This document shows positions 1-64,000 of a stretch of 64,000 nucleotides of DNA, in pieces. The first letter of the stretch is position 1. Each line of letters begins with the position of its first letter. The position numbers and the translations under genes are program-made. The notes beneath the pieces were generated by a model. The model searched no databases. It saw only the letters and a program-made list of their open reading frames with translations, and had not been told where the DNA came from. Origin of the DNA: Candidatus Barnesiella excrementavium (GTDB taxonomy: Bacteria; Bacteroidota; Bacteroidia; Bacteroidales; Barnesiellaceae); assembly GCA_019115485.1 (NCBI GenBank), contig DXDM01000014.1:1-64000 (forward strand). Direction: 5' to 3'.

Positions 1-1
1 C

Positions 2-778
2 GAGGCTGCCGTCGACCTGGCCCGTCTGGCCGGTTTGTATCCGGCTGCCGCGCTTATCGAGATTCTGAATGAAGATGGTACGATGGCCCGCATGCCGCAG
101 TTGATTAAGGTGGCCGAGAAATTCGGCATCAAGATTATCGCCATACGCGACCTCATCGCCTATCGGTTGAAGCAGGAGGCGATGGTAGAGCGGGGCGACG
201 AGGTGGATATGCCTACGGCCTACGGACACTTCCGCCTGATTCCTTTCCGTCAGCTCTCCAACGGCCTGGAACACATTGCTTTGATTAAGGGTACCTGGGA
301 GCCCGACGAGCCTATCCTCGTGCGGGTACACTCGTCGTGCATGACGGGCGACATCTTCGGGTCGATGCGTTGCGATTGCGGCGAGCAGCTGCATCGTGCC
401 ATGCAAGCCGTCGAAGCCGAAGGTAAAGGAGTAATCGTGTATATGAATCAGGAGGGCCGGGGCATCGGCCTGATGAACAAGATACGGGCCTATCGCTTGC
501 AGGAGGGCGGTCTCGACACGGTCGATGCCAACCTGCACCTTGGCTTCAAGGCCGACGAGCGCGACTATGGCGTGGGTGCCAGCATCTTGCGCGATATAGG
601 TGTGCACAAGTTGCGCCTGATGACCAACAACCCGGTGAAGCGTATCGGCTTGGAGGCTTATGGCTTGGAGATTGTCGAGAATGTGCCTATCGAGGTGACT
701 CCCAATCCCTATAACCGCCGTTACCTGCTTACCAAGGAGAAACGCATGGGTCACACCCTGCATGTGGAAGATAAGTAA
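2..778 (+). CDS. ribBA: Bifunctional 3,4-dihydroxy-2-butanone-4-phosphate synthase / GTP cyclohydrolase II, C-terminal part (5' truncated by window)
   Basis: Open frame continues to the window edge ([21 protein letters not shown]...); GTP cyclohydrolase II motifs [24 protein letters not shown] and [10 protein letters not shown]. Confidence 0.95.
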
Positions 779-841
779 TCCGGACGACGACCGGTCGTTC
801 CGATGTGTGGAGCGATTGTCGGAGCCGGGAACCCGAATATG

Positions 842-888
842 AAAATCCCCGCTGAGGTTTTTTGAAAGACCCTTGGCGGGGATTTCTG
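842..888 (+). terminator. Putative intrinsic terminator downstream of ribBA
   Basis: AAATCCCCGC ... GCGGGGATTT inverted repeat with a long loop, followed by a T-rich stretch. Confidence 0.5.
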
Positions 889-936
889 TTTCTACCGGAT
901 TTACTTTTCGGGATAGCCGTAGTGCCGGGGTAAAAC

Positions 937-1581
937 TTACAGCGGCTTCGACTCGGTGCGTGTCGTGAAGTCGTCGTTGACGATGCTGCCCTCCCACATG
1001 CCCTCGATGATAACGGGGGTGTTGCTGGTCGTTTCGGTGAGCCAGATGGTGTAGGCTATGTGGTAGTCGCTGACGCTGTACCGGCCGTAGACGTAAGTCT
1101 CGGAATGAGGGGGAACACATATCTCGTCGATAGTCCGGTCGATTTCGGCCAGTGTCTGTTGGGCCGAAAAGGATTGGAAGCTGTATAGCGAATCGCCCAA
1201 TACGATGCGATTGTCGTCGTCGACGTAGCAAGGAGTTCTCACCCGCAGGGTGTCGGTATAAATCTGTGCCATCACAGGATCTTCGCTGGAAAAATAGGAG
1301 TAGTTGTAGAGCGGCTCTTGTGGGGGCGAGGGGGTATCGTGCCATTCCTGGTCGAGTGGGTTTGAGATGATGACGACACAGGTCTCGTCGGCCAGGTGGG
1401 TACTCTTGCTGCTCCAGTAGTCGAAGTAGTATCGGATACTGTCGACGACAAAGCGGCGGTCGCGCGCTGGGGGCAGCACGGGTCGCTCGGGGTTGTGGGG
1501 CCACACAGATTCTTTTTCAAAGAAACTGTCGCATGCGGCGAATGACAGGAGCGTCAGCAGGATAGCCAGGTATCGGTACAT
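937..1581 (-). CDS. Hypothetical lipoprotein
   Basis: Internal start MYRYLAILLTLLSFAACDSF gives a lipobox-type signal peptide; the longer ORF start (1692) overlaps the upstream gene. Confidence 0.65.
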   Translation of the reverse strand: MYRYLAILLTLLSFAACDSFFEKESVWPHNPERPVLPPARDRRFVVDSIRYYFDYWSSKSTHLADETCVVIISNPLDQEWHDTPSPPQEPLYNYSYFSSEDPVMAQIYTDTLRVRTPCYVDDDNRIVLGDSLYSFQSFSAQQTLAEIDRTIDEICVPPHSETYVYGRYSVSDYHIAYTIWLTETTSNTPVIIEGMWEGSIVNDDFTTRTESKPL

Positions 1582-1675
1582 GGGGTGTGGGTAGAAATGT
1601 TTGGATAGGGATAAGGGCATGTGAGGCCGGAGAGGGCATCTCCGGCCTCGCATGTGAATGGTTTGATGTCGCCGT

Positions 1676-2554
1676 TTAGTTGAGCTCGACAACCAGATAG
1701 CGGCTCAGGCTCCAGAAACTGTCGGGATTGGTGATGACCAGCGTGAGGTAACCTTCGTTGTCCTTTTGCATTTCGTAGGTCCCTTCGGGGTGTTTGGTGA
1801 GCAGTTTGGCCTTCTTGCTGTCCAGGGGTATGTCGTGCAGCTTGCGCATGTCGGCCGTGGTGAAGTAGGCTTTGTTGAAATCGCCTTCCATCACCTTCTT
1901 CGAGGAGAAGAGGCCGCCGCCCTCGACAATCTTTTGCTCTTTCAGCTCCTTGTTGGTACCCAGGGCATAGTAAACGGTGTTGAGAGCCTCGTCCTGTGTC
2001 ATGAGCACCTCTTTCTGTTGCTGGTTCTCGGTAGTGAGGTTCTCTACCTGTCCGGTGAGGTTGCTCACGGCCTCGTCGAGTTCGGCAATGCGCACGTCGC
2101 GTTTGGCGAGCGACTCTTGCAGCGAGGTAATCAGTTGGGTCTTTTCGGCAATCTCGTCTTGCAGACGGGTGATGGTCTTTTGCAGGGCGGCCGACTGGTT
2201 CTTGCTCTGGTTGAGTTGCTTTTGCAGTTTGTCCAGCCGCTCCTTGTTCTTCTGCAAGGTCTCGGCTACCAGTGTCATATCGTTCTTAATCTGTTCCCGG
2301 GTCGTAAGCGAAACCTCTCCGTTGGCATCTTTTTGGGTGACCAGATAGTTCTCGGCCTCTTTGATTTGGCGGAAACCCTCTTCCACGTCGTTCATGAGCT
2401 GAATCATTTCGTTGAAGTCGGCCGTCGTTTGTGCGTTGACTTGGAGTAACGAGTCGTTCTCGGCTTGCAGTCTCTTCACTTCGGTTGACTGGTTGGTACA
2501 ACCGATCATCAGTACAGATGCTGCTGCGATGGCAGCGGTAATAGCCTTTCTCAT
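1676..2554 (-). CDS. Coiled-coil lipoprotein, hypothetical
   Basis: MRKAITAAIAAASVLMIGCTNQ signal/lipobox followed by a long Q/E/L-rich coiled coil and a conserved-looking C-terminal domain. Confidence 0.75.
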   Translation of the reverse strand: MRKAITAAIAAASVLMIGCTNQSTEVKRLQAENDSLLQVNAQTTADFNEMIQLMNDVEEGFRQIKEAENYLVTQKDANGEVSLTTREQIKNDMTLVAETLQKNKERLDKLQKQLNQSKNQSAALQKTITRLQDEIAEKTQLITSLQESLAKRDVRIAELDEAVSNLTGQVENLTTENQQQKEVLMTQDEALNTVYYALGTNKELKEQKIVEGGGLFSSKKVMEGDFNKAYFTTADMRKLHDIPLDSKKAKLLTKHPEGTYEMQKDNEGYLTLVITNPDSFWSLSRYLVVELN

Positions 2555-2571
2555 AATGGTTAAAATTAAAT

Positions 2572-3297
2572 TTATAGTTGTGTATCGCTTTTGGGGTATT
2601 TGTCTCGTTTTTTCTCTTTGGGTCTCTCGGGGGCTCCGGCCACGACAATCACGATTTCGCCTTTGGGTTCATGCTCGGTGAAGTGGGCGATGAGTTCGTC
2701 GAGGGTGCCTCGCACCGTCTCTTCGTGAATCTTGGAGATTTCGCGGCTCACCGAGGCCTCGCGTTCGCCGCCGAAGGTCTCTTTGAACTGGACCAGCGTT
2801 TTGAGCAGGCGGAAGGGCGATTCGTAGAAGATAATGGTGCGCGGCTCGTCGGCCAGTTGGGCCAACCGGGTGGCGCGACCTTTCTTTTGGGGGAGGAACC
2901 CCTCGAAGCAGAATTTCTCGTTGGGCAGCCCCGAGGCTACCAGGGCGGGCACGAAGGCGGTGGCTCCGGGCAGACACTCGACGGGGATTCCCCGGCGCCG
3001 GCATTCGCGCACCAGCAGAAAGCCCGGGTCGGAGATGGCCGGTGTGCCGGCATCGGAGATGAGGGCAATGGTCTCGCCCCCTTCGATACGGGTCACGATG
3101 CCCTCGACCGTCTGGTGTTCGTTGAACTTGTGGTGCGACTGCATGCGGGTGCGAATGTCGTAGTGTTTGAGCAGGATACCACTGGTGCGGGTATCCTCGG
3201 CCAAGATGCAGTCAACCTCCCGCAGCACGTTGATGGCCCGGAATGTCATATCTTCGAGATTGCCTACCGGCGTAGGTACTACATAGAGCTTGGACAT
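2572..3297 (-). CDS. rsmI: 16S rRNA (cytidine(1402)-2'-O)-methyltransferase
   Basis: LYVVPTPVGNLEDMTFRAINVLREVDCILAEDTRTSGILLKHY and SDAGTPAISDPGFLLVRECRRRGIPVECLPGATAFVPAL motifs. Confidence 0.95.
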   Translation of the reverse strand: MSKLYVVPTPVGNLEDMTFRAINVLREVDCILAEDTRTSGILLKHYDIRTRMQSHHKFNEHQTVEGIVTRIEGGETIALISDAGTPAISDPGFLLVRECRRRGIPVECLPGATAFVPALVASGLPNEKFCFEGFLPQKKGRATRLAQLADEPRTIIFYESPFRLLKTLVQFKETFGGEREASVSREISKIHEETVRGTLDELIAHFTEHEPKGEIVIVVAGAPERPKEKKRDKYPKSDTQL

Positions 3298-3306
3298 GGT
3301 GCTGCG

Positions 3307-4314
3307 TTACAGAAAGTGTTTTTGTACGATTTTCATAAACTCGGCCACCTCGGGGTTATCCATGTCCCAGTGCAGGTCGTTGAGGATATAATCCTCGGCC
3401 TCGTCGTAGGATTGCATGGCGTCGATGAGGGCCAGGGTCTCGTTCATGCGAATGTCGCTGTTCCCGAACAGTTCGCGGCGGAACCGGAAGCGGTCGTTCA
3501 GGCTCAGGGCCTTGCGCAACTCCTTGGCCTGCTGGCGTTGCAGCGCCTCTTCGAGGGTGACAGGGCCAGCCGTGTCGTCGGCCGGGAGGTCGGCTACGGG
3601 AGTATCTTCGTAGTCGGTGTCGTCGTAGTCATCGACCTCGTCGTCATATTCGGGTTCGTCGTTCTGTGCGGTCGACAGCTCTTCGTCGCTCATCTCCTCC
3701 CAAGGATAGAGCGGCTCTTCCCGGTCGGGCATTTCGGTAGCGGGTTCGGCCGGGGTTTCATCGGTTGCCTGTGACTCTTCGGGAGTCTCCTCCTTGCGGG
3801 GCAACTCTTCGACCTGTTCCTCAGGGGTTGGTTCGACCGCAGGTGCCGGTGCGGGTTCCGGTTCGTACACGGGTTGAGGCGCAGGCTCGGCCGGGGTTTC
3901 CGGCTCGGTAGCTGTCGAACTCACGGTATCCTCTTTTGCCTCGGCGGTGTGGGAGGCCGATGGAGTCACCGGCATGTCCCAAGGCTCTTCCGCGAAATCG
4001 GCGGGTTCCTCTTCGGACGTGGCCTCCTCCTGGTGTGCTTCGGCTTCGGGAACGGGCTCTTCTGCTTTCCCGGCCTCCCAATCCCGGTTATCGGCCGAGG
4101 CGGCCTCGGCAAAAGGTTCGTGATTTTCTATTTCGGCCCAGAATTGGGGCGACCGCAGTTCGTGGGTCGAACGGTCGATGGCTTCGGCTTTCTCCCGGGC
4201 CAGCTTCAACAGAATGCCGGGAGCGGCGTTTCCCGCCTGCTCGATGACCAGCAGCAGTTCCCGCAGCTCGCCCAACTGGGTGATGATGTATGCGATGCGA
4301 CTGTCTCGTGACAT
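3307..4314 (-). CDS. Hypothetical protein with long acidic/Pro-rich central region
   Basis: 335 aa ORF; ordered N-terminal helix region, E/P/A-rich middle, compact C-terminal domain; upstream TATCTTTG motif on the minus strand. Confidence 0.7.
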   Translation of the reverse strand: MSRDSRIAYIITQLGELRELLLVIEQAGNAAPGILLKLAREKAEAIDRSTHELRSPQFWAEIENHEPFAEAASADNRDWEAGKAEEPVPEAEAHQEEATSEEEPADFAEEPWDMPVTPSASHTAEAKEDTVSSTATEPETPAEPAPQPVYEPEPAPAPAVEPTPEEQVEELPRKEETPEESQATDETPAEPATEMPDREEPLYPWEEMSDEELSTAQNDEPEYDDEVDDYDDTDYEDTPVADLPADDTAGPVTLEEALQRQQAKELRKALSLNDRFRFRRELFGNSDIRMNETLALIDAMQSYDEAEDYILNDLHWDMDNPEVAEFMKIVQKHFL

Positions 4315-4474
4315 AAATTCGGTATTTTGTATTCAGGGATAGCGGGGACAAGCGCAGCGGCAAACGGGAAACACGGTTTTCAACATTTGCCTGTGCCTGA
4401 CGGTCTCCTATCTTCCACAAAGATATACAAAAATAACCGATGTACGCCGAGAGCTGAAAAAATTTAGAGGTCGG

Positions 4475-5881
4475 TTACTCTTTTTTAGAGAGCGTCTCGG
4501 TGAGCCACGCGGCAATTTTCTGCTTCAACTGGTCGCGGGTGCAGGTGTAGTTGTTGAACATCAGTACGATAGTGTATCGCTTCCCCGAAGGGGCAGTGTA
4601 GTAGCCGGCATAGGCGTGGACATCGCTCATGCTGCCGCTTTTCAGCCGCAATTCGCCGGGCAGAGGGCTGTTGCGCATGAATGAGGCTACCGAACCCTCG
4701 CTTCCGGCTAAGGGTAGCGACTGGACGAAGGTTTCGCCTACCTGCGGGTCGCGGGCCGTGGCGGCGAGTACCTGGGTCAGATAGCGGGCCGACACCCGGT
4801 TGTTGCGGGCCAGTCCCGAGCCGTCGTAGAGGAAGAGTTCGGTCGAGTCGGCCCCGAAGGGTTGCCAGTAGCGGCGTATCGTTCCGAGACCTTTCTCGGC
4901 GCTGCCCCGGGGTGCCGAGGTGAGGGCGATGTGTCGCAGCAGGCTCTCGGCATAGAGGTTGAGGCTGTTCACGTTGAGGCTGCGGGCCAGCTGGGCGAGC
5001 GACTCCGACGGGTAGTTGAGCAGTTGGGTTTCGGGGCTCTCCTTGGTTGGTTGGCTCACTTCGGTATAGGCGATGCCGGTCTGTTGCAGCCGTTTGTGCA
5101 ACTCGCGGAGGAACAGACTGTCGGGATGGTCGACGGCCAGGTCGAGCCGATAGCGCGCCCACTGGTGGGGAATGGTGCCGGTGAGGGTGTAGCGGCTGCC
5201 CGTGTGGGTGACCGATACCTCTTCCCGGTCGCCGGGCAGGAGCTGGCTGTCGAGGTCGATGCTGCGCGGCGGTGTGATGCGGGCGGTCTTGTAGTTGTGC
5301 CCGTTGTATCGTACCTCGACGCGTACCTGATTGTCGCGGTAGGAGAAGGCGTGGCACCCGGTGGCGTAGTACCAGATGAGATCTTCGAGCATCCACTTGG
5401 GCGAGACGGCCGGTCCGTCGAAGAGCGAATTGTCGACCACGATGGTCCCCTCGATAGCCTTGATGCCTTGTGTTTGCAGGACGTCGATTACCCGGTTGAC
5501 AAAGTCGTCGGTCGGACGGCTGCCGTAGGCCGATCCCAGCGAGGGGTCGCCTCCGCCCCGTATCACCAGATTGCCGTGCAGGGTGCCGGCATTGTCGATG
5601 TGGCCGGTGTATCCCACCGTGGTGACGATGCGGTAGTCGGCACCCAGCAGCCGCAGCGCGGTAGCCGAGGTGATGACCTTGACGGTCGAGGCGGGAATGA
5701 TGGCTTGCCGGTCGTTGTGCGACACGAGGATTTCGCCCGTAGCCACATCGGTGATGCAGATGCCTATCGAGGCGGGCGTAAAGGCCGGGTCGGCCAGAAA
5801 CGATTCGAGACTTTGGGCCCGTGCGGGCGTATGCAGGAGCATGAATAGCGTGAGTACTCCTGACAGGAAGATTCGTTGCAT
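4475..5881 (-). CDS. dacB: D-alanyl-D-alanine carboxypeptidase/endopeptidase (PBP4 family)
   Basis: IPASTVKVITSATALRLLG (SxxK), YDGSGLARNNRVSARYL, LRLKSGSMSDVHAYAGY (KSG); start chosen at MQRIFLSGVLTLFMLLHTPARAQ signal peptide. Confidence 0.9.
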   Translation of the reverse strand: MQRIFLSGVLTLFMLLHTPARAQSLESFLADPAFTPASIGICITDVATGEILVSHNDRQAIIPASTVKVITSATALRLLGADYRIVTTVGYTGHIDNAGTLHGNLVIRGGGDPSLGSAYGSRPTDDFVNRVIDVLQTQGIKAIEGTIVVDNSLFDGPAVSPKWMLEDLIWYYATGCHAFSYRDNQVRVEVRYNGHNYKTARITPPRSIDLDSQLLPGDREEVSVTHTGSRYTLTGTIPHQWARYRLDLAVDHPDSLFLRELHKRLQQTGIAYTEVSQPTKESPETQLLNYPSESLAQLARSLNVNSLNLYAESLLRHIALTSAPRGSAEKGLGTIRRYWQPFGADSTELFLYDGSGLARNNRVSARYLTQVLAATARDPQVGETFVQSLPLAGSEGSVASFMRNSPLPGELRLKSGSMSDVHAYAGYYTAPSGKRYTIVLMFNNYTCTRDQLKQKIAAWLTETLSKKE

Positions 5882-6057
5882 AATGTCTTGGTAATGTATG
5901 CGTATTATTTTTACAAAGATAGGCGATGAGAATTTTAGGACCAAATTTTGTCGGTTGCATTTGAGAGAAATAGACGGGGCAAAGGTTGTCAAAGTCGAAC
6001 TATCTTTTTACTTTTGTTGAATATTTTGAACCAACAGACAAATAGCAATATAACACT

Positions 6058-6660
6058 ATGGTTTTGACCGAAAGTAATTACGAAACCAGCCGCCGCGGCA
6101 GTATCGAGGTGATATGCGGCTCCATGTTCTCGGGGAAGACCGAGGAGCTGATTCGCCGCCTGAAACGGGCGAAGATTGCCCGCCAGAGGGTCGAGATATT
6201 CAAGCCGGCCATCGACGTGCGCTACTCCGAGGAGAATATCGTCTCGCACGACAGTACCTCGATACTCTCTACTCCCGTCGACAATTCGCACAGCATCTTG
6301 CTCATGGCATCGGGGGTCGATGTGGTGGGCATCGATGAAGCCCAGTTCTTCGACGAGGGTATCATCGAGGTCTGCACCGAACTGGCCAACAACGGTACCC
6401 GTGTGATTGTGGCCGGTCTCGACATGGATTTCCGCCGGGTTCCCTTCGGGCCCATGCCTGCCCTGCTGGCTATCGCCGACGATGTGTACAAGGTGCACGC
6501 CATCTGTGTGAAATGCGGCCATCTGGCCAACTACTCCTACCGACTGGTCGACAACGACAAACGGGTGCTCCTGGGGGAGAAAAACGAGTACCAGCCCTTG
6601 TGCCGCCGCTGCTATCTGCAAGAGATGCAGGAGCGGAAGGAGAAACACCACGAGGGATAA
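6058..6660 (+). CDS. tdk: Thymidine kinase
   Basis: [40 protein letters not shown]; zinc cysteines CVKCGH...CRRC; upstream TACTTTTG -7 motif. Confidence 0.95.
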
Positions 6661-6716
6661 ACCGCAACGGCCGGGTAATTGTTAGATAACGTAATCATTC
6701 CCAAAAATCGATACAC

Positions 6717-7901
6717 ATGACCGAACGCCAGCCATACACCTTCGATCGGGTAATCCGCATTCTGTTCGGAGCCGTTTTTGTCGTGGGGCTCTTCTACCTC
6801 ATCTATATCTTGCGAGGGGCGTTGCTCCCGTTTCTCGTGGCATGGATTGTCGCCTATATGCTCAACCCGCTGGTGGTCTACAACAAGCGGGTGTTCAAGT
6901 TGAAGGGGAGGGTCGTTGCCATTGCGCTCACCTTCTTGGAGGTACTCATCACGCTGGCCTTGCTGGCCGTGTTGGTGTTGCCGTCGATTATCGACGAGAT
7001 AGGAGTCATGCGCAGGTTGTTGAGCGACTATGTCTACCACTCGTCGAACATACCTTTTGTGCCGCAGGCCGTGCACGACTTTATCCGGCAGAATGTCGAT
7101 TTCACGCAACTCTCGACCCTGCTCAGCCGGGAACAGTGGCTCTCGGTCATCGAGGAGAGTTTCTCGGGGGCGTGGGGATTCATTACCGGCTCGGTGGGCG
7201 AGATTATCAACATCGTCAGCTGGCTCATCGTGCTGCTCTACATCGTCTTTATTCTGCTCGACTACGACAAGATACTGGTGGGATTCCAGCGCATGATACC
7301 GCAGCGCTACCGGCCCACGGTGGTCTCGATAGTCAACGATATTGAAGAGAGCATGAACCGTTATTTCCGCGGTCAGGCTCTGGTCGCCGGTCTGGTGGGT
7401 ATTCTGTTCTGCATCGGTTTTCTCATCGTGGGGTTGCCGCTGGCCATCGTGCTGGGGCTCTTCATCGGAGTGCTCAACATGGTACCCTATCTGCAACTCG
7501 TGGGACTTATCCCCACCGTCTTGCTGTGCTTCGTCTCGGCTTCGGAGACCGGCACCAACTTCTGGCTGCTCTTCGGGGCCTGTATCCTGGTCTTTATCGT
7601 GGTGCAACTGATTGAGGATATCTTTATCGTGCCGCGGGTGATGGGTAAGGTTACGGGGCTGAATCCCGCCATTATCTTGCTCTCGCTCTCGATTTGGGGT
7701 ACACTGCTCGGCTTTGTGGGCATGATTATCGCCCTGCCGCTCACCACCCTGTGCCTCTCGTACTACGAGCGCTATGTGATAGGCGATGAGGCAAAGAACA
7801 CACCGTCTGCACCGCCCGAGCCGACAGCTTCACCTCCTGAGAGCGAACTTGATAGAGACTACGAAAAAGAGTCAACCAGTGGGAAGAAAGATACGCATTA
7901 A
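6717..7901 (+). CDS. AI-2E family transporter (PerM/YdiK-like permease)
   Basis: Multiple TM segments; VPRVMGKVTGLNPAIILLSLSIWGTLLGFVGMIIALPLT signature. Confidence 0.9.
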   Translation: MTERQPYTFDRVIRILFGAVFVVGLFYLIYILRGALLPFLVAWIVAYMLNPLVVYNKRVFKLKGRVVAIALTFLEVLITLALLAVLVLPSIIDEIGVMRRLLSDYVYHSSNIPFVPQAVHDFIRQNVDFTQLSTLLSREQWLSVIEESFSGAWGFITGSVGEIINIVSWLIVLLYIVFILLDYDKILVGFQRMIPQRYRPTVVSIVNDIEESMNRYFRGQALVAGLVGILFCIGFLIVGLPLAIVLGLFIGVLNMVPYLQLVGLIPTVLLCFVSASETGTNFWLLFGACILVFIVVQLIEDIFIVPRVMGKVTGLNPAIILLSLSIWGTLLGFVGMIIALPLTTLCLSYYERYVIGDEAKNTPSAPPEPTASPPESELDRDYEKESTSGKKDTH

Positions 7902-8295
7902 AATATTAAGATTAATAGGAGGAGTGATAGTAGTCGGCGGCATAATTTTATTCAGCTCTCGGCTATTTAATCCACCCTGCAATCGCTGTGAAAGGCCTGT
8001 AAATGTCCCTGCCCAAGCCATATGGAAAGGAGGCCATGACGGAGGACATTGGATAGAATTGGTGAATATGAAAAACGATACTATCCGGTTCCGTATTTAT
8101 CGGGATTTTGATGGGGCATTGATATTAGACGCAGATTTTATTCCGAAAACCGGCAATGATTTACATCTGACAAGAGCAAACTGGGATAGTCTCATCGATT
8201 ATTTTGACGGGGAAAAGATTGGCGGTAAAATTAAACCTGAAAATGAATATTTGCAGTGGGCCCCTGTTTCTCCTGCATATTACGAGGAAAAATAA
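7879..8295 (+). CDS. Small membrane-anchored hypothetical protein
   Basis: GTG start VGRKIRIKILRLIGGVIVVGGIILF in frame of ORF 7786..8295; overlaps the 3' end of the upstream gene. Confidence 0.6.
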   Translation: MGRKIRIKILRLIGGVIVVGGIILFSSRLFNPPCNRCERPVNVPAQAIWKGGHDGGHWIELVNMKNDTIRFRIYRDFDGALILDADFIPKTGNDLHLTRANWDSLIDYFDGEKIGGKIKPENEYLQWAPVSPAYYEEK

Positions 8296-8476
8296 ATAGG
8301 AACCAGCTTGTTATGAGTGAATTGTCCTATTATGTGGAAGATATCGAATAGTCTGGGTGAAGAAGTATTACGGGAATAAAAATTGTTCTTTAACATAAAT
8401 TTGCAAAGGCATAATTTTGTAGTGTCAAAAAATAGCGTTACCTTTGCAACGCTTTTCACAAAAAGCACCAAGGTTA

Positions 8477-8549
8477 GATTCGCTAGCTCAGCTGGTAGAG
8501 CACAACACTTTTAATGTTGGGGTCTTGGGTTCGAGCCCCAAGCGGATCA
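8477..8549 (+). tRNA. tRNA-Lys (anticodon TTT)
   Basis: Cloverleaf GATTCGC/GCGGATC acceptor, CAACA-CTTTTAA-TGTTG anticodon arm, GGTTCGAGCCC T-arm; preceded by TTTG-N19-TACCTTTG promoter. CCA not fully encoded. Confidence 0.95.
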
Positions 8550-8553
8550 CCGA

Positions 8554-8598
8554 AAAGAGAGCGGCTGCCTCGTTGAGGCGGCCGCTTTTCTTTTTATC
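8554..8598 (+). terminator. Intrinsic terminator after tRNA-Lys
   Basis: GCGGCTGCCTC gttg AGGCGGCCGC followed by TTTTCTTTTT. Confidence 0.8.
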
Positions 8599-8697
8599 CT
8601 CTTTGTGAATACTGGGTTGACCCGGGTTCAGGGTAGTAGCTTTGGGGAGTCCCCGTGGTTTGAAGCGGAATTGGGTGAGTGGGGAACGGCACAAAAA

Positions 8698-8733
8698 TCC
8701 CCGGGTATCGCGGCTAAGCGGATTGCCCGGGGA
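8698..8733 (-). terminator. Putative intrinsic terminator of the FMN reductase gene
   Basis: TCCCCGGG ... CCCGGGGA hairpin followed on the minus strand by TTTTTG. Confidence 0.6.
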
Positions 8734-8753
8734 AGAATAGGGGAAAAGTGCGT

Positions 8754-9293
8754 TCAGAATTTGTCGGCCAGAGCGGCAGCCTGCCGGCAACCGTCGGTGT
8801 GGTCGATGTCGCCCTCGTTGAGTACGCCGGGAATGAGGACCTCGCCTACCATCTCCCATTGCAGCAGGGCGGCTGTACGCTCCATGGGGATACGTACCCC
8901 GTCGAGCACGGTGGTATCCTCCTCTTCGCAGCAGGCAATCAAGGCGCACTTTTTGCCGGCCACCTCTTTACCACCCACCACGAGCGAGAAGAGTCGGTCG
9001 ATGGCTCCCTTGATTTGAGCCGGAATCGAATACCAGTAGACCGGCATGGTGAATACCACGGCGTCGGCTTCGAGCACAGCCGGGGCGATGTCGTTGAAAT
9101 CGTCGTCGAACGAGCAGGCCTTGCCCGTCTTGTAACAGGTCATGCAGGCATGACAGCCGCCAATTTTCAGGAAGGCGGCATCGAATCGACGTATCGTGTG
9201 ACCCCGTTTTTCGGCCTCCTGAATAAAGGCATCGGTCATGGCAAAGCTGTTGCCCCTCTTGCGGGGACTACCGGTGATGACTGCTATCTTCAT
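8754..9293 (-). CDS. NADPH-dependent FMN reductase / flavodoxin family oxidoreductase
   Basis: MKIAVITGSPRKRGNSFAMTDAFIQEAEKRGHTIRRFDAAFLKIGGCHACMTCYKTGKACSFDDDF; classic flavodoxin-like fold motifs. Confidence 0.9.
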   Translation of the reverse strand: MKIAVITGSPRKRGNSFAMTDAFIQEAEKRGHTIRRFDAAFLKIGGCHACMTCYKTGKACSFDDDFNDIAPAVLEADAVVFTMPVYWYSIPAQIKGAIDRLFSLVVGGKEVAGKKCALIACCEEEDTTVLDGVRIPMERTAALLQWEMVGEVLIPGVLNEGDIDHTDGCRQAAALADKF

Positions 9294-9311
9294 GGTTGTC
9301 TTTCTCCTTTC

Positions 9312-9695
9312 TTATTTTTGAATCGTATCGGAATTCTGGTTGTAGGCTTTGGCCACGCATTTCCACTCGCCGTTGATTTTCAGCAACAGCAGGTAGTCGG
9401 TAAAGTCGATGCGTCCGCCCCATTTCTCTTCGAGTATGCGCACGACGGCCACCGTTTCTTCGAGGGCTACGATGTCGATGCGGGCATCGAAATTCTCGCC
9501 GGCACCCACGGTGTCGACATTGTGGTAGAACTGTTCGATGGAGCCGTGTTCGAGTTTCCCGTCCAGGAATCCGAACAGCACTGCTTCGTCGACAAACAAC
9601 TCCTTGGCATAGCGGCTGTCGCCCTCGGCCACACTCTTGACAAATTTCATGGCAGCCGCTTCGACTGCCTTGTACTCGGCTATATTTGCTCTCAT
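9312..9695 (-). CDS. NTF2-like (lumazine-binding/SnoaL type) protein
   Basis: 128 aa from MRANIAEYKAVEAAAMKFVKSVAEGDSRYAKELFVDEAVLFGFLDGK; SnoaL/NTF2-like pattern. Confidence 0.7.
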   Translation of the reverse strand: MRANIAEYKAVEAAAMKFVKSVAEGDSRYAKELFVDEAVLFGFLDGKLEHGSIEQFYHNVDTVGAGENFDARIDIVALEETVAVVRILEEKWGGRIDFTDYLLLLKINGEWKCVAKAYNQNSDTIQK

Positions 9696-9827
9696 ATCGG
9701 GTTGGTTTTTAGTTGCTGGAACAAAGCTATGGGGTAATTGCGATTTATACAAGTACCGTAAAATTATTCAGGTACTGAAAAATTTTTCGGTATATCGTTC
9801 GTTTGGAGGGTTATATGTAACTTTGTC

Positions 9828-10199
9828 GTGAACAGAAAAACCGTAGCGCGTATGTATGAACGTAAAATTCCGGTCGACCTGGATTGCCCCCTGCGGCTGA
9901 CCATGAGTCTGATTGACTCGAAGTGGAAATCGTGTATCCTCGACGAGCTCCGTCACCGGGCGATGCGTCCCAGCGAGTTGCACAAGGCCTTGCCCGAGGC
10001 GACACCCCGGGTTCTCGACTTGCAGTTGAAAGAGCTGGTCGAGGACGGTTTGGTCGAGAAAACCATCTATGCCGAGTTGCCGCCCCGTTCGCAATACTCC
10101 ATCACACCGCTGGGCATGACACTCATTCCCATCATCGATGCCATGCTCGAATGGGGCACCCAAAACAAGGCGCTGTTTGAGCGGAAATATGGCAAATGA
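9828..10199 (+). CDS. HxlR-family winged-helix transcriptional regulator
   Basis: LDCPLRLTMSLIDSKWKSCILDELRHRAMRPSELHKALPEATPRVLDLQLKELVEDGLVEKTIYAELPPRSQYSITPLG; divergent from 9312..9695; upstream TAACTTTG motif. Confidence 0.9.
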   Translation: MNRKTVARMYERKIPVDLDCPLRLTMSLIDSKWKSCILDELRHRAMRPSELHKALPEATPRVLDLQLKELVEDGLVEKTIYAELPPRSQYSITPLGMTLIPIIDAMLEWGTQNKALFERKYGK

Positions 10200-10247
10200 G
10201 ACCGGAGAAGTAATCTTCTTCGGCCTCATTTGTAGAGGGTTTTCGGG

Positions 10248-11216
10248 TTACAGAATCGCATTGAACAGATAGCCCGACAAGATGATAAAGAGGGTGATGA
10301 TGCCGAAGAAGATGCCGATGAGGCGCCAGGTCATCATCTTCTTGAGCAGGGTTGCCTCGGGGAGCGAGAGCCCCACGACGGCCATCATGAAGGCCAGGGC
10401 GGTGCCGATGGGGATACCTTTGGCCACGAACACCTCGACGATGGGCACGATGCCGGCGGCGTTGGCATAGAGGGGAACGGCCAGCAGTACCGACAGGGGC
10501 ACGGCCCACACGTTGTCGCGCGACATGTATTGCTCGAAGAATCCTTCGGGTACGTAGCCGTGCATGATGGCTCCGATGCCGATACCGATGAGGATATAGA
10601 GCAAAACACCCTTGACGATACCCCAAGCCTCGCGCAAGATGGAGGGCAGCCGTTTCATAAAGGGGGTGCGCTCCTTCTCCCAGGTCGAGAAGTCGGCCGA
10701 GGCGTTTTGCTGGATCTGTTTCACCCAGTCGCTCAGGTAGGGTTCCAGTCGCAACCGGCCCAGCAGGAAGCCCCCCACCATACCCAGCAGGATTCCGCTC
10801 ACGACATAGACGACGGTAATGCGCACCCCGAAGGTGCCGAGAAACATGGCCACGGCCACCTCGTTGACCAGCGGCGAGGTGATGAGGTAGGCAAAGGTGA
10901 CTCCCAGCGGTATGCCTCCTTTGACAAACCCGATGAAGAGGGGAATCGACGAGCAGGAGCAGAAGGGGGTAATGGCTCCGAAGAGGGAGGCGAAGAGGTA
11001 TTGCAGTCCGTAGAACCGGTGTGTGGTGAGGTAGTTGCGCAGTCGCTCGATGGGGAAATAGGCGTTGACGACGCCCATGATGGCGCTGATGAAGAAGAGC
11101 AGCAGTACAATCTTTATCGAGTCGTAGACAAAAAAGTTGAGGGAGCTGCCGAGCGGTGTGTCGGCGCTCAGTCCGAGCAGGCTGTAAATCAGCCAGTCGG
11201 CAAATCGCTGTATCAT
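10248..11216 (-). CDS. COG0701/DUF318-type permease (ArsP-like or SO_0444-like efflux permease)
   Basis: CSCSSIPLFIGFVKGGIPLGVTFAYLITSPLVNEVAVAMFLGTFGVRITVVYVVSGILLGMVGGFLLG; next to arsC and the other ars genes. Confidence 0.8.
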   Translation of the reverse strand: MIQRFADWLIYSLLGLSADTPLGSSLNFFVYDSIKIVLLLFFISAIMGVVNAYFPIERLRNYLTTHRFYGLQYLFASLFGAITPFCSCSSIPLFIGFVKGGIPLGVTFAYLITSPLVNEVAVAMFLGTFGVRITVVYVVSGILLGMVGGFLLGRLRLEPYLSDWVKQIQQNASADFSTWEKERTPFMKRLPSILREAWGIVKGVLLYILIGIGIGAIMHGYVPEGFFEQYMSRDNVWAVPLSVLLAVPLYANAAGIVPIVEVFVAKGIPIGTALAFMMAVVGLSLPEATLLKKMMTWRLIGIFFGIITLFIILSGYLFNAIL

Positions 11217-11235
11217 GATAGTCTAAGTTTTTTTG

Positions 11236-11251
11236 TTTGTAATAGTACGAA
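11236..11251. promoter_or_regulatory. Candidate ArsR-type operator, site 3
   Basis: TTTGT-N6-ACGAA; matches the pattern TTYGY-N6-ACGAA seen at 13099 and 13480. Confidence 0.5.
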
Positions 11252-11267
11252 CATTGTAGGTAAAAAA

Positions 11268-11717
11268 TTATATTTCGCAGGCACACCGGGGTAGATCTTT
11301 CCCCAGAATCTCGGTCAGATAGAATCGGGCGAACCGATCTCGTATCTGGTCGCGGGCGGTGACGAACGTCGCTCTTATCGCTTCGGGCGACCCGGTAGCT
11401 TCGGCCGGATCCTCGATACCTATGTGCAGCCGGTGGCGCACTTGTCCCGAGAACAGGGGGCAGCTTTCGCGGGCGTGGTCACATACCGTAATCACATAAT
11501 CCCACGGCTCGTTTCGATAGACCTCGACATCGGTAGGGGTGTGGTGGCTGATATCGATACCGACTTCGGCCATGACCTCGATGGCCCAGGGATTGACTTG
11601 CCCGGCCGGGTGTGTGCCCGCCGAGAATACTTGCAGGTTGGGGTCGAACGCTTGCAGAAAGCTGTGAGCCATCTGGCTGCGGCAACTGTTGCCTGTGCAG
11701 AGAATCAAGATTTTCAT
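11268..11717 (-). CDS. arsC: Arsenate reductase, low-molecular-weight phosphatase type
   Basis: MKILILCTGNSCRSQMAHSFLQAFDPNLQVFSAGTHPAGQVNPWAIEVMAEVGIDISHHTPTDVEVY; start overlaps the upstream stop as ATGA. Confidence 0.9.
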   Translation of the reverse strand: MKILILCTGNSCRSQMAHSFLQAFDPNLQVFSAGTHPAGQVNPWAIEVMAEVGIDISHHTPTDVEVYRNEPWDYVITVCDHARESCPLFSGQVRHRLHIGIEDPAEATGSPEAIRATFVTARDQIRDRFARFYLTEILGKDLPRCACEI

Positions 11718-12407
11718 ATCCAGTCTAATTGTATGAGGGCGTAGTAGAGACCCACGATGATAAACAGGGTCGCCACAGCGCGGTTGAACCACTTTTGAAA
11801 CAGTTGTATGCGGTTGTAGAACCGTCCGATTCCGGCCACGCTGTATGCCAGTATCCAAGCCGCCGCTACGACAGGCAAGCCGGTAGCCAGGGCAAAGACT
11901 ACGGGGAGCAGATAGCCTCCGGGTTCGAGAACCGACATCGGTATGAGCATTCCGAAGTAGAGCACTCCGCTGGTGGGACAGAAGGCCAGGGCGAGGAGGA
12001 TACCCAGTAGCAGGCTGCCCCAGGCTCCTTGAAGTCGCTCGCTTTTTACCGAGGGAGAGAATCCCCATCGCGAGAGCGGCAGCTTGTGGCCGAACCACAT
12101 GAACCCTCCGACGATGAGCAGCAACGGAGCCAGCAACCGTTCGCCCCAACGGTTTATCTCCTTCTCGACGTTGCAGTATGGCGATGAGAAGGGCCCCCAG
12201 TGTGGCGTAGGCTATTACACGTCCGAGCGTGTAGAGCACGCCGTTGGTAAAGATGCGGTTGCGGTTTTCTATATCTTTGCTTATAAAGCCGATGGCGGTA
12301 ATGTTGGTGGCCAGCGGGCAGGGGCTCACCGCCGTGAGCAGGCCGAGCAGAAAGGCCGTGACGACAGGTACCTCGCTCTGCTCGAGCAGGGTTTGCAGGA
12401 AATTCAT
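11714..12407 (-). pseudogene. arsG: ArsG-family aromatic (aminobenzyl)arsenical efflux permease, frameshifted
   Basis: N-terminal part MNFLQTLLEQSEVPVVTAFLLGLLTAVSPCPLATNITAIGFISKDIENRNRIFTNGVLYTLGRVIAYATLGALLIAILQ is in the frame of ORF 11268..12407; the rest, LLAPLLLIVGGFMWFGHKL...LYYALIQLDWI, is in the frame of ORF 11714..12136; shift lies around 12160-12175. Confidence 0.75.
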
Positions 12408-12417
12408 GTGCTAAAAC

Positions 12418-12825
12418 CTATTTGAGCAGTTGGATAATAGTCTCCCGTATCTTCTGTTTGAAGAGAGCCGTGTTGCTTCGTGCATTTTGAAAAGCAAATA
12501 GCGTGAGGTCGTTGCGCTGTTCTATGCCCTCGTTCCACCCGTTAATGAAGAGCGATGAGCGGCTTACCCGGTATCGGTCGGCCAGTTTTTCGCCTTCGGG
12601 GGTTGAGAGGTCTATTTCACGGAACTTTACTTTCTGCTCCTTGACTTGCCGGGCGAAACTTTCGTCGATGACTTCACGGGTGTATGCCTCGATGGCTTTG
12701 CAGGTGGCACATCGTTGTTTCCCGTGGAAGTAGAGTACCTCGACAAAGGTGTCGGGCTGAGTTTCAGCCCAGCCTGGCGCCAGGCATAGCATGATGAATG
12801 AAAGGGCAATAACTATCGGTTTCAT
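12418..12825 (-). CDS. arsF: ArsF-like thioredoxin-fold protein (nitrophenyl compound nitroreductase subunit ArsF family)
   Basis: Signal peptide, then VEVLYFHGKQRCATCKAIEAYTREVIDESFARQVKEQKVKFREIDL; CATC motif; located between arsG and the thioredoxin gene. Confidence 0.75.
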   Translation of the reverse strand: MKPIVIALSFIMLCLAPGWAETQPDTFVEVLYFHGKQRCATCKAIEAYTREVIDESFARQVKEQKVKFREIDLSTPEGEKLADRYRVSRSSLFINGWNEGIEQRNDLTLFAFQNARSNTALFKQKIRETIIQLLK

Positions 12826-12838
12826 GGTCAGGTGCTGT

Positions 12839-13069
12839 TTATCGGGTGAGTAGGGCTTTGATTTCGTCGGTCGACAGTTTGCCTTTGCCCACCACTTTTC
12901 CGTCTATGACGAGGGCCGGCAGTGACATCACGTTATAGGCCATGATTTTTATCAAATCTTCTTCTTTTGAGAGTGTGGCTTGTATTCCCAGCTCGTTGAC
13001 TACTTGTTCTACTCGTTCGTACAAGGCTTTGCACCCGGCGCAGCCGGTTCCTAAAACTTTGATTTCCAT
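12839..13069 (-). CDS. Small thioredoxin-family protein (redox-active disulfide protein 2 type)
   Basis: MEIKVLGTGCAGCKALYERVEQVVNELGIQATLSKEEDLIKIMAYNVMSLPALVIDGKVVGKG; CAGC motif. Confidence 0.85.
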   Translation of the reverse strand: MEIKVLGTGCAGCKALYERVEQVVNELGIQATLSKEEDLIKIMAYNVMSLPALVIDGKVVGKGKLSTDEIKALLTR

Positions 13070-13098
13070 AATTTGTATAAGTTATAAGTTAAACGTAT

Positions 13099-13114
13099 TT
13101 CGTAAAACAACGAA
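13099..13114. promoter_or_regulatory. Candidate ArsR-type operator, site 2
   Basis: TTCGTAAAACAACGAA, 5+6+5 inverted repeat between arsR and the thioredoxin gene. Confidence 0.55.
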
Positions 13115-13138
13115 CAATGTGGCGAAAAAAAGGGGCTG

Positions 13139-13468
13139 CTATTTGCAGCATTTCCCCGAAGAGCAGACGCATTGCCCGAAAAACTCTTGAAAGAGCTGTC
13201 GGGCCCTTTCCCAGTTTTGCCGGTTGATGCAATACCGCACCTTGGGAGTCTCCACCTCGCCCTGTATGAGGTCGGCCTCTTTCAACTCTTTCAAGTGTTG
13301 GGAGACCGTCGCCTTGGCGATGGGCAGCTCTTCGTGAATATCGCCGAAGTAGCAGGTCTCCTGTTGGGCCAGGAAGTGCATGATGGCGATGCGGGCCGGG
13401 TGTCCCAGCGCTTTGGCGATGCGGGCCAGTTGCTCCTGGGTGGGGGTGTACTCTTTTTTCTCGTCCAT
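13139..13468 (-). CDS. arsR: ArsR-family metalloregulator
   Basis: [72 protein letters not shown]-terminal CVCSSGKCC; internal ATG start at 13468. Confidence 0.9.
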
Positions 13469-13479
13469 AGTTTGCTTGT

Positions 13480-13499
13480 TGTTCGCAAATATACGAACA
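13480..13499. promoter_or_regulatory. Candidate ArsR operator, site 1, overlapping the arsR -7 element
   Basis: TGTTCGCAAATATACGAACA; minus strand reads TGTTCG-TATATTTG-CGAACA, so the Bacteroidetes -7 motif sits inside the palindrome. Confidence 0.65.
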
Positions 13500-13859
13500 T
13501 AATTCGATTGGTCAATCATATTTGCGTTTTTTTTGTTGGGTATCGCATTTTGTACCGCTTCGTGAACCGGGTGGGGAGGGTAGATGTTTTTCTCTTCGGG
13601 GCGGTGGATAAAGCAGGTAAACTTTAATTATCGGCTTGATGAATAATAGGTTGTATCTATTCTTGCAGGCAGGGGTAGAGGGTGATGAGGGTTGAAAACA
13701 AACCCTAAAAAGCCCTAAAAATAGATAGCCAGGGCGTGTCTGTTTTGGCAGGACTTTGTAAAAGAGCTATTTTTGCCACCTGCTCTGGGGATTATTTAGA
13801 ACTAATTTAAATTCGGCCGGTAGAATTACGGTGAAAATTCACACTAAAAACGACTGATA

Positions 13860-14372
13860 ATGAAACTGATAATGAGTGACCGACCTGTTTCTCTGAACCT
13901 TCGGGTCGATTCGGAGATAAAATATATCGACTTGTCTTCGTTGAAGATTGCCAACTGTACGGGCTGTTTCGGCTGTTGGACCCGCACACCCGGCAAGTGC
14001 GTGATGCGCGACGATGCCACGCGGGTATATCCCTATATTGCCGCCAGCGACACGGTGCTGTATGTGAGCCGGGTGAAGTATGGCGGCTACGACGTGGTGA
14101 TGAAACGCATGCTCGAGCGGGCTATCCCGGTGCAGCAGGCCTTTATTCGGGTCTTCAAGGGTGAGACGCATCATGTGCAGCGGGCGGTGGTGCCCAAGCG
14201 GGCGACGATTGTGGCCTATGGCGACATCGAGCCCGAGGAGCGGGCCATCTTTGAACGGTTGGTGGCGCGCAATGCGAGCAACATGAGTTTCGAGAGTTAT
14301 GAAATACGCTTCGTTCCCGAAGCGGAATTGAATGATTGTATCCAGAAAATTGTAGATCAATGGGACGTGTGA
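13860..14372 (+). CDS. Flavodoxin-like family protein, N-terminally short
   Basis: IKYIDLSSLKIANCTGCFGCWTRTPGKCVMRDDATRVYPYIAASDTVLYVSRVKYGGYDVVMKRMLER; lacks an obvious GSPR/P-loop segment. Confidence 0.7.
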   Translation: MKLIMSDRPVSLNLRVDSEIKYIDLSSLKIANCTGCFGCWTRTPGKCVMRDDATRVYPYIAASDTVLYVSRVKYGGYDVVMKRMLERAIPVQQAFIRVFKGETHHVQRAVVPKRATIVAYGDIEPEERAIFERLVARNASNMSFESYEIRFVPEAELNDCIQKIVDQWDV

Positions 14373-14989
14373 TGATTATAAACGGCAGCCCCCGGGCGCC
14401 GAAGTCGAATTCCCGGCGGTATGCCGAGATTTTTGCCCGATATTGTCCGGTCGAGACCGACTACTTCAACCTGACGAAACGGAATCATCGCGAGTTGTGC
14501 GACTTGATGGGCCGATACACCGATGTGCTGTTTGTCTTTCCCCTCTATGCCGATGCTTTACCGGTGGGCTTTCTTGAATTTTTGAAAGTGTTGGAGGTAA
14601 ATCCACCGGCTCGTAGACCGGTGATTTCCATTCTCATCAACTGCGGCTTTTTGGAGTATACTCAAAACGAGATTGCCATGCAGATGCTGCGGTTTTATTG
14701 CCGGAAGAACGGGTACCGGTTGGGGGCGGTCTTGGAGTTGGGTAGTGGCGAGGCCATCTTGGGAACCCCCTTCAAGTATGTGGCGGTGCGGGCCATCAAG
14801 CGGTTGGCCCGGTCGGTAGGCCGTGGGGAGTATTGTACGATACAGGCCACCATGCCGCTGAGCAAGCGGTGGTTCATTTGGGCCTCGACTTACTATTGGA
14901 CCCGCTACGGCCGCAAGTTCGGGGTGACCCAATCGCAGATGCAGACCCCGCTGATTGAGGACGGCCGGTTGCCGGATATCGAGGGATAG
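14360..14989 (+). CDS. NAD(P)H-dependent oxidoreductase / flavodoxin-like protein
   Basis: MGRVMIINGSPRAPKSNSRRYAEIFARYC; ATG at 14360 overlaps the previous gene by 13 nt. Confidence 0.75.
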   Translation: MGRVMIINGSPRAPKSNSRRYAEIFARYCPVETDYFNLTKRNHRELCDLMGRYTDVLFVFPLYADALPVGFLEFLKVLEVNPPARRPVISILINCGFLEYTQNEIAMQMLRFYCRKNGYRLGAVLELGSGEAILGTPFKYVAVRAIKRLARSVGRGEYCTIQATMPLSKRWFIWASTYYWTRYGRKFGVTQSQMQTPLIEDGRLPDIEG

Positions 14990-14997
14990 GATTCCAT

Positions 14998-15172
14998 TAT
15001 CTTTTCATAAGATAAGATGTAGTTCGGCCTGACCACATTTGAAAACTGCGTTTTCATTTGGTTCTGCTCTCACCTTTCGCTATCTTTTCATAAGATAAGA
15101 TGCGGTTCGGCATAACCACATTTGAAAACTACGTTTTCATTTGGTTCTGCTCTCACCTTTCATTATCTTTGC
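14998..15172 (+). repeat. Dispersed promoter-bearing intergenic repeat, locus A (two 83-bp units)
   Basis: TATCTT-start at 14998, 15081 and 15164 (period 83); each unit has GAAAACnnnGTTTTC and CTCACCTTTC; ends TTTG-N20-TATCTTTG. Confidence 0.85.
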
Positions 15173-15198
15173 ACCCCGAAATAGAAAGGATACAGATT

Positions 15199-15378
15199 AT
15201 GAATACGTTACCCGAAGATCCGATGATTCTGTTTTCGTTTATCAACACGAAACTGCGCGACAATTATGCCTCGCTCGATGCCTTGTGCGACGATATGCAC
15301 ATCAGCAAGGCCGATTTGGTGGCCAAGTTGGGGAGTGCGGGATTTGAATATAATCCCAGTCAAAACAAGTTCTGGTAA
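15199..15378 (+). CDS. DUF4250 domain-containing small protein
   Basis: MNTLPEDPMILFSFINTKLRDNYASLDALCDDMHISKADLVAKLGSAGFEYNPSQNKFW; the ORF's longer N-terminus is repeat-derived. Confidence 0.85.
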   Translation: MNTLPEDPMILFSFINTKLRDNYASLDALCDDMHISKADLVAKLGSAGFEYNPSQNKFW

Positions 15379-15480
15379 TCGGCAGACGATGGCGGGGCTG
15401 TCACGAAGGGGCAGCCTCTTTGACCGTTTGTATCTGTCTCATGGCTACGCAGCCCGGTAGTGCCGGAGCTGCGATTTTTT

Positions 15481-17919
15481 TTAAAATCTGAAACTGATAC
15501 TTCCGTAGGGCATGCAGTTGTAGGGCCAGTGCACGGAGTAGAAATCGAGAATCTCCTCTTCGGGAGGATTGCCCACGATGTTATAGAGCCCTACACGCAG
15601 GAGCAGCAACTTGTCGTCGCCGAAATTTTGTTTGTAGCAATAACCGGCATCGACCCGGTAGTTGAGTGGGGCTCGTTTCTTCCGGAACTCTTCGATGGAA
15701 TAGGGGTCGAAGGTCTCTTCGTCGATTTCGAGTACCTTGCCCGACCGCAAGAGTCCGCCCAGCGAGAAAATCGAGTGGGTGCCCAGCGTATAGGAGACAG
15801 CTCCGTTCAACTGGTGGGGTATGTCGTAGAGCGAAGGAAGTTTGCCGCTGACCTTCAACTCGTCGAACCATTCGCGGCTGCGGGCGTAGGTGTAGGAGAG
15901 TTGCAGCAGCCAGTGCCGCCAGTAGTTGTAGAAGTAGCATTTGATGCCGTAGCTGTCGCCGTCGCCGGTCATGATGTAGTTGCTCCATTGGGTATCCTCG
16001 ACAAAGGTTGCGGGTCGCAGAGCCACGATGTTGCGACGGGTCTTGTAGTAACCCGACACTTCGAGGGCTCCGTTGCGCAGGTTGTGTTTCCAGCCTGCCT
16101 CGTAGTGTTCCGACGAACGGGGTTTGTACGATTCGATGCTGGGCATTCTGAAATCGGTGGGCAGGAAGAAGGTGTTGAACCGCAGGTAGTGGTAGAACTG
16201 TTCCATGCGGGAGAAGTTGAGGTAGAACAGGTCGTTGTTCCACGGGGAGTATTTGAGCGAGAAGCGGGGCTGAATGCTGTAATAGTCGCGATGCTTCTCG
16301 GGCAGGTAGCCGATGAAATGGACTCCCACTTGCGTGAAGAGGCGGGAGGTGATGCGAATGAGGTTGTCGTAGAAGATGGAGAACTGGTCGATGGGCTCGT
16401 GACGCACGCGCACGGTGTCGCCGAATACAGCCAGGTCGTAGATTTCGTGGTCGTATTTGGCCCCCCAGCGGGTCGTGTAGATGTTGTCGTAGCTGTAACT
16501 GAACTCGGTCGAGATATTCAGCGACTTGATGCCGCTGTGGATATAGTTGTGGGTATCGGTCTCGAACCCCAGCATATTGGCATTGGCAATGTTGGTGTAC
16601 GAGGTGTAGAAGATTGAGGTGGTATTGCTCAGCTTTCCCTTCGAGAAGTTGTAGGCCAGCTGGTAAATCTGGTTGTTCCATCGCAGGACCGATATTTTCT
16701 CTTTGGGCCCGATGGGCAGCCGGTAGTTGTCGCGGGCGTTGTAGGCCAGGGCTTTGAGCGAACTCGACGGCGAGATGTCGTAGGAGAGTTTTGCGTTGAA
16801 ATCGAGAGTCGAGTGGTTGAGGCGGTCCTCCTCCGACAGGAACTCGTCGAACAGGTCGAGCCAGCTGCGCCGGGCGCTCACCAGATAGGAGAGCTTGTTT
16901 TTGATAATGGGTCCTTCGAGCATGACCGACGCGGCCGGCATGTCGAGCGAGAGGGTGCGCATGTGTTCCTGCTTGTTGCCGTCTTTGAGGTTCACCTCGG
17001 TAATCGACGAGAGCTTCCCCTCCAATTTGGTGGGGAAGAAGCCTTTGTGGAAGACGATGTTTTTCACCGCGTCGCCGTTGAACACGGGCAACAAGAGGTT
17101 GAGGTGCCCCGGGTGATAGACGGGTACGCCGTCGAGCAGGAGCTGATTCTCGTCATACCCTCCGCCGTCGACCAGGAAGTTGTTGCCGGTGGGGATACCG
17201 GTCACGCCCGGCAGAATCCATATCTGCGAGAACAGGTCGTTGCTGCTGAACGACAGCATGCTCGACGGGGCCAGCTCGTCGAGCGAATTGCTCAGCTTGT
17301 GCGACTTCACGGTGACCTCGTTGATTTCATAGAGAAGAGCTTTGAGCTGGGGGGTAAGGGTGAGGTTGCGGTCGGCGGTAATTGTCTGCTCGTAGGGCTC
17401 GTAACCCATGCAGGAGATGACGAGGCGATACTCCCCTTCGGGCAAAGGCAGCTTGAAGCGACCGTTCTCGTCGGAGAGGGTGTATTGCCGCTTGCCCGAC
17501 GGGTCGTAGAGCGAGACGATGGCTCCGTAGAGTTTCTCGCTGCTACCCTCCTCGCAGATGGTTCCCGAGAGGGTGTAGAACTTTTCCTCCCCGATTTGTA
17601 TCACCAGTTTGCGCGGTGGTATGACGGTGGTCTTGAAGGTATACTCTTTCAGCAGGATTTTCAGGAGTCTCCCCACGGTAGTCGTCCCGGCCGTCTTGAA
17701 CGTACACATCTGGTCAAGGTCGATGGCCGAGGGGTTATAGGAGAGGGTGATGCCACATTGCTTCTCAATCTGGTCGAACCATTGTAGCACAGTAGCAGAA
17801 GAGGCAGATACTGATATCCGCTCTTCTGCTATCGAAGTGGGTTTTGCATTTTCACCTGACGATGAACAAACCCAAAGTAGTGCGATTATTGAGAATAAGA
17901 GTTGTAGCCTATTCATCAT
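15481..17919 (-). CDS. TonB-dependent outer-membrane receptor with N-terminal STN and carboxypeptidase-regulatory-like domains
   Basis: Start MMNRLQLLFSIIALLWVCSSS; STN-like ATVLQWFDQIEKQCGITLSYNPSAID; plug NNFLVDGGGYDENQLLLDGVPVYHPGHLNL; ends ...YGSISFRF. Confidence 0.9.
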   Translation of the reverse strand: MMNRLQLLFSIIALLWVCSSSGENAKPTSIAEERISVSASSATVLQWFDQIEKQCGITLSYNPSAIDLDQMCTFKTAGTTTVGRLLKILLKEYTFKTTVIPPRKLVIQIGEEKFYTLSGTICEEGSSEKLYGAIVSLYDPSGKRQYTLSDENGRFKLPLPEGEYRLVISCMGYEPYEQTITADRNLTLTPQLKALLYEINEVTVKSHKLSNSLDELAPSSMLSFSSNDLFSQIWILPGVTGIPTGNNFLVDGGGYDENQLLLDGVPVYHPGHLNLLLPVFNGDAVKNIVFHKGFFPTKLEGKLSSITEVNLKDGNKQEHMRTLSLDMPAASVMLEGPIIKNKLSYLVSARRSWLDLFDEFLSEEDRLNHSTLDFNAKLSYDISPSSSLKALAYNARDNYRLPIGPKEKISVLRWNNQIYQLAYNFSKGKLSNTTSIFYTSYTNIANANMLGFETDTHNYIHSGIKSLNISTEFSYSYDNIYTTRWGAKYDHEIYDLAVFGDTVRVRHEPIDQFSIFYDNLIRITSRLFTQVGVHFIGYLPEKHRDYYSIQPRFSLKYSPWNNDLFYLNFSRMEQFYHYLRFNTFFLPTDFRMPSIESYKPRSSEHYEAGWKHNLRNGALEVSGYYKTRRNIVALRPATFVEDTQWSNYIMTGDGDSYGIKCYFYNYWRHWLLQLSYTYARSREWFDELKVSGKLPSLYDIPHQLNGAVSYTLGTHSIFSLGGLLRSGKVLEIDEETFDPYSIEEFRKKRAPLNYRVDAGYCYKQNFGDDKLLLLRVGLYNIVGNPPEEEILDFYSVHWPYNCMPYGSISFRF

Positions 17920-18874
17920 AAAGTTTGTAAAGCCGGCCCTTCTCCAAGGTGTCGCAGCGGCAGCCGCACAGGAAAGCCAGTTCGGCCGCGATGCTCTCTT
18001 TTTCATGGACGTTTATCTTGGAGGTGACCCGGTTCTTTTCGAGCCCTTTACCCAACTCTATTTTTACGCCGGTCTGCCTCTCCACCTCCTGGACGACCGT
18101 GGCGATGGGGCTGTTTTTGAAGACCAGTACCGACTCTCCATTCCCAAAGAAGGAGTCGGGGTCCTCGATAAGCCCCAAAGTCATTTGGCCGTCGGTCACC
18201 TCGACCTTTTCGTTGGCTTCGAGAATGACGTTGTTGTGTGAGGTCGAGACCTTTACCCGGCCGCTCTTGACAAACACGCCCGATTTGCTGTCGTGAACGG
18301 CATCGACGAGAAACGAAGTCCCCAGTACCTCGACCGTAATCGAGGAGGTAGAAATCTTGAACGGAGCGTTGTCGCGGTTCTTCACCTGGAAAAAAGCTTT
18401 TCCCGTGAGCTCTACCTGCCGGGCAATCCCGTCGTCGGCATATCGGAATGCCAGGGTGGAATGAGGGTAGAGGGTTACCTCCGACCCGTCGGGCAAAAGA
18501 ACGTTTTCGGTTTGGGTTATATCGGCGTAGCGAACAGTTTGGGTATCGGTCTCGTGTGAGAGGTAGAGCAGGGCAGTTACCAGCACCACCGCGATGGCGG
18601 CTGCTGCCGAGTAGAGCCATGCTTTTTTGTGGAAGAGGTTTACCTTCAAGGTGTGCTCTTTGAGTTGGGGCTCGATTCGTGCCCAGGCTTTTTCGGTATC
18701 GACCTCAAAAGCTGTGTCGCTGAAAATGGGCGTATCGAGCAATCGTTGCAATCGTTGGCTCTCTTCGGGGTAAGCTTCTCTCCACTGGTCAATCTTGGCC
18801 TGTTGGGCGGCCGTGAGTCTTTCGTGGGCAAAATGCTTGGCCAACAGTTCGTCTATGTTATCGTGATTTCCCAT
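17909..18874 (-). CDS. FecR-family anti-sigma/sensor protein
   Basis: DITQTENVLLPDGSEVTLYPHSTLAFRYADDGIARQVELTGKAFFQVKNRDNAPFKISTSSITVEVLGTSFLVDA. Confidence 0.95.
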   Translation of the reverse strand: MGNHDNIDELLAKHFAHERLTAAQQAKIDQWREAYPEESQRLQRLLDTPIFSDTAFEVDTEKAWARIEPQLKEHTLKVNLFHKKAWLYSAAAAIAVVLVTALLYLSHETDTQTVRYADITQTENVLLPDGSEVTLYPHSTLAFRYADDGIARQVELTGKAFFQVKNRDNAPFKISTSSITVEVLGTSFLVDAVHDSKSGVFVKSGRVKVSTSHNNVILEANEKVEVTDGQMTLGLIEDPDSFFGNGESVLVFKNSPIATVVQEVERQTGVKIELGKGLEKNRVTSKINVHEKESIAAELAFLCGCRCDTLEKGRLYKLYDE

Positions 18875-18876
18875 TA

Positions 18877-19443
18877 TTACTTGCAGTTTAAGAGGATTGA
18901 TAAAACGATGGTGATAAGAACCAGGCGCATGGCGCTATTCTCGGCTACGTAGGTACGCAGGAGCCTGATGGCCCGGGTCATTTGATTCTCGATAGTTTTT
19001 TCCGAAAGCCCCAACTTCTCGGCAATTTCGCGGTATTTCATACCTTTGAGCTTGGCCAGCAGGAAAACCTCTTTACACTTGGGTGGCAGTGAAGCCAGTG
19101 CCACTTGCAGGAGATTCTCGGGCGATTGAGCTTCGTCGGCTTCGTCATAGATTTCGTCGGGCTGGTCGATGGCCGCCGTCGGATAGTCGTCGATTGAGAC
19201 GAAGGCCCCCTGTTTCTTGCGCAAGAATGAGATACAACTGTTTTTGATGGCGGTAGTCATGTAGGCTGCAAACTCTTTTTCGGGGAGGGAGTCTTTCCCT
19301 TTGTCCCAGACATTGATAAAGAGTTCCTGTACAATGTCTTCCGACTCGTCGCGGTCCAGAACATATCCGTAGGCTATGTGGCATAGCCTGGGATAATGTT
19401 TCTGAAACAGGACTTTGAAAAGTTCTTTTCTATTCTCTCGCAT
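18877..19443 (-). CDS. RNA polymerase ECF-type sigma-70 factor
   Basis: YGYVLDRDESEDIVQELFINVWDKG and ASLPPKCKEVFLLAKLKGMKYREIAEKLGLSEKTIENQMTRAIRLLR. Confidence 0.95.
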   Translation of the reverse strand: MRENRKELFKVLFQKHYPRLCHIAYGYVLDRDESEDIVQELFINVWDKGKDSLPEKEFAAYMTTAIKNSCISFLRKKQGAFVSIDDYPTAAIDQPDEIYDEADEAQSPENLLQVALASLPPKCKEVFLLAKLKGMKYREIAEKLGLSEKTIENQMTRAIRLLRTYVAENSAMRLVLITIVLSILLNCK

Positions 19444-19474
19444 GAGTAGCACTTGGGGTTAGGGGTGAGGGTGA

Positions 19475-20104
19475 TTAGAATCTCAGACTTACTCCGGCCG
19501 TGAGGAAACCTTTGTATCCGAGACCGGCTTCGAGGAATCCGCCGATGCGGTGATTACCTACACGCAGGGCGATGGGATTTACCTGATAGGCAAAGGTGGT
19601 AGATATGTCGCTCTTTTTGGGGGTACTGTTGGCTGTTTTGTCGAGGCTGGTTTCGGAGTGGTTTACCAGATTCACACCGGCCGAAGCTCCTCCGTACAAT
19701 TCAACGACACCTTTCTTGAAGTATACAAACTCGACGGTAGGCAACAGCATGAAATTGAGGTCTTTCTCTTTCAAGGAGGGAGCCGTTTCGCCTACTAAGG
19801 CCAGTTTGCTGGTCGATTGGGCAAATCCCAAATCGGCACCCACTCTGAATCGGGCAATCGAGTAGCGGTATCCCAAACCGTATACCAGACTCGACTTTTC
19901 GTCGCTGCGTTTGCTGCCGACTACGGCATCAGTAAGGCCCATGCCAAAAACGTTGGCGAGTCCGAGGGTGAGACCGTCGCTGGCCGAGAGGCGAATTTCG
20001 TGTCGGTTCATAGACTGATTGGTATTTTGGGCGGTTTCTTGTCCTTTTACAACGTGGCTGCTTACGGCTGCGCACAAAAGTAATGCAATAAATTTGATTT
20101 TCAT
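19475..20104 (-). CDS. Outer-membrane beta-barrel-like hypothetical protein
   Basis: Signal peptide MKIKFIALLLCAAVSSHVVKGQ; glycine/aromatic alternation; ends ...GYKGFLTAGVSLRF. Confidence 0.75.
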   Translation of the reverse strand: MKIKFIALLLCAAVSSHVVKGQETAQNTNQSMNRHEIRLSASDGLTLGLANVFGMGLTDAVVGSKRSDEKSSLVYGLGYRYSIARFRVGADLGFAQSTSKLALVGETAPSLKEKDLNFMLLPTVEFVYFKKGVVELYGGASAGVNLVNHSETSLDKTANSTPKKSDISTTFAYQVNPIALRVGNHRIGGFLEAGLGYKGFLTAGVSLRF

Positions 20105-20448
20105 AATGAGTTAAATTTTCTCAGTGAATAATAGTGAGCCGTTTTTCTCTCCGCTCTTTGGCGGGGTGGGAAGCCGGCTGCATTGGCTCTCCCGAGTGAT
20201 TCACTTAGCTATGTGATTTTGACCTTATAACGGCGCAAAAGGAAAATCCCCCTATCTGTCGTGAAAAAAAATTTTGATAATTTCTGTTATCTATTTGGTA
20301 ATCAATGCATAAAATAAAAAGAGAACTGTCTTGAAACCGTACTGTCTAATGTTTGTCATGGAGACCGTTGTGATGGAGAATAATAAAAATCGTATCTTTG
20401 TTGCGATAGTAATCGAAGATTGTAGAATCCTGTAAAAAAGAGAAGACT

Positions 20449-21219
20449 ATGAAAGGAAAACTGTGTATGATGGCGGCTCTGCTGCTGACGGTATCGCAAG
20501 GAATCCAGGCTCAGCATGTGACCCGGGCAGTGGCCCATCGGGGATACTGGACCTGTGAGGGGTCGGCTCAAAACTCGCTCACCTCGTTGCAGAAGGCCTA
20601 TGAGGCCGGTTGCTGGGGCTCGGAGCTGGATATCTGGCTGACGGCCGACGGAGAGTTGGTCGTGAACCACGATGCTCACACGCTCGACGGATTGGATATC
20701 GAGAAGACCGACTCGAAACAGTTGTTGAAATCGAAGTTGAAGAATGGCGAGACGCTTCCTTCCTTGGAGGCTTATCTCGATGCCGGCAAATCGTTGGCCC
20801 CGATGGTGCTGGTTTTGGAGCTGAAAACTCAGTCTACTCCCGAGCGGAATATCGAGTTGGCACGCAAGGTGGTCGAGTTGGTCAAGGCCAAGAAGATGGA
20901 GGAGCGGGTAGAGTACATTGCGTTCAGCAATCTGGTGGGTACCGAGCTGATTCGATTGGCCCCTGAGGCCCGGGTGGCCTACCTGAACGGCGACAAGACG
21001 CCGGCCGAACTCAAAGAGTTGGGTTACACGGGGCTTGATTATGAAGATTGCGTGCTCAAAGCTCACGAAGATTGGATAGATGCAGCACATCTCCTGGGTC
21101 TCACCGTGAATGTGTGGACGGTCAACGATGAGGACGATTTACGCTATTTCATCGACCGCAAGGCCGACTTCATTACCACCAACGAGCCGGTGCTCCTGTT
21201 GGAGTTGTTGAAACGATAG
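20449..21219 (+). CDS. Glycerophosphodiester phosphodiesterase family protein
   Basis: AVAHRGYWTCEGSAQNSLTSLQKAYEAGCWGSELDIWLTADGELVVNHDAHT ... TVNVWTVNDEDDLRYFI; upstream TATCTTTG. Confidence 0.9.
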   Translation: MKGKLCMMAALLLTVSQGIQAQHVTRAVAHRGYWTCEGSAQNSLTSLQKAYEAGCWGSELDIWLTADGELVVNHDAHTLDGLDIEKTDSKQLLKSKLKNGETLPSLEAYLDAGKSLAPMVLVLELKTQSTPERNIELARKVVELVKAKKMEERVEYIAFSNLVGTELIRLAPEARVAYLNGDKTPAELKELGYTGLDYEDCVLKAHEDWIDAAHLLGLTVNVWTVNDEDDLRYFIDRKADFITTNEPVLLLELLKR

Positions 21220-21252
21220 ATTGATTTCCCGGTCACACCGGAGTATAAAAAT

Positions 21253-21291
21253 AGCGAGGGGCTACCGATTTGGTCGGTAGCCCCTCGCTTT
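21253..21291. terminator. Bidirectional terminator between convergent genes
   Basis: AGCGAGGGGCTACCGA-tttgg-TCGGTAGCCCCTCGCTT hairpin. Confidence 0.85.
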
Positions 21292-21312
21292 ATGTCGAGT
21301 CGTTCGATTCGA

Positions 21313-24216
21313 TTAGAATACAACAACCTTTTGACGGTTGACAACATAGATGCCGGCCGGCAGAGTTACCACGTTGTTGCCCTCGACGAGTTCGATTTGG
21401 CGAACTTGTGCACCGGTGAGGGTATAGATGGCAACCGACGCAGGCGCATCGGTTACAATCGTAATCTCGCCCTTGCCGTTGATGACCTTCATGTCGTTGG
21501 CTTCGACTGTGGCAATACCCGAAGCAATACCCTCTTTGATGGTCAGGTCGGTGATGTCCCAGGTCGATGCACCGTCGGTTGTACTCGTATATCGGAATGC
21601 AAAGCGGATAGGCGAGGTAAGATCTTGCAGTTCAATATCGCCCGATTTTACCCACTTGAAAGTCTCCGTAGGCCAGGTTGCATTCTCGGAGAGGTTGTTC
21701 CACGTAGCTTCGGTCGGTTGCATGGTGTTGGGATCATAGTCGGTCGAATAGAGCAGTTCCAAAGCATTGCCCTTGTAATTGAACCAGGAGCTGAAATTCA
21801 GAATGATGTTGCTGGCCGTTACGACAGGCGAGATAAGGTAGGCCTCGCTTTCGGTATTCTTTTTATTGATATATCCGCTGATTGTGGCTCCATACTGAGA
21901 GTCAGACTTCCATTGTGCCGTACCGGTTGTGGTGATGGATAACCAGTCGCCGAGACCCGATTTGAAATCGATTTCGTGGGGCAGTGTAACCGACGAAGCC
22001 TTTACGGTTAAGATATAGTGTGCAATTCCTTCGCGATAGGTGTCGTCGGCTTCGGTAGTGGCTTTGATTACAGCGGTACCGGGACCTACCAGAGTTACCG
22101 TACCCGTGGCGTCGATGGTGGCTACCTCTTGATTGCTGCTGCTGTATGTAATCGGCCTTTCGGGAGCGGCTGTGGCAGCGCTGTTGTAGGTGTACCCTTC
22201 TTCAAAGAAGAGAGTTTTGTCGCCGCTTACCTCGTTGAATGTTACCGCTACATCAGTCTTTCCATCACTCAAACGGTAGAGGGTAGGATTCTTTTCCGAA
22301 CCTGTTGTGGCATAAGAAGCAAAGCGTGGTACACTCGTATTGTATCGGAGGACTCGGTCTGTGGTTGTACTGTTGGAAATTTGGACTGTATTGTCACTGC
22401 TTTTGGCTATATTCCAAGTTGATTGCCCTTCGTCGGAGCTATTGTATAGTTTGGTATTTGTATCACTGCCTGTATAACCTACGAATTGGCCATTGTTACT
22501 GATGGTATAGAATCCATTCTCATTTAAGGTGATATCCCATATGATTGATGTGTCGTCGGTCGAAATTTGATTGTCGGTTATCTCAATATCACGGGCTTGC
22601 AGATATTTGTTGTCTCCAACGGTAGCATTCATTACCGATCCTGATGTTGCTGTTTCATTGGCTTGATAAACAATGAGGTACTGTCCGGTAGTGATATTGC
22701 CCGTAGTGACTTTTTCAAAAGCCTTGATTAAGGCAGGGTCGGTTACCGTCAAGGTATATGTTGCCACAGCGGCACTATAATTGTCGGTTTCGGCGACCTC
22801 GGCTTTAATCACTGTGGTACCCCCGGCATGCAAGGTAACTACACCCTTTTGGTCGATGGTAGCTACCTCTTGGTTGCTACTGCTGTAAACGATAGGTGCA
22901 TCTGATGTCGTGGTGGCTTCACTGTTGTAGCTGCCGTCGGTCAACATCTTTTCACAGGTTGTGCCTTCAATATCGTTGAAACTGATGGTAGCGTCGCTCT
23001 TCCCGGTATCTACTCGATAAAGGGTAGGATTGGCCTCGGAGCCGGTGTTTGAATAACAGGCAAAGCGATTTGTGTCTTTGTATCTTAATAGCCTGCTGCT
23101 GGTTCCACTGTTTGCAATTTGGAAGGTATTGCTGGATTTTGAGGTAATGTTCCATGTCGATTTACCCGCTGTCATTGTTTCAGATAAATTGATCTTGGTG
23201 CCGTCACTTGGATAGTTGACAAACAGACCATTGTTGCTGATGGTGTAGGTACCATTCTCATTTTGGGCAATATCCCATATAATAGCCTCGTTGTCGGTGA
23301 TAATCTTACCTTCGGAAAGATTGATATTTGAACACTCAAAATAACTTCCTCCGTTGGTATTGTTCATGGCAACGACCGAGGTAGCATCGTCACGCTCTTG
23401 ATAAACGATGATATATTTCCCGTCGGTCACGGTACCGTTGGTTACCTTGACGAAGGTTGTCATCGTCATCGGGTCAATGACCGTCAGGGTATATTGAGTC
23501 GAGGCGGCGTTGAAGGTCTCGGTCTCGGCTACCTCGGCCTTGATGACCGTGGTACCTTTGGCATGCAGGGTAACTGTACCGTTGTCAATCGTAGCTACTT
23601 CTTGGTTGCTGCTGCTGTAAACGATAGGGGCGTCCGATGCCGTGGTGGCTACACTGCTGTAACTGCCTTCGCTCAACTCTTTGGTTACATCGCCTGTGAT
23701 ACCGGTAAAGGTGAGCACGGCGTCTTGCAAGGAGGGGTTGGTCAGCGGTGTAACTTCGATTTTTGTGATGGAAGTTACAGCAGAACCGGCTTTAATGGTG
23801 ACACCTGCATTCAAAGATGATACGGTCAGAGAAAGAGGAGAAGCTCCCTTAACTGTATTGGAGGTTCCCGTTTCGGTAATGGAGGCATTGTCATTGGAAC
23901 AAGTATAGGTGATTGTCACGGTAAAACCATACTCGGTTTCAAAAGACGGAGATCTGAATGAGCCATTATTTTTTTGTAATTGTAATGCGGAGTCACTTTT
24001 TTTCATCGTCGCAGCTTCGAAAAACCAAGTATATTCTAATCCGTCACTTCCGATAAAAATTTGATCTCCACGTGATGTGTCATACCCCCCCCCTTTTACT
24101 TGGGAAAAGTTATTGAACGTAACACTTTGTGTAAGGGGAACTGCCCAACCCGGGGTGGCACCCCACAACAGAGCTATCACCAGGATAGCGGTGTGCAAAA
24201 AGTAACTTTTTTTCAT
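21313..24216 (-). CDS. Large modular surface protein with Ig-like (BIG2-type) repeats and T9SS-like C-terminal sorting domain
   Basis: MKKSYFLHTAILVIALLWG signal; repeated APIVYSSSNQEVATID...TLHA.GTTVIKAEVAET units; C-term VAIYTLTGAQVRQIELVEGNNVVTLPAGIYVVNRQKVVVF. Confidence 0.85.
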   Translation of the reverse strand: MKKSYFLHTAILVIALLWGATPGWAVPLTQSVTFNNFSQVKGGGYDTSRGDQIFIGSDGLEYTWFFEAATMKKSDSALQLQKNNGSFRSPSFETEYGFTVTITYTCSNDNASITETGTSNTVKGASPLSLTVSSLNAGVTIKAGSAVTSITKIEVTPLTNPSLQDAVLTFTGITGDVTKELSEGSYSSVATTASDAPIVYSSSNQEVATIDNGTVTLHAKGTTVIKAEVAETETFNAASTQYTLTVIDPMTMTTFVKVTNGTVTDGKYIIVYQERDDATSVVAMNNTNGGSYFECSNINLSEGKIITDNEAIIWDIAQNENGTYTISNNGLFVNYPSDGTKINLSETMTAGKSTWNITSKSSNTFQIANSGTSSRLLRYKDTNRFACYSNTGSEANPTLYRVDTGKSDATISFNDIEGTTCEKMLTDGSYNSEATTTSDAPIVYSSSNQEVATIDQKGVVTLHAGGTTVIKAEVAETDNYSAAVATYTLTVTDPALIKAFEKVTTGNITTGQYLIVYQANETATSGSVMNATVGDNKYLQARDIEITDNQISTDDTSIIWDITLNENGFYTISNNGQFVGYTGSDTNTKLYNSSDEGQSTWNIAKSSDNTVQISNSTTTDRVLRYNTSVPRFASYATTGSEKNPTLYRLSDGKTDVAVTFNEVSGDKTLFFEEGYTYNSAATAAPERPITYSSSNQEVATIDATGTVTLVGPGTAVIKATTEADDTYREGIAHYILTVKASSVTLPHEIDFKSGLGDWLSITTTGTAQWKSDSQYGATISGYINKKNTESEAYLISPVVTASNIILNFSSWFNYKGNALELLYSTDYDPNTMQPTEATWNNLSENATWPTETFKWVKSGDIELQDLTSPIRFAFRYTSTTDGASTWDITDLTIKEGIASGIATVEANDMKVINGKGEITIVTDAPASVAIYTLTGAQVRQIELVEGNNVVTLPAGIYVVNRQKVVVF

Positions 24217-24445
24217 AGATGTATAGTGTTAGAGTAATTGATATTCCATATATTTTGTTAATATTATTATGTGGGAAAACAAAAGTAGAAAATCCTATTT
24301 GAAAGAAAAAGGTTTTTTTCGAGAAACTTGCTGTTTATTAACAAAATTGTCACATCTCGTTTGGCTTTGGGATTTTGGGCTTTTCTCGGTTGTATTACCG
24401 GGGGGAGTAAATGAGGGGGGCCGCTTGGCAGGGGGGTAAAAACAA

Positions 24446-24479
24446 ACCCGCCCAACAAGAGAAATCTTGTTGGGCGGGT
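24446..24479 (-). terminator. Strong intrinsic terminator of the downstream paralog
   Basis: Perfect 15-bp stem ACCCGCCCAACAAGA-gaaa-TCTTGTTGGGCGGGT with a T-rich tail (TTGTTTTT) on the minus strand. Confidence 0.85.
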
Positions 24480-24554
24480 GCCCTTATTTCAAGTCGAACG
24501 GAGTGACGTAGGGTGATGTTCGTTCACCTCCTGTCACTCGGTTGGTGAGTCCAA

Positions 24555-26054
24555 TTAGAATACGACTACCTTTTGGTGACCGATTACATAGATGCCGGCC
24601 GGCAGGTCGATGATGTTGTTGCCCTCGACGAGTTCAATCTGGCGAACTTGTGCTCCGGCGAGGTTATAGATGGCAACCGATTCGGGTTTGTCGGTGACGA
24701 CTGTCACGTGGCCTTTGCCGTTGATTATCTTCATGCTGTTGACTTCGGTCGTGGTGATACCCGAGTTGTCTTCCATCTTGTACAGGGTGATGTCTTTTTG
24801 ACCGCCCGTGTAGCAGGCAAAACGGGGACTGCCCGTATTGTATTGCAAATAACGGTCTTTTTCGGTCGCCGTAGCACTTTGAATCTTGAACAGGTTCGTG
24901 GTATTGTCGTATGAAATTTTCCAGCCGCATTCGTCGCTGTTGTAGCTGTCGTATACATAAGCGTTATTACCACTACCCTTGTAGCCGGCGAAGATGGTTC
25001 CGTTGCTGATTGAGTAGTTGCCGTCTGACTGTTGGGCGATTTCCCACATAACTGATTGGTTGTCGGTTGTGATTTGACCCTCGGTAATATCGAACTCGGT
25101 ATTCAAGAAATAGTCTTTTTCGTTAGTGGCGTTCATGGCCATCACCGAGGTGGCGTCGTCGCTGGCCTGGTATGTGATGAGGTATGTACCCTCGGTAACA
25201 ATACCATCGGTTACTTTGTTAAAGGTCTTGGCTTTGGAGAGGTCGGTCACGGTCAATGTATATTGAATGGCGCTCGAATAGTATTTGTCCGTTTCGGCTA
25301 CTTCGGCTTTGATCACAGTGGAGCCGCCTCCGGCGACCAATGTAACGAGACCTTTCTGGTTGATGGTAGCTATATTGGTATTGCTGCTGCTATATACGAT
25401 AGTGGCATCGGACTTCGAGGTGGCGGCACTGTTGTAGCTGCCATCGGTCAGCACCTTGTTGATATCGCCCGTAATACCGGTAAAGGCCAGTTCCGGGTCG
25501 GCAAGCATTACTTCTGCCGAGGGGTCGATCAACTCGGCATCGTCAATAATGATACCGGTTTCGGCGGTGCTTTTTACCGAGAAAACAAGTTCATAGTCAC
25601 CCTCTGCTTCTCCTTCTTTCGTATCGAGCGAGAAGGTGTAAGTTACTTGGGTCCATTCGGTACTGTTGATAGTGGTGTAGCCTGAATAGGTAGAATATTT
25701 CTTGGTTTCGGTATTGTAATAGGCATTGCGGACATCTCCTTGTCCCTTAGCCCAGAACGAGAACGAATATTCGATACCCGGTTTCAATCGATAGGCCTGT
25801 GACGAATAACGTTTGTGAGAGGTACTGGTTACCGTCAGAGCCAACGCATTGGAACCGGTGCGGGCATCGGTACTTTTGCTTACGCCAGAGGCTGCAATGT
25901 TGGTTGAATTACCGTTCCAGGCTGTGGGGGCGTCGCCGCTCCAATCCTCGAAGCTGCCGTTTTGCAGCATGTCTACGGCTCCAAAACTCGGAACCGCGCC
26001 AAATAACAGAGCTACTAATAAGATAGCTGTTTGTAAAAAGTAGTTTTTCTTCAT
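24555..26054 (-). CDS. Modular surface protein, paralog of 21313..24216, with T9SS-like C-terminus
   Basis: MKKNYFLQTAILLVALLFGAVPSFG; one Ig-like plus FNKVT-type module; C-term VAIYNLAGAQVRQIELVEGNNIIDLPAGIYVIGHQKVVVF. Confidence 0.85.
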   Translation of the reverse strand: MKKNYFLQTAILLVALLFGAVPSFGAVDMLQNGSFEDWSGDAPTAWNGNSTNIAASGVSKSTDARTGSNALALTVTSTSHKRYSSQAYRLKPGIEYSFSFWAKGQGDVRNAYYNTETKKYSTYSGYTTINSTEWTQVTYTFSLDTKEGEAEGDYELVFSVKSTAETGIIIDDAELIDPSAEVMLADPELAFTGITGDINKVLTDGSYNSAATSKSDATIVYSSSNTNIATINQKGLVTLVAGGGSTVIKAEVAETDKYYSSAIQYTLTVTDLSKAKTFNKVTDGIVTEGTYLITYQASDDATSVMAMNATNEKDYFLNTEFDITEGQITTDNQSVMWEIAQQSDGNYSISNGTIFAGYKGSGNNAYVYDSYNSDECGWKISYDNTTNLFKIQSATATEKDRYLQYNTGSPRFACYTGGQKDITLYKMEDNSGITTTEVNSMKIINGKGHVTVVTDKPESVAIYNLAGAQVRQIELVEGNNIIDLPAGIYVIGHQKVVVF

Positions 26055-26257
26055 AGATATAATTTTTAGAGTTATGGTGTTTCTATCATTAGCCGGTAGT
26101 GCTTTAACCGGAATAAACAAAAATATAAAATAGCTCTTGAAAGAAAAAGGTTTTTTGTGAAAATCTTTCTCTTTTTAATGAAAATGTCATATGGCTACTC
26201 CTGTATTGCTCCTTTTTATTTATTTTGCAGTGTAATTGAAATTTATGATTTGACAAA

Positions 26258-26749
26258 ATGACAAAAGAGATACGGAAGCCGACTAAGATTTTATTTGTGT
26301 GTCTGGGTAATATTTGCCGGTCGCCGGCAGCCGAAGGGGTGTTTCTTCACCTGGTGCGCAAGCGGGGAGTGACCGACTGCTTTGTCGTCGACTCGGCCGG
26401 TACCTATGGCGGTCATGCGGGTGAGTTGCCCGACCCTCGTATGCGGGCGCATGCGGCGCGGCGCGGTTACTTGCTGGAGCATCGCAGCCGTCCGGTGCGA
26501 CCCGACGATTTCGACGATTTTGACCTGATTCTGGGTATGGACGACTACAACATCGACACGCTGCGGTCGATGGCCGACACGCCCGAGCAGGCGGCCAAGG
26601 TGCACCGTATGACTGATTATTGCCGGCACTACCCGGTCGATTGCATTCCCGACCCTTATTACGGTGGGGCCGATGGTTTTGAAAATGTGTTGAATGTGCT
26701 CGAAGATGCCTGCGAAGGGCTTATCGACGAGACGTTGGGCGAAAAATAG
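26258..26749 (+). CDS. Low-molecular-weight protein-tyrosine phosphatase
   Basis: ILFVCLGNICRSPAAEGVFLHLVRKRG ... IPDPYYGGADGFENVLNVLEDACEGL. Confidence 0.95.
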   Translation: MTKEIRKPTKILFVCLGNICRSPAAEGVFLHLVRKRGVTDCFVVDSAGTYGGHAGELPDPRMRAHAARRGYLLEHRSRPVRPDDFDDFDLILGMDDYNIDTLRSMADTPEQAAKVHRMTDYCRHYPVDCIPDPYYGGADGFENVLNVLEDACEGLIDETLGEK

Positions 26750-26824
26750 TCCTGTCCGGCCCTCTCTTCTTACCTTGTCTTTTTTGCCGATGCGATTCCT
26801 TGCTGTCGAGGCAGGGAGGCCGGG

Positions 26825-28060
26825 TTACGCCTCGATTCCGAAGAGGTCTTTGAGAATAAGCCGGGTGGCCCCGGTGTGCGAGGCGATGTAGTGGCCGGCG
26901 TTGTGGCTGGCTGCGGCCAGGGCGTCGGGGTCGGAGAGCAGGCGGTCGGCCGTAGCGCGGAAGGCTTCGCCCGAGTCGATGGCAAATCCGCCTCCGCAGG
27001 CAATGAGTTCGAGAGCCTCCTTGAACCGGCGGTGGTTGGGCCCGAAGATGACGGGCAGGTCATAGACGGCGGCCTCGGCAATGTTGTGTATGCCGGCTCC
27101 GAATCCGCCTCCCACATAGGCCAGGGTGCCGTAGCGGTAGATCGACGAGAGCAGTCCGAAGCAGTCGATGATGAGGCAGTCGCACGTGGCGGCCGTGGCT
27201 TCGGTGGCTCGGGTGTAGCGCAGGGTGGGGCGTTTGAGCCGGCTTTCGATGAAGAGCAGGTGCGACTCGTGTATCTCGTGCGGAGCTATGATGAGCTTGA
27301 TGTCGTCGCGGTGGTTGAAGTAGTCGAGGATAAACTCCTCGTCTTTGGGCCACGAACTTCCGGCGATGAGTACCTTTTTCCCTTGTGCGAACGCCTCGAC
27401 AATGGGCAATTCCTTGGCCGACAGTCTGATGTCGCTCACGCGGTCGAAGCGGGTGTCGCCCACGACCGACACGTTGGTGATACCGATACCGGCCAGCAAC
27501 TGGCGCGACTGTTCGTTCTGGATATAGAGGTGGGTAAAGTTGCGCAAGATGCGGCGGAAATAGCCTCCGTAGAAACGGAAGAACACCTGGTTGGGACGGA
27601 AGATGGCCGAGATGCTGTATGTGGGGATATTCCGCCGTTTGAGCTCGTTGAGGTAGTTGGCCCAGAACTCATATTTGATGAAGATGGCCTGCGTGGGCCG
27701 GGTGAGGTCGAGGAATCGCTTGACATTGCCCGGCAGGTCGAAGGGGAGGTAGCACACGAGGTCGGCTCCCGGGTAGTTCTTGCGCACTTCGTAACCCGAG
27801 GGGGAGAAGAAGGTGAGCAGGATACGGGTGTCGGGCCGTGCCTTGCGAATGGCTTCGATGAGGGGACGCCCCTGTTCAAACTCGCCCAGCGACGAGGCGT
27901 GTATCCACAGGTAGCCGCCTTGCGGGTCGGCGTGTTGCGACAGGTAGTCGAAGATGCCCTTCTGCCCTTGCGTCAGTTTGCGGGCCTTGGCATTGCGCAT
28001 ACCGGCCAAAGCGACCAGTTGTTTATAGCAATATATTCCAAAATTATAAATCAGTTTCAT
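26825..28060 (-). CDS. waaA: 3-deoxy-D-manno-octulosonic acid transferase
   Basis: WIHASSLGEFEQGRPLIEAIRKARPDTRILLTFFSPSGYE; GGGFGAGIHNIAEAAVYDLPVIFGPNHRRFKEA. Confidence 0.95.
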   Translation of the reverse strand: MKLIYNFGIYCYKQLVALAGMRNAKARKLTQGQKGIFDYLSQHADPQGGYLWIHASSLGEFEQGRPLIEAIRKARPDTRILLTFFSPSGYEVRKNYPGADLVCYLPFDLPGNVKRFLDLTRPTQAIFIKYEFWANYLNELKRRNIPTYSISAIFRPNQVFFRFYGGYFRRILRNFTHLYIQNEQSRQLLAGIGITNVSVVGDTRFDRVSDIRLSAKELPIVEAFAQGKKVLIAGSSWPKDEEFILDYFNHRDDIKLIIAPHEIHESHLLFIESRLKRPTLRYTRATEATAATCDCLIIDCFGLLSSIYRYGTLAYVGGGFGAGIHNIAEAAVYDLPVIFGPNHRRFKEALELIACGGGFAIDSGEAFRATADRLLSDPDALAAASHNAGHYIASHTGATRLILKDLFGIEA

Positions 28061-28085
28061 AGTGAACGATTCTCCTCGTAACGGT

Positions 28086-29165
28086 TTACAAGATGTTTTT
28101 CAGATATCCCCGGCTTTTTGCCGTCTTCCGCTCTTTCCAGGCCTGGTCGTCGAGGTAGAACCGCAGGACGAGCTGCTGCTGGAAGTCGAGGTTCCCCGGC
28201 GTGTAGTGCAGGTTGAACGAGGCCAGACAGTTGAGATAGCTCTTGCGGAAGAGGTAGGCATATATGTCGGTGCGATTATAGGTCGGTGACTGATAGAAGG
28301 GGTCGCCCTGATTGAGCTGTGACCCCAACTGGGGGTAGAGCGGCATTTGCGCCCCGCCCTTGTAGAAGGTGTTGTGCAGCCCCAGGAATCGCCATTCGGC
28401 CCGCAGGTCGACAAGCAGACCTTGCGGGTGGTGCCAGGTGCCCACGTTGCGCAGCCGGTCGAGGCTGAGGTGATAGCCCGCTTTGAGCGTGAGCGTGTCG
28501 AGCGGGGTGCAGGGGGTGAGGTCCAGGCCCACGTAGGGACTGACGATGAGGTTGTCGGTCACGGTATAGCGGTCGTCCGAGTTACGCGGCCGGGCCAGGT
28601 GGTTCATCACCAGATGTCCCCCGGCAAAGAGATAGGGCAGAGGTTGCCACCGTCCGTTGAAGACCACCATGAAGGCCTCGCGTTTCACCTCGGTCTGTAC
28701 CTGACGCCAGTCGACGTAGAGCTCGGCAAACCCTTTGGGGTGTACATACTGGAAGAGGGCTCCCGCGATGTTGGGCCTGAAATAGGTGAGCGAGTCGTAT
28801 TGCAGTATGGCCGGTTCGTTCTCAATCAGCTGGGTGCGGGGGAACATACCCATCGACATGCGGAATCGCGGCGATGAGTAGCGGTAGTAGACCGTGGGGT
28901 GTATGCGGGCATTCTCGGTAGAGCCGTCGATGGGTTGTACCCACGAGGCTCCTGCCATGATGGCGCTGCGGCCGATGCGTACTCCTATCTCGGGCGAGAG
29001 TCGTGTGCCGAAAAGGGTTTGCGACTCGACCTTGGAGTAGCCATATTCTCGATTATCGAAGAAGGCCGTCATGTCGACACTCCACGCCACTTGCTGTGCC
29101 CGTGCCGGGAGCAGGGCGGCCAGTAGTGTGACAACAAGCAGTATGTGTGTGCGACGGCAACTCAT
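28086..29165 (-). CDS. Outer-membrane beta-barrel hypothetical protein
   Basis: [24 protein letters not shown] signal peptide; barrel-like YYRYSSPRFRMSMGMFPRTQ; start overlaps the gltX stop. Confidence 0.7.
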   Translation of the reverse strand: MSCRRTHILLVVTLLAALLPARAQQVAWSVDMTAFFDNREYGYSKVESQTLFGTRLSPEIGVRIGRSAIMAGASWVQPIDGSTENARIHPTVYYRYSSPRFRMSMGMFPRTQLIENEPAILQYDSLTYFRPNIAGALFQYVHPKGFAELYVDWRQVQTEVKREAFMVVFNGRWQPLPYLFAGGHLVMNHLARPRNSDDRYTVTDNLIVSPYVGLDLTPCTPLDTLTLKAGYHLSLDRLRNVGTWHHPQGLLVDLRAEWRFLGLHNTFYKGGAQMPLYPQLGSQLNQGDPFYQSPTYNRTDIYAYLFRKSYLNCLASFNLHYTPGNLDFQQQLVLRFYLDDQAWKERKTAKSRGYLKNIL

Positions 29166-30688
29166 CAACCCAGGTATTCGATAGCTCGTTCGATGCGTTT
29201 GATGGTCTCCTCTTTGCCCATGATTTCGGTGATGTCGAACATGTGCGGACCTTTGCATTCGCCCACTACGGCCAGACGGAAGGCGTTCATCACGTTGCCC
29301 AGGTGGTAGCCGTTGCGTTCGATCCAGTCGAGCACCACTTTCTCGGCGTGGGCCGACGAGAGGTCGTCGAGGTTGCGCAGAATCTCAATCAGTTCGCGCA
29401 TGATGGCGGGGGTATCTTCTTTCCAGCGTTTCTTGACCGATTTCTCTTCATAGCTGGTAGGCGCCACAAAGAAGAAGGCGGCCTGGTCCCACAGCTCCTT
29501 GACGAAACTTACCCGGCCTTTGACCAGCCCGATGATGCGGGCCACGGTGGCGGGGTCGGCCTCGATGCCTTTCTCTTTGAGAATGGGCATGAAGAGGGAG
29601 GTGAGCTCTTCGTTGCTCTTTTCCTGTATGTATTTATGGTTGAACCATTTGCCTTTTTCGTAGTCGAATTTGGCTCCGCTCTTGCTGCATTTTTCGAGCG
29701 AGAAGAGCTTGATGAGCTCGTCCATCGACAGAATCTCCTGGTCGTTGCCGGGGTTCCAGCCCAGCAGGGCGAGGAAATTGACCACAGCCTCGGGCAGGTA
29801 GCCCGACTCGCGGTAGCCCGACGACACTTCGCCCGTCTTGGGGTCGTGCCATTCGAGGGGGAATACGGGGAATCCCAACCGGTCGCCGTCGCGTTTGCTC
29901 AGTTTCCCTTTTCCGTCGGGTTTCAACAGCAGGGGCAGGTGGGCAAAGCGGGGCATCGTGTCTTCCCAGCCGAAGGCCCGGTAGAGCAGGACGTGCAGCG
30001 GGGCCGAGGGCAACCACTCTTCACCGCGAATCACGTGCGAGACGAGCATCAGGTGGTCGTCGACGATGTTGGCCAGGTGATAGGTGGGCAGGTTGTCGGC
30101 CGATTTGTAGAGCACCTTGTCGTCGAGAATCGACGAGTTGATGGTCACTTTGCCGCGAATGAGGTCGTCGACCACTACATCTTCGCCCGGTTCGATTTTG
30201 AACCGCACCACATACTGGGTGCCGTCGGCAATCAGTCGGTCTACCTCCTCCTTGCTCATCGTGAGCGAGTTGCGCATCTGCATGCGGGTCGAGGCGTCGT
30301 ATTGGAAGTTGGCGATTTCCTGACGTTTGGCTTCCAGCTCGGCCGGGGTGTCGAAGGCGATATAGGCTTTGCCGGCTTCGAGCAGCAGGTCTACATATTT
30401 GCGGTAAATCTCTTTCCGCTCCGATTGCCGGTAGGGACCGTAGTTGCCGCCGTAGCTCACCCCTTCGTCAAAGTGAATGCCCAGCCATTCGAGAGCCTCG
30501 ATGATGTAGGCCTCGGCACCGGGAACAAACCGTTGGGAGTCGGTGTCTTCGATACGGAAAATCAGGTCGCCATGGTGTTGCTTGGCAAACAGGTAGTTAT
30601 AGAGAGCGGTACGGACTCCGCCGATGTGCAAGGGGCCCGTGGGGCTGGGCGCGAAACGCACCCGTACTTTTCTTTCGGTCATATTCAT
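29165..30688 (-). CDS. gltX: Glutamyl-tRNA synthetase
   Basis: [47 protein letters not shown]. Confidence 0.97.
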
Positions 30689-30768
30689 AGGGTTGAAAAA
30701 CTCGGCAAAATTAAACATTTTTTTTGATTTAGCCTATACGCCTGCCCTATATTATAGGGGGCGAGGGG

Positions 30769-30972
30769 CTAATCGTTCAGTTCGTTCAGGATTTTCTGCA
30801 AGGCTTCGTCGGTCTCGAAGAGCTTCGACTTGCAGAATTTGAGCAGTTCGAGCGAACGGGCGGTGCACTTTTGCAGCTCGTCGATTTCGTACTCGTTGTT
30901 TTGCAGTTTGGTGACAATCGATTCCAACTCGGCTATCGCCTGGGCATAGGAGATTTCGGTTTTCTTGGCCAT
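30769..30972 (-). CDS. xseB: Exodeoxyribonuclease VII small subunit
   Basis: ISYAQAIAELESIVTKLQNNEYEIDELQKCTARSLELLKFCKSKLFETDEALQKIL. Confidence 0.95.
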   Translation of the reverse strand: MAKKTEISYAQAIAELESIVTKLQNNEYEIDELQKCTARSLELLKFCKSKLFETDEALQKILNELND

Positions 30973-30980
30973 ATCGGTAT

Positions 30981-32246
30981 CTATTTGGTTTTCGAGAATT
31001 GGGTGGTTTCGACCCGGCTGACGACCGAGCCGTCGGCCAGCAGGGTCTCTATGGTCTCGCCGGGGGCGAGGTTGGTCACGCTCTTGACGACGTGTCCCTG
31101 ATGCAGGGTGAGGCTATACCCCCGTTGCAACAGCGATTGGGGCGAGACTAGCTCGACGGTCGTTGCCAGTTGGTCGAGGCGGGAGCGCTCGGCGTCGAGG
31201 CGGGAGCGCAGGGCATGCTTTATCTGTTCGAGCCACAGCTCGGATTTGTGCCGCTCGTTCAGAATGCGCCGTTCGACCAGCATCGGCAGGGCCGACGTGG
31301 TGCGTTGCAGTGTCTGTTTCTCGCGTTGCAGCCGGTCGCGCACCGCTTCGCTTATCGAGAGGGATAGCCCGGCTACGTGGAGGTCGGCTTCGTGCAGGCG
31401 GGCGATAATCCACTCGGCGGCGGCTGTCGGGGTCTTGACCCGGGTATTGGCCACCAGGTCGATGACGGTGTCGTCGCGTTCGTGGCCGATGCCGGTGATG
31501 ACGGGCAGGGGGAACTGGGCTACGTTGGCGGCCAGCGGGTAGCTGTCGAAGCTGTTGAGGTCGGAGGTGGCACCTCCGCCCCGAATGATGACCACGCCGT
31601 CGAACAGCTCCTCGTGGCAGGCAATGCGGTCGAGCGCCTCGATAATGGAGCGTTCGGTCTGCTCGCCCTGCATCGAGGCGGGGAAGAGCACCGTGTAGAC
31701 GCGGTAGCCGTAAGGGTTGTTCTGCAACTGGTTCATGAAGTCGCCATACCCGGCGGCTGAGGGGGAGGAGATGATGGCAAACCGTTGCGGCAGCGGCGGC
31801 CATGCAAGCTCCTTGTTCATGTCGGCCACCCCTTCGTCGCGCAGTTGTTGCAAGATGGCTGCCCTGCGGCGGGCGGCATCGCCCAGGGTGTAGGTGGGGT
31901 CGATGTCGTGAATGGTGAGGCTGTATCCGTACAGTTCGTGGAAGACGGGCGAGACCAGGACCAGAATCTTGATGCCGGAGGTGAAGAGTTGCCCGGTCGA
32001 TTGCTCGAACCAGGGTCGCAACAGTCTGAACGTGGTGGCCCATATCGTGGCCCGGGCTTTGGCCACGGTCCGTCCCGTGGATTCCTCCTTTTCAATGAGT
32101 TCGAGGTAGCAGTGGCCCGAGGGGTGTATGCGGGCCTCGCTGATTTCGGCCCGTACCCAGTAGCGCTCGGGCAGGGCCTCCTGCAAGGCGTCGCGCACGC
32201 GGGCATTCAGTTCGAGCAGGGAGAATTCTTTTCGTCCGGCCGTCAT
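30981..32246 (-). CDS. xseA: Exodeoxyribonuclease VII large subunit
   Basis: From MTAGRKEFSLLELNARVRDALQEALPERYWVRAEISE; FDGVVIIRGGGATSDLNSFDSYPLAANVAQFPLPVITGIGHERDDTVIDLVANTRVKTPTAAAEWI. Confidence 0.95.
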   Translation of the reverse strand: MTAGRKEFSLLELNARVRDALQEALPERYWVRAEISEARIHPSGHCYLELIEKEESTGRTVAKARATIWATTFRLLRPWFEQSTGQLFTSGIKILVLVSPVFHELYGYSLTIHDIDPTYTLGDAARRRAAILQQLRDEGVADMNKELAWPPLPQRFAIISSPSAAGYGDFMNQLQNNPYGYRVYTVLFPASMQGEQTERSIIEALDRIACHEELFDGVVIIRGGGATSDLNSFDSYPLAANVAQFPLPVITGIGHERDDTVIDLVANTRVKTPTAAAEWIIARLHEADLHVAGLSLSISEAVRDRLQREKQTLQRTTSALPMLVERRILNERHKSELWLEQIKHALRSRLDAERSRLDQLATTVELVSPQSLLQRGYSLTLHQGHVVKSVTNLAPGETIETLLADGSVVSRVETTQFSKTK

Positions 32247-33844
32247 AAGCGTTGTATCTTTTGAGTCCAACAAAACTGTCGGCCTCGGGCCGACAGGAGA
32301 TATATACCGGGTTTCAACCCGGTGAGGTCGAGTGCGTCTCCTTCGCAGAGGCGATGCGTTTGCACCAGCGAGCCTCCTGCGTGGTAGATGCGCAGGTCGA
32401 TATACTCTTCGCCGGCAGGTAATGCCGTGACCGAGATGACGGGGCTCCCCTCGCGGTAGGCGAGTTGCAGCGGAGCGTCGGTCGTGCGGGCGGTCTCTAT
32501 GGCTGCCCCCTGACGGTAGGCGGCGTAGAAGTCGGGAATGCCGTAGCCCAGCAGCGAGTCGGGCGTGAGGTATTGCGAACTGTTTTGTCGAATGAGCGAG
32601 ATGATTTCCCGGGCCGACAGCTGCGGCAGGGCCTGCCACAGACAGGCGGTGAGTCCGGCCACGATGGGAGCCGAAAACGAGGTGCCGTTTTTCAGTTGCA
32701 GTTGGCCGTCGGGGTTGATGGTGGCCGCGGCGGCACCGATAGCCACCACGTCGGGTTTCACACGTCCGTCGGCCGTGGGGCCGGCACCCGAGAAGTTGGC
32801 CGGACGGCCGTCAGCACCGACGGCCCCCACGGTGAGTATACCCGCTACATCGGCGGGAACGGTTATCTTTTCCCAATCGTTTATCCGTTCGTTCCCGGCA
32901 CTCACCACGATGAGCAGACCTTTTTCTACTCCTCGTGCAGCCGCCTGCGAGATGAAGGTGGTGTGTCCGTCCAGGTCGTCCCAGGTGTGGTCGTATCGGC
33001 TGTCGTCAAACCGGGAGTATCCCAGCGACGAGGTGACGACGTCGACCCCCAGGCTGTCGGCATATTCGAGCGCCGCCGCCCAGTAGTCCTCTTCGGCAGG
33101 ATACTCGGTGGCCGTATCTTCCGACCGCAACAGCCAGTATGCGGCTTGCGGGGCCGTACCGATGAACTGGTTGCTGTCGTTCACCAGCAGGGTCGAGAGT
33201 ACCGACGAGCCGTGGCTGTCGCCGTTGCGGAAGTCCATCGTTTCGTCGATGAAATCGTGTACCCCCACGATGCGGTCGGGGTCGAACCGCGGGTTGCGGT
33301 CGGCATTGAGAAAGCCTCCGTCGATGACGGCGATGGTCATGCCCTCGCCGCGGAATCCTGCCTGGTGCAGCCGATTGCCGTTGTGCAGCGCAATCTGTTG
33401 GGCTGCGTCGCCGTAGATTGAAAGAGGGTCGGTCTCGACCGACTTCTTGCGGGGGCTGACAAGGCTGCCGGCCGGTTGTACGGGAGAGCCCAGCCGGTCG
33501 AAGCGGGCGACGAAGGGGAGGTGCTCGATGGCACTGAGCCGGGAGGTATCGGTAAGAGCAACGGTGGCCGTGTTGAGCCATTTCGAGGTGGCCAGGATGC
33601 AGGCCCCTTCCTCCGACAGCCGTTTCAGCCGGGAGGGGGAGACGGGCAGGTCGGTCGAGTCGATGGCAATGCCGTATTTCTGCCGGTGTTCCAGGGCTCG
33701 TGACGACAGAAACTGCTCGGGCCTGTCGAGCGAACAGGCCGACTCGCCCTTGTCGGTGAACCAGATGCGGTAGTGTTGCTCTTGTGCCCGGCCGCCGAGG
33801 AGCATCGTGAGGAGCAGTAGTGCGGTGTAGAGGCGTCGTTTCAT
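32243..33844 (-). CDS. S8 (subtilisin-family) serine peptidase with T9SS-like C-terminus
   Basis: Catalytic motifs IAVIDGGF, GDSHGSSV, NGTSFSAPIVAGL; C-term LTGLKPGIYLLSARGRQFCWTQKIQRL; start MKRRLYTALLLLTMLLGGRAQ overlaps the mnmA stop. Confidence 0.9.
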   Translation of the reverse strand: MKRRLYTALLLLTMLLGGRAQEQHYRIWFTDKGESACSLDRPEQFLSSRALEHRQKYGIAIDSTDLPVSPSRLKRLSEEGACILATSKWLNTATVALTDTSRLSAIEHLPFVARFDRLGSPVQPAGSLVSPRKKSVETDPLSIYGDAAQQIALHNGNRLHQAGFRGEGMTIAVIDGGFLNADRNPRFDPDRIVGVHDFIDETMDFRNGDSHGSSVLSTLLVNDSNQFIGTAPQAAYWLLRSEDTATEYPAEEDYWAAALEYADSLGVDVVTSSLGYSRFDDSRYDHTWDDLDGHTTFISQAAARGVEKGLLIVVSAGNERINDWEKITVPADVAGILTVGAVGADGRPANFSGAGPTADGRVKPDVVAIGAAAATINPDGQLQLKNGTSFSAPIVAGLTACLWQALPQLSAREIISLIRQNSSQYLTPDSLLGYGIPDFYAAYRQGAAIETARTTDAPLQLAYREGSPVISVTALPAGEEYIDLRIYHAGGSLVQTHRLCEGDALDLTGLKPGIYLLSARGRQFCWTQKIQRL

Positions 33845-34959
33845 GCTTTGTATTTTTTCAACAGCCGTTGGTCGGCGATGATGCCGCCGCCGATGACGGC
33901 GTTGTCGCGGTAGATGACGGCCGATTGTCCCGGAGTGACTGCCGAGGCCTCCTGCTCGAAGCAGACGAGCCATTCGCCCGGGGTATCGCCCGGTTGCAGG
34001 GTGGCTGGTATGGCCGCGCTGCGGTAACGAATCTGTACCTCGACGGGACCCGCCTCGGCCAGGATACCCTCGTGCGCTTCGCGCACGTCGGTGATGACCA
34101 TGCGACGGGTGAGCAGCTCTTCGCGATCGCCCAGCCGGATTGTGTTTTTTATCGGGTTGATGCGGGTGACAAACATGGGTTTGCCCAGGGCAATCTCCAA
34201 TCCTTTGCGCTGCCCGATGGTGTAGAAGGGGAATCCCTTGTGCTGTCCCAGTTTGCGGCCGGTGGAGTCGACAAAGAATCCTCCACCCACCTGACGGTCG
34301 AGGTCGGGCAGCTGTTCGCGCAGGAAATCGCGGTAGTCGCCCGGAATGAAGCACACCTCCATGCTCTCCTTCTTCTCCACCTTCTCGTGGAAACCCTTGC
34401 CCTCGACATATCCCTTTATCTCCTCCTTGGTGATTCCACCCAGCGGGAAGATTGTGCGCGAGAGCTCCTCCTGTCCCAGCCGCCACAAGAAATACGACTG
34501 GTCCTTCTTCTTGTCGGCACCCCGGGCCAGCACCCGGTAGCCGTCGCGGTCGAGTATGCGGGCGTAGTGACCGGTAGCCACCCACGAGCAGTTCAGCCGG
34601 TCAGCCTCCTGCAAGAGGTAGTGCCACTTGAATTGCCGGTTGCACATGACGCAGGGATTGGGCGTGTTGCCTTTGAGGTATTCGTCGATAAAACTTTTTA
34701 TAATCGTGTTTCTGAACTCTTCACGTACATCGAGAATGTGGTGTTCGATACCTATTTTCTCGGCCAAGTCGCGGGCTTCGAGAGCAAATTGGGGAATCGT
34801 CTGTCCTTCGTGGGGGAAATGGCGCGGCAGGTCCCACATGCGCATGGTGAGTCCCACGACCTCGTAACCCTGTTCCTGTAAAATCATGCAGGTGGCAGAG
34901 CTGTCGATGCCACCGCTCATGCCTACCAATACTCGTTTGTTGGATTCTTTTTGTTTCAT
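33841..34959 (-). CDS. mnmA: tRNA 2-thiouridine(34) synthase
   Basis: KRVLVGMSGGIDSSATCMILQEQGYEVVGLTMRMW; NPCVMCNRQFKWHYLL; GHYARI. Confidence 0.97.
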   Translation of the reverse strand: MKQKESNKRVLVGMSGGIDSSATCMILQEQGYEVVGLTMRMWDLPRHFPHEGQTIPQFALEARDLAEKIGIEHHILDVREEFRNTIIKSFIDEYLKGNTPNPCVMCNRQFKWHYLLQEADRLNCSWVATGHYARILDRDGYRVLARGADKKKDQSYFLWRLGQEELSRTIFPLGGITKEEIKGYVEGKGFHEKVEKKESMEVCFIPGDYRDFLREQLPDLDRQVGGGFFVDSTGRKLGQHKGFPFYTIGQRKGLEIALGKPMFVTRINPIKNTIRLGDREELLTRRMVITDVREAHEGILAEAGPVEVQIRYRSAAIPATLQPGDTPGEWLVCFEQEASAVTPGQSAVIYRDNAVIGGGIIADQRLLKKYKA

Positions 34960-35049
34960 ATTGCTACAAAAGTAACGAACTTTTGCGAGGCAATCGGCAA
35001 TAATCTTCTAAAAAACATATAAATGAAGCGTGTTAAAAAATGAGTAGTT

Positions 35050-35081
35050 TTTGGGTATTTAAGTAAAAAAAGATACCTTTG
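35050..35081 (+). promoter_or_regulatory. Promoter of the 6S-like RNA
   Basis: TTTG-N20-TACCTTTG, consensus Bacteroidetes -33/-7 with no ORF immediately downstream. Confidence 0.75.
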
Positions 35082-35087
35082 AAAAAA

Positions 35088-35276
35088 TATTGGGAATAAA
35101 AGCGTTTAGAATATTACCTCTATTCGGAATCAGCAAAATTCTTTTTAGGTGGGGTAATAGACAACTAAACGCCTGCGCTTGTACGTACACAAGCGTGGGC
35201 TGGTTGTTTATCCACCTAAGGTTTTTGCTGGACCTCGAATAGGATAAACCATCGGGCTCACGCTTCTTTATTTTTA
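35088..35276 (+). ncRNA. ssrS: 6S RNA-like / Bacteroidales-1-like rod-shaped ncRNA
   Basis: Nested long-range pairings: AATAAAAGCG/CGCTTCTTTATT, GTTTA/TAAAC, CTATTCG/CGAATAG, CAGCAAAA/TTTTTGCTG, TTAGGTGG/CCACCTAA, ATAGACAAC/GTTGTTTAT, apical CGCTTGT/ACAAGCG. Confidence 0.7.
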
Positions 35277-35461
35277 AAGCTTTGCGAACCGTATTCGGGT
35301 GGACTGTAAGAGGGGATTCATATCTTATTTCTGCGAGTTGTCATAATGAATGAGGCAATACAAACTACTTATTGGGTCATAGTTTGTGTGTGCCTGTGAA
35401 TTTTTCAGGTTGAAACAGCGCAGAAAGGCGGGGAGAAAGTTGTGTTTGACTTTCTTTCCGC

Positions 35462-35941
35462 CTATTGTTTTTCGAGCAGTACCACAGCGTAGGCCGAGAT
35501 GCCCTCTTCCCGACCGGTAAATCCCAGCCGTTCGGTAGTCGTGGCTTTGATCGAGATGTTGTCGGGGTCGATGCCCATGCAGGCGGCCAGGGTCTGTTGC
35601 ATGGTCGGTATGTGGGGGTTGAGTTTGGGGCGTTCGGCACAGACGGTAATATCGGCATTGCCTATGGTGTAGCCTTTATCCCGTATGAGTTCTACGGTCT
35701 TTTTCAGCAGAATCTTGCTGTCGATGCCGGCATATTCGCCCGCCGTGTCGGGGAAGTGATACCCGATGTCGCGCAGGTTGGCCGCTCCCAGCAGGGCGTC
35801 GCACAAGGCGTGAATCAACACGTCGGCATCGGAGTGGCCCAGCAGCCCCAGCGTGTGGTCGATGCGAATGCCGCCCAGCCACAGTTCCCGACCTTCGACC
35901 AGCCGGTGCACGTCAAATCCAAATCCTACTCGTGTTTTCAT
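35462..35941 (-). CDS. ispF: 2-C-methyl-D-erythritol 2,4-cyclodiphosphate synthase
   Basis: RVGFGFDVHRLVEGRELWLGGIRIDHTLGLLGHSDADVLIHALCDALLGAANLRDIGYHFPDT. Confidence 0.97.
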   Translation of the reverse strand: MKTRVGFGFDVHRLVEGRELWLGGIRIDHTLGLLGHSDADVLIHALCDALLGAANLRDIGYHFPDTAGEYAGIDSKILLKKTVELIRDKGYTIGNADITVCAERPKLNPHIPTMQQTLAACMGIDPDNISIKATTTERLGFTGREEGISAYAVVLLEKQ

Positions 35942-37140
35942 CGGCGGTGTCCTATCAGTTCTTTCAATCCGTCCATGTCGAACGAGAGGGTGAAACGCAG
36001 TGTCTGGTCGAGCGGACTGGTCTGTGCCGTAGCTACCATGTAGGCGGCGTCGATTTTCAGCACGTTGAGGGAGAATCCGGCTCCGAAGGAGAAGTATTTG
36101 CGGTTACCCTTGTATTTGTTTTCGTTGAAATATCCGGCACGCAGGAAGAACTGTTGGTTGTAGGAGTATTCGGCCCCTATCGAAAAGTTGATTTCGCGCA
36201 GCTCCTCCTTGAATCCGCCCGGGGCGTCGCTGAACGACTTGAAGATACCTGTGATGGGCGAGGTGTTCTGCCATTTCTCCTTGGCTTCTTCATACTCGGC
36301 ATCGGTGTCGTAGTTGGCTACCTGCGGAGTCGAGGGAACCAGTAGTTTGTTGAGGTCGAGGTTGAGCGACAGCGTGTTGTAGTCGGCCAATGGGAAGAGG
36401 AACGAGGTTCCTATCTTCAAGTTGGTGGGCAGGAAGGCACTTTCGTTACCCCCGTCGTAGGAGACTTTGGTACCGATGTTGGAGATGTTGAATCCCAACG
36501 ACCACTGGCATTCGCTGCGACCGATGATGGGGTAGGTGGTGTAGTAGCCCGAGATGTCGGCGGCAAAGGCCGAGGCGCCCGAGGCGTCGGATACGCTCGA
36601 TTCGTCGTAGTTGAAACCCAGGTCGGAGTAGATGTAGCGGAAAACGACACCCATCGAGAATTTCTCGGAGAGCTTGCGCGAGTAACCTATATCGAAGGCC
36701 ATCTCGTAGGGGGTGATGCTGTTCTGGGCATTACCCTGGTTGTCGGTGAGTACGATTTCGCCCAGCGAGAAGTAGCGGAGCGAGGCGCTGAGGGCCTGCA
36801 AGTCGCTGCTGCCCAACTTCCAGTAACCGGCCAGGTAGGCCAGGTAGATATCGTTGACCAACTTGCGCAACCACGGAGTGTACGACAGCGAGACCCCGGC
36901 CTGGCTGTAAGCAAAGGCGTATTTCGAGGGGTTCCAGAACTGCGAGTTGACGTCGGGGTCGGTGGCTGCTCCCAGGTCGCCCAGCGAGGCACCGCGCGAA
37001 TCGGGCGTAATGCTCAGCGAGGTGATACCGGTGTTGATGGGGTTGAACTCGTTCTTGGACGCGTTGTCGGCATGGACACCCAGCGGCAGGCACATCGACA
37101 CAAGTGTGAGGACTATACTGTAAAAATAGGTTCTTTTCAT
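35938..37140 (-). CDS. porV: Type IX secretion system outer-membrane protein PorV
   Basis: LSITPDSRGASLGDLGAATDPDVNSQFWNPSKYAFAYSQAGVSLSYTPWLRKLVNDIYLAYLAGYWKLG; adjacent to porU. Confidence 0.93.
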   Translation of the reverse strand: MKRTYFYSIVLTLVSMCLPLGVHADNASKNEFNPINTGITSLSITPDSRGASLGDLGAATDPDVNSQFWNPSKYAFAYSQAGVSLSYTPWLRKLVNDIYLAYLAGYWKLGSSDLQALSASLRYFSLGEIVLTDNQGNAQNSITPYEMAFDIGYSRKLSEKFSMGVVFRYIYSDLGFNYDESSVSDASGASAFAADISGYYTTYPIIGRSECQWSLGFNISNIGTKVSYDGGNESAFLPTNLKIGTSFLFPLADYNTLSLNLDLNKLLVPSTPQVANYDTDAEYEEAKEKWQNTSPITGIFKSFSDAPGGFKEELREINFSIGAEYSYNQQFFLRAGYFNENKYKGNRKYFSFGAGFSLNVLKIDAAYMVATAQTSPLDQTLRFTLSFDMDGLKELIGHRR

Positions 37141-37192
37141 CGTGTGTGGTGTTACGAATTACATGTATATAATAAACAGAGATTCCCCCCGA

Positions 37193-40100
37193 TTATTGCG
37201 TGATGACTACGATTTTTTTGGCGGGAGTGGCTGTTGAGCCGGCCTCTGTTTCGAGGTATGCCCGGCAGTCATACTGTCCGGCCGGTACCCGCTGTCCGTT
37301 GTTGTCGAGCAGGTCCCAGACAAGGGGGAAGGGGTTGCCCGAGGTCTCGCGGTACCATACCTCTTCGCCCTGCATGTCGGTGACGGAGATACGGGCCCTC
37401 TTCACCTCGCCGAGGTCGTTGCCTTCGAGGTCCTGGCAGGAGAGAGTGGCTTGTTCGGTCACGGGATTCTCGTCAATCGATAGGCTGTATCCTGTCGGTG
37501 CATTGTATATCTCGAATGCCGTGGTTGCCTCGGACGAGTTCCCCAATGAATCGAATACTTTGAAGGTGAGCGTGTAGCTGCCGTCGTGTAATGCAGGGAG
37601 CGGATAGATGAATTCACCTCCCGGCGTATTGCCGTCGATTGAGGGGTGATAGTAGCGTGCCGTGTTCTCTTCGACTGAGGCTCCGTTGAGTAACAAGGTC
37701 ATCTGCCGGCCCAGCGTGTTGCCGCTCCATATCCCCGACGGGTCGGAGAATCGGCAGAGGAAGGTGGCGGGAGTCTCTATCCGGTCACCTTCGGTAAACT
37801 CCTCGTCGGTAAACCCGATAAAGGTGATCTCGGGCCCTTGTGTATCGGCCGAGCCGGTCTCAGTTGCAGTGCCAATCAGGAGCTGCTCGGTGTAGCCGTT
37901 GGCTTCCTGTCCCGACGGGTCGCAGGCATAGAGGTTGAGCAGGGCCGATTTCCCGGAGTGGGAGTTGCCGGGCGGAAGAGTGAACGTCAGACTGAATTGC
38001 CCGTTTTGTACGGAGCCTTTCCCGGTTGTCAACAGGTCGGGACGATAGTTGTAGGTCCAGGTCTTGCTGTCTTGATGAGCCAGCGTCGTGAAACGTTTCT
38101 CCTCGTCGTAGAGCGAAAAATAGATTTCACCGTTGAAATCGGTAATCGGTTCGCCTTGAGGGCTTCGCACCTCGCCTTCGACCGTATAGCTTTGACCCGA
38201 TTCCATTTCGGTCGGGCTCGTGGCGCTCTTCCCGTTGATGCGGGTGACTTGCAGTTCATATCGTGGGTAGACGAGGCGCAGGGCCGGGTCGCCGAGGAGT
38301 ATGTAGTTGAGTTTGTTCTTGTCAATTTCGGAGTTGAAGTCACGCTTGGCTTTTTTCAGTATGTCACCTATACGCAGGTATTCGCCGTTGGTGTCGCGCG
38401 ACAGGAGCCATTTCATCAATCTGCGGTTTATTTTGTCGTTGCCGTCGGTGTAGACCACCCGGGTGGTGGTTATCAGGGCAATAGCTCCCGCCGTGGGGTT
38501 GAGAAACACGGTTTCACCGGCCGAGACTTCCTCGGCATTGTCGAACTGAGAATAGTTGCATGTGATGGTGATGAAGAGGGGCAGGCGATTGTTGGTGAGA
38601 TTGTCCATCTCGTGTCGGGAAATCAGCCCCTCGCCGGTGAATCCTATTTCGGAGTCATTGTGGCCGATGTAGTTGAATACCAGCATACCATCGTCGAAAT
38701 ATTTCATCAACTCCCGATGAGCCTCAGGGTATTTTTTGTTTTGGGGATTCATGTAATAGGAGTCGATGAATATCTTGTCGGCCCTGAATCCCAGTTTGGG
38801 AGAGCCGGTATTTTTGAGCAGGAGGGTGTCGCTCCCCAGGTCGGCCTGCTTGGTGTGGACTGCTTCGTCTCCATCGTCGGCCGCTATGCAGATGTGGTTT
38901 TTCCAGGGAGACAAATCGGTGTTCTGCACATATCGGTAGAGCTTGTCCACGACCCGTCGGGCGTCAATGAGCGACGACACCGGGAATCGGCCGATACCCA
39001 GGCACACCTTATCGACCTTGATTTCTTCGCCTGAGTTGTCTTCTAAAAATCCAAAATAGTCTTCCATCACAAACGATTCCCGTTCGTCGATGCTTGTCTT
39101 CGACTGATAGGTGAGCAGTTGGTTGCACTGCGGTGAGTGCAGCGATGCCATCGAAGCCCGATTGTCGTAGGAGCCGTCGCCGAAGAGGAGCAGGTATCGG
39201 GGGCGGGTTGCTTCGCTGGTAGCCCGGTCATAAAACATTTTCATTAACCGGCGGTAGGCTGTGGCGTCGGGGGTTCCCGATGAGAATTCATTGAAAATCT
39301 TTTCCTGTTCGACCACGATTACGGTCAGCCCCTCGTCCCGGTGCAGCTGGGCTACCCGTTCGGCTTCGCTTTGCAAGGCGGCCGGAGTGATGATGGTGAG
39401 GTCGGCAATGTCGAGTGCGTGAAGGTTCTGGTTTTCCACTCGTTTGACGAAGGCCGGGACGGAAAATTCATGCTCCGGGTCGAAGGCGACGTATTCGCGC
39501 AACCGGGTATCGACGGGCGAGAAACTTGTTGTCTGATTTTCAAACGTGGTCGATATTTCCTGAGGGGCATAAGGGGTGGTAATGTCCCATACCCGGGTGC
39601 CGCCGGAGGTGTTGGCTATTTGATAAAGGTCATTGCTGGTGCGGTTGATAAACCGGAAGGCAACCTGCCCGTCGTAAAGTTGCAGTTTGCGTTGATAGTT
39701 GAGCCTGATGTAGTCGAGCCGTGCGCACGAGGTAGCTCCCGTAGAGGTGTAGCTGAGGCTTATGGTCGACTCTTCATCGGCCTGGTTGTAGGTTTTGATG
39801 GGTGTGGCTTGTCGCAGAAATTCGTGCGAATCGTAATACTTGGATATGCGGTTGGTTGTGCCGGTGGGGAGTTCCGAGCCATTGTACGAAATGTGTATGT
39901 AGCCTTCGCCGTCGCTGATTTTGGCACCGAACGACACCCGTATCTTGATGGGGGCGGGTTGGGCTCCGGGCAGGTGAAAGTAGAAATCTTGATTGGGGTT
40001 CTCCAAAAAATCTTCCCCGAAGAAATTCTGCCCGGTTTTGCCTACCGAGACCAGCTCCTGTTCGTGTACCGTGTAGTCGTCGAAGGTCGTGACGGGGGTT

Positions 40101-40597
40101 GCGTCGCTCGGGACAGGCCTGTCGACGGTGGATAAAAGAGTTGCTGAAACCTCTTTGTCGGTCAGGAAGTAGTAGGCCTGGGTCGAATAGGGGTGCAGCC
40201 GGTGCGTGAATTCGCTGTTGGCGCCGTCGAACTCCCATCGGGTGGTTCCGGTTGAGTAGAAGTAGAGCCGGTTGTTGTGACGCCAAAGCGGAATTTGCGG
40301 CAGGTCGTCGATGTAGTCGTCCTGGTTGGAGAAGAGTTCGTCGATGACCAGTCCCCCATAGCCGAAGAGTTTTACTTTCGAAGGGTCTGAGAAACCCCAT
40401 GCCGTGAGCGTGTCGTAGGGTATCTGGTAGATGCCTGCCTGAGTGGTGGCTATCTTTACCCAGTTGCCGTCGGCCAAAACCGAGCGGGTCGCGTAGTCGT
40501 CGCTGCTTCGTCCGTATACCGAGGCTGTCGAGGCGAAGATTGTGACAAGTATGGTGAATATGATTTTTCTAACGATTCCAGTATAAGGCATTTGCAA
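37193..40597 (-). CDS. porU: Type IX secretion system sortase PorU (C25 peptidase), copy 1
   Basis: RYLLLFGDGSYDNR, DGMLVFNYIGHNDSEIGFTGEGLI, LPLFITITCNYSQFDNAEEVSAGETVFLNPTAGAIALITTTRVVY; CTD-like C-terminus ending TPAKKIVVITQ. Confidence 0.93.
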   Translation of the reverse strand: MQMPYTGIVRKIIFTILVTIFASTASVYGRSSDDYATRSVLADGNWVKIATTQAGIYQIPYDTLTAWGFSDPSKVKLFGYGGLVIDELFSNQDDYIDDLPQIPLWRHNNRLYFYSTGTTRWEFDGANSEFTHRLHPYSTQAYYFLTDKEVSATLLSTVDRPVPSDATPVTTFDDYTVHEQELVSVGKTGQNFFGEDFLENPNQDFYFHLPGAQPAPIKIRVSFGAKISDGEGYIHISYNGSELPTGTTNRISKYYDSHEFLRQATPIKTYNQADEESTISLSYTSTGATSCARLDYIRLNYQRKLQLYDGQVAFRFINRTSNDLYQIANTSGGTRVWDITTPYAPQEISTTFENQTTSFSPVDTRLREYVAFDPEHEFSVPAFVKRVENQNLHALDIADLTIITPAALQSEAERVAQLHRDEGLTVIVVEQEKIFNEFSSGTPDATAYRRLMKMFYDRATSEATRPRYLLLFGDGSYDNRASMASLHSPQCNQLLTYQSKTSIDERESFVMEDYFGFLEDNSGEEIKVDKVCLGIGRFPVSSLIDARRVVDKLYRYVQNTDLSPWKNHICIAADDGDEAVHTKQADLGSDTLLLKNTGSPKLGFRADKIFIDSYYMNPQNKKYPEAHRELMKYFDDGMLVFNYIGHNDSEIGFTGEGLISRHEMDNLTNNRLPLFITITCNYSQFDNAEEVSAGETVFLNPTAGAIALITTTRVVYTDGNDKINRRLMKWLLSRDTNGEYLRIGDILKKAKRDFNSEIDKNKLNYILLGDPALRLVYPRYELQVTRINGKSATSPTEMESGQSYTVEGEVRSPQGEPITDFNGEIYFSLYDEEKRFTTLAHQDSKTWTYNYRPDLLTTGKGSVQNGQFSLTFTLPPGNSHSGKSALLNLYACDPSGQEANGYTEQLLIGTATETGSADTQGPEITFIGFTDEEFTEGDRIETPATFLCRFSDPSGIWSGNTLGRQMTLLLNGASVEENTARYYHPSIDGNTPGGEFIYPLPALHDGSYTLTFKVFDSLGNSSEATTAFEIYNAPTGYSLSIDENPVTEQATLSCQDLEGNDLGEVKRARISVTDMQGEEVWYRETSGNPFPLVWDLLDNNGQRVPAGQYDCRAYLETEAGSTATPAKKIVVITQ

Positions 40598-40608
40598 TAA
40601 ATGGATAG

Positions 40609-41226
40609 CTATTTAACAAAAAAATCGAGCACTTTCGTTTCGCCGATGTATCCTTCGAGGTGATCGCCGATTTTTACCGGCCCCACACCCGCGGGAGTCC
40701 CCGTAAAGATGATGTCGCCGATTTTCAGTGTGTAGAACTGGCTCACGTAGGCAATAATCTGGTCGATGGGGAAAATCATGTCACTGCTGTTGCCCTGTTG
40801 TACCCGTTGTCCGTTTAGGGCCATGGAGAAATCGATATGGCCGGCCTTCTCCGGCTGGTCGGGCAGAGGCAGAAAGTCACCGATGGGAGCCGAGTAGTCG
40901 AATCCTTTCGACAGATCCCACGGGTTACCTTGTGCCCGGGCTTCGGTTTGCAGGTCACGGGCGGTAAAGTCGATGCCCACGGTCACGGCATCGTAGTAGC
41001 GGTGGGCAAATTTGGGGGCGATGTTTTTCCCCAGGCGGGAGATGTGGAAGACCAGTTCGGTTTCATATTCGATGCGGTTGGAGAATCGGGGCAGGAAAAA
41101 GGGTTTGCCGCTTTTCAGCAAAGCCGTTTCGGGCATGGTGAACACGACGGGTGCTTGCGGAATCTCTTTTTGAGCCATCTCCGCATTGTGCGATTGATAA
41201 TTCCAGCCGACAGCGATTATTTTCAT
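40609..41226 (-). CDS. Fumarylacetoacetate hydrolase family protein
   Basis: FFLPRFSNRIEYETELVFHISRLGKNI ... VGIDFTARDLQTEARAQGNPWDLSKGFDYSAPIGDFLP; IIFTGTPAGVGPVKIGDHLEG. Confidence 0.93.
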   Translation of the reverse strand: MKIIAVGWNYQSHNAEMAQKEIPQAPVVFTMPETALLKSGKPFFLPRFSNRIEYETELVFHISRLGKNIAPKFAHRYYDAVTVGIDFTARDLQTEARAQGNPWDLSKGFDYSAPIGDFLPLPDQPEKAGHIDFSMALNGQRVQQGNSSDMIFPIDQIIAYVSQFYTLKIGDIIFTGTPAGVGPVKIGDHLEGYIGETKVLDFFVK

Positions 41227-41232
41227 GGGCAG

Positions 41233-41880
41233 TTATTTAATGTTGTTCAGCCGGTTGAACATGACGGCCAGATGGGCGTAAATCGAGGTGTTTTGTATCA
41301 CGATGTGCTTGGGCACGCGTATTCGATAGGGAGTGAAGTTCCAGATGGCTTTGATGCCTCCGGCTATCATCTCTTCGGTAGCGCTTTGCGCCTTGTCGAT
41401 AGGCACGGTGAGGATTCCTATCTTCACGCCCAGTTCCTTCTGCTTTTGGGCAAACTGCGAGAGGTGATAGATGGGTATGTGGTTGACAAACGTACCGGCC
41501 AGTTCGGGCTTGATGTCAAAACCGGCAACGACTTCGAGCCCGTATTGCGACAGACCCGAGTCTTGCATCAGGGCGGCTCCCAGACTGCCGACCCCAAAGA
41601 TGAATGCCTTGTGCATGGAGGTGAAGCCCAGGAACTCTTCCAGAACGGCTACCAGCGAATTGATTTCGTAGCCCACCCGGGTCTTTCCCGAGATGTTGAT
41701 GAATGAAAGGTCCTTGGCTATTTTCGACGAATCTACGCCTATCTCTTTGGCTATCTGGGTAGACGATACATACTCTTCGCCTTTGGTTTGCAGCAGTTTG
41801 ATGTAAGCCAAATACCAGGGAAGCCGACGTAGTGACGGCTCCGGCAATTTAACGGTAGATTTCAATTCAGAACTGTCCAT
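41233..41880 (-). CDS. rex: Redox-sensing transcriptional repressor Rex
   Basis: LPEPSLRRLPWYLAYIKLLQTKGEEYVSSTQIAKEIGVDSSKIAKDLSFINISGKTRVGYEI; GVGSLGAALMQDSGLSQYGLEVVAGFD; upstream TATCTTTG on minus strand. Confidence 0.95.
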   Translation of the reverse strand: MDSSELKSTVKLPEPSLRRLPWYLAYIKLLQTKGEEYVSSTQIAKEIGVDSSKIAKDLSFINISGKTRVGYEINSLVAVLEEFLGFTSMHKAFIFGVGSLGAALMQDSGLSQYGLEVVAGFDIKPELAGTFVNHIPIYHLSQFAQKQKELGVKIGILTVPIDKAQSATEEMIAGGIKAIWNFTPYRIRVPKHIVIQNTSIYAHLAVMFNRLNNIK

Positions 41881-42038
41881 TTCTTTTGTCTGTTTTGCGA
41901 AACAAAGATAATATAAAAAAATGAGAAACGGTTCAAATTATGGAAATCGTAGTTGAACGTTAACGGCTTACGACGGAACTGCTCATGCAACTTGCCGGAC
42001 GGTCGATGCCGGAGCCGGAGCCGTGTCGGGTAGGAGAG

Positions 42039-42941
42039 TCAAAGGGCCTTCGAACTGCGGAATTCGTTGGGGGTACAACCTACCACGCGCTTGAACATGC
42101 GGCTCATGTGCTGTGGGTATTGGAATCCCAGGTCATAGGCAATCTCGCTCATCGACTTGGACGAGGAGAGCAGCAGCTCTTTGGCCCGGTCGATAAGTCG
42201 GCTTTGAATATATTCCGATACCGTTTTCCCCGTCTGTTTGCTGATGAGGTCGCCAAAGTAGTTGGGCGAGAGAAACACCTTTTCGGCGAAATATTTGACC
42301 GTGGGGAGCCCTATCTCTTGCGGAGCCTTACTCTCGAAATAGTCGTCGAGCAGTCGCTCGAAGCGCACGACAATCTCCTTGTTCGACTCTTGTCGTGTGG
42401 TGAACTGGCGTTCGTAGAACCGCATGCAGTAGTCGAGCAGCAGACCTATGTTGGCGGTGATGAGCCGGCGGCTGTGCTTGTCGATGGGGTGCTGCAACTC
42501 GGTCTCTATTTTGCTGAGGCAGTCCATGACCGTGTTGCGCTCCTCTTCCGATAGGTGCAGGGCCTCGCGTGTTTCGTAGGAGAAGAACGAATATTTTTTG
42601 ATTTCCTGGCCCAGAGCGGTGCCGCGAATGAGGTCGGGGTGAAACAGCAGCCCGTGTCCCGAGGGGTGGCTGTTTTTTGCCATGGTCACCTCGGCCACCT
42701 GTCCCGGAGCAAAGCAGACAATGGTTCCCTCTTGATAATCATAGGACTGGCGTCCGTAGGTAATGTCGCCGCATTTGGTGTTTTTCAGGAACAGGGCATA
42801 TACCCCGTAGTTGACTTTGAAATGTTCGGGCCACTGGGTGGCTTGCGACAGGTCGACCACCGAGACCAGCGGATGCAGGGTTTCGAGTCCGAATATCTTG
42901 TTGTACCTGTCGACCGAGTCGAGTATGGTTACATTTTCCAT
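42039..42941 (-). CDS. AraC-family transcriptional regulator
   Basis: C-terminal HTH FAEKVFLSPNYFGDLISKQTGKTVSEYIQSRLIDRAKELLLSSSKSMSEIAYDLGFQYPQHMSRMFKRVVGCTPNEFR. Confidence 0.95.
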   Translation of the reverse strand: MENVTILDSVDRYNKIFGLETLHPLVSVVDLSQATQWPEHFKVNYGVYALFLKNTKCGDITYGRQSYDYQEGTIVCFAPGQVAEVTMAKNSHPSGHGLLFHPDLIRGTALGQEIKKYSFFSYETREALHLSEEERNTVMDCLSKIETELQHPIDKHSRRLITANIGLLLDYCMRFYERQFTTRQESNKEIVVRFERLLDDYFESKAPQEIGLPTVKYFAEKVFLSPNYFGDLISKQTGKTVSEYIQSRLIDRAKELLLSSSKSMSEIAYDLGFQYPQHMSRMFKRVVGCTPNEFRSSKAL

Positions 42942-43215
42942 ATGGCAGTAGGTTTTGTCGTTTTGCAAATATAGCACTTATTCCCGTAGCTCGTTCATAC
43001 TGCAAGGGATATCCGTGATAGGGGTATAAATATCCGTAAATGGTATACAGTTGTCGCAGTGGGGTTTTCTGAGTTTATCAGACACTTTCCCGGGTGGTGT
43101 GGCTGAAAACCTTTGTTCGGGTACAATCATCGGTAATTTGTATACAAGGATAGTGCGTGAGACAGCCTACCTTTGTAGCAGAGAAAGAAGAACAAAATCA
43201 CTCAAAAACAAAGAT

Positions 43216-44043
43216 ATGAAAAGATTCTTATGTATACTTGCGCTTGTCGCATGGACAATAAACAGTACTACTATTATGTCACAGGAAAAAATCAAACAGA
43301 CGGCTGGTCGTGACCAGCTCGGGGAGTTTGCCCCTCAATTTGCCGCACTCAACGACGACGTGCTCTTCGGTGAGGTGTGGAGTCGTACCGATAAACTGGC
43401 ATTGCGTGACCGCAGTCTGGTGACCATCACCTCGCTCATCAGCCAGGGCATTACCGACAGTTCGCTGACTTATCATTTGCAGACCGCCAAGCAAAATGGC
43501 ATCACCCGTACCGAGATTGCCGAAATCATAACCCACATCGGTTTCTATGCCGGTTGGCCCAAGGCGTGGGCTGCCTTCCGGTTGGCCAAGGAGGTGTGGG
43601 CCGAAGATACTGCGGGCGACAATGCCCGGGCGGCTTTCCAGCGCGAGATGATATTCCCGATAGGCGAGCCCAACACGGCTTATGCCCGGTATTTCATCGG
43701 GAACAGCTACCTGGCACCCATCTCTCGCGAACAGGTGGTAGTGTCGAACGTGACCTTTGAACCGGGTTGCCGGAACAACTGGCATATACACCGGGCCAAA
43801 AACGGTGGTGGGCAGATGCTTATCGGTGTGGCCGGACGCGGTTGGTACCAGGAAGAGGGTAAACCGGCGGTTGAGATTCTTCCCGGCACGGTGATCCATA
43901 TCCCGGCCAACGTGAAACATTGGCACGGTGCTGCCGCCGACAGTTGGTTTGCTCACCTGGCTTTTGAAATTCCCGGCGAGGAGACGGCCAACGAATGGCT
44001 GGAACCGGTCTCGGACGAGGCTTATAACCAACTGGGTAAATAA
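43216..44043 (+). CDS. Carboxymuconolactone decarboxylase / cupin fusion, exported
   Basis: Signal MKRFLCILALVAWTINSTTIMSQ; CMD segment LALRDRSLVTITSLISQGITDSSLTYHLQTAKQNGITRTEIAEIITHIGFYAGWPKAWAA; cupin FEPGCRNNWHIHRAKNGGGQMLIGVAGRGWYQEEGKPAVEILPGTVIHIPANVKHWHGA. Confidence 0.92.
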   Translation: MKRFLCILALVAWTINSTTIMSQEKIKQTAGRDQLGEFAPQFAALNDDVLFGEVWSRTDKLALRDRSLVTITSLISQGITDSSLTYHLQTAKQNGITRTEIAEIITHIGFYAGWPKAWAAFRLAKEVWAEDTAGDNARAAFQREMIFPIGEPNTAYARYFIGNSYLAPISREQVVVSNVTFEPGCRNNWHIHRAKNGGGQMLIGVAGRGWYQEEGKPAVEILPGTVIHIPANVKHWHGAAADSWFAHLAFEIPGEETANEWLEPVSDEAYNQLGK

Positions 44044-44067
44044 TGGATAACGACAGGGGCGAGACCG

Positions 44068-44979
44068 ATGACTCCGTTGACTGTAAAGACCATATCCCGT
44101 TGCAATCAACTCTTCTCGGTGAAGACGCTTCACCCCACGGTGAGTCTCATCAATCTCACCGGCTGTGCCCCCTTGTCGCAACCGGTACGGTTGGGCCTTT
44201 ATGCGGTGTGGCTTACGGCCAACGGGGGCGGTAACCCGGTATTTTTCGGACGGCGGGAGTATGACTTTTCCGACGGTATGCTTGTGGCTTCGCAGCCCGG
44301 ACAACTGATCGACAGCGACTGGTGGGGTGGTTGCAACAAGTCCGAGGGGTGGTTGCTCTGTTTCCACCCTTCGTGGATTCGCCTTTTGAAATGGGGGCGC
44401 GAGGTGGGGGCTCATTCGTTTTTCCGGTATCGCCCCGACGAGGCTCTGCACCTGTCGTTGCGTGAGTGTGAGGCCTTGTTTCGCGAGATGAATGGGCTGG
44501 AAGAGGAGTTGCGCTGGGGTATCGACGAGTGCAGCCAAACCATTCTCGGTGATCGTATCGGTCTGTTGCTCGACTACGCGGCCCGTTTCTACAAGCGGCA
44601 GTTCATCACCCGTCATGAAGTGGAGGCCAGTTGGATAGGAAAGGTCGATTCGTGGCTGGAACAGTTCTTCCGGTCGGGGCTGGCTCGTCATTCCGCTTTG
44701 CCTGCGGCCGAGACGTTGGCCGCCCGCTTGGGTTGTTCGCCCGCCTATTTCGACGATGCGTTGAAACAGGTGACCGGTAAAGATTTCCGCAATTATGTCA
44801 ATGCCAAACGTATTGCCCTGGCCGAGGCCCTTTTGCAGCAGGGCGTACAGAGTGTGGAGGAGGTGGCCGAGACCTTGGGATTCCCTACCGGGCACGACTT
44901 CTGTACCTTGTTCCGCCGACTGCGGGGTGAGCTGCCCGATATGCCCTGTCGTTCTCCCCAAGCGGGAGTACTGAATTAG
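44068..44979 (+). CDS. AraC-family transcriptional regulator (paralog of 42039..42941)
   Basis: N-term TISRCNQLFSVKTLHPTVSLINL resembles DRYNKIFGLETLHPLVSVVDL of the other copy; C-terminal HTH LGCSPAYFDDALKQVTGKDFRNYVNAKRIALAEALLQQGVQSVEEVAETLGFPTGHDFCTLFRRL. Confidence 0.93.
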   Translation: MTPLTVKTISRCNQLFSVKTLHPTVSLINLTGCAPLSQPVRLGLYAVWLTANGGGNPVFFGRREYDFSDGMLVASQPGQLIDSDWWGGCNKSEGWLLCFHPSWIRLLKWGREVGAHSFFRYRPDEALHLSLRECEALFREMNGLEEELRWGIDECSQTILGDRIGLLLDYAARFYKRQFITRHEVEASWIGKVDSWLEQFFRSGLARHSALPAAETLAARLGCSPAYFDDALKQVTGKDFRNYVNAKRIALAEALLQQGVQSVEEVAETLGFPTGHDFCTLFRRLRGELPDMPCRSPQAGVLN

Positions 44980-45103
44980 TGCCGTATTTTGCTGTCGGGG
45001 ACCTGTGGCGATTCGGGCCGAGGAGAGTCTGTGATAAGAAGAGATAAGTTGAACCGGGGTCGGCGGTGCATCAAGAGGTGTCGGCCCGTAATAATTAAAA
45101 GAT

Positions 45104-46087
45104 ATGAGTATAAGAAGAAACATTGTTGCTTTGTTATTGGCGGCTGGTGCGGTTACCGGTTGTGCCAATGCCCAGCATCAGTCCGAGGCCTCCCGGCCCG
45201 ATATGCCGGCGCCGGGTGATTCGATTCCCAAAGTGTATCTGTTCAAAGAAATTTCGTCCGAGAATCTGGTCAAGATTTACCACGAACTCGGGCGCGAGGC
45301 TCAGGGGAGGGTGGCTGTAAAACTGTCGACCGGAGAGCCGGGCGGACACAATTTCCTGCAACCGGCCTTGATTAAGGATTTGGTGCAGCTGGTCAACGGC
45401 ACTATCGTGGAGTGCAACACCGCCTACGGTGGCGGGCGTTCCGACACCGAGAGCCATCGCCAGGCGGCTGCCGACCACGGATTTACGGCCATAGCTCCTG
45501 TCGATATCATGGACGCCGAGGGTGAGGTGGATTTGCCGGTTACCGGGGGCAAGCACTTGACCCGCGATATCGTGGGTAAGAATTTCCTGAACTACGATTT
45601 CACGATAGTCCTCTCGCATTTCAAAGGGCATGCCATGGGTGGTTTCGGCGGAGCTATCAAAAACATGTCAATCGGTATCGCCTCGTCGAATGGCAAACGG
45701 TTGATTCACTCGGCCGGAGCCAGCACGACCAGTTGGGGCAATCCTGCACAGGACGATTTCCTGGAATCGATGGCCGAGGCGGCCAAGGCCGTTGCCGACC
45801 ACTGTGGCAAGAATATTCTCTACATCAGCGTAGCCAATAACCTTTCGGTCGATTGCGATTGCGACTCGTCGCCGGCCGATCCGCAGATGGGCGACATCGG
45901 CATTCTGGCTTCGCTCGACCCGGTAGCGCTCGACAGGGCCTGTACCGATTTGGTGCGTTCGTCTGCCGACCCTGGGAAGATTCATCTTATCGAGCGCATC
46001 GACTCGCGGCATGGCATGCACACGCTCGATCATGCCGAGGCCCTCGGTATGGGTAGCCAGCGGTATGAATTGGTAGAACTCGATTAA
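45104..46087 (+). CDS. DUF362 domain-containing exported protein
   Basis: Lipobox-like signal; VYLFKEISSENLVKIYHELGREAQGRVAVKLSTGEPGGHNFLQPALIKDLVQLVNGTIVECNTAYGGGRSDTESHRQAAADHGF; SHFKGHAMGGFGGAIKNMSIGIASSNGK. Confidence 0.9.
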   Translation: MSIRRNIVALLLAAGAVTGCANAQHQSEASRPDMPAPGDSIPKVYLFKEISSENLVKIYHELGREAQGRVAVKLSTGEPGGHNFLQPALIKDLVQLVNGTIVECNTAYGGGRSDTESHRQAAADHGFTAIAPVDIMDAEGEVDLPVTGGKHLTRDIVGKNFLNYDFTIVLSHFKGHAMGGFGGAIKNMSIGIASSNGKRLIHSAGASTTSWGNPAQDDFLESMAEAAKAVADHCGKNILYISVANNLSVDCDCDSSPADPQMGDIGILASLDPVALDRACTDLVRSSADPGKIHLIERIDSRHGMHTLDHAEALGMGSQRYELVELD

Positions 46088-46158
46088 TAATGGAATAAGG
46101 GGGCACCGGTTAAGCCCTACGGGAGTCCCCGTTTTCACTGAATGGCACATAAGTTTCA

Positions 46159-46205
46159 CCCCTCTCTACTCTCCTTTTTAGGAACGGTAGAGAGGGGATT
46201 TCTTT
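46159..46205 (+). terminator. Intrinsic terminator after the DUF362 gene
   Basis: CCCCTCTCTAC ... GTAGAGAGGGG followed by ATTTCTTTT. Confidence 0.7.
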
Positions 46206-46261
46206 TATCTGTAACGTCGATAGGGGGAACGGCCGTAATCGGGTAGTCCCGGTATGGGAGA

Positions 46262-49200
46262 TTATTGCCCTGTGACACAGAGTTTTTTGGAGCGGGTAGC
46301 CTCGTGCTCGTTGTCGGTCGATATGATGGCCTTGTAGAGGTATATGCCGCCGGGCACCCGGTTGCCGCTGCTGTCGGTCAAATCCCAGTTGATGGGGTAT
46401 GACTGATACATGTCGGAGAGCCCTTGGCTTGTGTGGCGCCACACCTCCATACCCATGAGGTTATAAACCGATATGGTCACGTTGATGACGGCATCGGGAC
46501 GGTTGTGACGGAGGTAGAAGTTGGTCGATGTGCTGGCCGGGTTCCGGTCGGCATAGAGGTCGTAGATGACCGGTTTGAGACCTGCTTTCACCGAGAAGTA
46601 GAGCTCGATTTCCGACGAGTTGTTTTCGGTGTCCCACACCTTCAACCGCAGGCTGTGGTCGCCTTCGCTCAATCCGCTCAGGGGGTATGCGATGAATCCG
46701 CGGCCGAACTCGCCTACCGTGGGCTCGAAATAGGAGGAGACGTCGGTGTAGAGGGTACGGTTGTCAAGCAAGACAGTCATCTGGTGGCCTATTCCGGCAT
46801 CGGAGATGTTGATGCCCGAGGGGTCATACACCTCGGCGATGAGCAGGGGCGACTCGTTGACCTGGTCGCCGTTCTTGAAATCGTCGGAGTTGAGGTAGGC
46901 ATAGTATATTTCGGGCCCGTCGAAGTCGTCGTTCGAGCTGTCGTTGAATCCGCCCACGATAAAGTTCGATTCGTTGCCGCTGCCCTCCTGACCCGCATCG
47001 TTGTAACAGTAAAGGTTGATAAGTCCCCGGTCGTCGGCAAAGTTGATTTCACGGGGGACCTTGAACGCGATTTCAAACTGGCCACCCGTGATGGAGTCTT
47101 TCCCTACATAGAGGCGGTTGCTTCGCTCCGAGAACTCAAAGGCCTTGCCCTCTTCACCATATCCGTGGGTAACGACCGAGACTTCCGAATCGTAGACCGT
47201 GGGGCAGATGATTCCGTTGTAGTCGGTCGCCTTTATGCCTTGCGGAGTATAGACTTCTCCCTTGATGGTAACCGAGTCGCGAGCCTGTATGGTGGGCGTC
47301 GTCTGGGTGATGTCGTAGCCGTTGATTTCGGTTATCTTGATTTGGTACTCGGGGTAGAGCAATTTTAAGGCCGGGTCGCCCAGCAGGGTGTAATTCAGCT
47401 TGTTGCTGTCGGTTTGCAGTATGCTGCATTTGGCCTTGCGCAAGATGTCGCCCAACCGGGGATAATTCCCGTTCTCGTCGCGGGTGAATATGTTCTGGGC
47501 CACCCCTTTGTTGAGGTAGTGGTTGTCGCTGATGTAGACCACCCGCGTGGTGGTGATGAGGGCAATGCCTCCGCCGCTGGGGTTGAGGCACAGGATTTCA
47601 CCGGCCGAGATATCCTCGTGGTCATAGCGGCCAAAGTCGCAGGTGGCCGTGATGAAGAGAGGAAGCCGTTTCAGGTACAGGGACTGTATGTCGGTGATGT
47701 TGAGCAGGTTCTCGTGGGTCCAGGCCACGGTACTTCCGTGACCTATGTAGTCGATGACAAGTACTCCGTCGTCGAGTACCTGGAAAAGTTTCTTTTTGGC
47801 CGAGGGATAGGTGCGACCCGTCGAGGATATTTCGGCGGTATAGGCGTCGGTATAGATTTTATTGATGAAACAGTTGGCATCGCTGTTTTCCAGAATGGCA
47901 CAGATGTCCTCGGCCTGCGACATGTGCTCGGCGTAGTTCTCGTCGTCGGCCACGATGCACACCTGGTTTTTCCACGACCCTTTGTCGGTATTGGCCATGT
48001 AGTTGGTCAGTTTGGAGACTACGTCTTTGGCCTCTTGTTCGCTCTTGACGGGCAATCGGCCTACACTTATCCGCAATTTGTCGGAGGCGATGCGCACGCC
48101 CGAGTCGTCGTCGAGGAATCCGAAATAGTCGTCGGTCGTATAGGAGGCCCGTTCGTCTGCGCCGCTTCCATGCTGGTAGGTGAGCAGGGTGGGGTATTTT
48201 ACATACTTGCCGGTCTCACCGATTTTGCGGTTGTCGTAGAGTCCTTTCCCGAAGAGCAACAGATACAGTTGCTTGCCGGTGATTCCTCCCTCACGGTCAA
48301 AGAACATCTTCATCAGTCGGCGGTAAGCGGTAGCGTCGGGGGTGCCCGACGAAAACTCGTTGAATACCTGGGTGTGGTCGATGACCGCTACCTCCATGCC
48401 ATCGGTTTGGGCGTGCAACTGGGCTATGCTTTGGGCATAGGACAGATACTCTTTGGGAGCAAGAATCACCAGGTCGGGGGTAGCCATGCCGTGCAGGTTC
48501 TGGTTGGGTACGGTCTCGACAAAGGTGACCCCGGTCTGGGTTGCCTCGGTGTCGAAAGCCACATACTCTTCGTGCGCCCGGGTGGGGACGAAGCGGGCAT
48601 TTCCATTCGTGACGGTGGGGATAATATTGACGGGACTTTGGGGGGTCGAGATGTCCCAGATACGTGTCGTAGCCGTGTAGCCCGGCAGGTTGTAACAGCT
48701 GTTTTGGGGCACCTCTTTCAGCCGGAACTGGATACTGCCGTTGTAGAGTTGCAGTTTGCGCTTGTAGTTGAAACGGAAATAGTCGAGCCGGGCCAACGAG
48801 AGGCTCCCTCCGTTTTGGCGGAAGAGGAGCGAGAAGGTCAGCTCTTCGCTGTCGAGGTAAATCTCTTTGAGCGTTGAGGTGGTCTCATAGAAGTCGTAAG
48901 AACTCTCGGAGCCGCCTGGAATACGGTCGGACGTGCTTTCGGGGAGTGTCTCGCCTTGATAGGTGAATACCAGATTGCTGCTGCCTCCTACCACTTTGGC
49001 GCCGAACGAGGTGCGCAGTTTTACCGGTGCACTGTTGTCGACACCGGGCATCTCGAAGGTAAAGTTGCGCGAGGTGGTATAACGGAAATCTTCGCCCAGG
49101 AAGGTGCGACCCGTGGCTCCCGGCGAGTATGAGTCCTGCTCATATACGGCGTGTTCGTCAAACGAGGTGATGTCGGTCATACCCGCCGAGGCGCCGCCGT

Positions 49201-49690
49201 TGCGGTCGGGCAGCACGGCGGTGGAGCTTTTGCTGTCGGTAAGAAAATAGTAACCGGCCGTGGAGTAGGTATTCTGTTCATGGACATACTCCTGGTTCTT
49301 CTCGTTGTAGCGCCAGGTGATGGGGCCTTGTGCGTAGAACAGAATCTTGGAGCCGGTGTGTAGAATGGGTATTTGGGCCAGGTCATCGGTGTCGGTATCC
49401 GAGAAGGTCTCGGGCAACATGGCTCCGCCGTATCCGAATACGGTGACGGCAGCGGGGTTGGAGAAACCCCATTGGCTCAACTCCCGATAGGTTATCTGGT
49501 GTATCCCCGATTCATAAATGGCAATCTTTACCCACAGTCCGTCGGCCAGTTGCGACCGCGAGGCATAGTGGCTGGCATTGAGGGCTTGCAGCGGTGCCGC
49601 TGCAAACAGGGCAATTCCCACGCACAGCCACACGAGCAACCTGGACAGCGGGTTTGTTGAAAATATGGAGTATGGTGTAGTTGCTTTCAT
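46262..49690 (-). CDS. PorU-like C25 family sortase, copy 2
   Basis: Start MKATTPYSIFSTNPLSRLLVWLCVGIALFAAAPLQALNASHYASRSQLADGLWVKIAIYESGIHQITYRELSQWGFSNPAAVTVFGYGG parallels copy 1; DGVLVIDYIGHGSTVAWTHENLL and LPLFITATCDFGRYDHEDISAGEILCLNPSGGGIALITTTRVVY; CTD-like end ATRSKKLCVTGQ. Confidence 0.88.
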   Translation of the reverse strand: MKATTPYSIFSTNPLSRLLVWLCVGIALFAAAPLQALNASHYASRSQLADGLWVKIAIYESGIHQITYRELSQWGFSNPAAVTVFGYGGAMLPETFSDTDTDDLAQIPILHTGSKILFYAQGPITWRYNEKNQEYVHEQNTYSTAGYYFLTDSKSSTAVLPDRNGGASAGMTDITSFDEHAVYEQDSYSPGATGRTFLGEDFRYTTSRNFTFEMPGVDNSAPVKLRTSFGAKVVGGSSNLVFTYQGETLPESTSDRIPGGSESSYDFYETTSTLKEIYLDSEELTFSLLFRQNGGSLSLARLDYFRFNYKRKLQLYNGSIQFRLKEVPQNSCYNLPGYTATTRIWDISTPQSPVNIIPTVTNGNARFVPTRAHEEYVAFDTEATQTGVTFVETVPNQNLHGMATPDLVILAPKEYLSYAQSIAQLHAQTDGMEVAVIDHTQVFNEFSSGTPDATAYRRLMKMFFDREGGITGKQLYLLLFGKGLYDNRKIGETGKYVKYPTLLTYQHGSGADERASYTTDDYFGFLDDDSGVRIASDKLRISVGRLPVKSEQEAKDVVSKLTNYMANTDKGSWKNQVCIVADDENYAEHMSQAEDICAILENSDANCFINKIYTDAYTAEISSTGRTYPSAKKKLFQVLDDGVLVIDYIGHGSTVAWTHENLLNITDIQSLYLKRLPLFITATCDFGRYDHEDISAGEILCLNPSGGGIALITTTRVVYISDNHYLNKGVAQNIFTRDENGNYPRLGDILRKAKCSILQTDSNKLNYTLLGDPALKLLYPEYQIKITEINGYDITQTTPTIQARDSVTIKGEVYTPQGIKATDYNGIICPTVYDSEVSVVTHGYGEEGKAFEFSERSNRLYVGKDSITGGQFEIAFKVPREINFADDRGLINLYCYNDAGQEGSGNESNFIVGGFNDSSNDDFDGPEIYYAYLNSDDFKNGDQVNESPLLIAEVYDPSGINISDAGIGHQMTVLLDNRTLYTDVSSYFEPTVGEFGRGFIAYPLSGLSEGDHSLRLKVWDTENNSSEIELYFSVKAGLKPVIYDLYADRNPASTSTNFYLRHNRPDAVINVTISVYNLMGMEVWRHTSQGLSDMYQSYPINWDLTDSSGNRVPGGIYLYKAIISTDNEHEATRSKKLCVTGQ

Positions 49691-49767
49691 CGTTTTTATA
49701 TAACGTGAGAAAATCGGGTTTATTGCGGAGCAACCGAAGAGAACTTTTTCCCATGAATCGCATGGCA

Positions 49768-49943
49768 TATATTCGAATAATACAGAGGTACCGGTTCGGT
49801 ATAGCCCAACTTGAAAACTTTGTTTTCGTTTGTCTTTGCACCCGCCTTTCACTATATTTGGATAATATAGGATGCGGCTCGGCTCTGTCAAACTTGAAAA
49901 CTTTGTTTTCGCTTGCCACTGCACTCGCCTTTCACTATATTTG
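49768..49943 (+). repeat. Dispersed promoter-bearing intergenic repeat, locus B (two units)
   Basis: TATATT-start at 49768, 49853 and 49936 (periods 85 and 83); TTGAAAACTTTGTTTTC hairpin in each; CGCCTTTCACTATATTTG end in each. Confidence 0.85.
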
Positions 49944-49981
49944 TTCGGTGATAAATCACGGCAAGCTATAAATTGACGACA

Positions 49982-50329
49982 ATGAAAAAGAATAACGATT
50001 GGAAAGATCGACTGAATATAGTCTATTCGACAAACCCCGATTTTCAGTTTGAAAGGGACGAGGAGGTGGAGCCCGATACGCTCGAACCGTCCAAGCAGCA
50101 ACTGCGCATCTCGCTCGACAAGCGCAACCGCAACGGGAAATCGGTCACCCTCGTGACCGGCTTCGTGGGAACGGCCGACGACCTGCACACGTTGGCCAAG
50201 AAGTTGAAGACCAAGTGCGGCGTGGGTGGCTCGGACAAGGAGGGCGAGATTTTGATACAGGGCGATTTCCGTCAGAAGGTGTTGGATATTTTGTTGGCCG
50301 AGGGCTACCGTGCCCGCATAATCGGATAG
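49982..50329 (+). CDS. SUI1/eIF1-family translation initiation factor
   Basis: KQQLRISLDKRNRNGKSVTLVTGFVGTADDLHTLAKKLKTKCGVGGSDKEGEILIQGDFRQKVLDILLAEGYRARIIG. Confidence 0.95.
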   Translation: MKKNNDWKDRLNIVYSTNPDFQFERDEEVEPDTLEPSKQQLRISLDKRNRNGKSVTLVTGFVGTADDLHTLAKKLKTKCGVGGSDKEGEILIQGDFRQKVLDILLAEGYRARIIG

Positions 50330-50332
50330 GCT

Positions 50333-53300
50333 ATGCTATACATCTACAAGGCTTCGGCAGGCTCGGGTAAGACCTATACCCTCACGCTCGAATACATCAA
50401 ACTGTTGTTGGGGTATCGCGATGAGGAGGGGCATTACCGCATTTACCGCAAGAGCGATTCGGCACATCGGCGCATCTTGGCTGTGACCTTTACCAACAAG
50501 GCGACCGAGGAGATGAAGTACCGTATCGTTTCGCAACTCGACCTGTTGGCTCATGATACCGACCGTTCGCCCTACATCGGCGAGTTGGAGCGGCTCTTCG
50601 GGTGCGGCAGAGAGCAGGTGCGGGCCACGGCTGCCGAGACGTTGTATGTACTGTTGCACGACTTCTCCTACTTCAACATCAGCACGATAGACCGTTTCTT
50701 CCAGCAGGTGCTGCGCAATTTTACCCGCGAGGTGGGGTTGCAGGGGAGTTTCGAGGTCGAGATGGACAACGATTTCGTGACGGCCTCGGCCATCGACCGC
50801 ATGTATGCCGACCTCTCGGACGACGACCAAAAGGGGTTGCTCAGCTGGTTGGTACACTATGCCGAGGAGCGTATCGAGTCGGGCAACTGGTGGAGCCTGG
50901 GAAACCGGAGCGAGCGCAAGGACGATTTGCGCGAACTGGCCGGGGAGCTGTCGAAGGAGAACTACAAACAGTACCGTTCGTCGATACTCTTCCAGATTAA
51001 AGATAAGACGGTGCTCGACCGCTACCTGCGGGAGATGCGCCGGGTGAAGGGCGACTTTGAGTCGCTCGTGCGGCAACTGGGCGAAACGGCCCGGGCGATT
51101 ATCGAGCGGCACGGGGTACCGGTCGACCGCTTCAAGGGGAAGAGTCGCTCGTGGGCGCTCTATTTCGGGAAACTGGCCGGCGGGCGATACGACCCGCCTA
51201 CACCGACCTTCGTCGGCAATGTCGACAACGGCGACAACTGGTTCGGGAAGAGCGACCGCCCCGCGTGCTTCGACACCCTCTATGCCGAGCTTAACCCGGT
51301 CATGCGCGAGATTGTGGCCAGTTTCGGGGAACCCTATACCCGCTACAATACCGCCGTGCAGAGTGCCAAATATATCTATGCCCTGGGCATATTGGTTGAC
51401 ATAGACCGTCGCATCGAGGAGTATGAGCGCGAACACAATGTGTTGCTGCTCTCCGATACGGCCGGTATTCTCAACGAGGTAATCAACGAAAACGACGCGC
51501 CTTTTATCTACGAGAAGATTGGCACGCGGGTCAACCACTTTATGATTGACGAGTTTCAGGATACCTCCAATTTGCAGTGGGGCAATTTTGCTCCGCTTAT
51601 CGGCGAGAGCCTCAGCCACGACCACACCGACCTGATTGTGGGCGACGTGAAGCAGAGTATCTACCGGTGGCGCAACTCCGACTGGTCGCTGTTGAACGAG
51701 GGGGTGCAGTCGCGTTTCCGTTCGTCGCAATACAGCGAGCGGTCGATGGATACGAATTACCGCAGTTGTGCCCGGGTGGTGGAGTTCAACAACCGCATCT
51801 TCGGCGAGGCGGCCGAACGGTTGCAACAGGAGTTGGAGCGCGAGGTAGCCGAGTCGGCCCTGGTCGACGGTGGTTTCGAGGTGAAGGTGCGCAAGGCCTA
51901 TGCCGACATCGGGCAGCAGGTGTGCGCCTCGAACCGGGAACGGGGCGGCCGGGTCGAAGTGTCCCTGTGGGAGGCCGATACCCGCGACGACTTTTGCGAC
52001 GAGGCTCTGTCGCGCATTCCCGACCTGTTGCGTGACCTGCAAGACCGGGGTTACTCGCCCGGCGATATTACCTTCCTCACCCGCACGGCTCGCGAGGGAA
52101 CGCTGCTGGTCGACCTGCTGCTGCGCCTGAACGACGAGAATGACGACCCGCGCTACCGATTCGACGTCATTTCGAGCGAGTCGCTGCTCATCAAGAACTC
52201 GCCGCTCATCGGGTTGCTGGTGGGGATACTCCGCTACATTCAAGACCCGTCGGTCGAGCTGAACCGGGTGATGGCCGTCTATGAGTATAACCGGCTGAAA
52301 TCGGCCGATACCAATGATGAGGCGGCCGTGCTCTCCTACTTTGAAAACCGCGAAAACATCGGGCTGCATCTCGACGACGATTTTCTGCAATTTGTCGAGA
52401 GTGTGCGCCAGGAGCCGCTGTTCGAGATGTGCGAACGCATCATCGCCCGCTTCTCCCGCCGGGAGAACGACCGGGGCGAGCGCGTCTACGTACAGGCATT
52501 CCAGGATTATGTGTTGGACTACTGCCGCACCCACACGGCCGACCTGGCTTCGTTTCTGGCCTGGTGGGACGACAACGAGGACAAACTCTCGGTTACCACG
52601 CCGCAGGAGCAAGATGCCATGCGGGTGATGACCATTCACAAGTCGAAGGGGTTGGAATTCAAGGTGGTGATTATTCCCTTCTGCAACTGGAAGCTCGATC
52701 ACCGTACCGACAAGACCAACTTTATCTGGTGTCGCACGCAGGGCGAACCTTTTTCGCAAATACCGGTATTGCCGCTGCGGTATAGCAGTCGGCTGGCGCA
52801 GACCTACTACGCGACCGAGTATTTCGATGAGAAGATGCACGCCTATATCGATAACCTCAACGTGGCCTATGTGGCCTTTACCCGGGCCGAGGAGGAGTTG
52901 CACATCTTTGCCCCGGCCTTGAAAAATCGCACCAAGCGGGAGAGTGTGGGCAGCATATCGGCTCTGCTGGACGTGATACTTTTCCCCGATGGGGGCGACG
53001 GCGGCGATTTGCACTACGAGGAGGGGAGCGACTGGCGTCCTGCTCCGAAGCGGGTGACCGAGGCATCGGCTCCCGTCGTGCTCTCGGGCGAGTACCGCTC
53101 CATCGAGCCGGGCACCCGGCTGCACCTGCGGTTGCAGGGCAAGGGGGTATTCGGTGAAGGTCACGACCGGGCCTATGGTACCCTCATGCACCGCATATTG
53201 AGCGAGGTGGATACCCTCGACCGGCTCGACGAGACGGTGGCCGGTTTTGTACAGACCGGTGAATTGTCGGAGGCCGAGGCTGTCGAGACGCTCGACCACT

Positions 53301-53590
53301 TGCGGGAGTGGCTTGCCGATGAACGGGTGAAGCCGTGGTTCCTGCCGGGGACCAAGGTGTGGACCGAGCGGGAAATCTTGCAGGCCGACGGCTCTTTCTA
53401 TCGTCCCGACCGGGTGGTCGAGACGCCCGACGGGGTCGTCGTCATCGACTACAAGTTCGGTTCGGTGGAACGGACTGACTACAAAAAGCAGGTGCGCACC
53501 TATATGGAGCTTGTTGGTGAGATGGGGTATGCCCAGGTGTCGGGCTTCATTTGGTATCTCGCTTTGGGAAAGATTGTGCCGGTTGAGTGA
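50333..53590 (+). CDS. UvrD-family helicase with C-terminal PD-(D/E)XK nuclease (AddA-like)
   Basis: YKASAGSGKTYTLTLEYIKLLL; AVTFTNKATEEMKYRI; DEFQDTSNLQWGNF; VGDVKQSIYRWRNSDW; VMTIHKSKGLEFKVVIIPF; nuclease YRPDRVVETPDGVVVIDYKFG. Confidence 0.93.
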   Translation: MLYIYKASAGSGKTYTLTLEYIKLLLGYRDEEGHYRIYRKSDSAHRRILAVTFTNKATEEMKYRIVSQLDLLAHDTDRSPYIGELERLFGCGREQVRATAAETLYVLLHDFSYFNISTIDRFFQQVLRNFTREVGLQGSFEVEMDNDFVTASAIDRMYADLSDDDQKGLLSWLVHYAEERIESGNWWSLGNRSERKDDLRELAGELSKENYKQYRSSILFQIKDKTVLDRYLREMRRVKGDFESLVRQLGETARAIIERHGVPVDRFKGKSRSWALYFGKLAGGRYDPPTPTFVGNVDNGDNWFGKSDRPACFDTLYAELNPVMREIVASFGEPYTRYNTAVQSAKYIYALGILVDIDRRIEEYEREHNVLLLSDTAGILNEVINENDAPFIYEKIGTRVNHFMIDEFQDTSNLQWGNFAPLIGESLSHDHTDLIVGDVKQSIYRWRNSDWSLLNEGVQSRFRSSQYSERSMDTNYRSCARVVEFNNRIFGEAAERLQQELEREVAESALVDGGFEVKVRKAYADIGQQVCASNRERGGRVEVSLWEADTRDDFCDEALSRIPDLLRDLQDRGYSPGDITFLTRTAREGTLLVDLLLRLNDENDDPRYRFDVISSESLLIKNSPLIGLLVGILRYIQDPSVELNRVMAVYEYNRLKSADTNDEAAVLSYFENRENIGLHLDDDFLQFVESVRQEPLFEMCERIIARFSRRENDRGERVYVQAFQDYVLDYCRTHTADLASFLAWWDDNEDKLSVTTPQEQDAMRVMTIHKSKGLEFKVVIIPFCNWKLDHRTDKTNFIWCRTQGEPFSQIPVLPLRYSSRLAQTYYATEYFDEKMHAYIDNLNVAYVAFTRAEEELHIFAPALKNRTKRESVGSISALLDVILFPDGGDGGDLHYEEGSDWRPAPKRVTEASAPVVLSGEYRSIEPGTRLHLRLQGKGVFGEGHDRAYGTLMHRILSEVDTLDRLDETVAGFVQTGELSEAEAVETLDHLREWLADERVKPWFLPGTKVWTEREILQADGSFYRPDRVVETPDGVVVIDYKFGSVERTDYKKQVRTYMELVGEMGYAQVSGFIWYLALGKIVPVE

Positions 53591-53674
53591 ATAGGTCGGC
53601 GCGGTGTTTGGATATGCCGGATAAAAGGCCGAACTTTGCAACGGTCTTTATAATTATGCTAATAGCTTGACAAG

Positions 53675-54991
53675 ATGAAAAACATCACACTACTCTTCAT
53701 GGCGGTTGTGCTGCTCGTTCCCTACTTCCCCTGTCGGGCCGCAGAACCCCGTGCGCTTGCCGGTGACAACGATTCGATTGTCGATTTACGGCCGCTCACC
53801 TCGTGGCAACGGTTCAACCGCAAGGTCGACAAGTTTACCTCCTCGAAAGGTTTTCAGATGACCTGTGTGGGGGTGCCGCTGGTGGTGGCCGGTGTGGCCA
53901 CGATGCCGGGGCGGGCACGATTCCGCCAGTTGCGCAACGACTATGTGCCCCACTTCCGATATAAGTATGACGATTATATGCAATATGCACCGGCCGTGGT
54001 GATGCTGGGTCTGAAAGGATTCGGCGTGGAGAGCCGCAGTTCGTGGGGCCGCATGCTGGTTTCCGATGCCTTCTCGGCCGCCATCATGGCCACGGTGGTC
54101 AATTCCATCAAATATACGGCTCATGTGCAGCGACCCGATGGCAGCAATTACAAGTCGTTCCCCTCGGGGCATACGGCTACGGCTTTCATGGCGGCCATGA
54201 TGATGCACAAGGAGTATGGCAACCGCAGTCCCTGGTACAGCATCTCGGCCTTCACGGTGGCAGCGGCGACTGGTATCAGCCGACAGCTGAATAACCGTCA
54301 CTGGGTGTCGGACGTGCTGGCCGGTGCCGGTATCGGTATCCTCTCGACCGAGTTGGGTTACTATCTGGCCGACCTGATATTTAAGGACAAAGGGTTGAAT
54401 TTCGAGTCGCCCACCTGTTACCCGCTGTTGGAGAAGCCCTCGTTTGTGGGGCTCTACATGGGTTTCTCTTCGGGGGTGGGAAGCATAGCTCTGGCCGACG
54501 GTATGAAGTTGAATACCGGTATCGGTAGCCGCATCGGTGTGGAGGGGGCCTATTTCTTCAACCGTTACATCGGTTGCGGCGGTATGGCTACGGTCTCGAA
54601 CATTCCCGTGTCGCTCAATACCCGTCCCGATGCCGCTCTCGAACCCATCGACGAGGGTAGGGCCATGGCCGGGGCCTATGCGCAATACCCTTGTACAAGT
54701 CGTTTTTCGGTAGGTTGCAAGGCGTTGGCCGGTTACAATTACATACCTTCGCAGACGCTGGGGTGCGAGGGTATCGGTTTCGACCGTGACGGGTTTGTGT
54801 GGAGCGCCGGTGTCTCGATAGGCTATATGCTGAAACGTCATTTCGGGGCCCGCTTCTTCTGCGACTATACTTCGACCTCGACCTCGTTCACGCTGTCGCC
54901 CTCGCAAGAGTTGGGTATATCGGAGGCCCGTTCGGGCAACAGCACGATTCATGCCCTCACCTGGGGAGCCTCGGCCAATATCCTGTTTTGA
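53675..54991 (+). CDS. PAP2-family phosphatase with C-terminal outer-membrane-like region
   Basis: KYTAHVQRPDGSNYKSFPSGHTATAFMAAMMMHKEYG ... GISRQLNNRHWVSDVLAGAGIGILSTELGYYLAD. Confidence 0.9.
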   Translation: MKNITLLFMAVVLLVPYFPCRAAEPRALAGDNDSIVDLRPLTSWQRFNRKVDKFTSSKGFQMTCVGVPLVVAGVATMPGRARFRQLRNDYVPHFRYKYDDYMQYAPAVVMLGLKGFGVESRSSWGRMLVSDAFSAAIMATVVNSIKYTAHVQRPDGSNYKSFPSGHTATAFMAAMMMHKEYGNRSPWYSISAFTVAAATGISRQLNNRHWVSDVLAGAGIGILSTELGYYLADLIFKDKGLNFESPTCYPLLEKPSFVGLYMGFSSGVGSIALADGMKLNTGIGSRIGVEGAYFFNRYIGCGGMATVSNIPVSLNTRPDAALEPIDEGRAMAGAYAQYPCTSRFSVGCKALAGYNYIPSQTLGCEGIGFDRDGFVWSAGVSIGYMLKRHFGARFFCDYTSTSTSFTLSPSQELGISEARSGNSTIHALTWGASANILF

Positions 54992-55029
54992 GAAGATATC
55001 CCGGGTAATGTACTCGGGGATAGAGAAAC

Positions 55030-55070
55030 ATAAAACGGGGCTGTATCGAAAGGATACAGCCCCGTTTTAT
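55030..55070. terminator. Bidirectional terminator between the PAP2 gene and rpmH
   Basis: ATAAAACGGGGCTGTATC-gaaag-GATACAGCCCCGTTTTAT. Confidence 0.85.
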
Positions 55071-55087
55071 ATGTCGGATAAACTTTT

Positions 55088-55243
55088 TTAGAAAGGATGT
55101 CTTTCGTCCGAAACCGTCAATTTGGCGCGGCCTTTTGCACGACGGCTGGCCAGTACGCGACGACCGTTTGCCGTAGACATTCTCAGACGGAATCCGTGTT
55201 TGTTAATTCTTTTTCTGTTCGAAGGTTGAAATGTTCTTTTCAT
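55088..55243 (-). CDS. rpmH: 50S ribosomal protein L34
   Basis: [51 protein letters not shown]. Confidence 0.97.
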
Positions 55244-55428
55244 TGCCGTTATATTTTTATCGTTATTATTCCTTTTTTCGGACTGCAAAAATAGATACTT
55301 TTTTTTAATAAACCAAGAGATTGCCTATTTTTGGAAGATTTCTTTTTGAGATTTTATTGATTTAGTTTACTTTTGTACTCCGAAAGTTCAGAGACAAAGA
55401 ACAATATAATCACAATAATAAGATAAGT

Positions 55429-55992
55429 ATGATTAACTCGCAAGACATTAAGAACGGAACTTGTATCCGTTTGGACGGAAAGCTCTATTTCTGCGTAGAA
55501 TTTTTGCATGTAAAACCGGGTAAGGGAAATACGATTATGCGTACCAAACTCAAAGATGTGGTTTCGGGTCGTGTGCTGGAACGCCGCTTCAACATCGGTG
55601 AAAAACTGGAAGACGTGCGGGTAGAGCGTCGTCCCTATCAATATTCCTACAACGAGGGTGATCACTATCATTTCCTCAACCAAGAGACTTGGGACGATAT
55701 CATCATCAATAAAGAGCTCATTACGGGTGTGGATTTCCTGAAAGAGGGTATGGTTGTCGAGGTGGTTTCCGATGCTTCGACCGATACCGTTCTCTTTGCC
55801 GAACTTCCGGTAAAGGTACAACTCGAAGTTACCTACACCGAGCCGGGTCTCAAAGGCGATACGGCTACCAATACCACCAAACCGGCTACGGTCGAGACGG
55901 GTGCCACGGTACGCGTGCCTCTCTTTATCGAAACGGGCGAGATGATCGTGGTCGATACGCGCGACGGTTCGTATATCGAGCGTGCCAAATAA
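55429..55992 (+). CDS. efp: Elongation factor P
   Basis: [54 protein letters not shown]; upstream TACTTTTG. Confidence 0.97.
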
Positions 55993-56088
55993 GACGGCTT
56001 TTCAATTTCCTGATGATACGACGGGATTCGTGCAAGCGGGTCCCGTTCTTTTTTTCCTGCGTTGCATTTGGCTGCGTGCTTGGTCAAG

Positions 56089-56233
56089 GTATTTGAATGT
56101 TTGAAAACGGAGTTTTCATTTGTTTCTGCACTCACCTTTCGCTATATTTGGATAATATAGGCTGCGGTTCGGCATAACCAAATTTGAAAACGGAGTTTTC
56201 ATTTGTTTCTGCACTCACCTTTCACTATATTTG
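56089..56233 (+). repeat. Dispersed promoter-bearing intergenic repeat, locus C (one full unit plus a 5'-truncated unit)
   Basis: TATATTTG at 56143 and 56226 (period 83); TGAAAACGGAGTTTTCATTTG in both; TTTG-N20-TATATTTG. Confidence 0.85.
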
Positions 56234-56254
56234 TAAAAACAGAATATTATCGTT

Positions 56255-57250
56255 ATGCCCTATTTCTCGATTATAGTGCCGGTGTACAATCGGCCCGACG
56301 AAGTGAACGACCTGCTTAAAAGTCTGTCGCAACAGACGTGCAGGGATTTTGAAGTTATTTTGGTGGAAGACGGTTCGACCGTGCGTTGTGCCGAGGCTGT
56401 CGAACGTTATGCCGACGCGCTGGATATACACTATTATTATAAGGAGAACGAGGGGCGCAGCATTGCCCGCAACTATGGAATGGAGCGGGCTTCGGGTCGC
56501 TATTTCATCTTTTTCGATTCTGATTGTGTGATTCCCGAGCGCTATTTCGAGGTGCTGAGCGCGGCCCTGAACCGGCATTATACCGATTGCTTCGGTGGAC
56601 CCGATGCGGCACACGACTCCTTTACCGATGTGCAGAAGGCTATCAACTACTCGATGACCTCTTTCCTCACGACGGGAGGCATTCGCGGAGGCAAGGTGCA
56701 GCTCGAAAAGTTCACGCCTCGTACCTTCAACATGGGATTCTCGCGCGAGGTGTATGAGCAGGTGGGGGGATTCCGCGAGATGTTCAGCGAGGATATCGAC
56801 ATGAGTACCCGCATTCGTCAGGCCGGATTCTCGATAGCTCTCATTCGCGACGCCTTTGTCTATCACAAGCGGAGGGTCAACCTGCGGCTGTTCCTTCGGC
56901 AGATTTACATCTTCGGCATGTCGCGCATTTCGCTCTATTTGCTTTATCCCGATACGTTGAAGCTCGTCCATTGGCTCCCCGCCTGTTTTGTGGTAGGGTC
57001 GCTGGCCATGATTATAGGCTCGTTTTTCTGGTGGCCGGCCATTTTGCCGCTGGTCCTCTATTTGCTGGCCGTCTTTGTGGTTTCGTGGTGCATGAACCGG
57101 CGGCTCAAAATTGCCGTGCTGTCGGTGGCTGCCAGCGTGATACAACTGGGCGGCTATGGCGTGGGTTTCTTGAAAGCCTTTTTCTTGAAGGTGGTGTTGG
57201 GCCGTGGCCGCGATGAGGCCGAAGAGGTGCGTTTGCGTAAAGGAAAGTAA
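56255..57250 (+). CDS. Family 2 glycosyltransferase, membrane-anchored
   Basis: FSIIVPVYNRPDEVNDLLKSLSQQTCRDFEVILVEDGST ... YFIFFDSDCVIPERYFEVL; C-terminal TM helices. Confidence 0.95.
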   Translation: MPYFSIIVPVYNRPDEVNDLLKSLSQQTCRDFEVILVEDGSTVRCAEAVERYADALDIHYYYKENEGRSIARNYGMERASGRYFIFFDSDCVIPERYFEVLSAALNRHYTDCFGGPDAAHDSFTDVQKAINYSMTSFLTTGGIRGGKVQLEKFTPRTFNMGFSREVYEQVGGFREMFSEDIDMSTRIRQAGFSIALIRDAFVYHKRRVNLRLFLRQIYIFGMSRISLYLLYPDTLKLVHWLPACFVVGSLAMIIGSFFWWPAILPLVLYLLAVFVVSWCMNRRLKIAVLSVAASVIQLGGYGVGFLKAFFLKVVLGRGRDEAEEVRLRKGK

Positions 57251-57252
57251 CC

Positions 57253-57954
57253 ATGGAACGGAAGCGGGAGAAGTTGACCATCACCGAATGGGCCGTCGAG
57301 GACCGGCCTCGCGAGAAGATGATGTTGCATGGCATCAGGGCGTTGAGCAATGCCGAGTTGTTAGCAATACTTATCGGGTCGGGCAATGTCGACGAGACGG
57401 CAGTAGAGCTCTCGCAGCGCATTCTCAATGCGGCGGGGAACAGTCTGAACAATCTGGGCAAGTATGGAATCGACGACTTGGTGAAGCCCTTCAAGGGGAT
57501 AGGCGAGGCGAAGGCCATCACGATTATGGCCGCTTTGGAAATCGGTCGCCGTCGCCGGGACGAGGAGTTGCCACGACGTCCCGAGATAGTGGGTAGTGCC
57601 GATGTCTATAACCTTTTGCGTGGGCAGATGATTGACTTGCCGCACGAGGAGTTTTGGGTGTTGTTGCTCAACCGGGCCAATCGGGTAATCGATACTTTGC
57701 GGGTAAGTCAGGGAGGGACGTCGGCGACGGTGGTCGATGTGAAACTGGTCATGCGCTCGGCTTTACAGCAGTTAGCCTCGGCTTTGATTCTGTGTCACAA
57801 TCACCCGTCGAACAACTTGTCGCCCAGTACGGCCGACGACCGGGTGACCGGTAAAATCAAGTCGGCTGCGGCGCTCTTCGATATAGCGGTGCTCGACCAC
57901 ATTATCGTAGGCGAGGAGGGCTATTTCAGCTATGCCGACGAGGGGCGGTTGTGA
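57253..57954 (+). CDS. radC: RadC/JAB-domain DNA repair protein
   Basis: REKMMLHGIRALSNAELLAILIGSGN; LILCHNHPSNNLSPSTADDRVTGKIKSAAALFDIAVLDHIIVGEEGYFSYADEG. Confidence 0.95.
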   Translation: MERKREKLTITEWAVEDRPREKMMLHGIRALSNAELLAILIGSGNVDETAVELSQRILNAAGNSLNNLGKYGIDDLVKPFKGIGEAKAITIMAALEIGRRRRDEELPRRPEIVGSADVYNLLRGQMIDLPHEEFWVLLLNRANRVIDTLRVSQGGTSATVVDVKLVMRSALQQLASALILCHNHPSNNLSPSTADDRVTGKIKSAAALFDIAVLDHIIVGEEGYFSYADEGRL

Positions 57955-57987
57955 GTGATTCCGATTATCCCTTTCTCCTTTCTCTTT

Positions 57988-58842
57988 TTACTTTGAGGTG
58001 TACCATTCTTGCAAGTGACGAATGACGGTCTGTCCCATCAACCGGCTGCCCTCGGCGTTTGGGTGCAGCCCGTCGTAGAGGTATTTGTGCTCTTGGGATT
58101 CTACTTCGGTGGTGATGCCCGACTCGTTGTACATGTCGATGGTGTGGCAGTCGAGTTTCTCTCCGGCCCGTTGTATGGCTTCGACAATCAAGGGAAGTCG
58201 CTCGGGCAGAGGTGAGCGTTGTATGGGAGTAAGTAATATGATTTGAGTCGAGGGGCTATATTTGCGGATAACCGAAACCGCCCAATAAATGGCTCCGTAG
58301 ATAGTTTTCCGATCGGCTTCTTGATAGGGATTATCCAATTGGGAGATATCGCCGATAGCTTTTAATCCAGCTGCATCGTTTGTTCCACAAGAAATGATTA
58401 CGAAAAAAGGGGTAAAAGTAGAGTCAGGGTCCCGAAGTCCGGTGAGAGGAGAGGGAGTCTCACTATGAAAAATTTCGCCATCGGTTTCGGGAATGACTGT
58501 CCCTGCGGGAACAATCATTTGCAGGAGGCGGAATATTTGATTGGAGATGACATTGTTCGTGTTATCTTCGTTGTATCTTGGATCCTCGTTGGTGTCGACA
58601 CAGGTGTTGTAGTAGTCGGTCAAGTGGGCTCCCGATACCGCCAGGTTGGTCAGGGTCATGCCGAAATATTGTGCGGTAACCCATGCCCATGAATCGTCGG
58701 GAGCCGTGATGCTGTTGCCCAAAGCTACCAGTTGTTTTCCGTCAAGCGATACGGGAAGTTTGGGTTGAACCTGGTCTTGCGATTGGCAGCCGGCCAATAG
58801 CAGGACGATAGATGTCAGAATTGAATGGATAGGAGCTTTCAT
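57988..58842 (-). CDS. SGNH/GDSL-family hydrolase lipoprotein
   Basis: Lipobox MKAPIHSILTSIVLLLAGCQSQ; LVALGNSITAPDDSWAWVTAQYFG; VIISCGTNDAAG; YLYDGLHPNAEGSRLMG. Confidence 0.9.
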   Translation of the reverse strand: MKAPIHSILTSIVLLLAGCQSQDQVQPKLPVSLDGKQLVALGNSITAPDDSWAWVTAQYFGMTLTNLAVSGAHLTDYYNTCVDTNEDPRYNEDNTNNVISNQIFRLLQMIVPAGTVIPETDGEIFHSETPSPLTGLRDPDSTFTPFFVIISCGTNDAAGLKAIGDISQLDNPYQEADRKTIYGAIYWAVSVIRKYSPSTQIILLTPIQRSPLPERLPLIVEAIQRAGEKLDCHTIDMYNESGITTEVESQEHKYLYDGLHPNAEGSRLMGQTVIRHLQEWYTSK

Positions 58843-58914
58843 GGAATATGTAAAAACCTGTTGATCAGCGATGAGCAACAGGTTTTCGGTTTATAAATGG
58901 AATAGGATTGTACG

Positions 58915-59514
58915 TTATTTCTTGGCGGCATCGTAGCGCTTGTTCAGCAGCTCGACCACCTCGTTGGTGATGTCGTAGGCCGGGTTGATGTAGAGCGTAC
59001 TGGCGTTGTTGAAGATAGCCTCGTATTTCTTCTCTTGGTTATACTCTTTGATGAAGGTGTTGATTGAGTCGTTCATCTGCATGAGCATCTTTTGTTGCTC
59101 GAGCATATTCTCGTTGTCAAGGCGCTGGGCATACTCTTGCAGGTCGGCAGCCTTCTTTTCAAGGCGTTGGTACTCCTGTTGGGCTCTTTCGGGCGAAAGG
59201 AACGCATTGTTCTGGTATTTGCGTTGGAAATCGTCCTGCTCTTTTTTCAACTGGCGGGCTTTTTCGTTGATTGAAGCGCGGGCATTCTCCTGCTTGTTAA
59301 TCATCTTCTCGTTGAGATCTTTGGCGTAGTTGTATTTGGAGAGCAAAGAGTCTACGTTGATGTAGGCAATGGGCAATTTCCCTTCAAGAGAGGCAGTCGA
59401 TGTAGCGTCGTTGGACGTTTGATTCGTTGCGTTTTGTTTATTGCCGCATTGAGCCATCAATAAGGATAAGGCAATCACTGTTACTGTTCGGATTGCAAGA
59501 GTAAAAGTCTTCAT
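58915..59514 (-). CDS. OmpH/Skp-family periplasmic chaperone-like protein
   Basis: LPIAYINVDSLLSKYNYAKDLNEKMINKQENARASINEKARQLKKEQDDFQRKYQNNAFLSPERAQQEYQRLEKKAADLQEYAQRLDNE; lipoprotein signal from MKTFTLAIRT. Confidence 0.9.
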   Translation of the reverse strand: MKTFTLAIRTVTVIALSLLMAQCGNKQNATNQTSNDATSTASLEGKLPIAYINVDSLLSKYNYAKDLNEKMINKQENARASINEKARQLKKEQDDFQRKYQNNAFLSPERAQQEYQRLEKKAADLQEYAQRLDNENMLEQQKMLMQMNDSINTFIKEYNQEKKYEAIFNNASTLYINPAYDITNEVVELLNKRYDAAKK

Positions 59515-59542
59515 GTTATTTATCAGTCTAAAATTTATATCG

Positions 59543-59734
59543 TTATTTAAGTTTCTCCTTCCTCTCCTGTGCATCGGTCGAAACGGCGCAGAAGATACCT
59601 TTTTTGCGCAGATACTGGTTGTCACTGATGTGCGGACTGGGGAACCGACCGCCCTTGACAAAGAAAACTTTCACGCCCAAAAGAGCGACTGCCAGTACAA
59701 GAAACCCTGCGGTAAAAAGTAGAATTTTCCACAT
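59543..59734 (-). CDS. Small single-TM conserved hypothetical protein
   Basis: MWKILLFTAGFLVLAVALLGVKVFFVKGGRFPSPHISDNQYLRKKGIFCAVSTDAQERKEKLK; TM helix followed by a basic conserved-looking tail. Confidence 0.65.
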   Translation of the reverse strand: MWKILLFTAGFLVLAVALLGVKVFFVKGGRFPSPHISDNQYLRKKGIFCAVSTDAQERKEKLK

Positions 59735-59749
59735 TTCACTTTCCTTTTA

Positions 59750-59833
59750 GAGCATATAGGAATCAACTCGGTCAAGCCTCACTTGAAAACTTTGTTTTCC
59801 GTTTGTCTTTACTCTCGCCTTTCACTATATTTG
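59750..59833 (+). repeat. Dispersed promoter-bearing intergenic repeat, locus D (single unit)
   Basis: CTTGAAAACTTTGTTTTCCGTTTG-N20-TATATTTG; CGCCTTTCAC spacer shared with locus B. Confidence 0.8.
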
Positions 59834-60054
59834 TCTATCCAAACAAAGCCCCTGGCCGGCGCGAGACAAACCGCTTGGTTGTGTATGCCTTACGGGGTCG
59901 CTTTGCTGTGCAAAGATAGAAAAGGAAAATGTGAATTTGGTCGAAGAATGGAATTATTTTGACGACGAAATCGGGAAAATCGAGAAATTTAACATAAATT
60001 TCTTCGGATATAGAAAGTTTAGCAAAGAGCAAATTGTTACTAAAATAGAAAGAT

Positions 60055-61512
60055 ATGGAGATTAAAGATCTGAAACCTTCGTTGATTTGGCACTATTTTG
60101 ATGCCATTACTCAGGTTCCCCGTCCTTCCAAGAAAGAGGGACGCATTCGTGAGTTCCTGTTGGCCTTTGCCCGGGAGCAAAACTTGGCCGCCAAGGTCGA
60201 TGCCACAGGCAACGTGGTGATTACCAAAGAGGCTGTGCCCGGTTGCGAAGGGGCGCCTACCGTTATCTTGCAGGCTCACATGGATATGGTGTGCGAGAAG
60301 AACGGTGATGTGAAACACGATTTTGAGAACGACCCTATCGAGACTTATGTCGACGGCGAGTGGGTAAAGGCCCGGGGTACGACGCTGGGTGCCGATAACG
60401 GCATCGGTATGGCGGCTGCGTTAGCGGTGCTGGCCGACAAGGATTTGAAACATGGTCGGGTACAGGCTCTCTTTACCGTTGATGAGGAGACAGGCTTGAC
60501 CGGAGCCTTCGGGCTTGAAGCCGGCATGATCGACGGCAAGTATCTGCTGAATCTCGACTCGGAGGACGAGGCCGAAATCTTTATCGGGTGCGCCGGTGGT
60601 ATCGACACCACCTCGACCTTTACCTATCGGCAGGAGTCGCTTCCGGCCGGTAAATTCTACTTGCGGGTCGAGGTGAAGAACCTGTTGGGCGGTCACTCGG
60701 GTGGTGACATTCATCTGGGTAGGGGCAATGCCAACAAGTTGCTGGCCCGTTTCCTGTGGTTGTGCATGCAGCGTCATGAGATGCACCTGTGTGCCATCGA
60801 CGGCGGTAACCTGCGCAATGCCATACCTCGTGAGGCGATGGCGGTAATTGCCGTGAATCCCGAGGATAAGGAGGCCATTCGCGTCGAGGTGAACCACTTT
60901 GCGGCCGACGTGGCTGCCGAGTTGAGCGGGGTAGACCCGCAGGTGACGGTCGACGTGACTACGGTCGACACGCCCGAGTTTATGATTGAGGACCGTGTGG
61001 CCCGCTCGTTGATTAGTGCTCTCTATGCTGCTCCTCACGGGGTGATAGCCATGAGTCACGATATCGAGGGGCTGGTCGAAACCTCGACCAACCTGGCTTC
61101 GGTGAAGATGACCGAGCCGGGCAAGATTGTGGTGGCTACGAGCCAACGCAGTTCGGTCGAATCGGAGAAATACGACATAGCCTATCAGGTGGAGTGCCTC
61201 TTCCGCATGGCCGGTGCCGAGCCTTCGCACGGCGACGGTTATCCCGGTTGGAAACCCAACATGCACTCGCATATTAAAGATGTAGCTGTGGCTGCCTACG
61301 AAGAACTGTATCAACAGACTCCGGCCATCAAGGCTATTCACGCCGGTCTCGAATGCGGTCTGTTCCTGACGAAATATCCCCAACTCGATATGATTTCGTT
61401 CGGGCCTACTCTGCGGGGTGTACACTCGCCCGACGAGATGATGCATATCCCGGCCGTGGAGAAGTTCTGGAATCACCTGGCGCTTATTTTGGAAAAGGTG
61501 GCTGCCGAGTAA
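60055..61512 (+). CDS. pepD: Aminoacyl-histidine dipeptidase (M20 family)
   Basis: VILQAHMDMVCEKNGDVKHDFENDPIETYVDGEWVKARGTTLGADNGIGMAAALAVLADKDLKHGRVQALFTVDEETGLTGAFGL. Confidence 0.96.
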   Translation: MEIKDLKPSLIWHYFDAITQVPRPSKKEGRIREFLLAFAREQNLAAKVDATGNVVITKEAVPGCEGAPTVILQAHMDMVCEKNGDVKHDFENDPIETYVDGEWVKARGTTLGADNGIGMAAALAVLADKDLKHGRVQALFTVDEETGLTGAFGLEAGMIDGKYLLNLDSEDEAEIFIGCAGGIDTTSTFTYRQESLPAGKFYLRVEVKNLLGGHSGGDIHLGRGNANKLLARFLWLCMQRHEMHLCAIDGGNLRNAIPREAMAVIAVNPEDKEAIRVEVNHFAADVAAELSGVDPQVTVDVTTVDTPEFMIEDRVARSLISALYAAPHGVIAMSHDIEGLVETSTNLASVKMTEPGKIVVATSQRSSVESEKYDIAYQVECLFRMAGAEPSHGDGYPGWKPNMHSHIKDVAVAAYEELYQQTPAIKAIHAGLECGLFLTKYPQLDMISFGPTLRGVHSPDEMMHIPAVEKFWNHLALILEKVAAE

Positions 61513-61526
61513 TAATAAGCTATATG

Positions 61527-61555
61527 GTGCGGGGCTGAGTCCCCGCACTTTTTCT
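61527..61555 (+). terminator. Intrinsic terminator of pepD
   Basis: GTGCGGGG-CTGAGT-CCCCGCAC followed by TTTTTC. Confidence 0.8.
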
Positions 61556-61579
61556 ATCTGTCCGTTGGGGACGGAAACA

Positions 61580-61609
61580 AAAAAGGGAGGCAGACGCCTC
61601 CCTTTTTTA
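61580..61609. terminator. Bidirectional terminator
   Basis: AAAAAGGGAGGC-AGAC-GCCTCCCTTTTTT. Confidence 0.8.
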
Positions 61610-61627
61610 TCGGGTTATATCCGGAAT

Positions 61628-62185
61628 TTATTTCAAGGCCAGATTGAGATTGCTGTATTGTGCTGCCTCTTGATAGGCCATGACGCCGGCCTGAGAGAGC
61701 TCGACCACTACGTTGTTGCCGTCGACACCCGGCATCTGTACATGGTTCTCGTCGATGAAGGTCATGAATTTGGTGGTTTCACCGTTGGCCGATACCGACC
61801 AGGAGTTGTCGTTGCTGTCGAATACGAAACCGATAGTCGAGTTGTCGGCCGTGTTGGTAATCGTGTAACCGTCTTTGTCGGTCTTCACCAGATAGATGTC
61901 GCCATTCTCGCCCTTCACCTCTTTGGTCGACGATTTGGCAACGATGTTTTCGCCGCTCCAGAACTCGATGGAGTTGAGAATGATGGCGTCGGCAGCGACG
62001 GTCAACTCATACACGGGAATGATATGGAATGCGATAAACACAAGTTCGTTGACAAATTTGTTACTGATATTTTGGTTCCAGCTGAGTACCTTGTTGGTCA
62101 GTTTGAAAGATCCGATACAGGAGGAGAAGCACAGCGTTGCTGCTAAGGTGATGGCCAAGGCCATGTTCAGTTTGTTCTTTTTCAT
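61628..62185 (-). CDS. DUF3332 domain-containing lipoprotein
   Basis: MALAITLAATLCFSSCIGSFKLTNKVLSWNQNISNKFVNELVFIAFHIIPVYELTVAADAIILNSIEFWSG. Confidence 0.88.
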   Translation of the reverse strand: MKKNKLNMALAITLAATLCFSSCIGSFKLTNKVLSWNQNISNKFVNELVFIAFHIIPVYELTVAADAIILNSIEFWSGENIVAKSSTKEVKGENGDIYLVKTDKDGYTITNTADNSTIGFVFDSNDNSWSVSANGETTKFMTFIDENHVQMPGVDGNNVVVELSQAGVMAYQEAAQYSNLNLALK

Positions 62186-62334
62186 CGTTTTAAATTTTTA
62201 GTTAGAAAATTATAGTCGTGTATAAAATTTAGTAAGTCGAAAAAGAGGTCGACATGGCAGCCAAACAGGGACATGCGGCCCGGCAATTGATTATACGTCT
62301 ATACAAAGATAAAACTTTTTGCGTAAAATAGTTT

Positions 62335-63729
62335 TTATAAAGGGATTTTTTCTTGATATATTTTGTAGTAACGCAGCACTTCGTGTACGTAGGCTACGGT
62401 CTGGCGTCCCTTGAAATAGCCGAATTTGCATACCTCGTCGTTGAAATACTCGGGGTTGCTTTTCAGTAAGATGTATTCGCTCACGTTGTCGTCCCACACA
62501 TAGGGATTTTTCCCATATTTCTTGGCCAGGGCCATGGCATCGAGCACGTGTCCCAGTCCGGCGTTGTAGGCGGCCAAGATGAATTTGAGCCGTTCATTCT
62601 TGTCCTGTATGGCCGACAGGCTTTTGTTGAGCGACTGGATACTCTTGACGGCGGCACTGAGGTTTTTCTCGGGGTTGGTCACCTCCTGGGGCGATACCCC
62701 GAAAGCCTGAGCCGTGCGGGGCATCAGCTGCATGAGACCACGGGCGCCGGCCCACGACACGGCCAGGGTGTCGAAGTGCGACTCGTTGTAGGCTTGGGCG
62801 GCGAGAATGCGCCAGTCCCAGTCGATTTCGCGGGCATATTTCTTGAACAGGTGGTCGTAGATGGAAATCTGCCCTTTCGACACCGACAATACGGCCGAGG
62901 TGGGGAACGACTTGCTCAACTCGAAATAGCGGCGTGAGATGCTGCGGTAGGAGTCGGACTTCTGGTTCTCCTTGATCCATTGGTCGACGGCATGGGCCAG
63001 GGCGGTCGAACTCTTCCTCACGGCCCAGGAGGCTCGTTGGGGGAAACTTACTTGCAGGTGTATGTCGATGTTGTTGTAGTAGGTGCGGTTCAGCTGGGCC
63101 AGGTTGTTGTCGGCCAGGGTGTAGGGAATCTCGCCGGTCGATACCATTTCGATGAGCTCTTCGGTGACGACGGTATCCTTGTCGATGTGGTGTATGCGTA
63201 TGCCGCCGCCCAGCTCGTTGTTGAGGTTGTTGATGCGCTCTTCGTATTTCGAGCCGGCTTCGACGTAGATATCTTTCCCGATGAGGTCGACCACGTCGTT
63301 CACCATCTCGCTCTTGCGTTTGCGGGGCTGGATAAGCACCTGGTGGGTGATGTTCTCGGCTCCGCAGTAGAGCCACTCGTTCTTGGCATCGCCGATAATG
63401 GGCAGTTCGTAGGCGATGATGTCGCCCTCGCCCCGTTCCAGCATCTCGGTGAGGTGCTTGATGTTGTCGGCGACGACGACGGTCGTTTTCAGGTTGTAGT
63501 GGTCGGCAAACTGTTTGATGCGCTCGTATTCATAACCCATCTCTTCGCCCCGGTAGAGGAAGTAGGTGGTCGAGCTGTACAGGGTGAGAACCCGCAGTTC
63601 GCCCCGCTCGCAGATGGAGTCGAAATCGTTGGGCACATCTTCTGAGGTGTGCTGTTTGTTCCCTCCGCAGGCGGTGACAAGCAGGAGGGTGAGGAGCGTG
63701 TATATCCAGCGGGACAGGGTCCTCGGCAT
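62335..63729 (-). CDS. mltF: MltF-type lytic murein transglycosylase (SBP-bac-3 + SLT domains)
   Basis: SBP-like GELRVLTLYSSTTYFLYRGEEMGYEYERIKQFADHY; SLT NESHFDTLAVSWAGARGLMQLMPRTAQAFG ... ILAAYNAGLGHVLDAMALA. Confidence 0.92.
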   Translation of the reverse strand: MPRTLSRWIYTLLTLLLVTACGGNKQHTSEDVPNDFDSICERGELRVLTLYSSTTYFLYRGEEMGYEYERIKQFADHYNLKTTVVVADNIKHLTEMLERGEGDIIAYELPIIGDAKNEWLYCGAENITHQVLIQPRKRKSEMVNDVVDLIGKDIYVEAGSKYEERINNLNNELGGGIRIHHIDKDTVVTEELIEMVSTGEIPYTLADNNLAQLNRTYYNNIDIHLQVSFPQRASWAVRKSSTALAHAVDQWIKENQKSDSYRSISRRYFELSKSFPTSAVLSVSKGQISIYDHLFKKYAREIDWDWRILAAQAYNESHFDTLAVSWAGARGLMQLMPRTAQAFGVSPQEVTNPEKNLSAAVKSIQSLNKSLSAIQDKNERLKFILAAYNAGLGHVLDAMALAKKYGKNPYVWDDNVSEYILLKSNPEYFNDEVCKFGYFKGRQTVAYVHEVLRYYKIYQEKIPL

Positions 63730-63732
63730 AGG

Positions 63733-64000
<268 letters not shown>

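Follow-up and report, generated by a model that had tools for sequence, protein, structure and literature searches.

The DUF4250 gene in the 64,000-nt stretch of DNA from the genus Barnesiella analyzed here (the window) is preceded by an 83-bp unit that stands twice in tandem and whose gene-proximal end reads like a promoter. A first-pass annotation had described this unit as a mobile or copied promoter cassette. The locus thus raises the question of what kind of sequence the unit is: an ordinary regulatory region, or an element that moves and carries a promoter with it. Below, G000 denotes the window's genome and G001 to G008 denote other Barnesiella genomes.

Repeat units in the window

As seen in Table 1, the window harbors seven units on the plus strand, while the minus strand has an eighth copy, which is decayed. 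At the DUF4250 locus, the exact 83-bp tandem units and the partial third one that had been annotated start at 14998, 15081, and 15164, coordinates confirmed by the boxes at 14998-15005, 15081-15088, and 15164-15171, whose spacing is exactly 83 bp. The final copy reads, precisely as had been claimed, TTTG, 20 nt, TATCTTTG, and then 27 nt to the ATG at 15199, and the related loci reported at 49768-49943, 56089-56233, and 59750-59833 are likewise present. Some generalizations of the first-pass annotation had to be narrowed. The layout of TTTG, a 20-nt spacer, and an octamer, attributed to the units, fails in the final unit of the SUI1 locus, where the -33 box is CTTG. The common orientation, with all units upstream of plus-strand genes, holds for the seven units, whereas the minus-strand eighth copy precedes a gene of that strand, so that the shared orientation in the window merely mirrors gene orientation. 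The promoter assignment is weakest for the copy at 59750-59833, which is 221 nt away from the start of the M20 peptidase gene.

The DUF4250 protein is 98 to 100% identical in Barnesiella An55 and An22, and the repeat-free An22 has an identical TATCTTTGCACCCC at the native promoter position of this gene. The stem motif of the unit had 23 matches in the window against 5.0 (standard deviation, 2.4) in shuffled sequences, and genome-wide there were 77 matches (36 + 41) against 9 (4 + 5) for the reversed pattern, counts far above those expected by chance. The G008 orthologue of the minus-strand copy (4349-4420) reads TATCTTTGGAAGATAGTG, with no hairpin between, and is possibly the footprint of a lost unit. 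Apart from the repeat, two long minus-strand open reading frames of the window (37193-40597 and 46262-50188) share several DNA stretches of 70 to 80% identity at a spacing of approximately 9.07 kb, which suggests that they are paralogous genes.

Table 1. Features of the repeat loci; coordinates without a prefix are window positions
Feature	Coordinates	Strand	Remarks
Unit 1, upstream copy before DUF4250	14998..15080	+	83 bp; left box TATCTTTT at 14998-15005
Unit 2, DUF4250 locus	15081..15163	+	83 bp; hairpin from AAGATA (from 15092) to TATCTT (to 15169)
Predicted -33 box TTTG, DUF4250 locus	15140..15143	+	Within 3' arm of hairpin; consensus in PMC7366714
Predicted -7 box TATCTTTG, DUF4250 locus	15164..15171	+	Common to repeat end and native promoter position
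DUF4250 protein gene (59 aa)	15199..15378	+	PF14056, 9.7e-27
Unit before SUI1 gene	49770..49860	+	TATATTTG type, box 49853-49860; 5' edge decayed
Final unit before SUI1 gene	49861..49943	+	Box TATATTTG 49936-49943; 38 nt to ATG 49982; -33 box CTTG
5'-truncated unit before glycosyltransferase gene	56097..56150	+	
Final unit before GT2 glycosyltransferase	56151..56233	+	Box TATATTTG 56226-56233; 21 nt to ATG 56255
Single unit, TATATTTG type	59748..59833	+	Followed on the plus strand by M20 peptidase gene, start 60055
Eighth, decayed copy	4349..4420	-	Left box TATCTTTG intact; right box degraded to TATCCCTG; precedes minus-strand ORF 3307-4314
CRISPR array (L157)	G008:C1:573256-578129		Adjoins cas1 and cas2; repeats at one end split or capped by the element
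xerD with upstream array	G008:C1:1727928-1728857; G000:C34:19147-20305; G003:C12:74309-75482; G007:C5:9703-10788		

Copy number and taxonomic range

A sequence model (R1) was built from 26 copies and used for genome searches, a scan that the first-pass annotation had proposed. The model gave 105 matches in the window's own 2.68-Mb genome and 46 to 141 matches in each of eight other Barnesiella genomes. Beyond the genus, the repeat was patchy in a sample of 247 Bacteroidales genomes, being present in 12 of the 173 genera and in several of them at high copy number, and a phylum-wide sample of 398 genomes added nothing but weak matches in a single further genome, again from this order. A literature search in an incomplete library found no description of this 83-bp repeat family.

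One copy, matching the consensus at 89% and with TATCTTTG on both sides, was observed at positions 3000-3080 of a 46-kb Phocaeicola massiliensis plasmid record (L272, OY726013.1), a possible vehicle for spread between genera. Copies also occur in gut "phage" scaffolds, but these are unverified and unannotated and one has chromosomal orthologues in Barnesiella, so that none of them is taken to be carried by a phage; no exact match to the repeat was present in the viral contigs searched.

Position relative to genes and promoter layout

The placement of the repeat was evaluated in G008, a single-contig congener of which 2.68 of 3.08 Mb was analyzed, with genes called by a simple home-made script. 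The first-pass annotation had suggested testing for enrichment upstream of start codons, and copies scattered without regard to gene starts or orientation would have spoken against its reading. In this sister genome, 44 of the 47 arrays lead into a downstream gene on the same strand (expected fraction, 0.548; p = 5e-9), and the distance from the end of the last box to the start codon is mostly 15 to 110 nt, with a median of approximately 30. The three exceptions comprise one gene-caller error (orthologue L017), one decayed copy, and one CRISPR insertion. The downstream genes include argS, dapB, EPSP synthase, rsgA, rpiB, a sulfatase, and transporters, and because they are functionally mixed, the repeats do not make up a single-function regulon.

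The 3' arm of the element terminates in TTTG-N19..21-TAnnTTTG, placed as far from the gene as the native -7 box. TAnnTTTG is kept in 58 of 64 final units but in only 32 of 49 internal ones (Fisher p = 0.0017), and 56 of the 64 final units have TTTG-N19..21 before this box. The consensus of the Bacteroides sigma-ABfr promoters is a -33 TTTG and a -7 TAnnTTTG (PMC7366714), so that the proposed fit to the housekeeping promoter of Bacteroidetes was borne out. In this respect the final units agree with that consensus (PMC7366714) and look as they would after selection on the gene-proximal promoter; judging from the sequence, the repeat is probably active as a promoter. Within the genes of G008, TATCTTTG occurs about 100 times with no repeat copies there; the restriction of copies to promoters may be due in part to purifying selection.

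We also observed a repeat array directly upstream of the XerD recombinase gene in all four Barnesiella genomes compared. This array is a lead and not evidence.

Insertion at the -7 box

The 83-bp units are dispersed and insertion polymorphic, and insertion at a TAnnTTTG box leaves one box on each side. At locus L025, only the native box is present in six genomes (G001, G002, and G005 to G008), the empty site in G008 being AACAAATATTAT-TATCTTTG-CATACG. The same locus in G000 reads AACAAATATCCC-TATCTTTG-GAGAAG...CTTTTAT-TATCTTTG-CATACG, which corresponds to an 83-bp insertion of one unit, and there are two units (approximately 168 bp) in G004 and three (approximately 252 bp) in G003, with all of these insertions ending at the native -7 box. 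The DUF4250 gene has empty sites with the same box in An22 and two others, and further empty and filled pairs, again with the same box, were found at loci from G007 and G001 and at L068. Such presence or absence at orthologous sites is the polymorphism of a mobile element.

The second line of evidence comes from CRISPR repeats. The G008 array that adjoins cas1 and cas2 contains 61 exact copies of a 47-bp repeat that includes TATCTTTG, and another repeat of this array is split at TATCTTTG by exactly 83 bp, with ...CAAATTTG-TATCTTTC on the left and TATCTTTG-ACTTATT... on the right. Junctions of the same kind between element and CRISPR repeat are present in G000, G003, and G004, and two were found in G006. 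These insertions indicate that the target is the box itself and not a protein gene. The insertions at L025 and in the CRISPR repeat are the clearest, while many or most of the filled loci have diverged flanks. Overall, the comparison of empty with filled sites and the insertion within a CRISPR repeat agree with the cassette interpretation of the first-pass annotation, from which the exact targeting of the -7 box was absent, as were the full-length covarying hairpin and the exchangeable tips described below.

Unit spacing within arrays is most often 83 bp, and 73 to 88 bp in other subtypes. Units that are adjacent in an array are more alike than units from different arrays, and the upstream units degrade while the last one stays intact. 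Orthologous arrays of G000 and G008 differ in the number and type of their units, which therefore turn over.

Hairpin structure of the unit

The sequence from AAGATAG to CTATCTT(TG) forms one imperfect hairpin, which is kept by compensatory changes and, as single-stranded DNA, is more stable for the bottom strand. The 7-bp stem that had been noticed before is present, although it is only the tip of this hairpin, which covers the whole unit. Covariation among 108 full units, with no structure assumed, placed seven of the eight strongest column pairs on one antiparallel diagonal. When an explicit hairpin of 27 pairs was evaluated in 26 units, 89% of the cells were paired and 35 were doubly changed, compared with 13.7 in shuffles (0 of 500 as high), and the covariation score was 0.187 against 0.110 when shuffled and at most 0.057 when the partner was slid. 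Inward of its 7-bp outer stem (AAGATAG/CTATCTT), the hairpin has an unpaired 5x5 region that leads to a short stem; after a variable extra base there follow another stem and then the tip. The tip is GAAAAC-nnn-GTTTTC and is a different palindrome in types B, C, and D.

On folding as single-stranded DNA, the bottom strand was more stable in 93 of the 108 units (p ~1e-16), with no difference in shuffled controls; unit 2 of the DUF4250 locus (15081..15163) had z values of -3.9 for the top and -5.0 for the bottom strand. Some of the compensatory changes could derive from template switching at imperfect palindromes, but the conserved unpaired internal loops argue against this process as the sole cause. 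We also considered the left box and the adjacent AAGATA as a true palindrome, a pairing that was rejected given that discordant units favor the right box (24 units) over the left box (5 units) as the partner of the inner arm. By the same count, the right box belongs to the element.

Proposed mechanism and candidate enzymes

We consider it likely that the repeat is a non-autonomous mobile hairpin element of Bacteroidales, broadly akin to REPs, MITEs, and mobile promoters, which inserts site-specifically at TATCTTTG or TATATTTG, the housekeeping -7 box. The gene-proximal copy would serve as the working promoter, at which RNA polymerase would start. An insertion at the -7 box would rebuild both the -33 and the -7 box, and because of this the gene would not be silenced and would stay on. 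As the insertion would also regenerate its target box, new units could insert or duplicate head to tail, with a probable contribution of ordinary tandem duplication, which would account for the exact 83-bp arrays; after such head-to-tail growth, the upstream units would decay. The bottom strand, when folded, may be the mobile form, and a recombinase or transposase acting in trans may join it to the box. More tentatively, and with less chance of being right than wrong, the element can be pictured as showing a new kind of single-strand, site-specific mobility, in which the folded bottom-strand hairpin is joined into a -7 box and the promoter is the attachment site and is rebuilt; the layout resembles that of attC sites but without an integron, and a host recombinase, for instance a Xer protein, might be the enzyme.

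Several enzyme classes were searched for in genomes with and without the repeat, and none fits. Of 13 repeat-rich genomes, 12 have no Y1 HUH transposase, among them all four Barnesiella genomes tested, yet it is present in 12 of 14 repeat-poor ones, a pattern across 27 Bacteroidales genomes that may reflect genome size or lineage. The Y2 HUH transposase (Y2_Tnp, IS91 type), searched for in carriers and noncarriers, does not fit. No reverse transcriptase (retron, group II intron, or diversity-generating retroelement) was found in the window's own genome or in most carriers, and no repeat-bearing genome tested had an integron integrase above the TIGR02249 cutoff.

Alternative explanations

The alternative that survives best, though we regard it as unlikely, is a classical DDE-type MITE with AAGATAG/CTATCTT ends and an 8-bp TATCTTTG target duplication, moved by a host transposase. 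Such an element would fit the box on both sides of each insertion and the terminal inverted repeats, and no other enzyme class was found. However, the flanking duplication is always the same box, TATCTTTG, whereas DDE transposases do not usually duplicate a single fixed 8-mer; the right box, which pairs with the inner arm, belongs to the element; and the terminal repeats AAGATAG/CTATCTT are part of a full-length hairpin in which covariation covers the entire unit, including the tip. In addition, the 2.68 of 3.08 Mb of G008 contained no convincing longer, autonomous version with the same ends and a gene between the arms.

An ancestral, nonmobile promoter with a regulator binding site, kept alike by selection as a regulon, is improbable. 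The strong bias in position and orientation, the conserved palindrome TTGAAAAC-nnn-GTTTTC at the -33 region, and the conserved final boxes would suit a regulon, but the empty sites contradict it, and the finding of 83, 168, or 252 inserted bp at the same promoter in different genomes, the insertions inside CRISPR repeats, the replacement of the palindrome by unrelated ones in types B, C, and D, and the functional mixture of the downstream genes argue for an element that inserts.

Slightly less probable again is that the units are attC sites of the integron type, whose movement would depend on a tyrosine recombinase and its folding of the bottom strand. By folding and covariation, the repeat resembles such sites (PMC2727003) in its 7-bp outer stem, its unpaired 5x5 spacer, an inner stem that includes a variable extra base, its exchangeable tip, and its bottom-strand preference. 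Against this, the integrase searches of repeat-bearing genomes gave nothing above the cutoff, the ends are AAGATAG and CTATCTTTG and not AAC/GTT, and gene cassettes are missing; XerD does occur, its gene preceded by an array, but it is a universal protein.

We give as little credence to a structured RNA spreading in cassette form, be it a small RNA gene or a regulator in the 5' leader. The full-length covarying hairpin is compatible with an RNA, which, with the upstream box, would begin near the stem. Nonetheless, there is no G-U preference, G-T and A-C cells being about equally common (144 versus 135), so that nothing points to a sense RNA; the bottom strand folds better; the predicted start is downstream of the final hairpin, which is thus not transcribed from its own promoter; and there was no match to an Rfam covariance model. 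Least credible of all is an origin from REP/RAYT or IS200/IS605 sequences, with a Y1 HUH transposase as the mobilizer. The hairpin, intergenic location, high copy number, and single-strand preference are reminiscent of such elements, and atypical REPs of Bacteroidetes are known (PMC6006769), but Y1_Tnp is missing from 12 of the 13 repeat-rich genomes yet present in 12 of the 14 repeat-poor ones, and the consensus foot is AAGATAG, with no GT[AG]G foot.

Significance

In Barnesiella, the mobile hairpin repeat has roughly a hundred copies per genome, nearly always on a -7 signal, and the promoters of many genes, including essential ones, seem to have been rewired. If the proposed mechanism is true, a selfish repeat spares its host by inserting at promoters and taking their place, so that genes stay on, and it thereby standardizes the promoters of host genes; in a single genome, copies of one mobile sequence would drive about 50 transcription units, essential ones among them. 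Mobile-element activity and gene regulation could then be studied at the same sites, and a promoter that occurs without an insertion and with one, two, or three units offers a comparative system for the effect of a mobile promoter on expression.

Comparison with known systems

Putative mobile promoters are a statistical class of repeated promoter regions. The repeat resembles them as a promoter-bearing sequence copied to many genes and differs from them in being a defined element with a target site, a structure, and insertion polymorphism. The nearest described element in Bacteroidales is BrickBuilt, a promoter-bearing MITE of Porphyromonas gingivalis that has been related to putative mobile promoters (PMC4596501). 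Both are intergenic and dispersed in Bacteroidales, with tandem subrepeats and promoter elements. However, BrickBuilt has a 23-nt tandem core, IS5-like end repeats (GAGACC...), 19 copies, bidirectional promoters, and varied target duplications, and its description mentions neither insertion at a -7 box nor a hairpin of the full unit (PMC4596501).

REP and REPIN sequences, with their RAYT/TnpA_REP proteins (PMC6006769, PMC3116915), are likewise short, intergenic, hairpin forming, nonautonomous, and high in copy number. They are 20 to 65 nt long with a GT[AG]G foot and a Y1 transposase, whereas the repeat is 83 bp long and box specific, carries a promoter in its 3' arm, and lacks Y1. The attC sites (PMC2727003) share with the repeat a folded bottom strand, a 7-bp outer stem, an unpaired spacer, an extra base, and a variable tip, but they come with an integron integrase, AAC/GTT ends, and gene cassettes, none of which were found for the repeat. 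The sigma-ABfr promoters (PMC7366714) have the same -33 TTTG and -7 TAnnTTTG, although these ordinary promoters are not mobile repeats. Given the mismatches with REP, attC, and DDE elements, we place the repeat outside those families, among sequences of the mobile-promoter or MITE-like kind.
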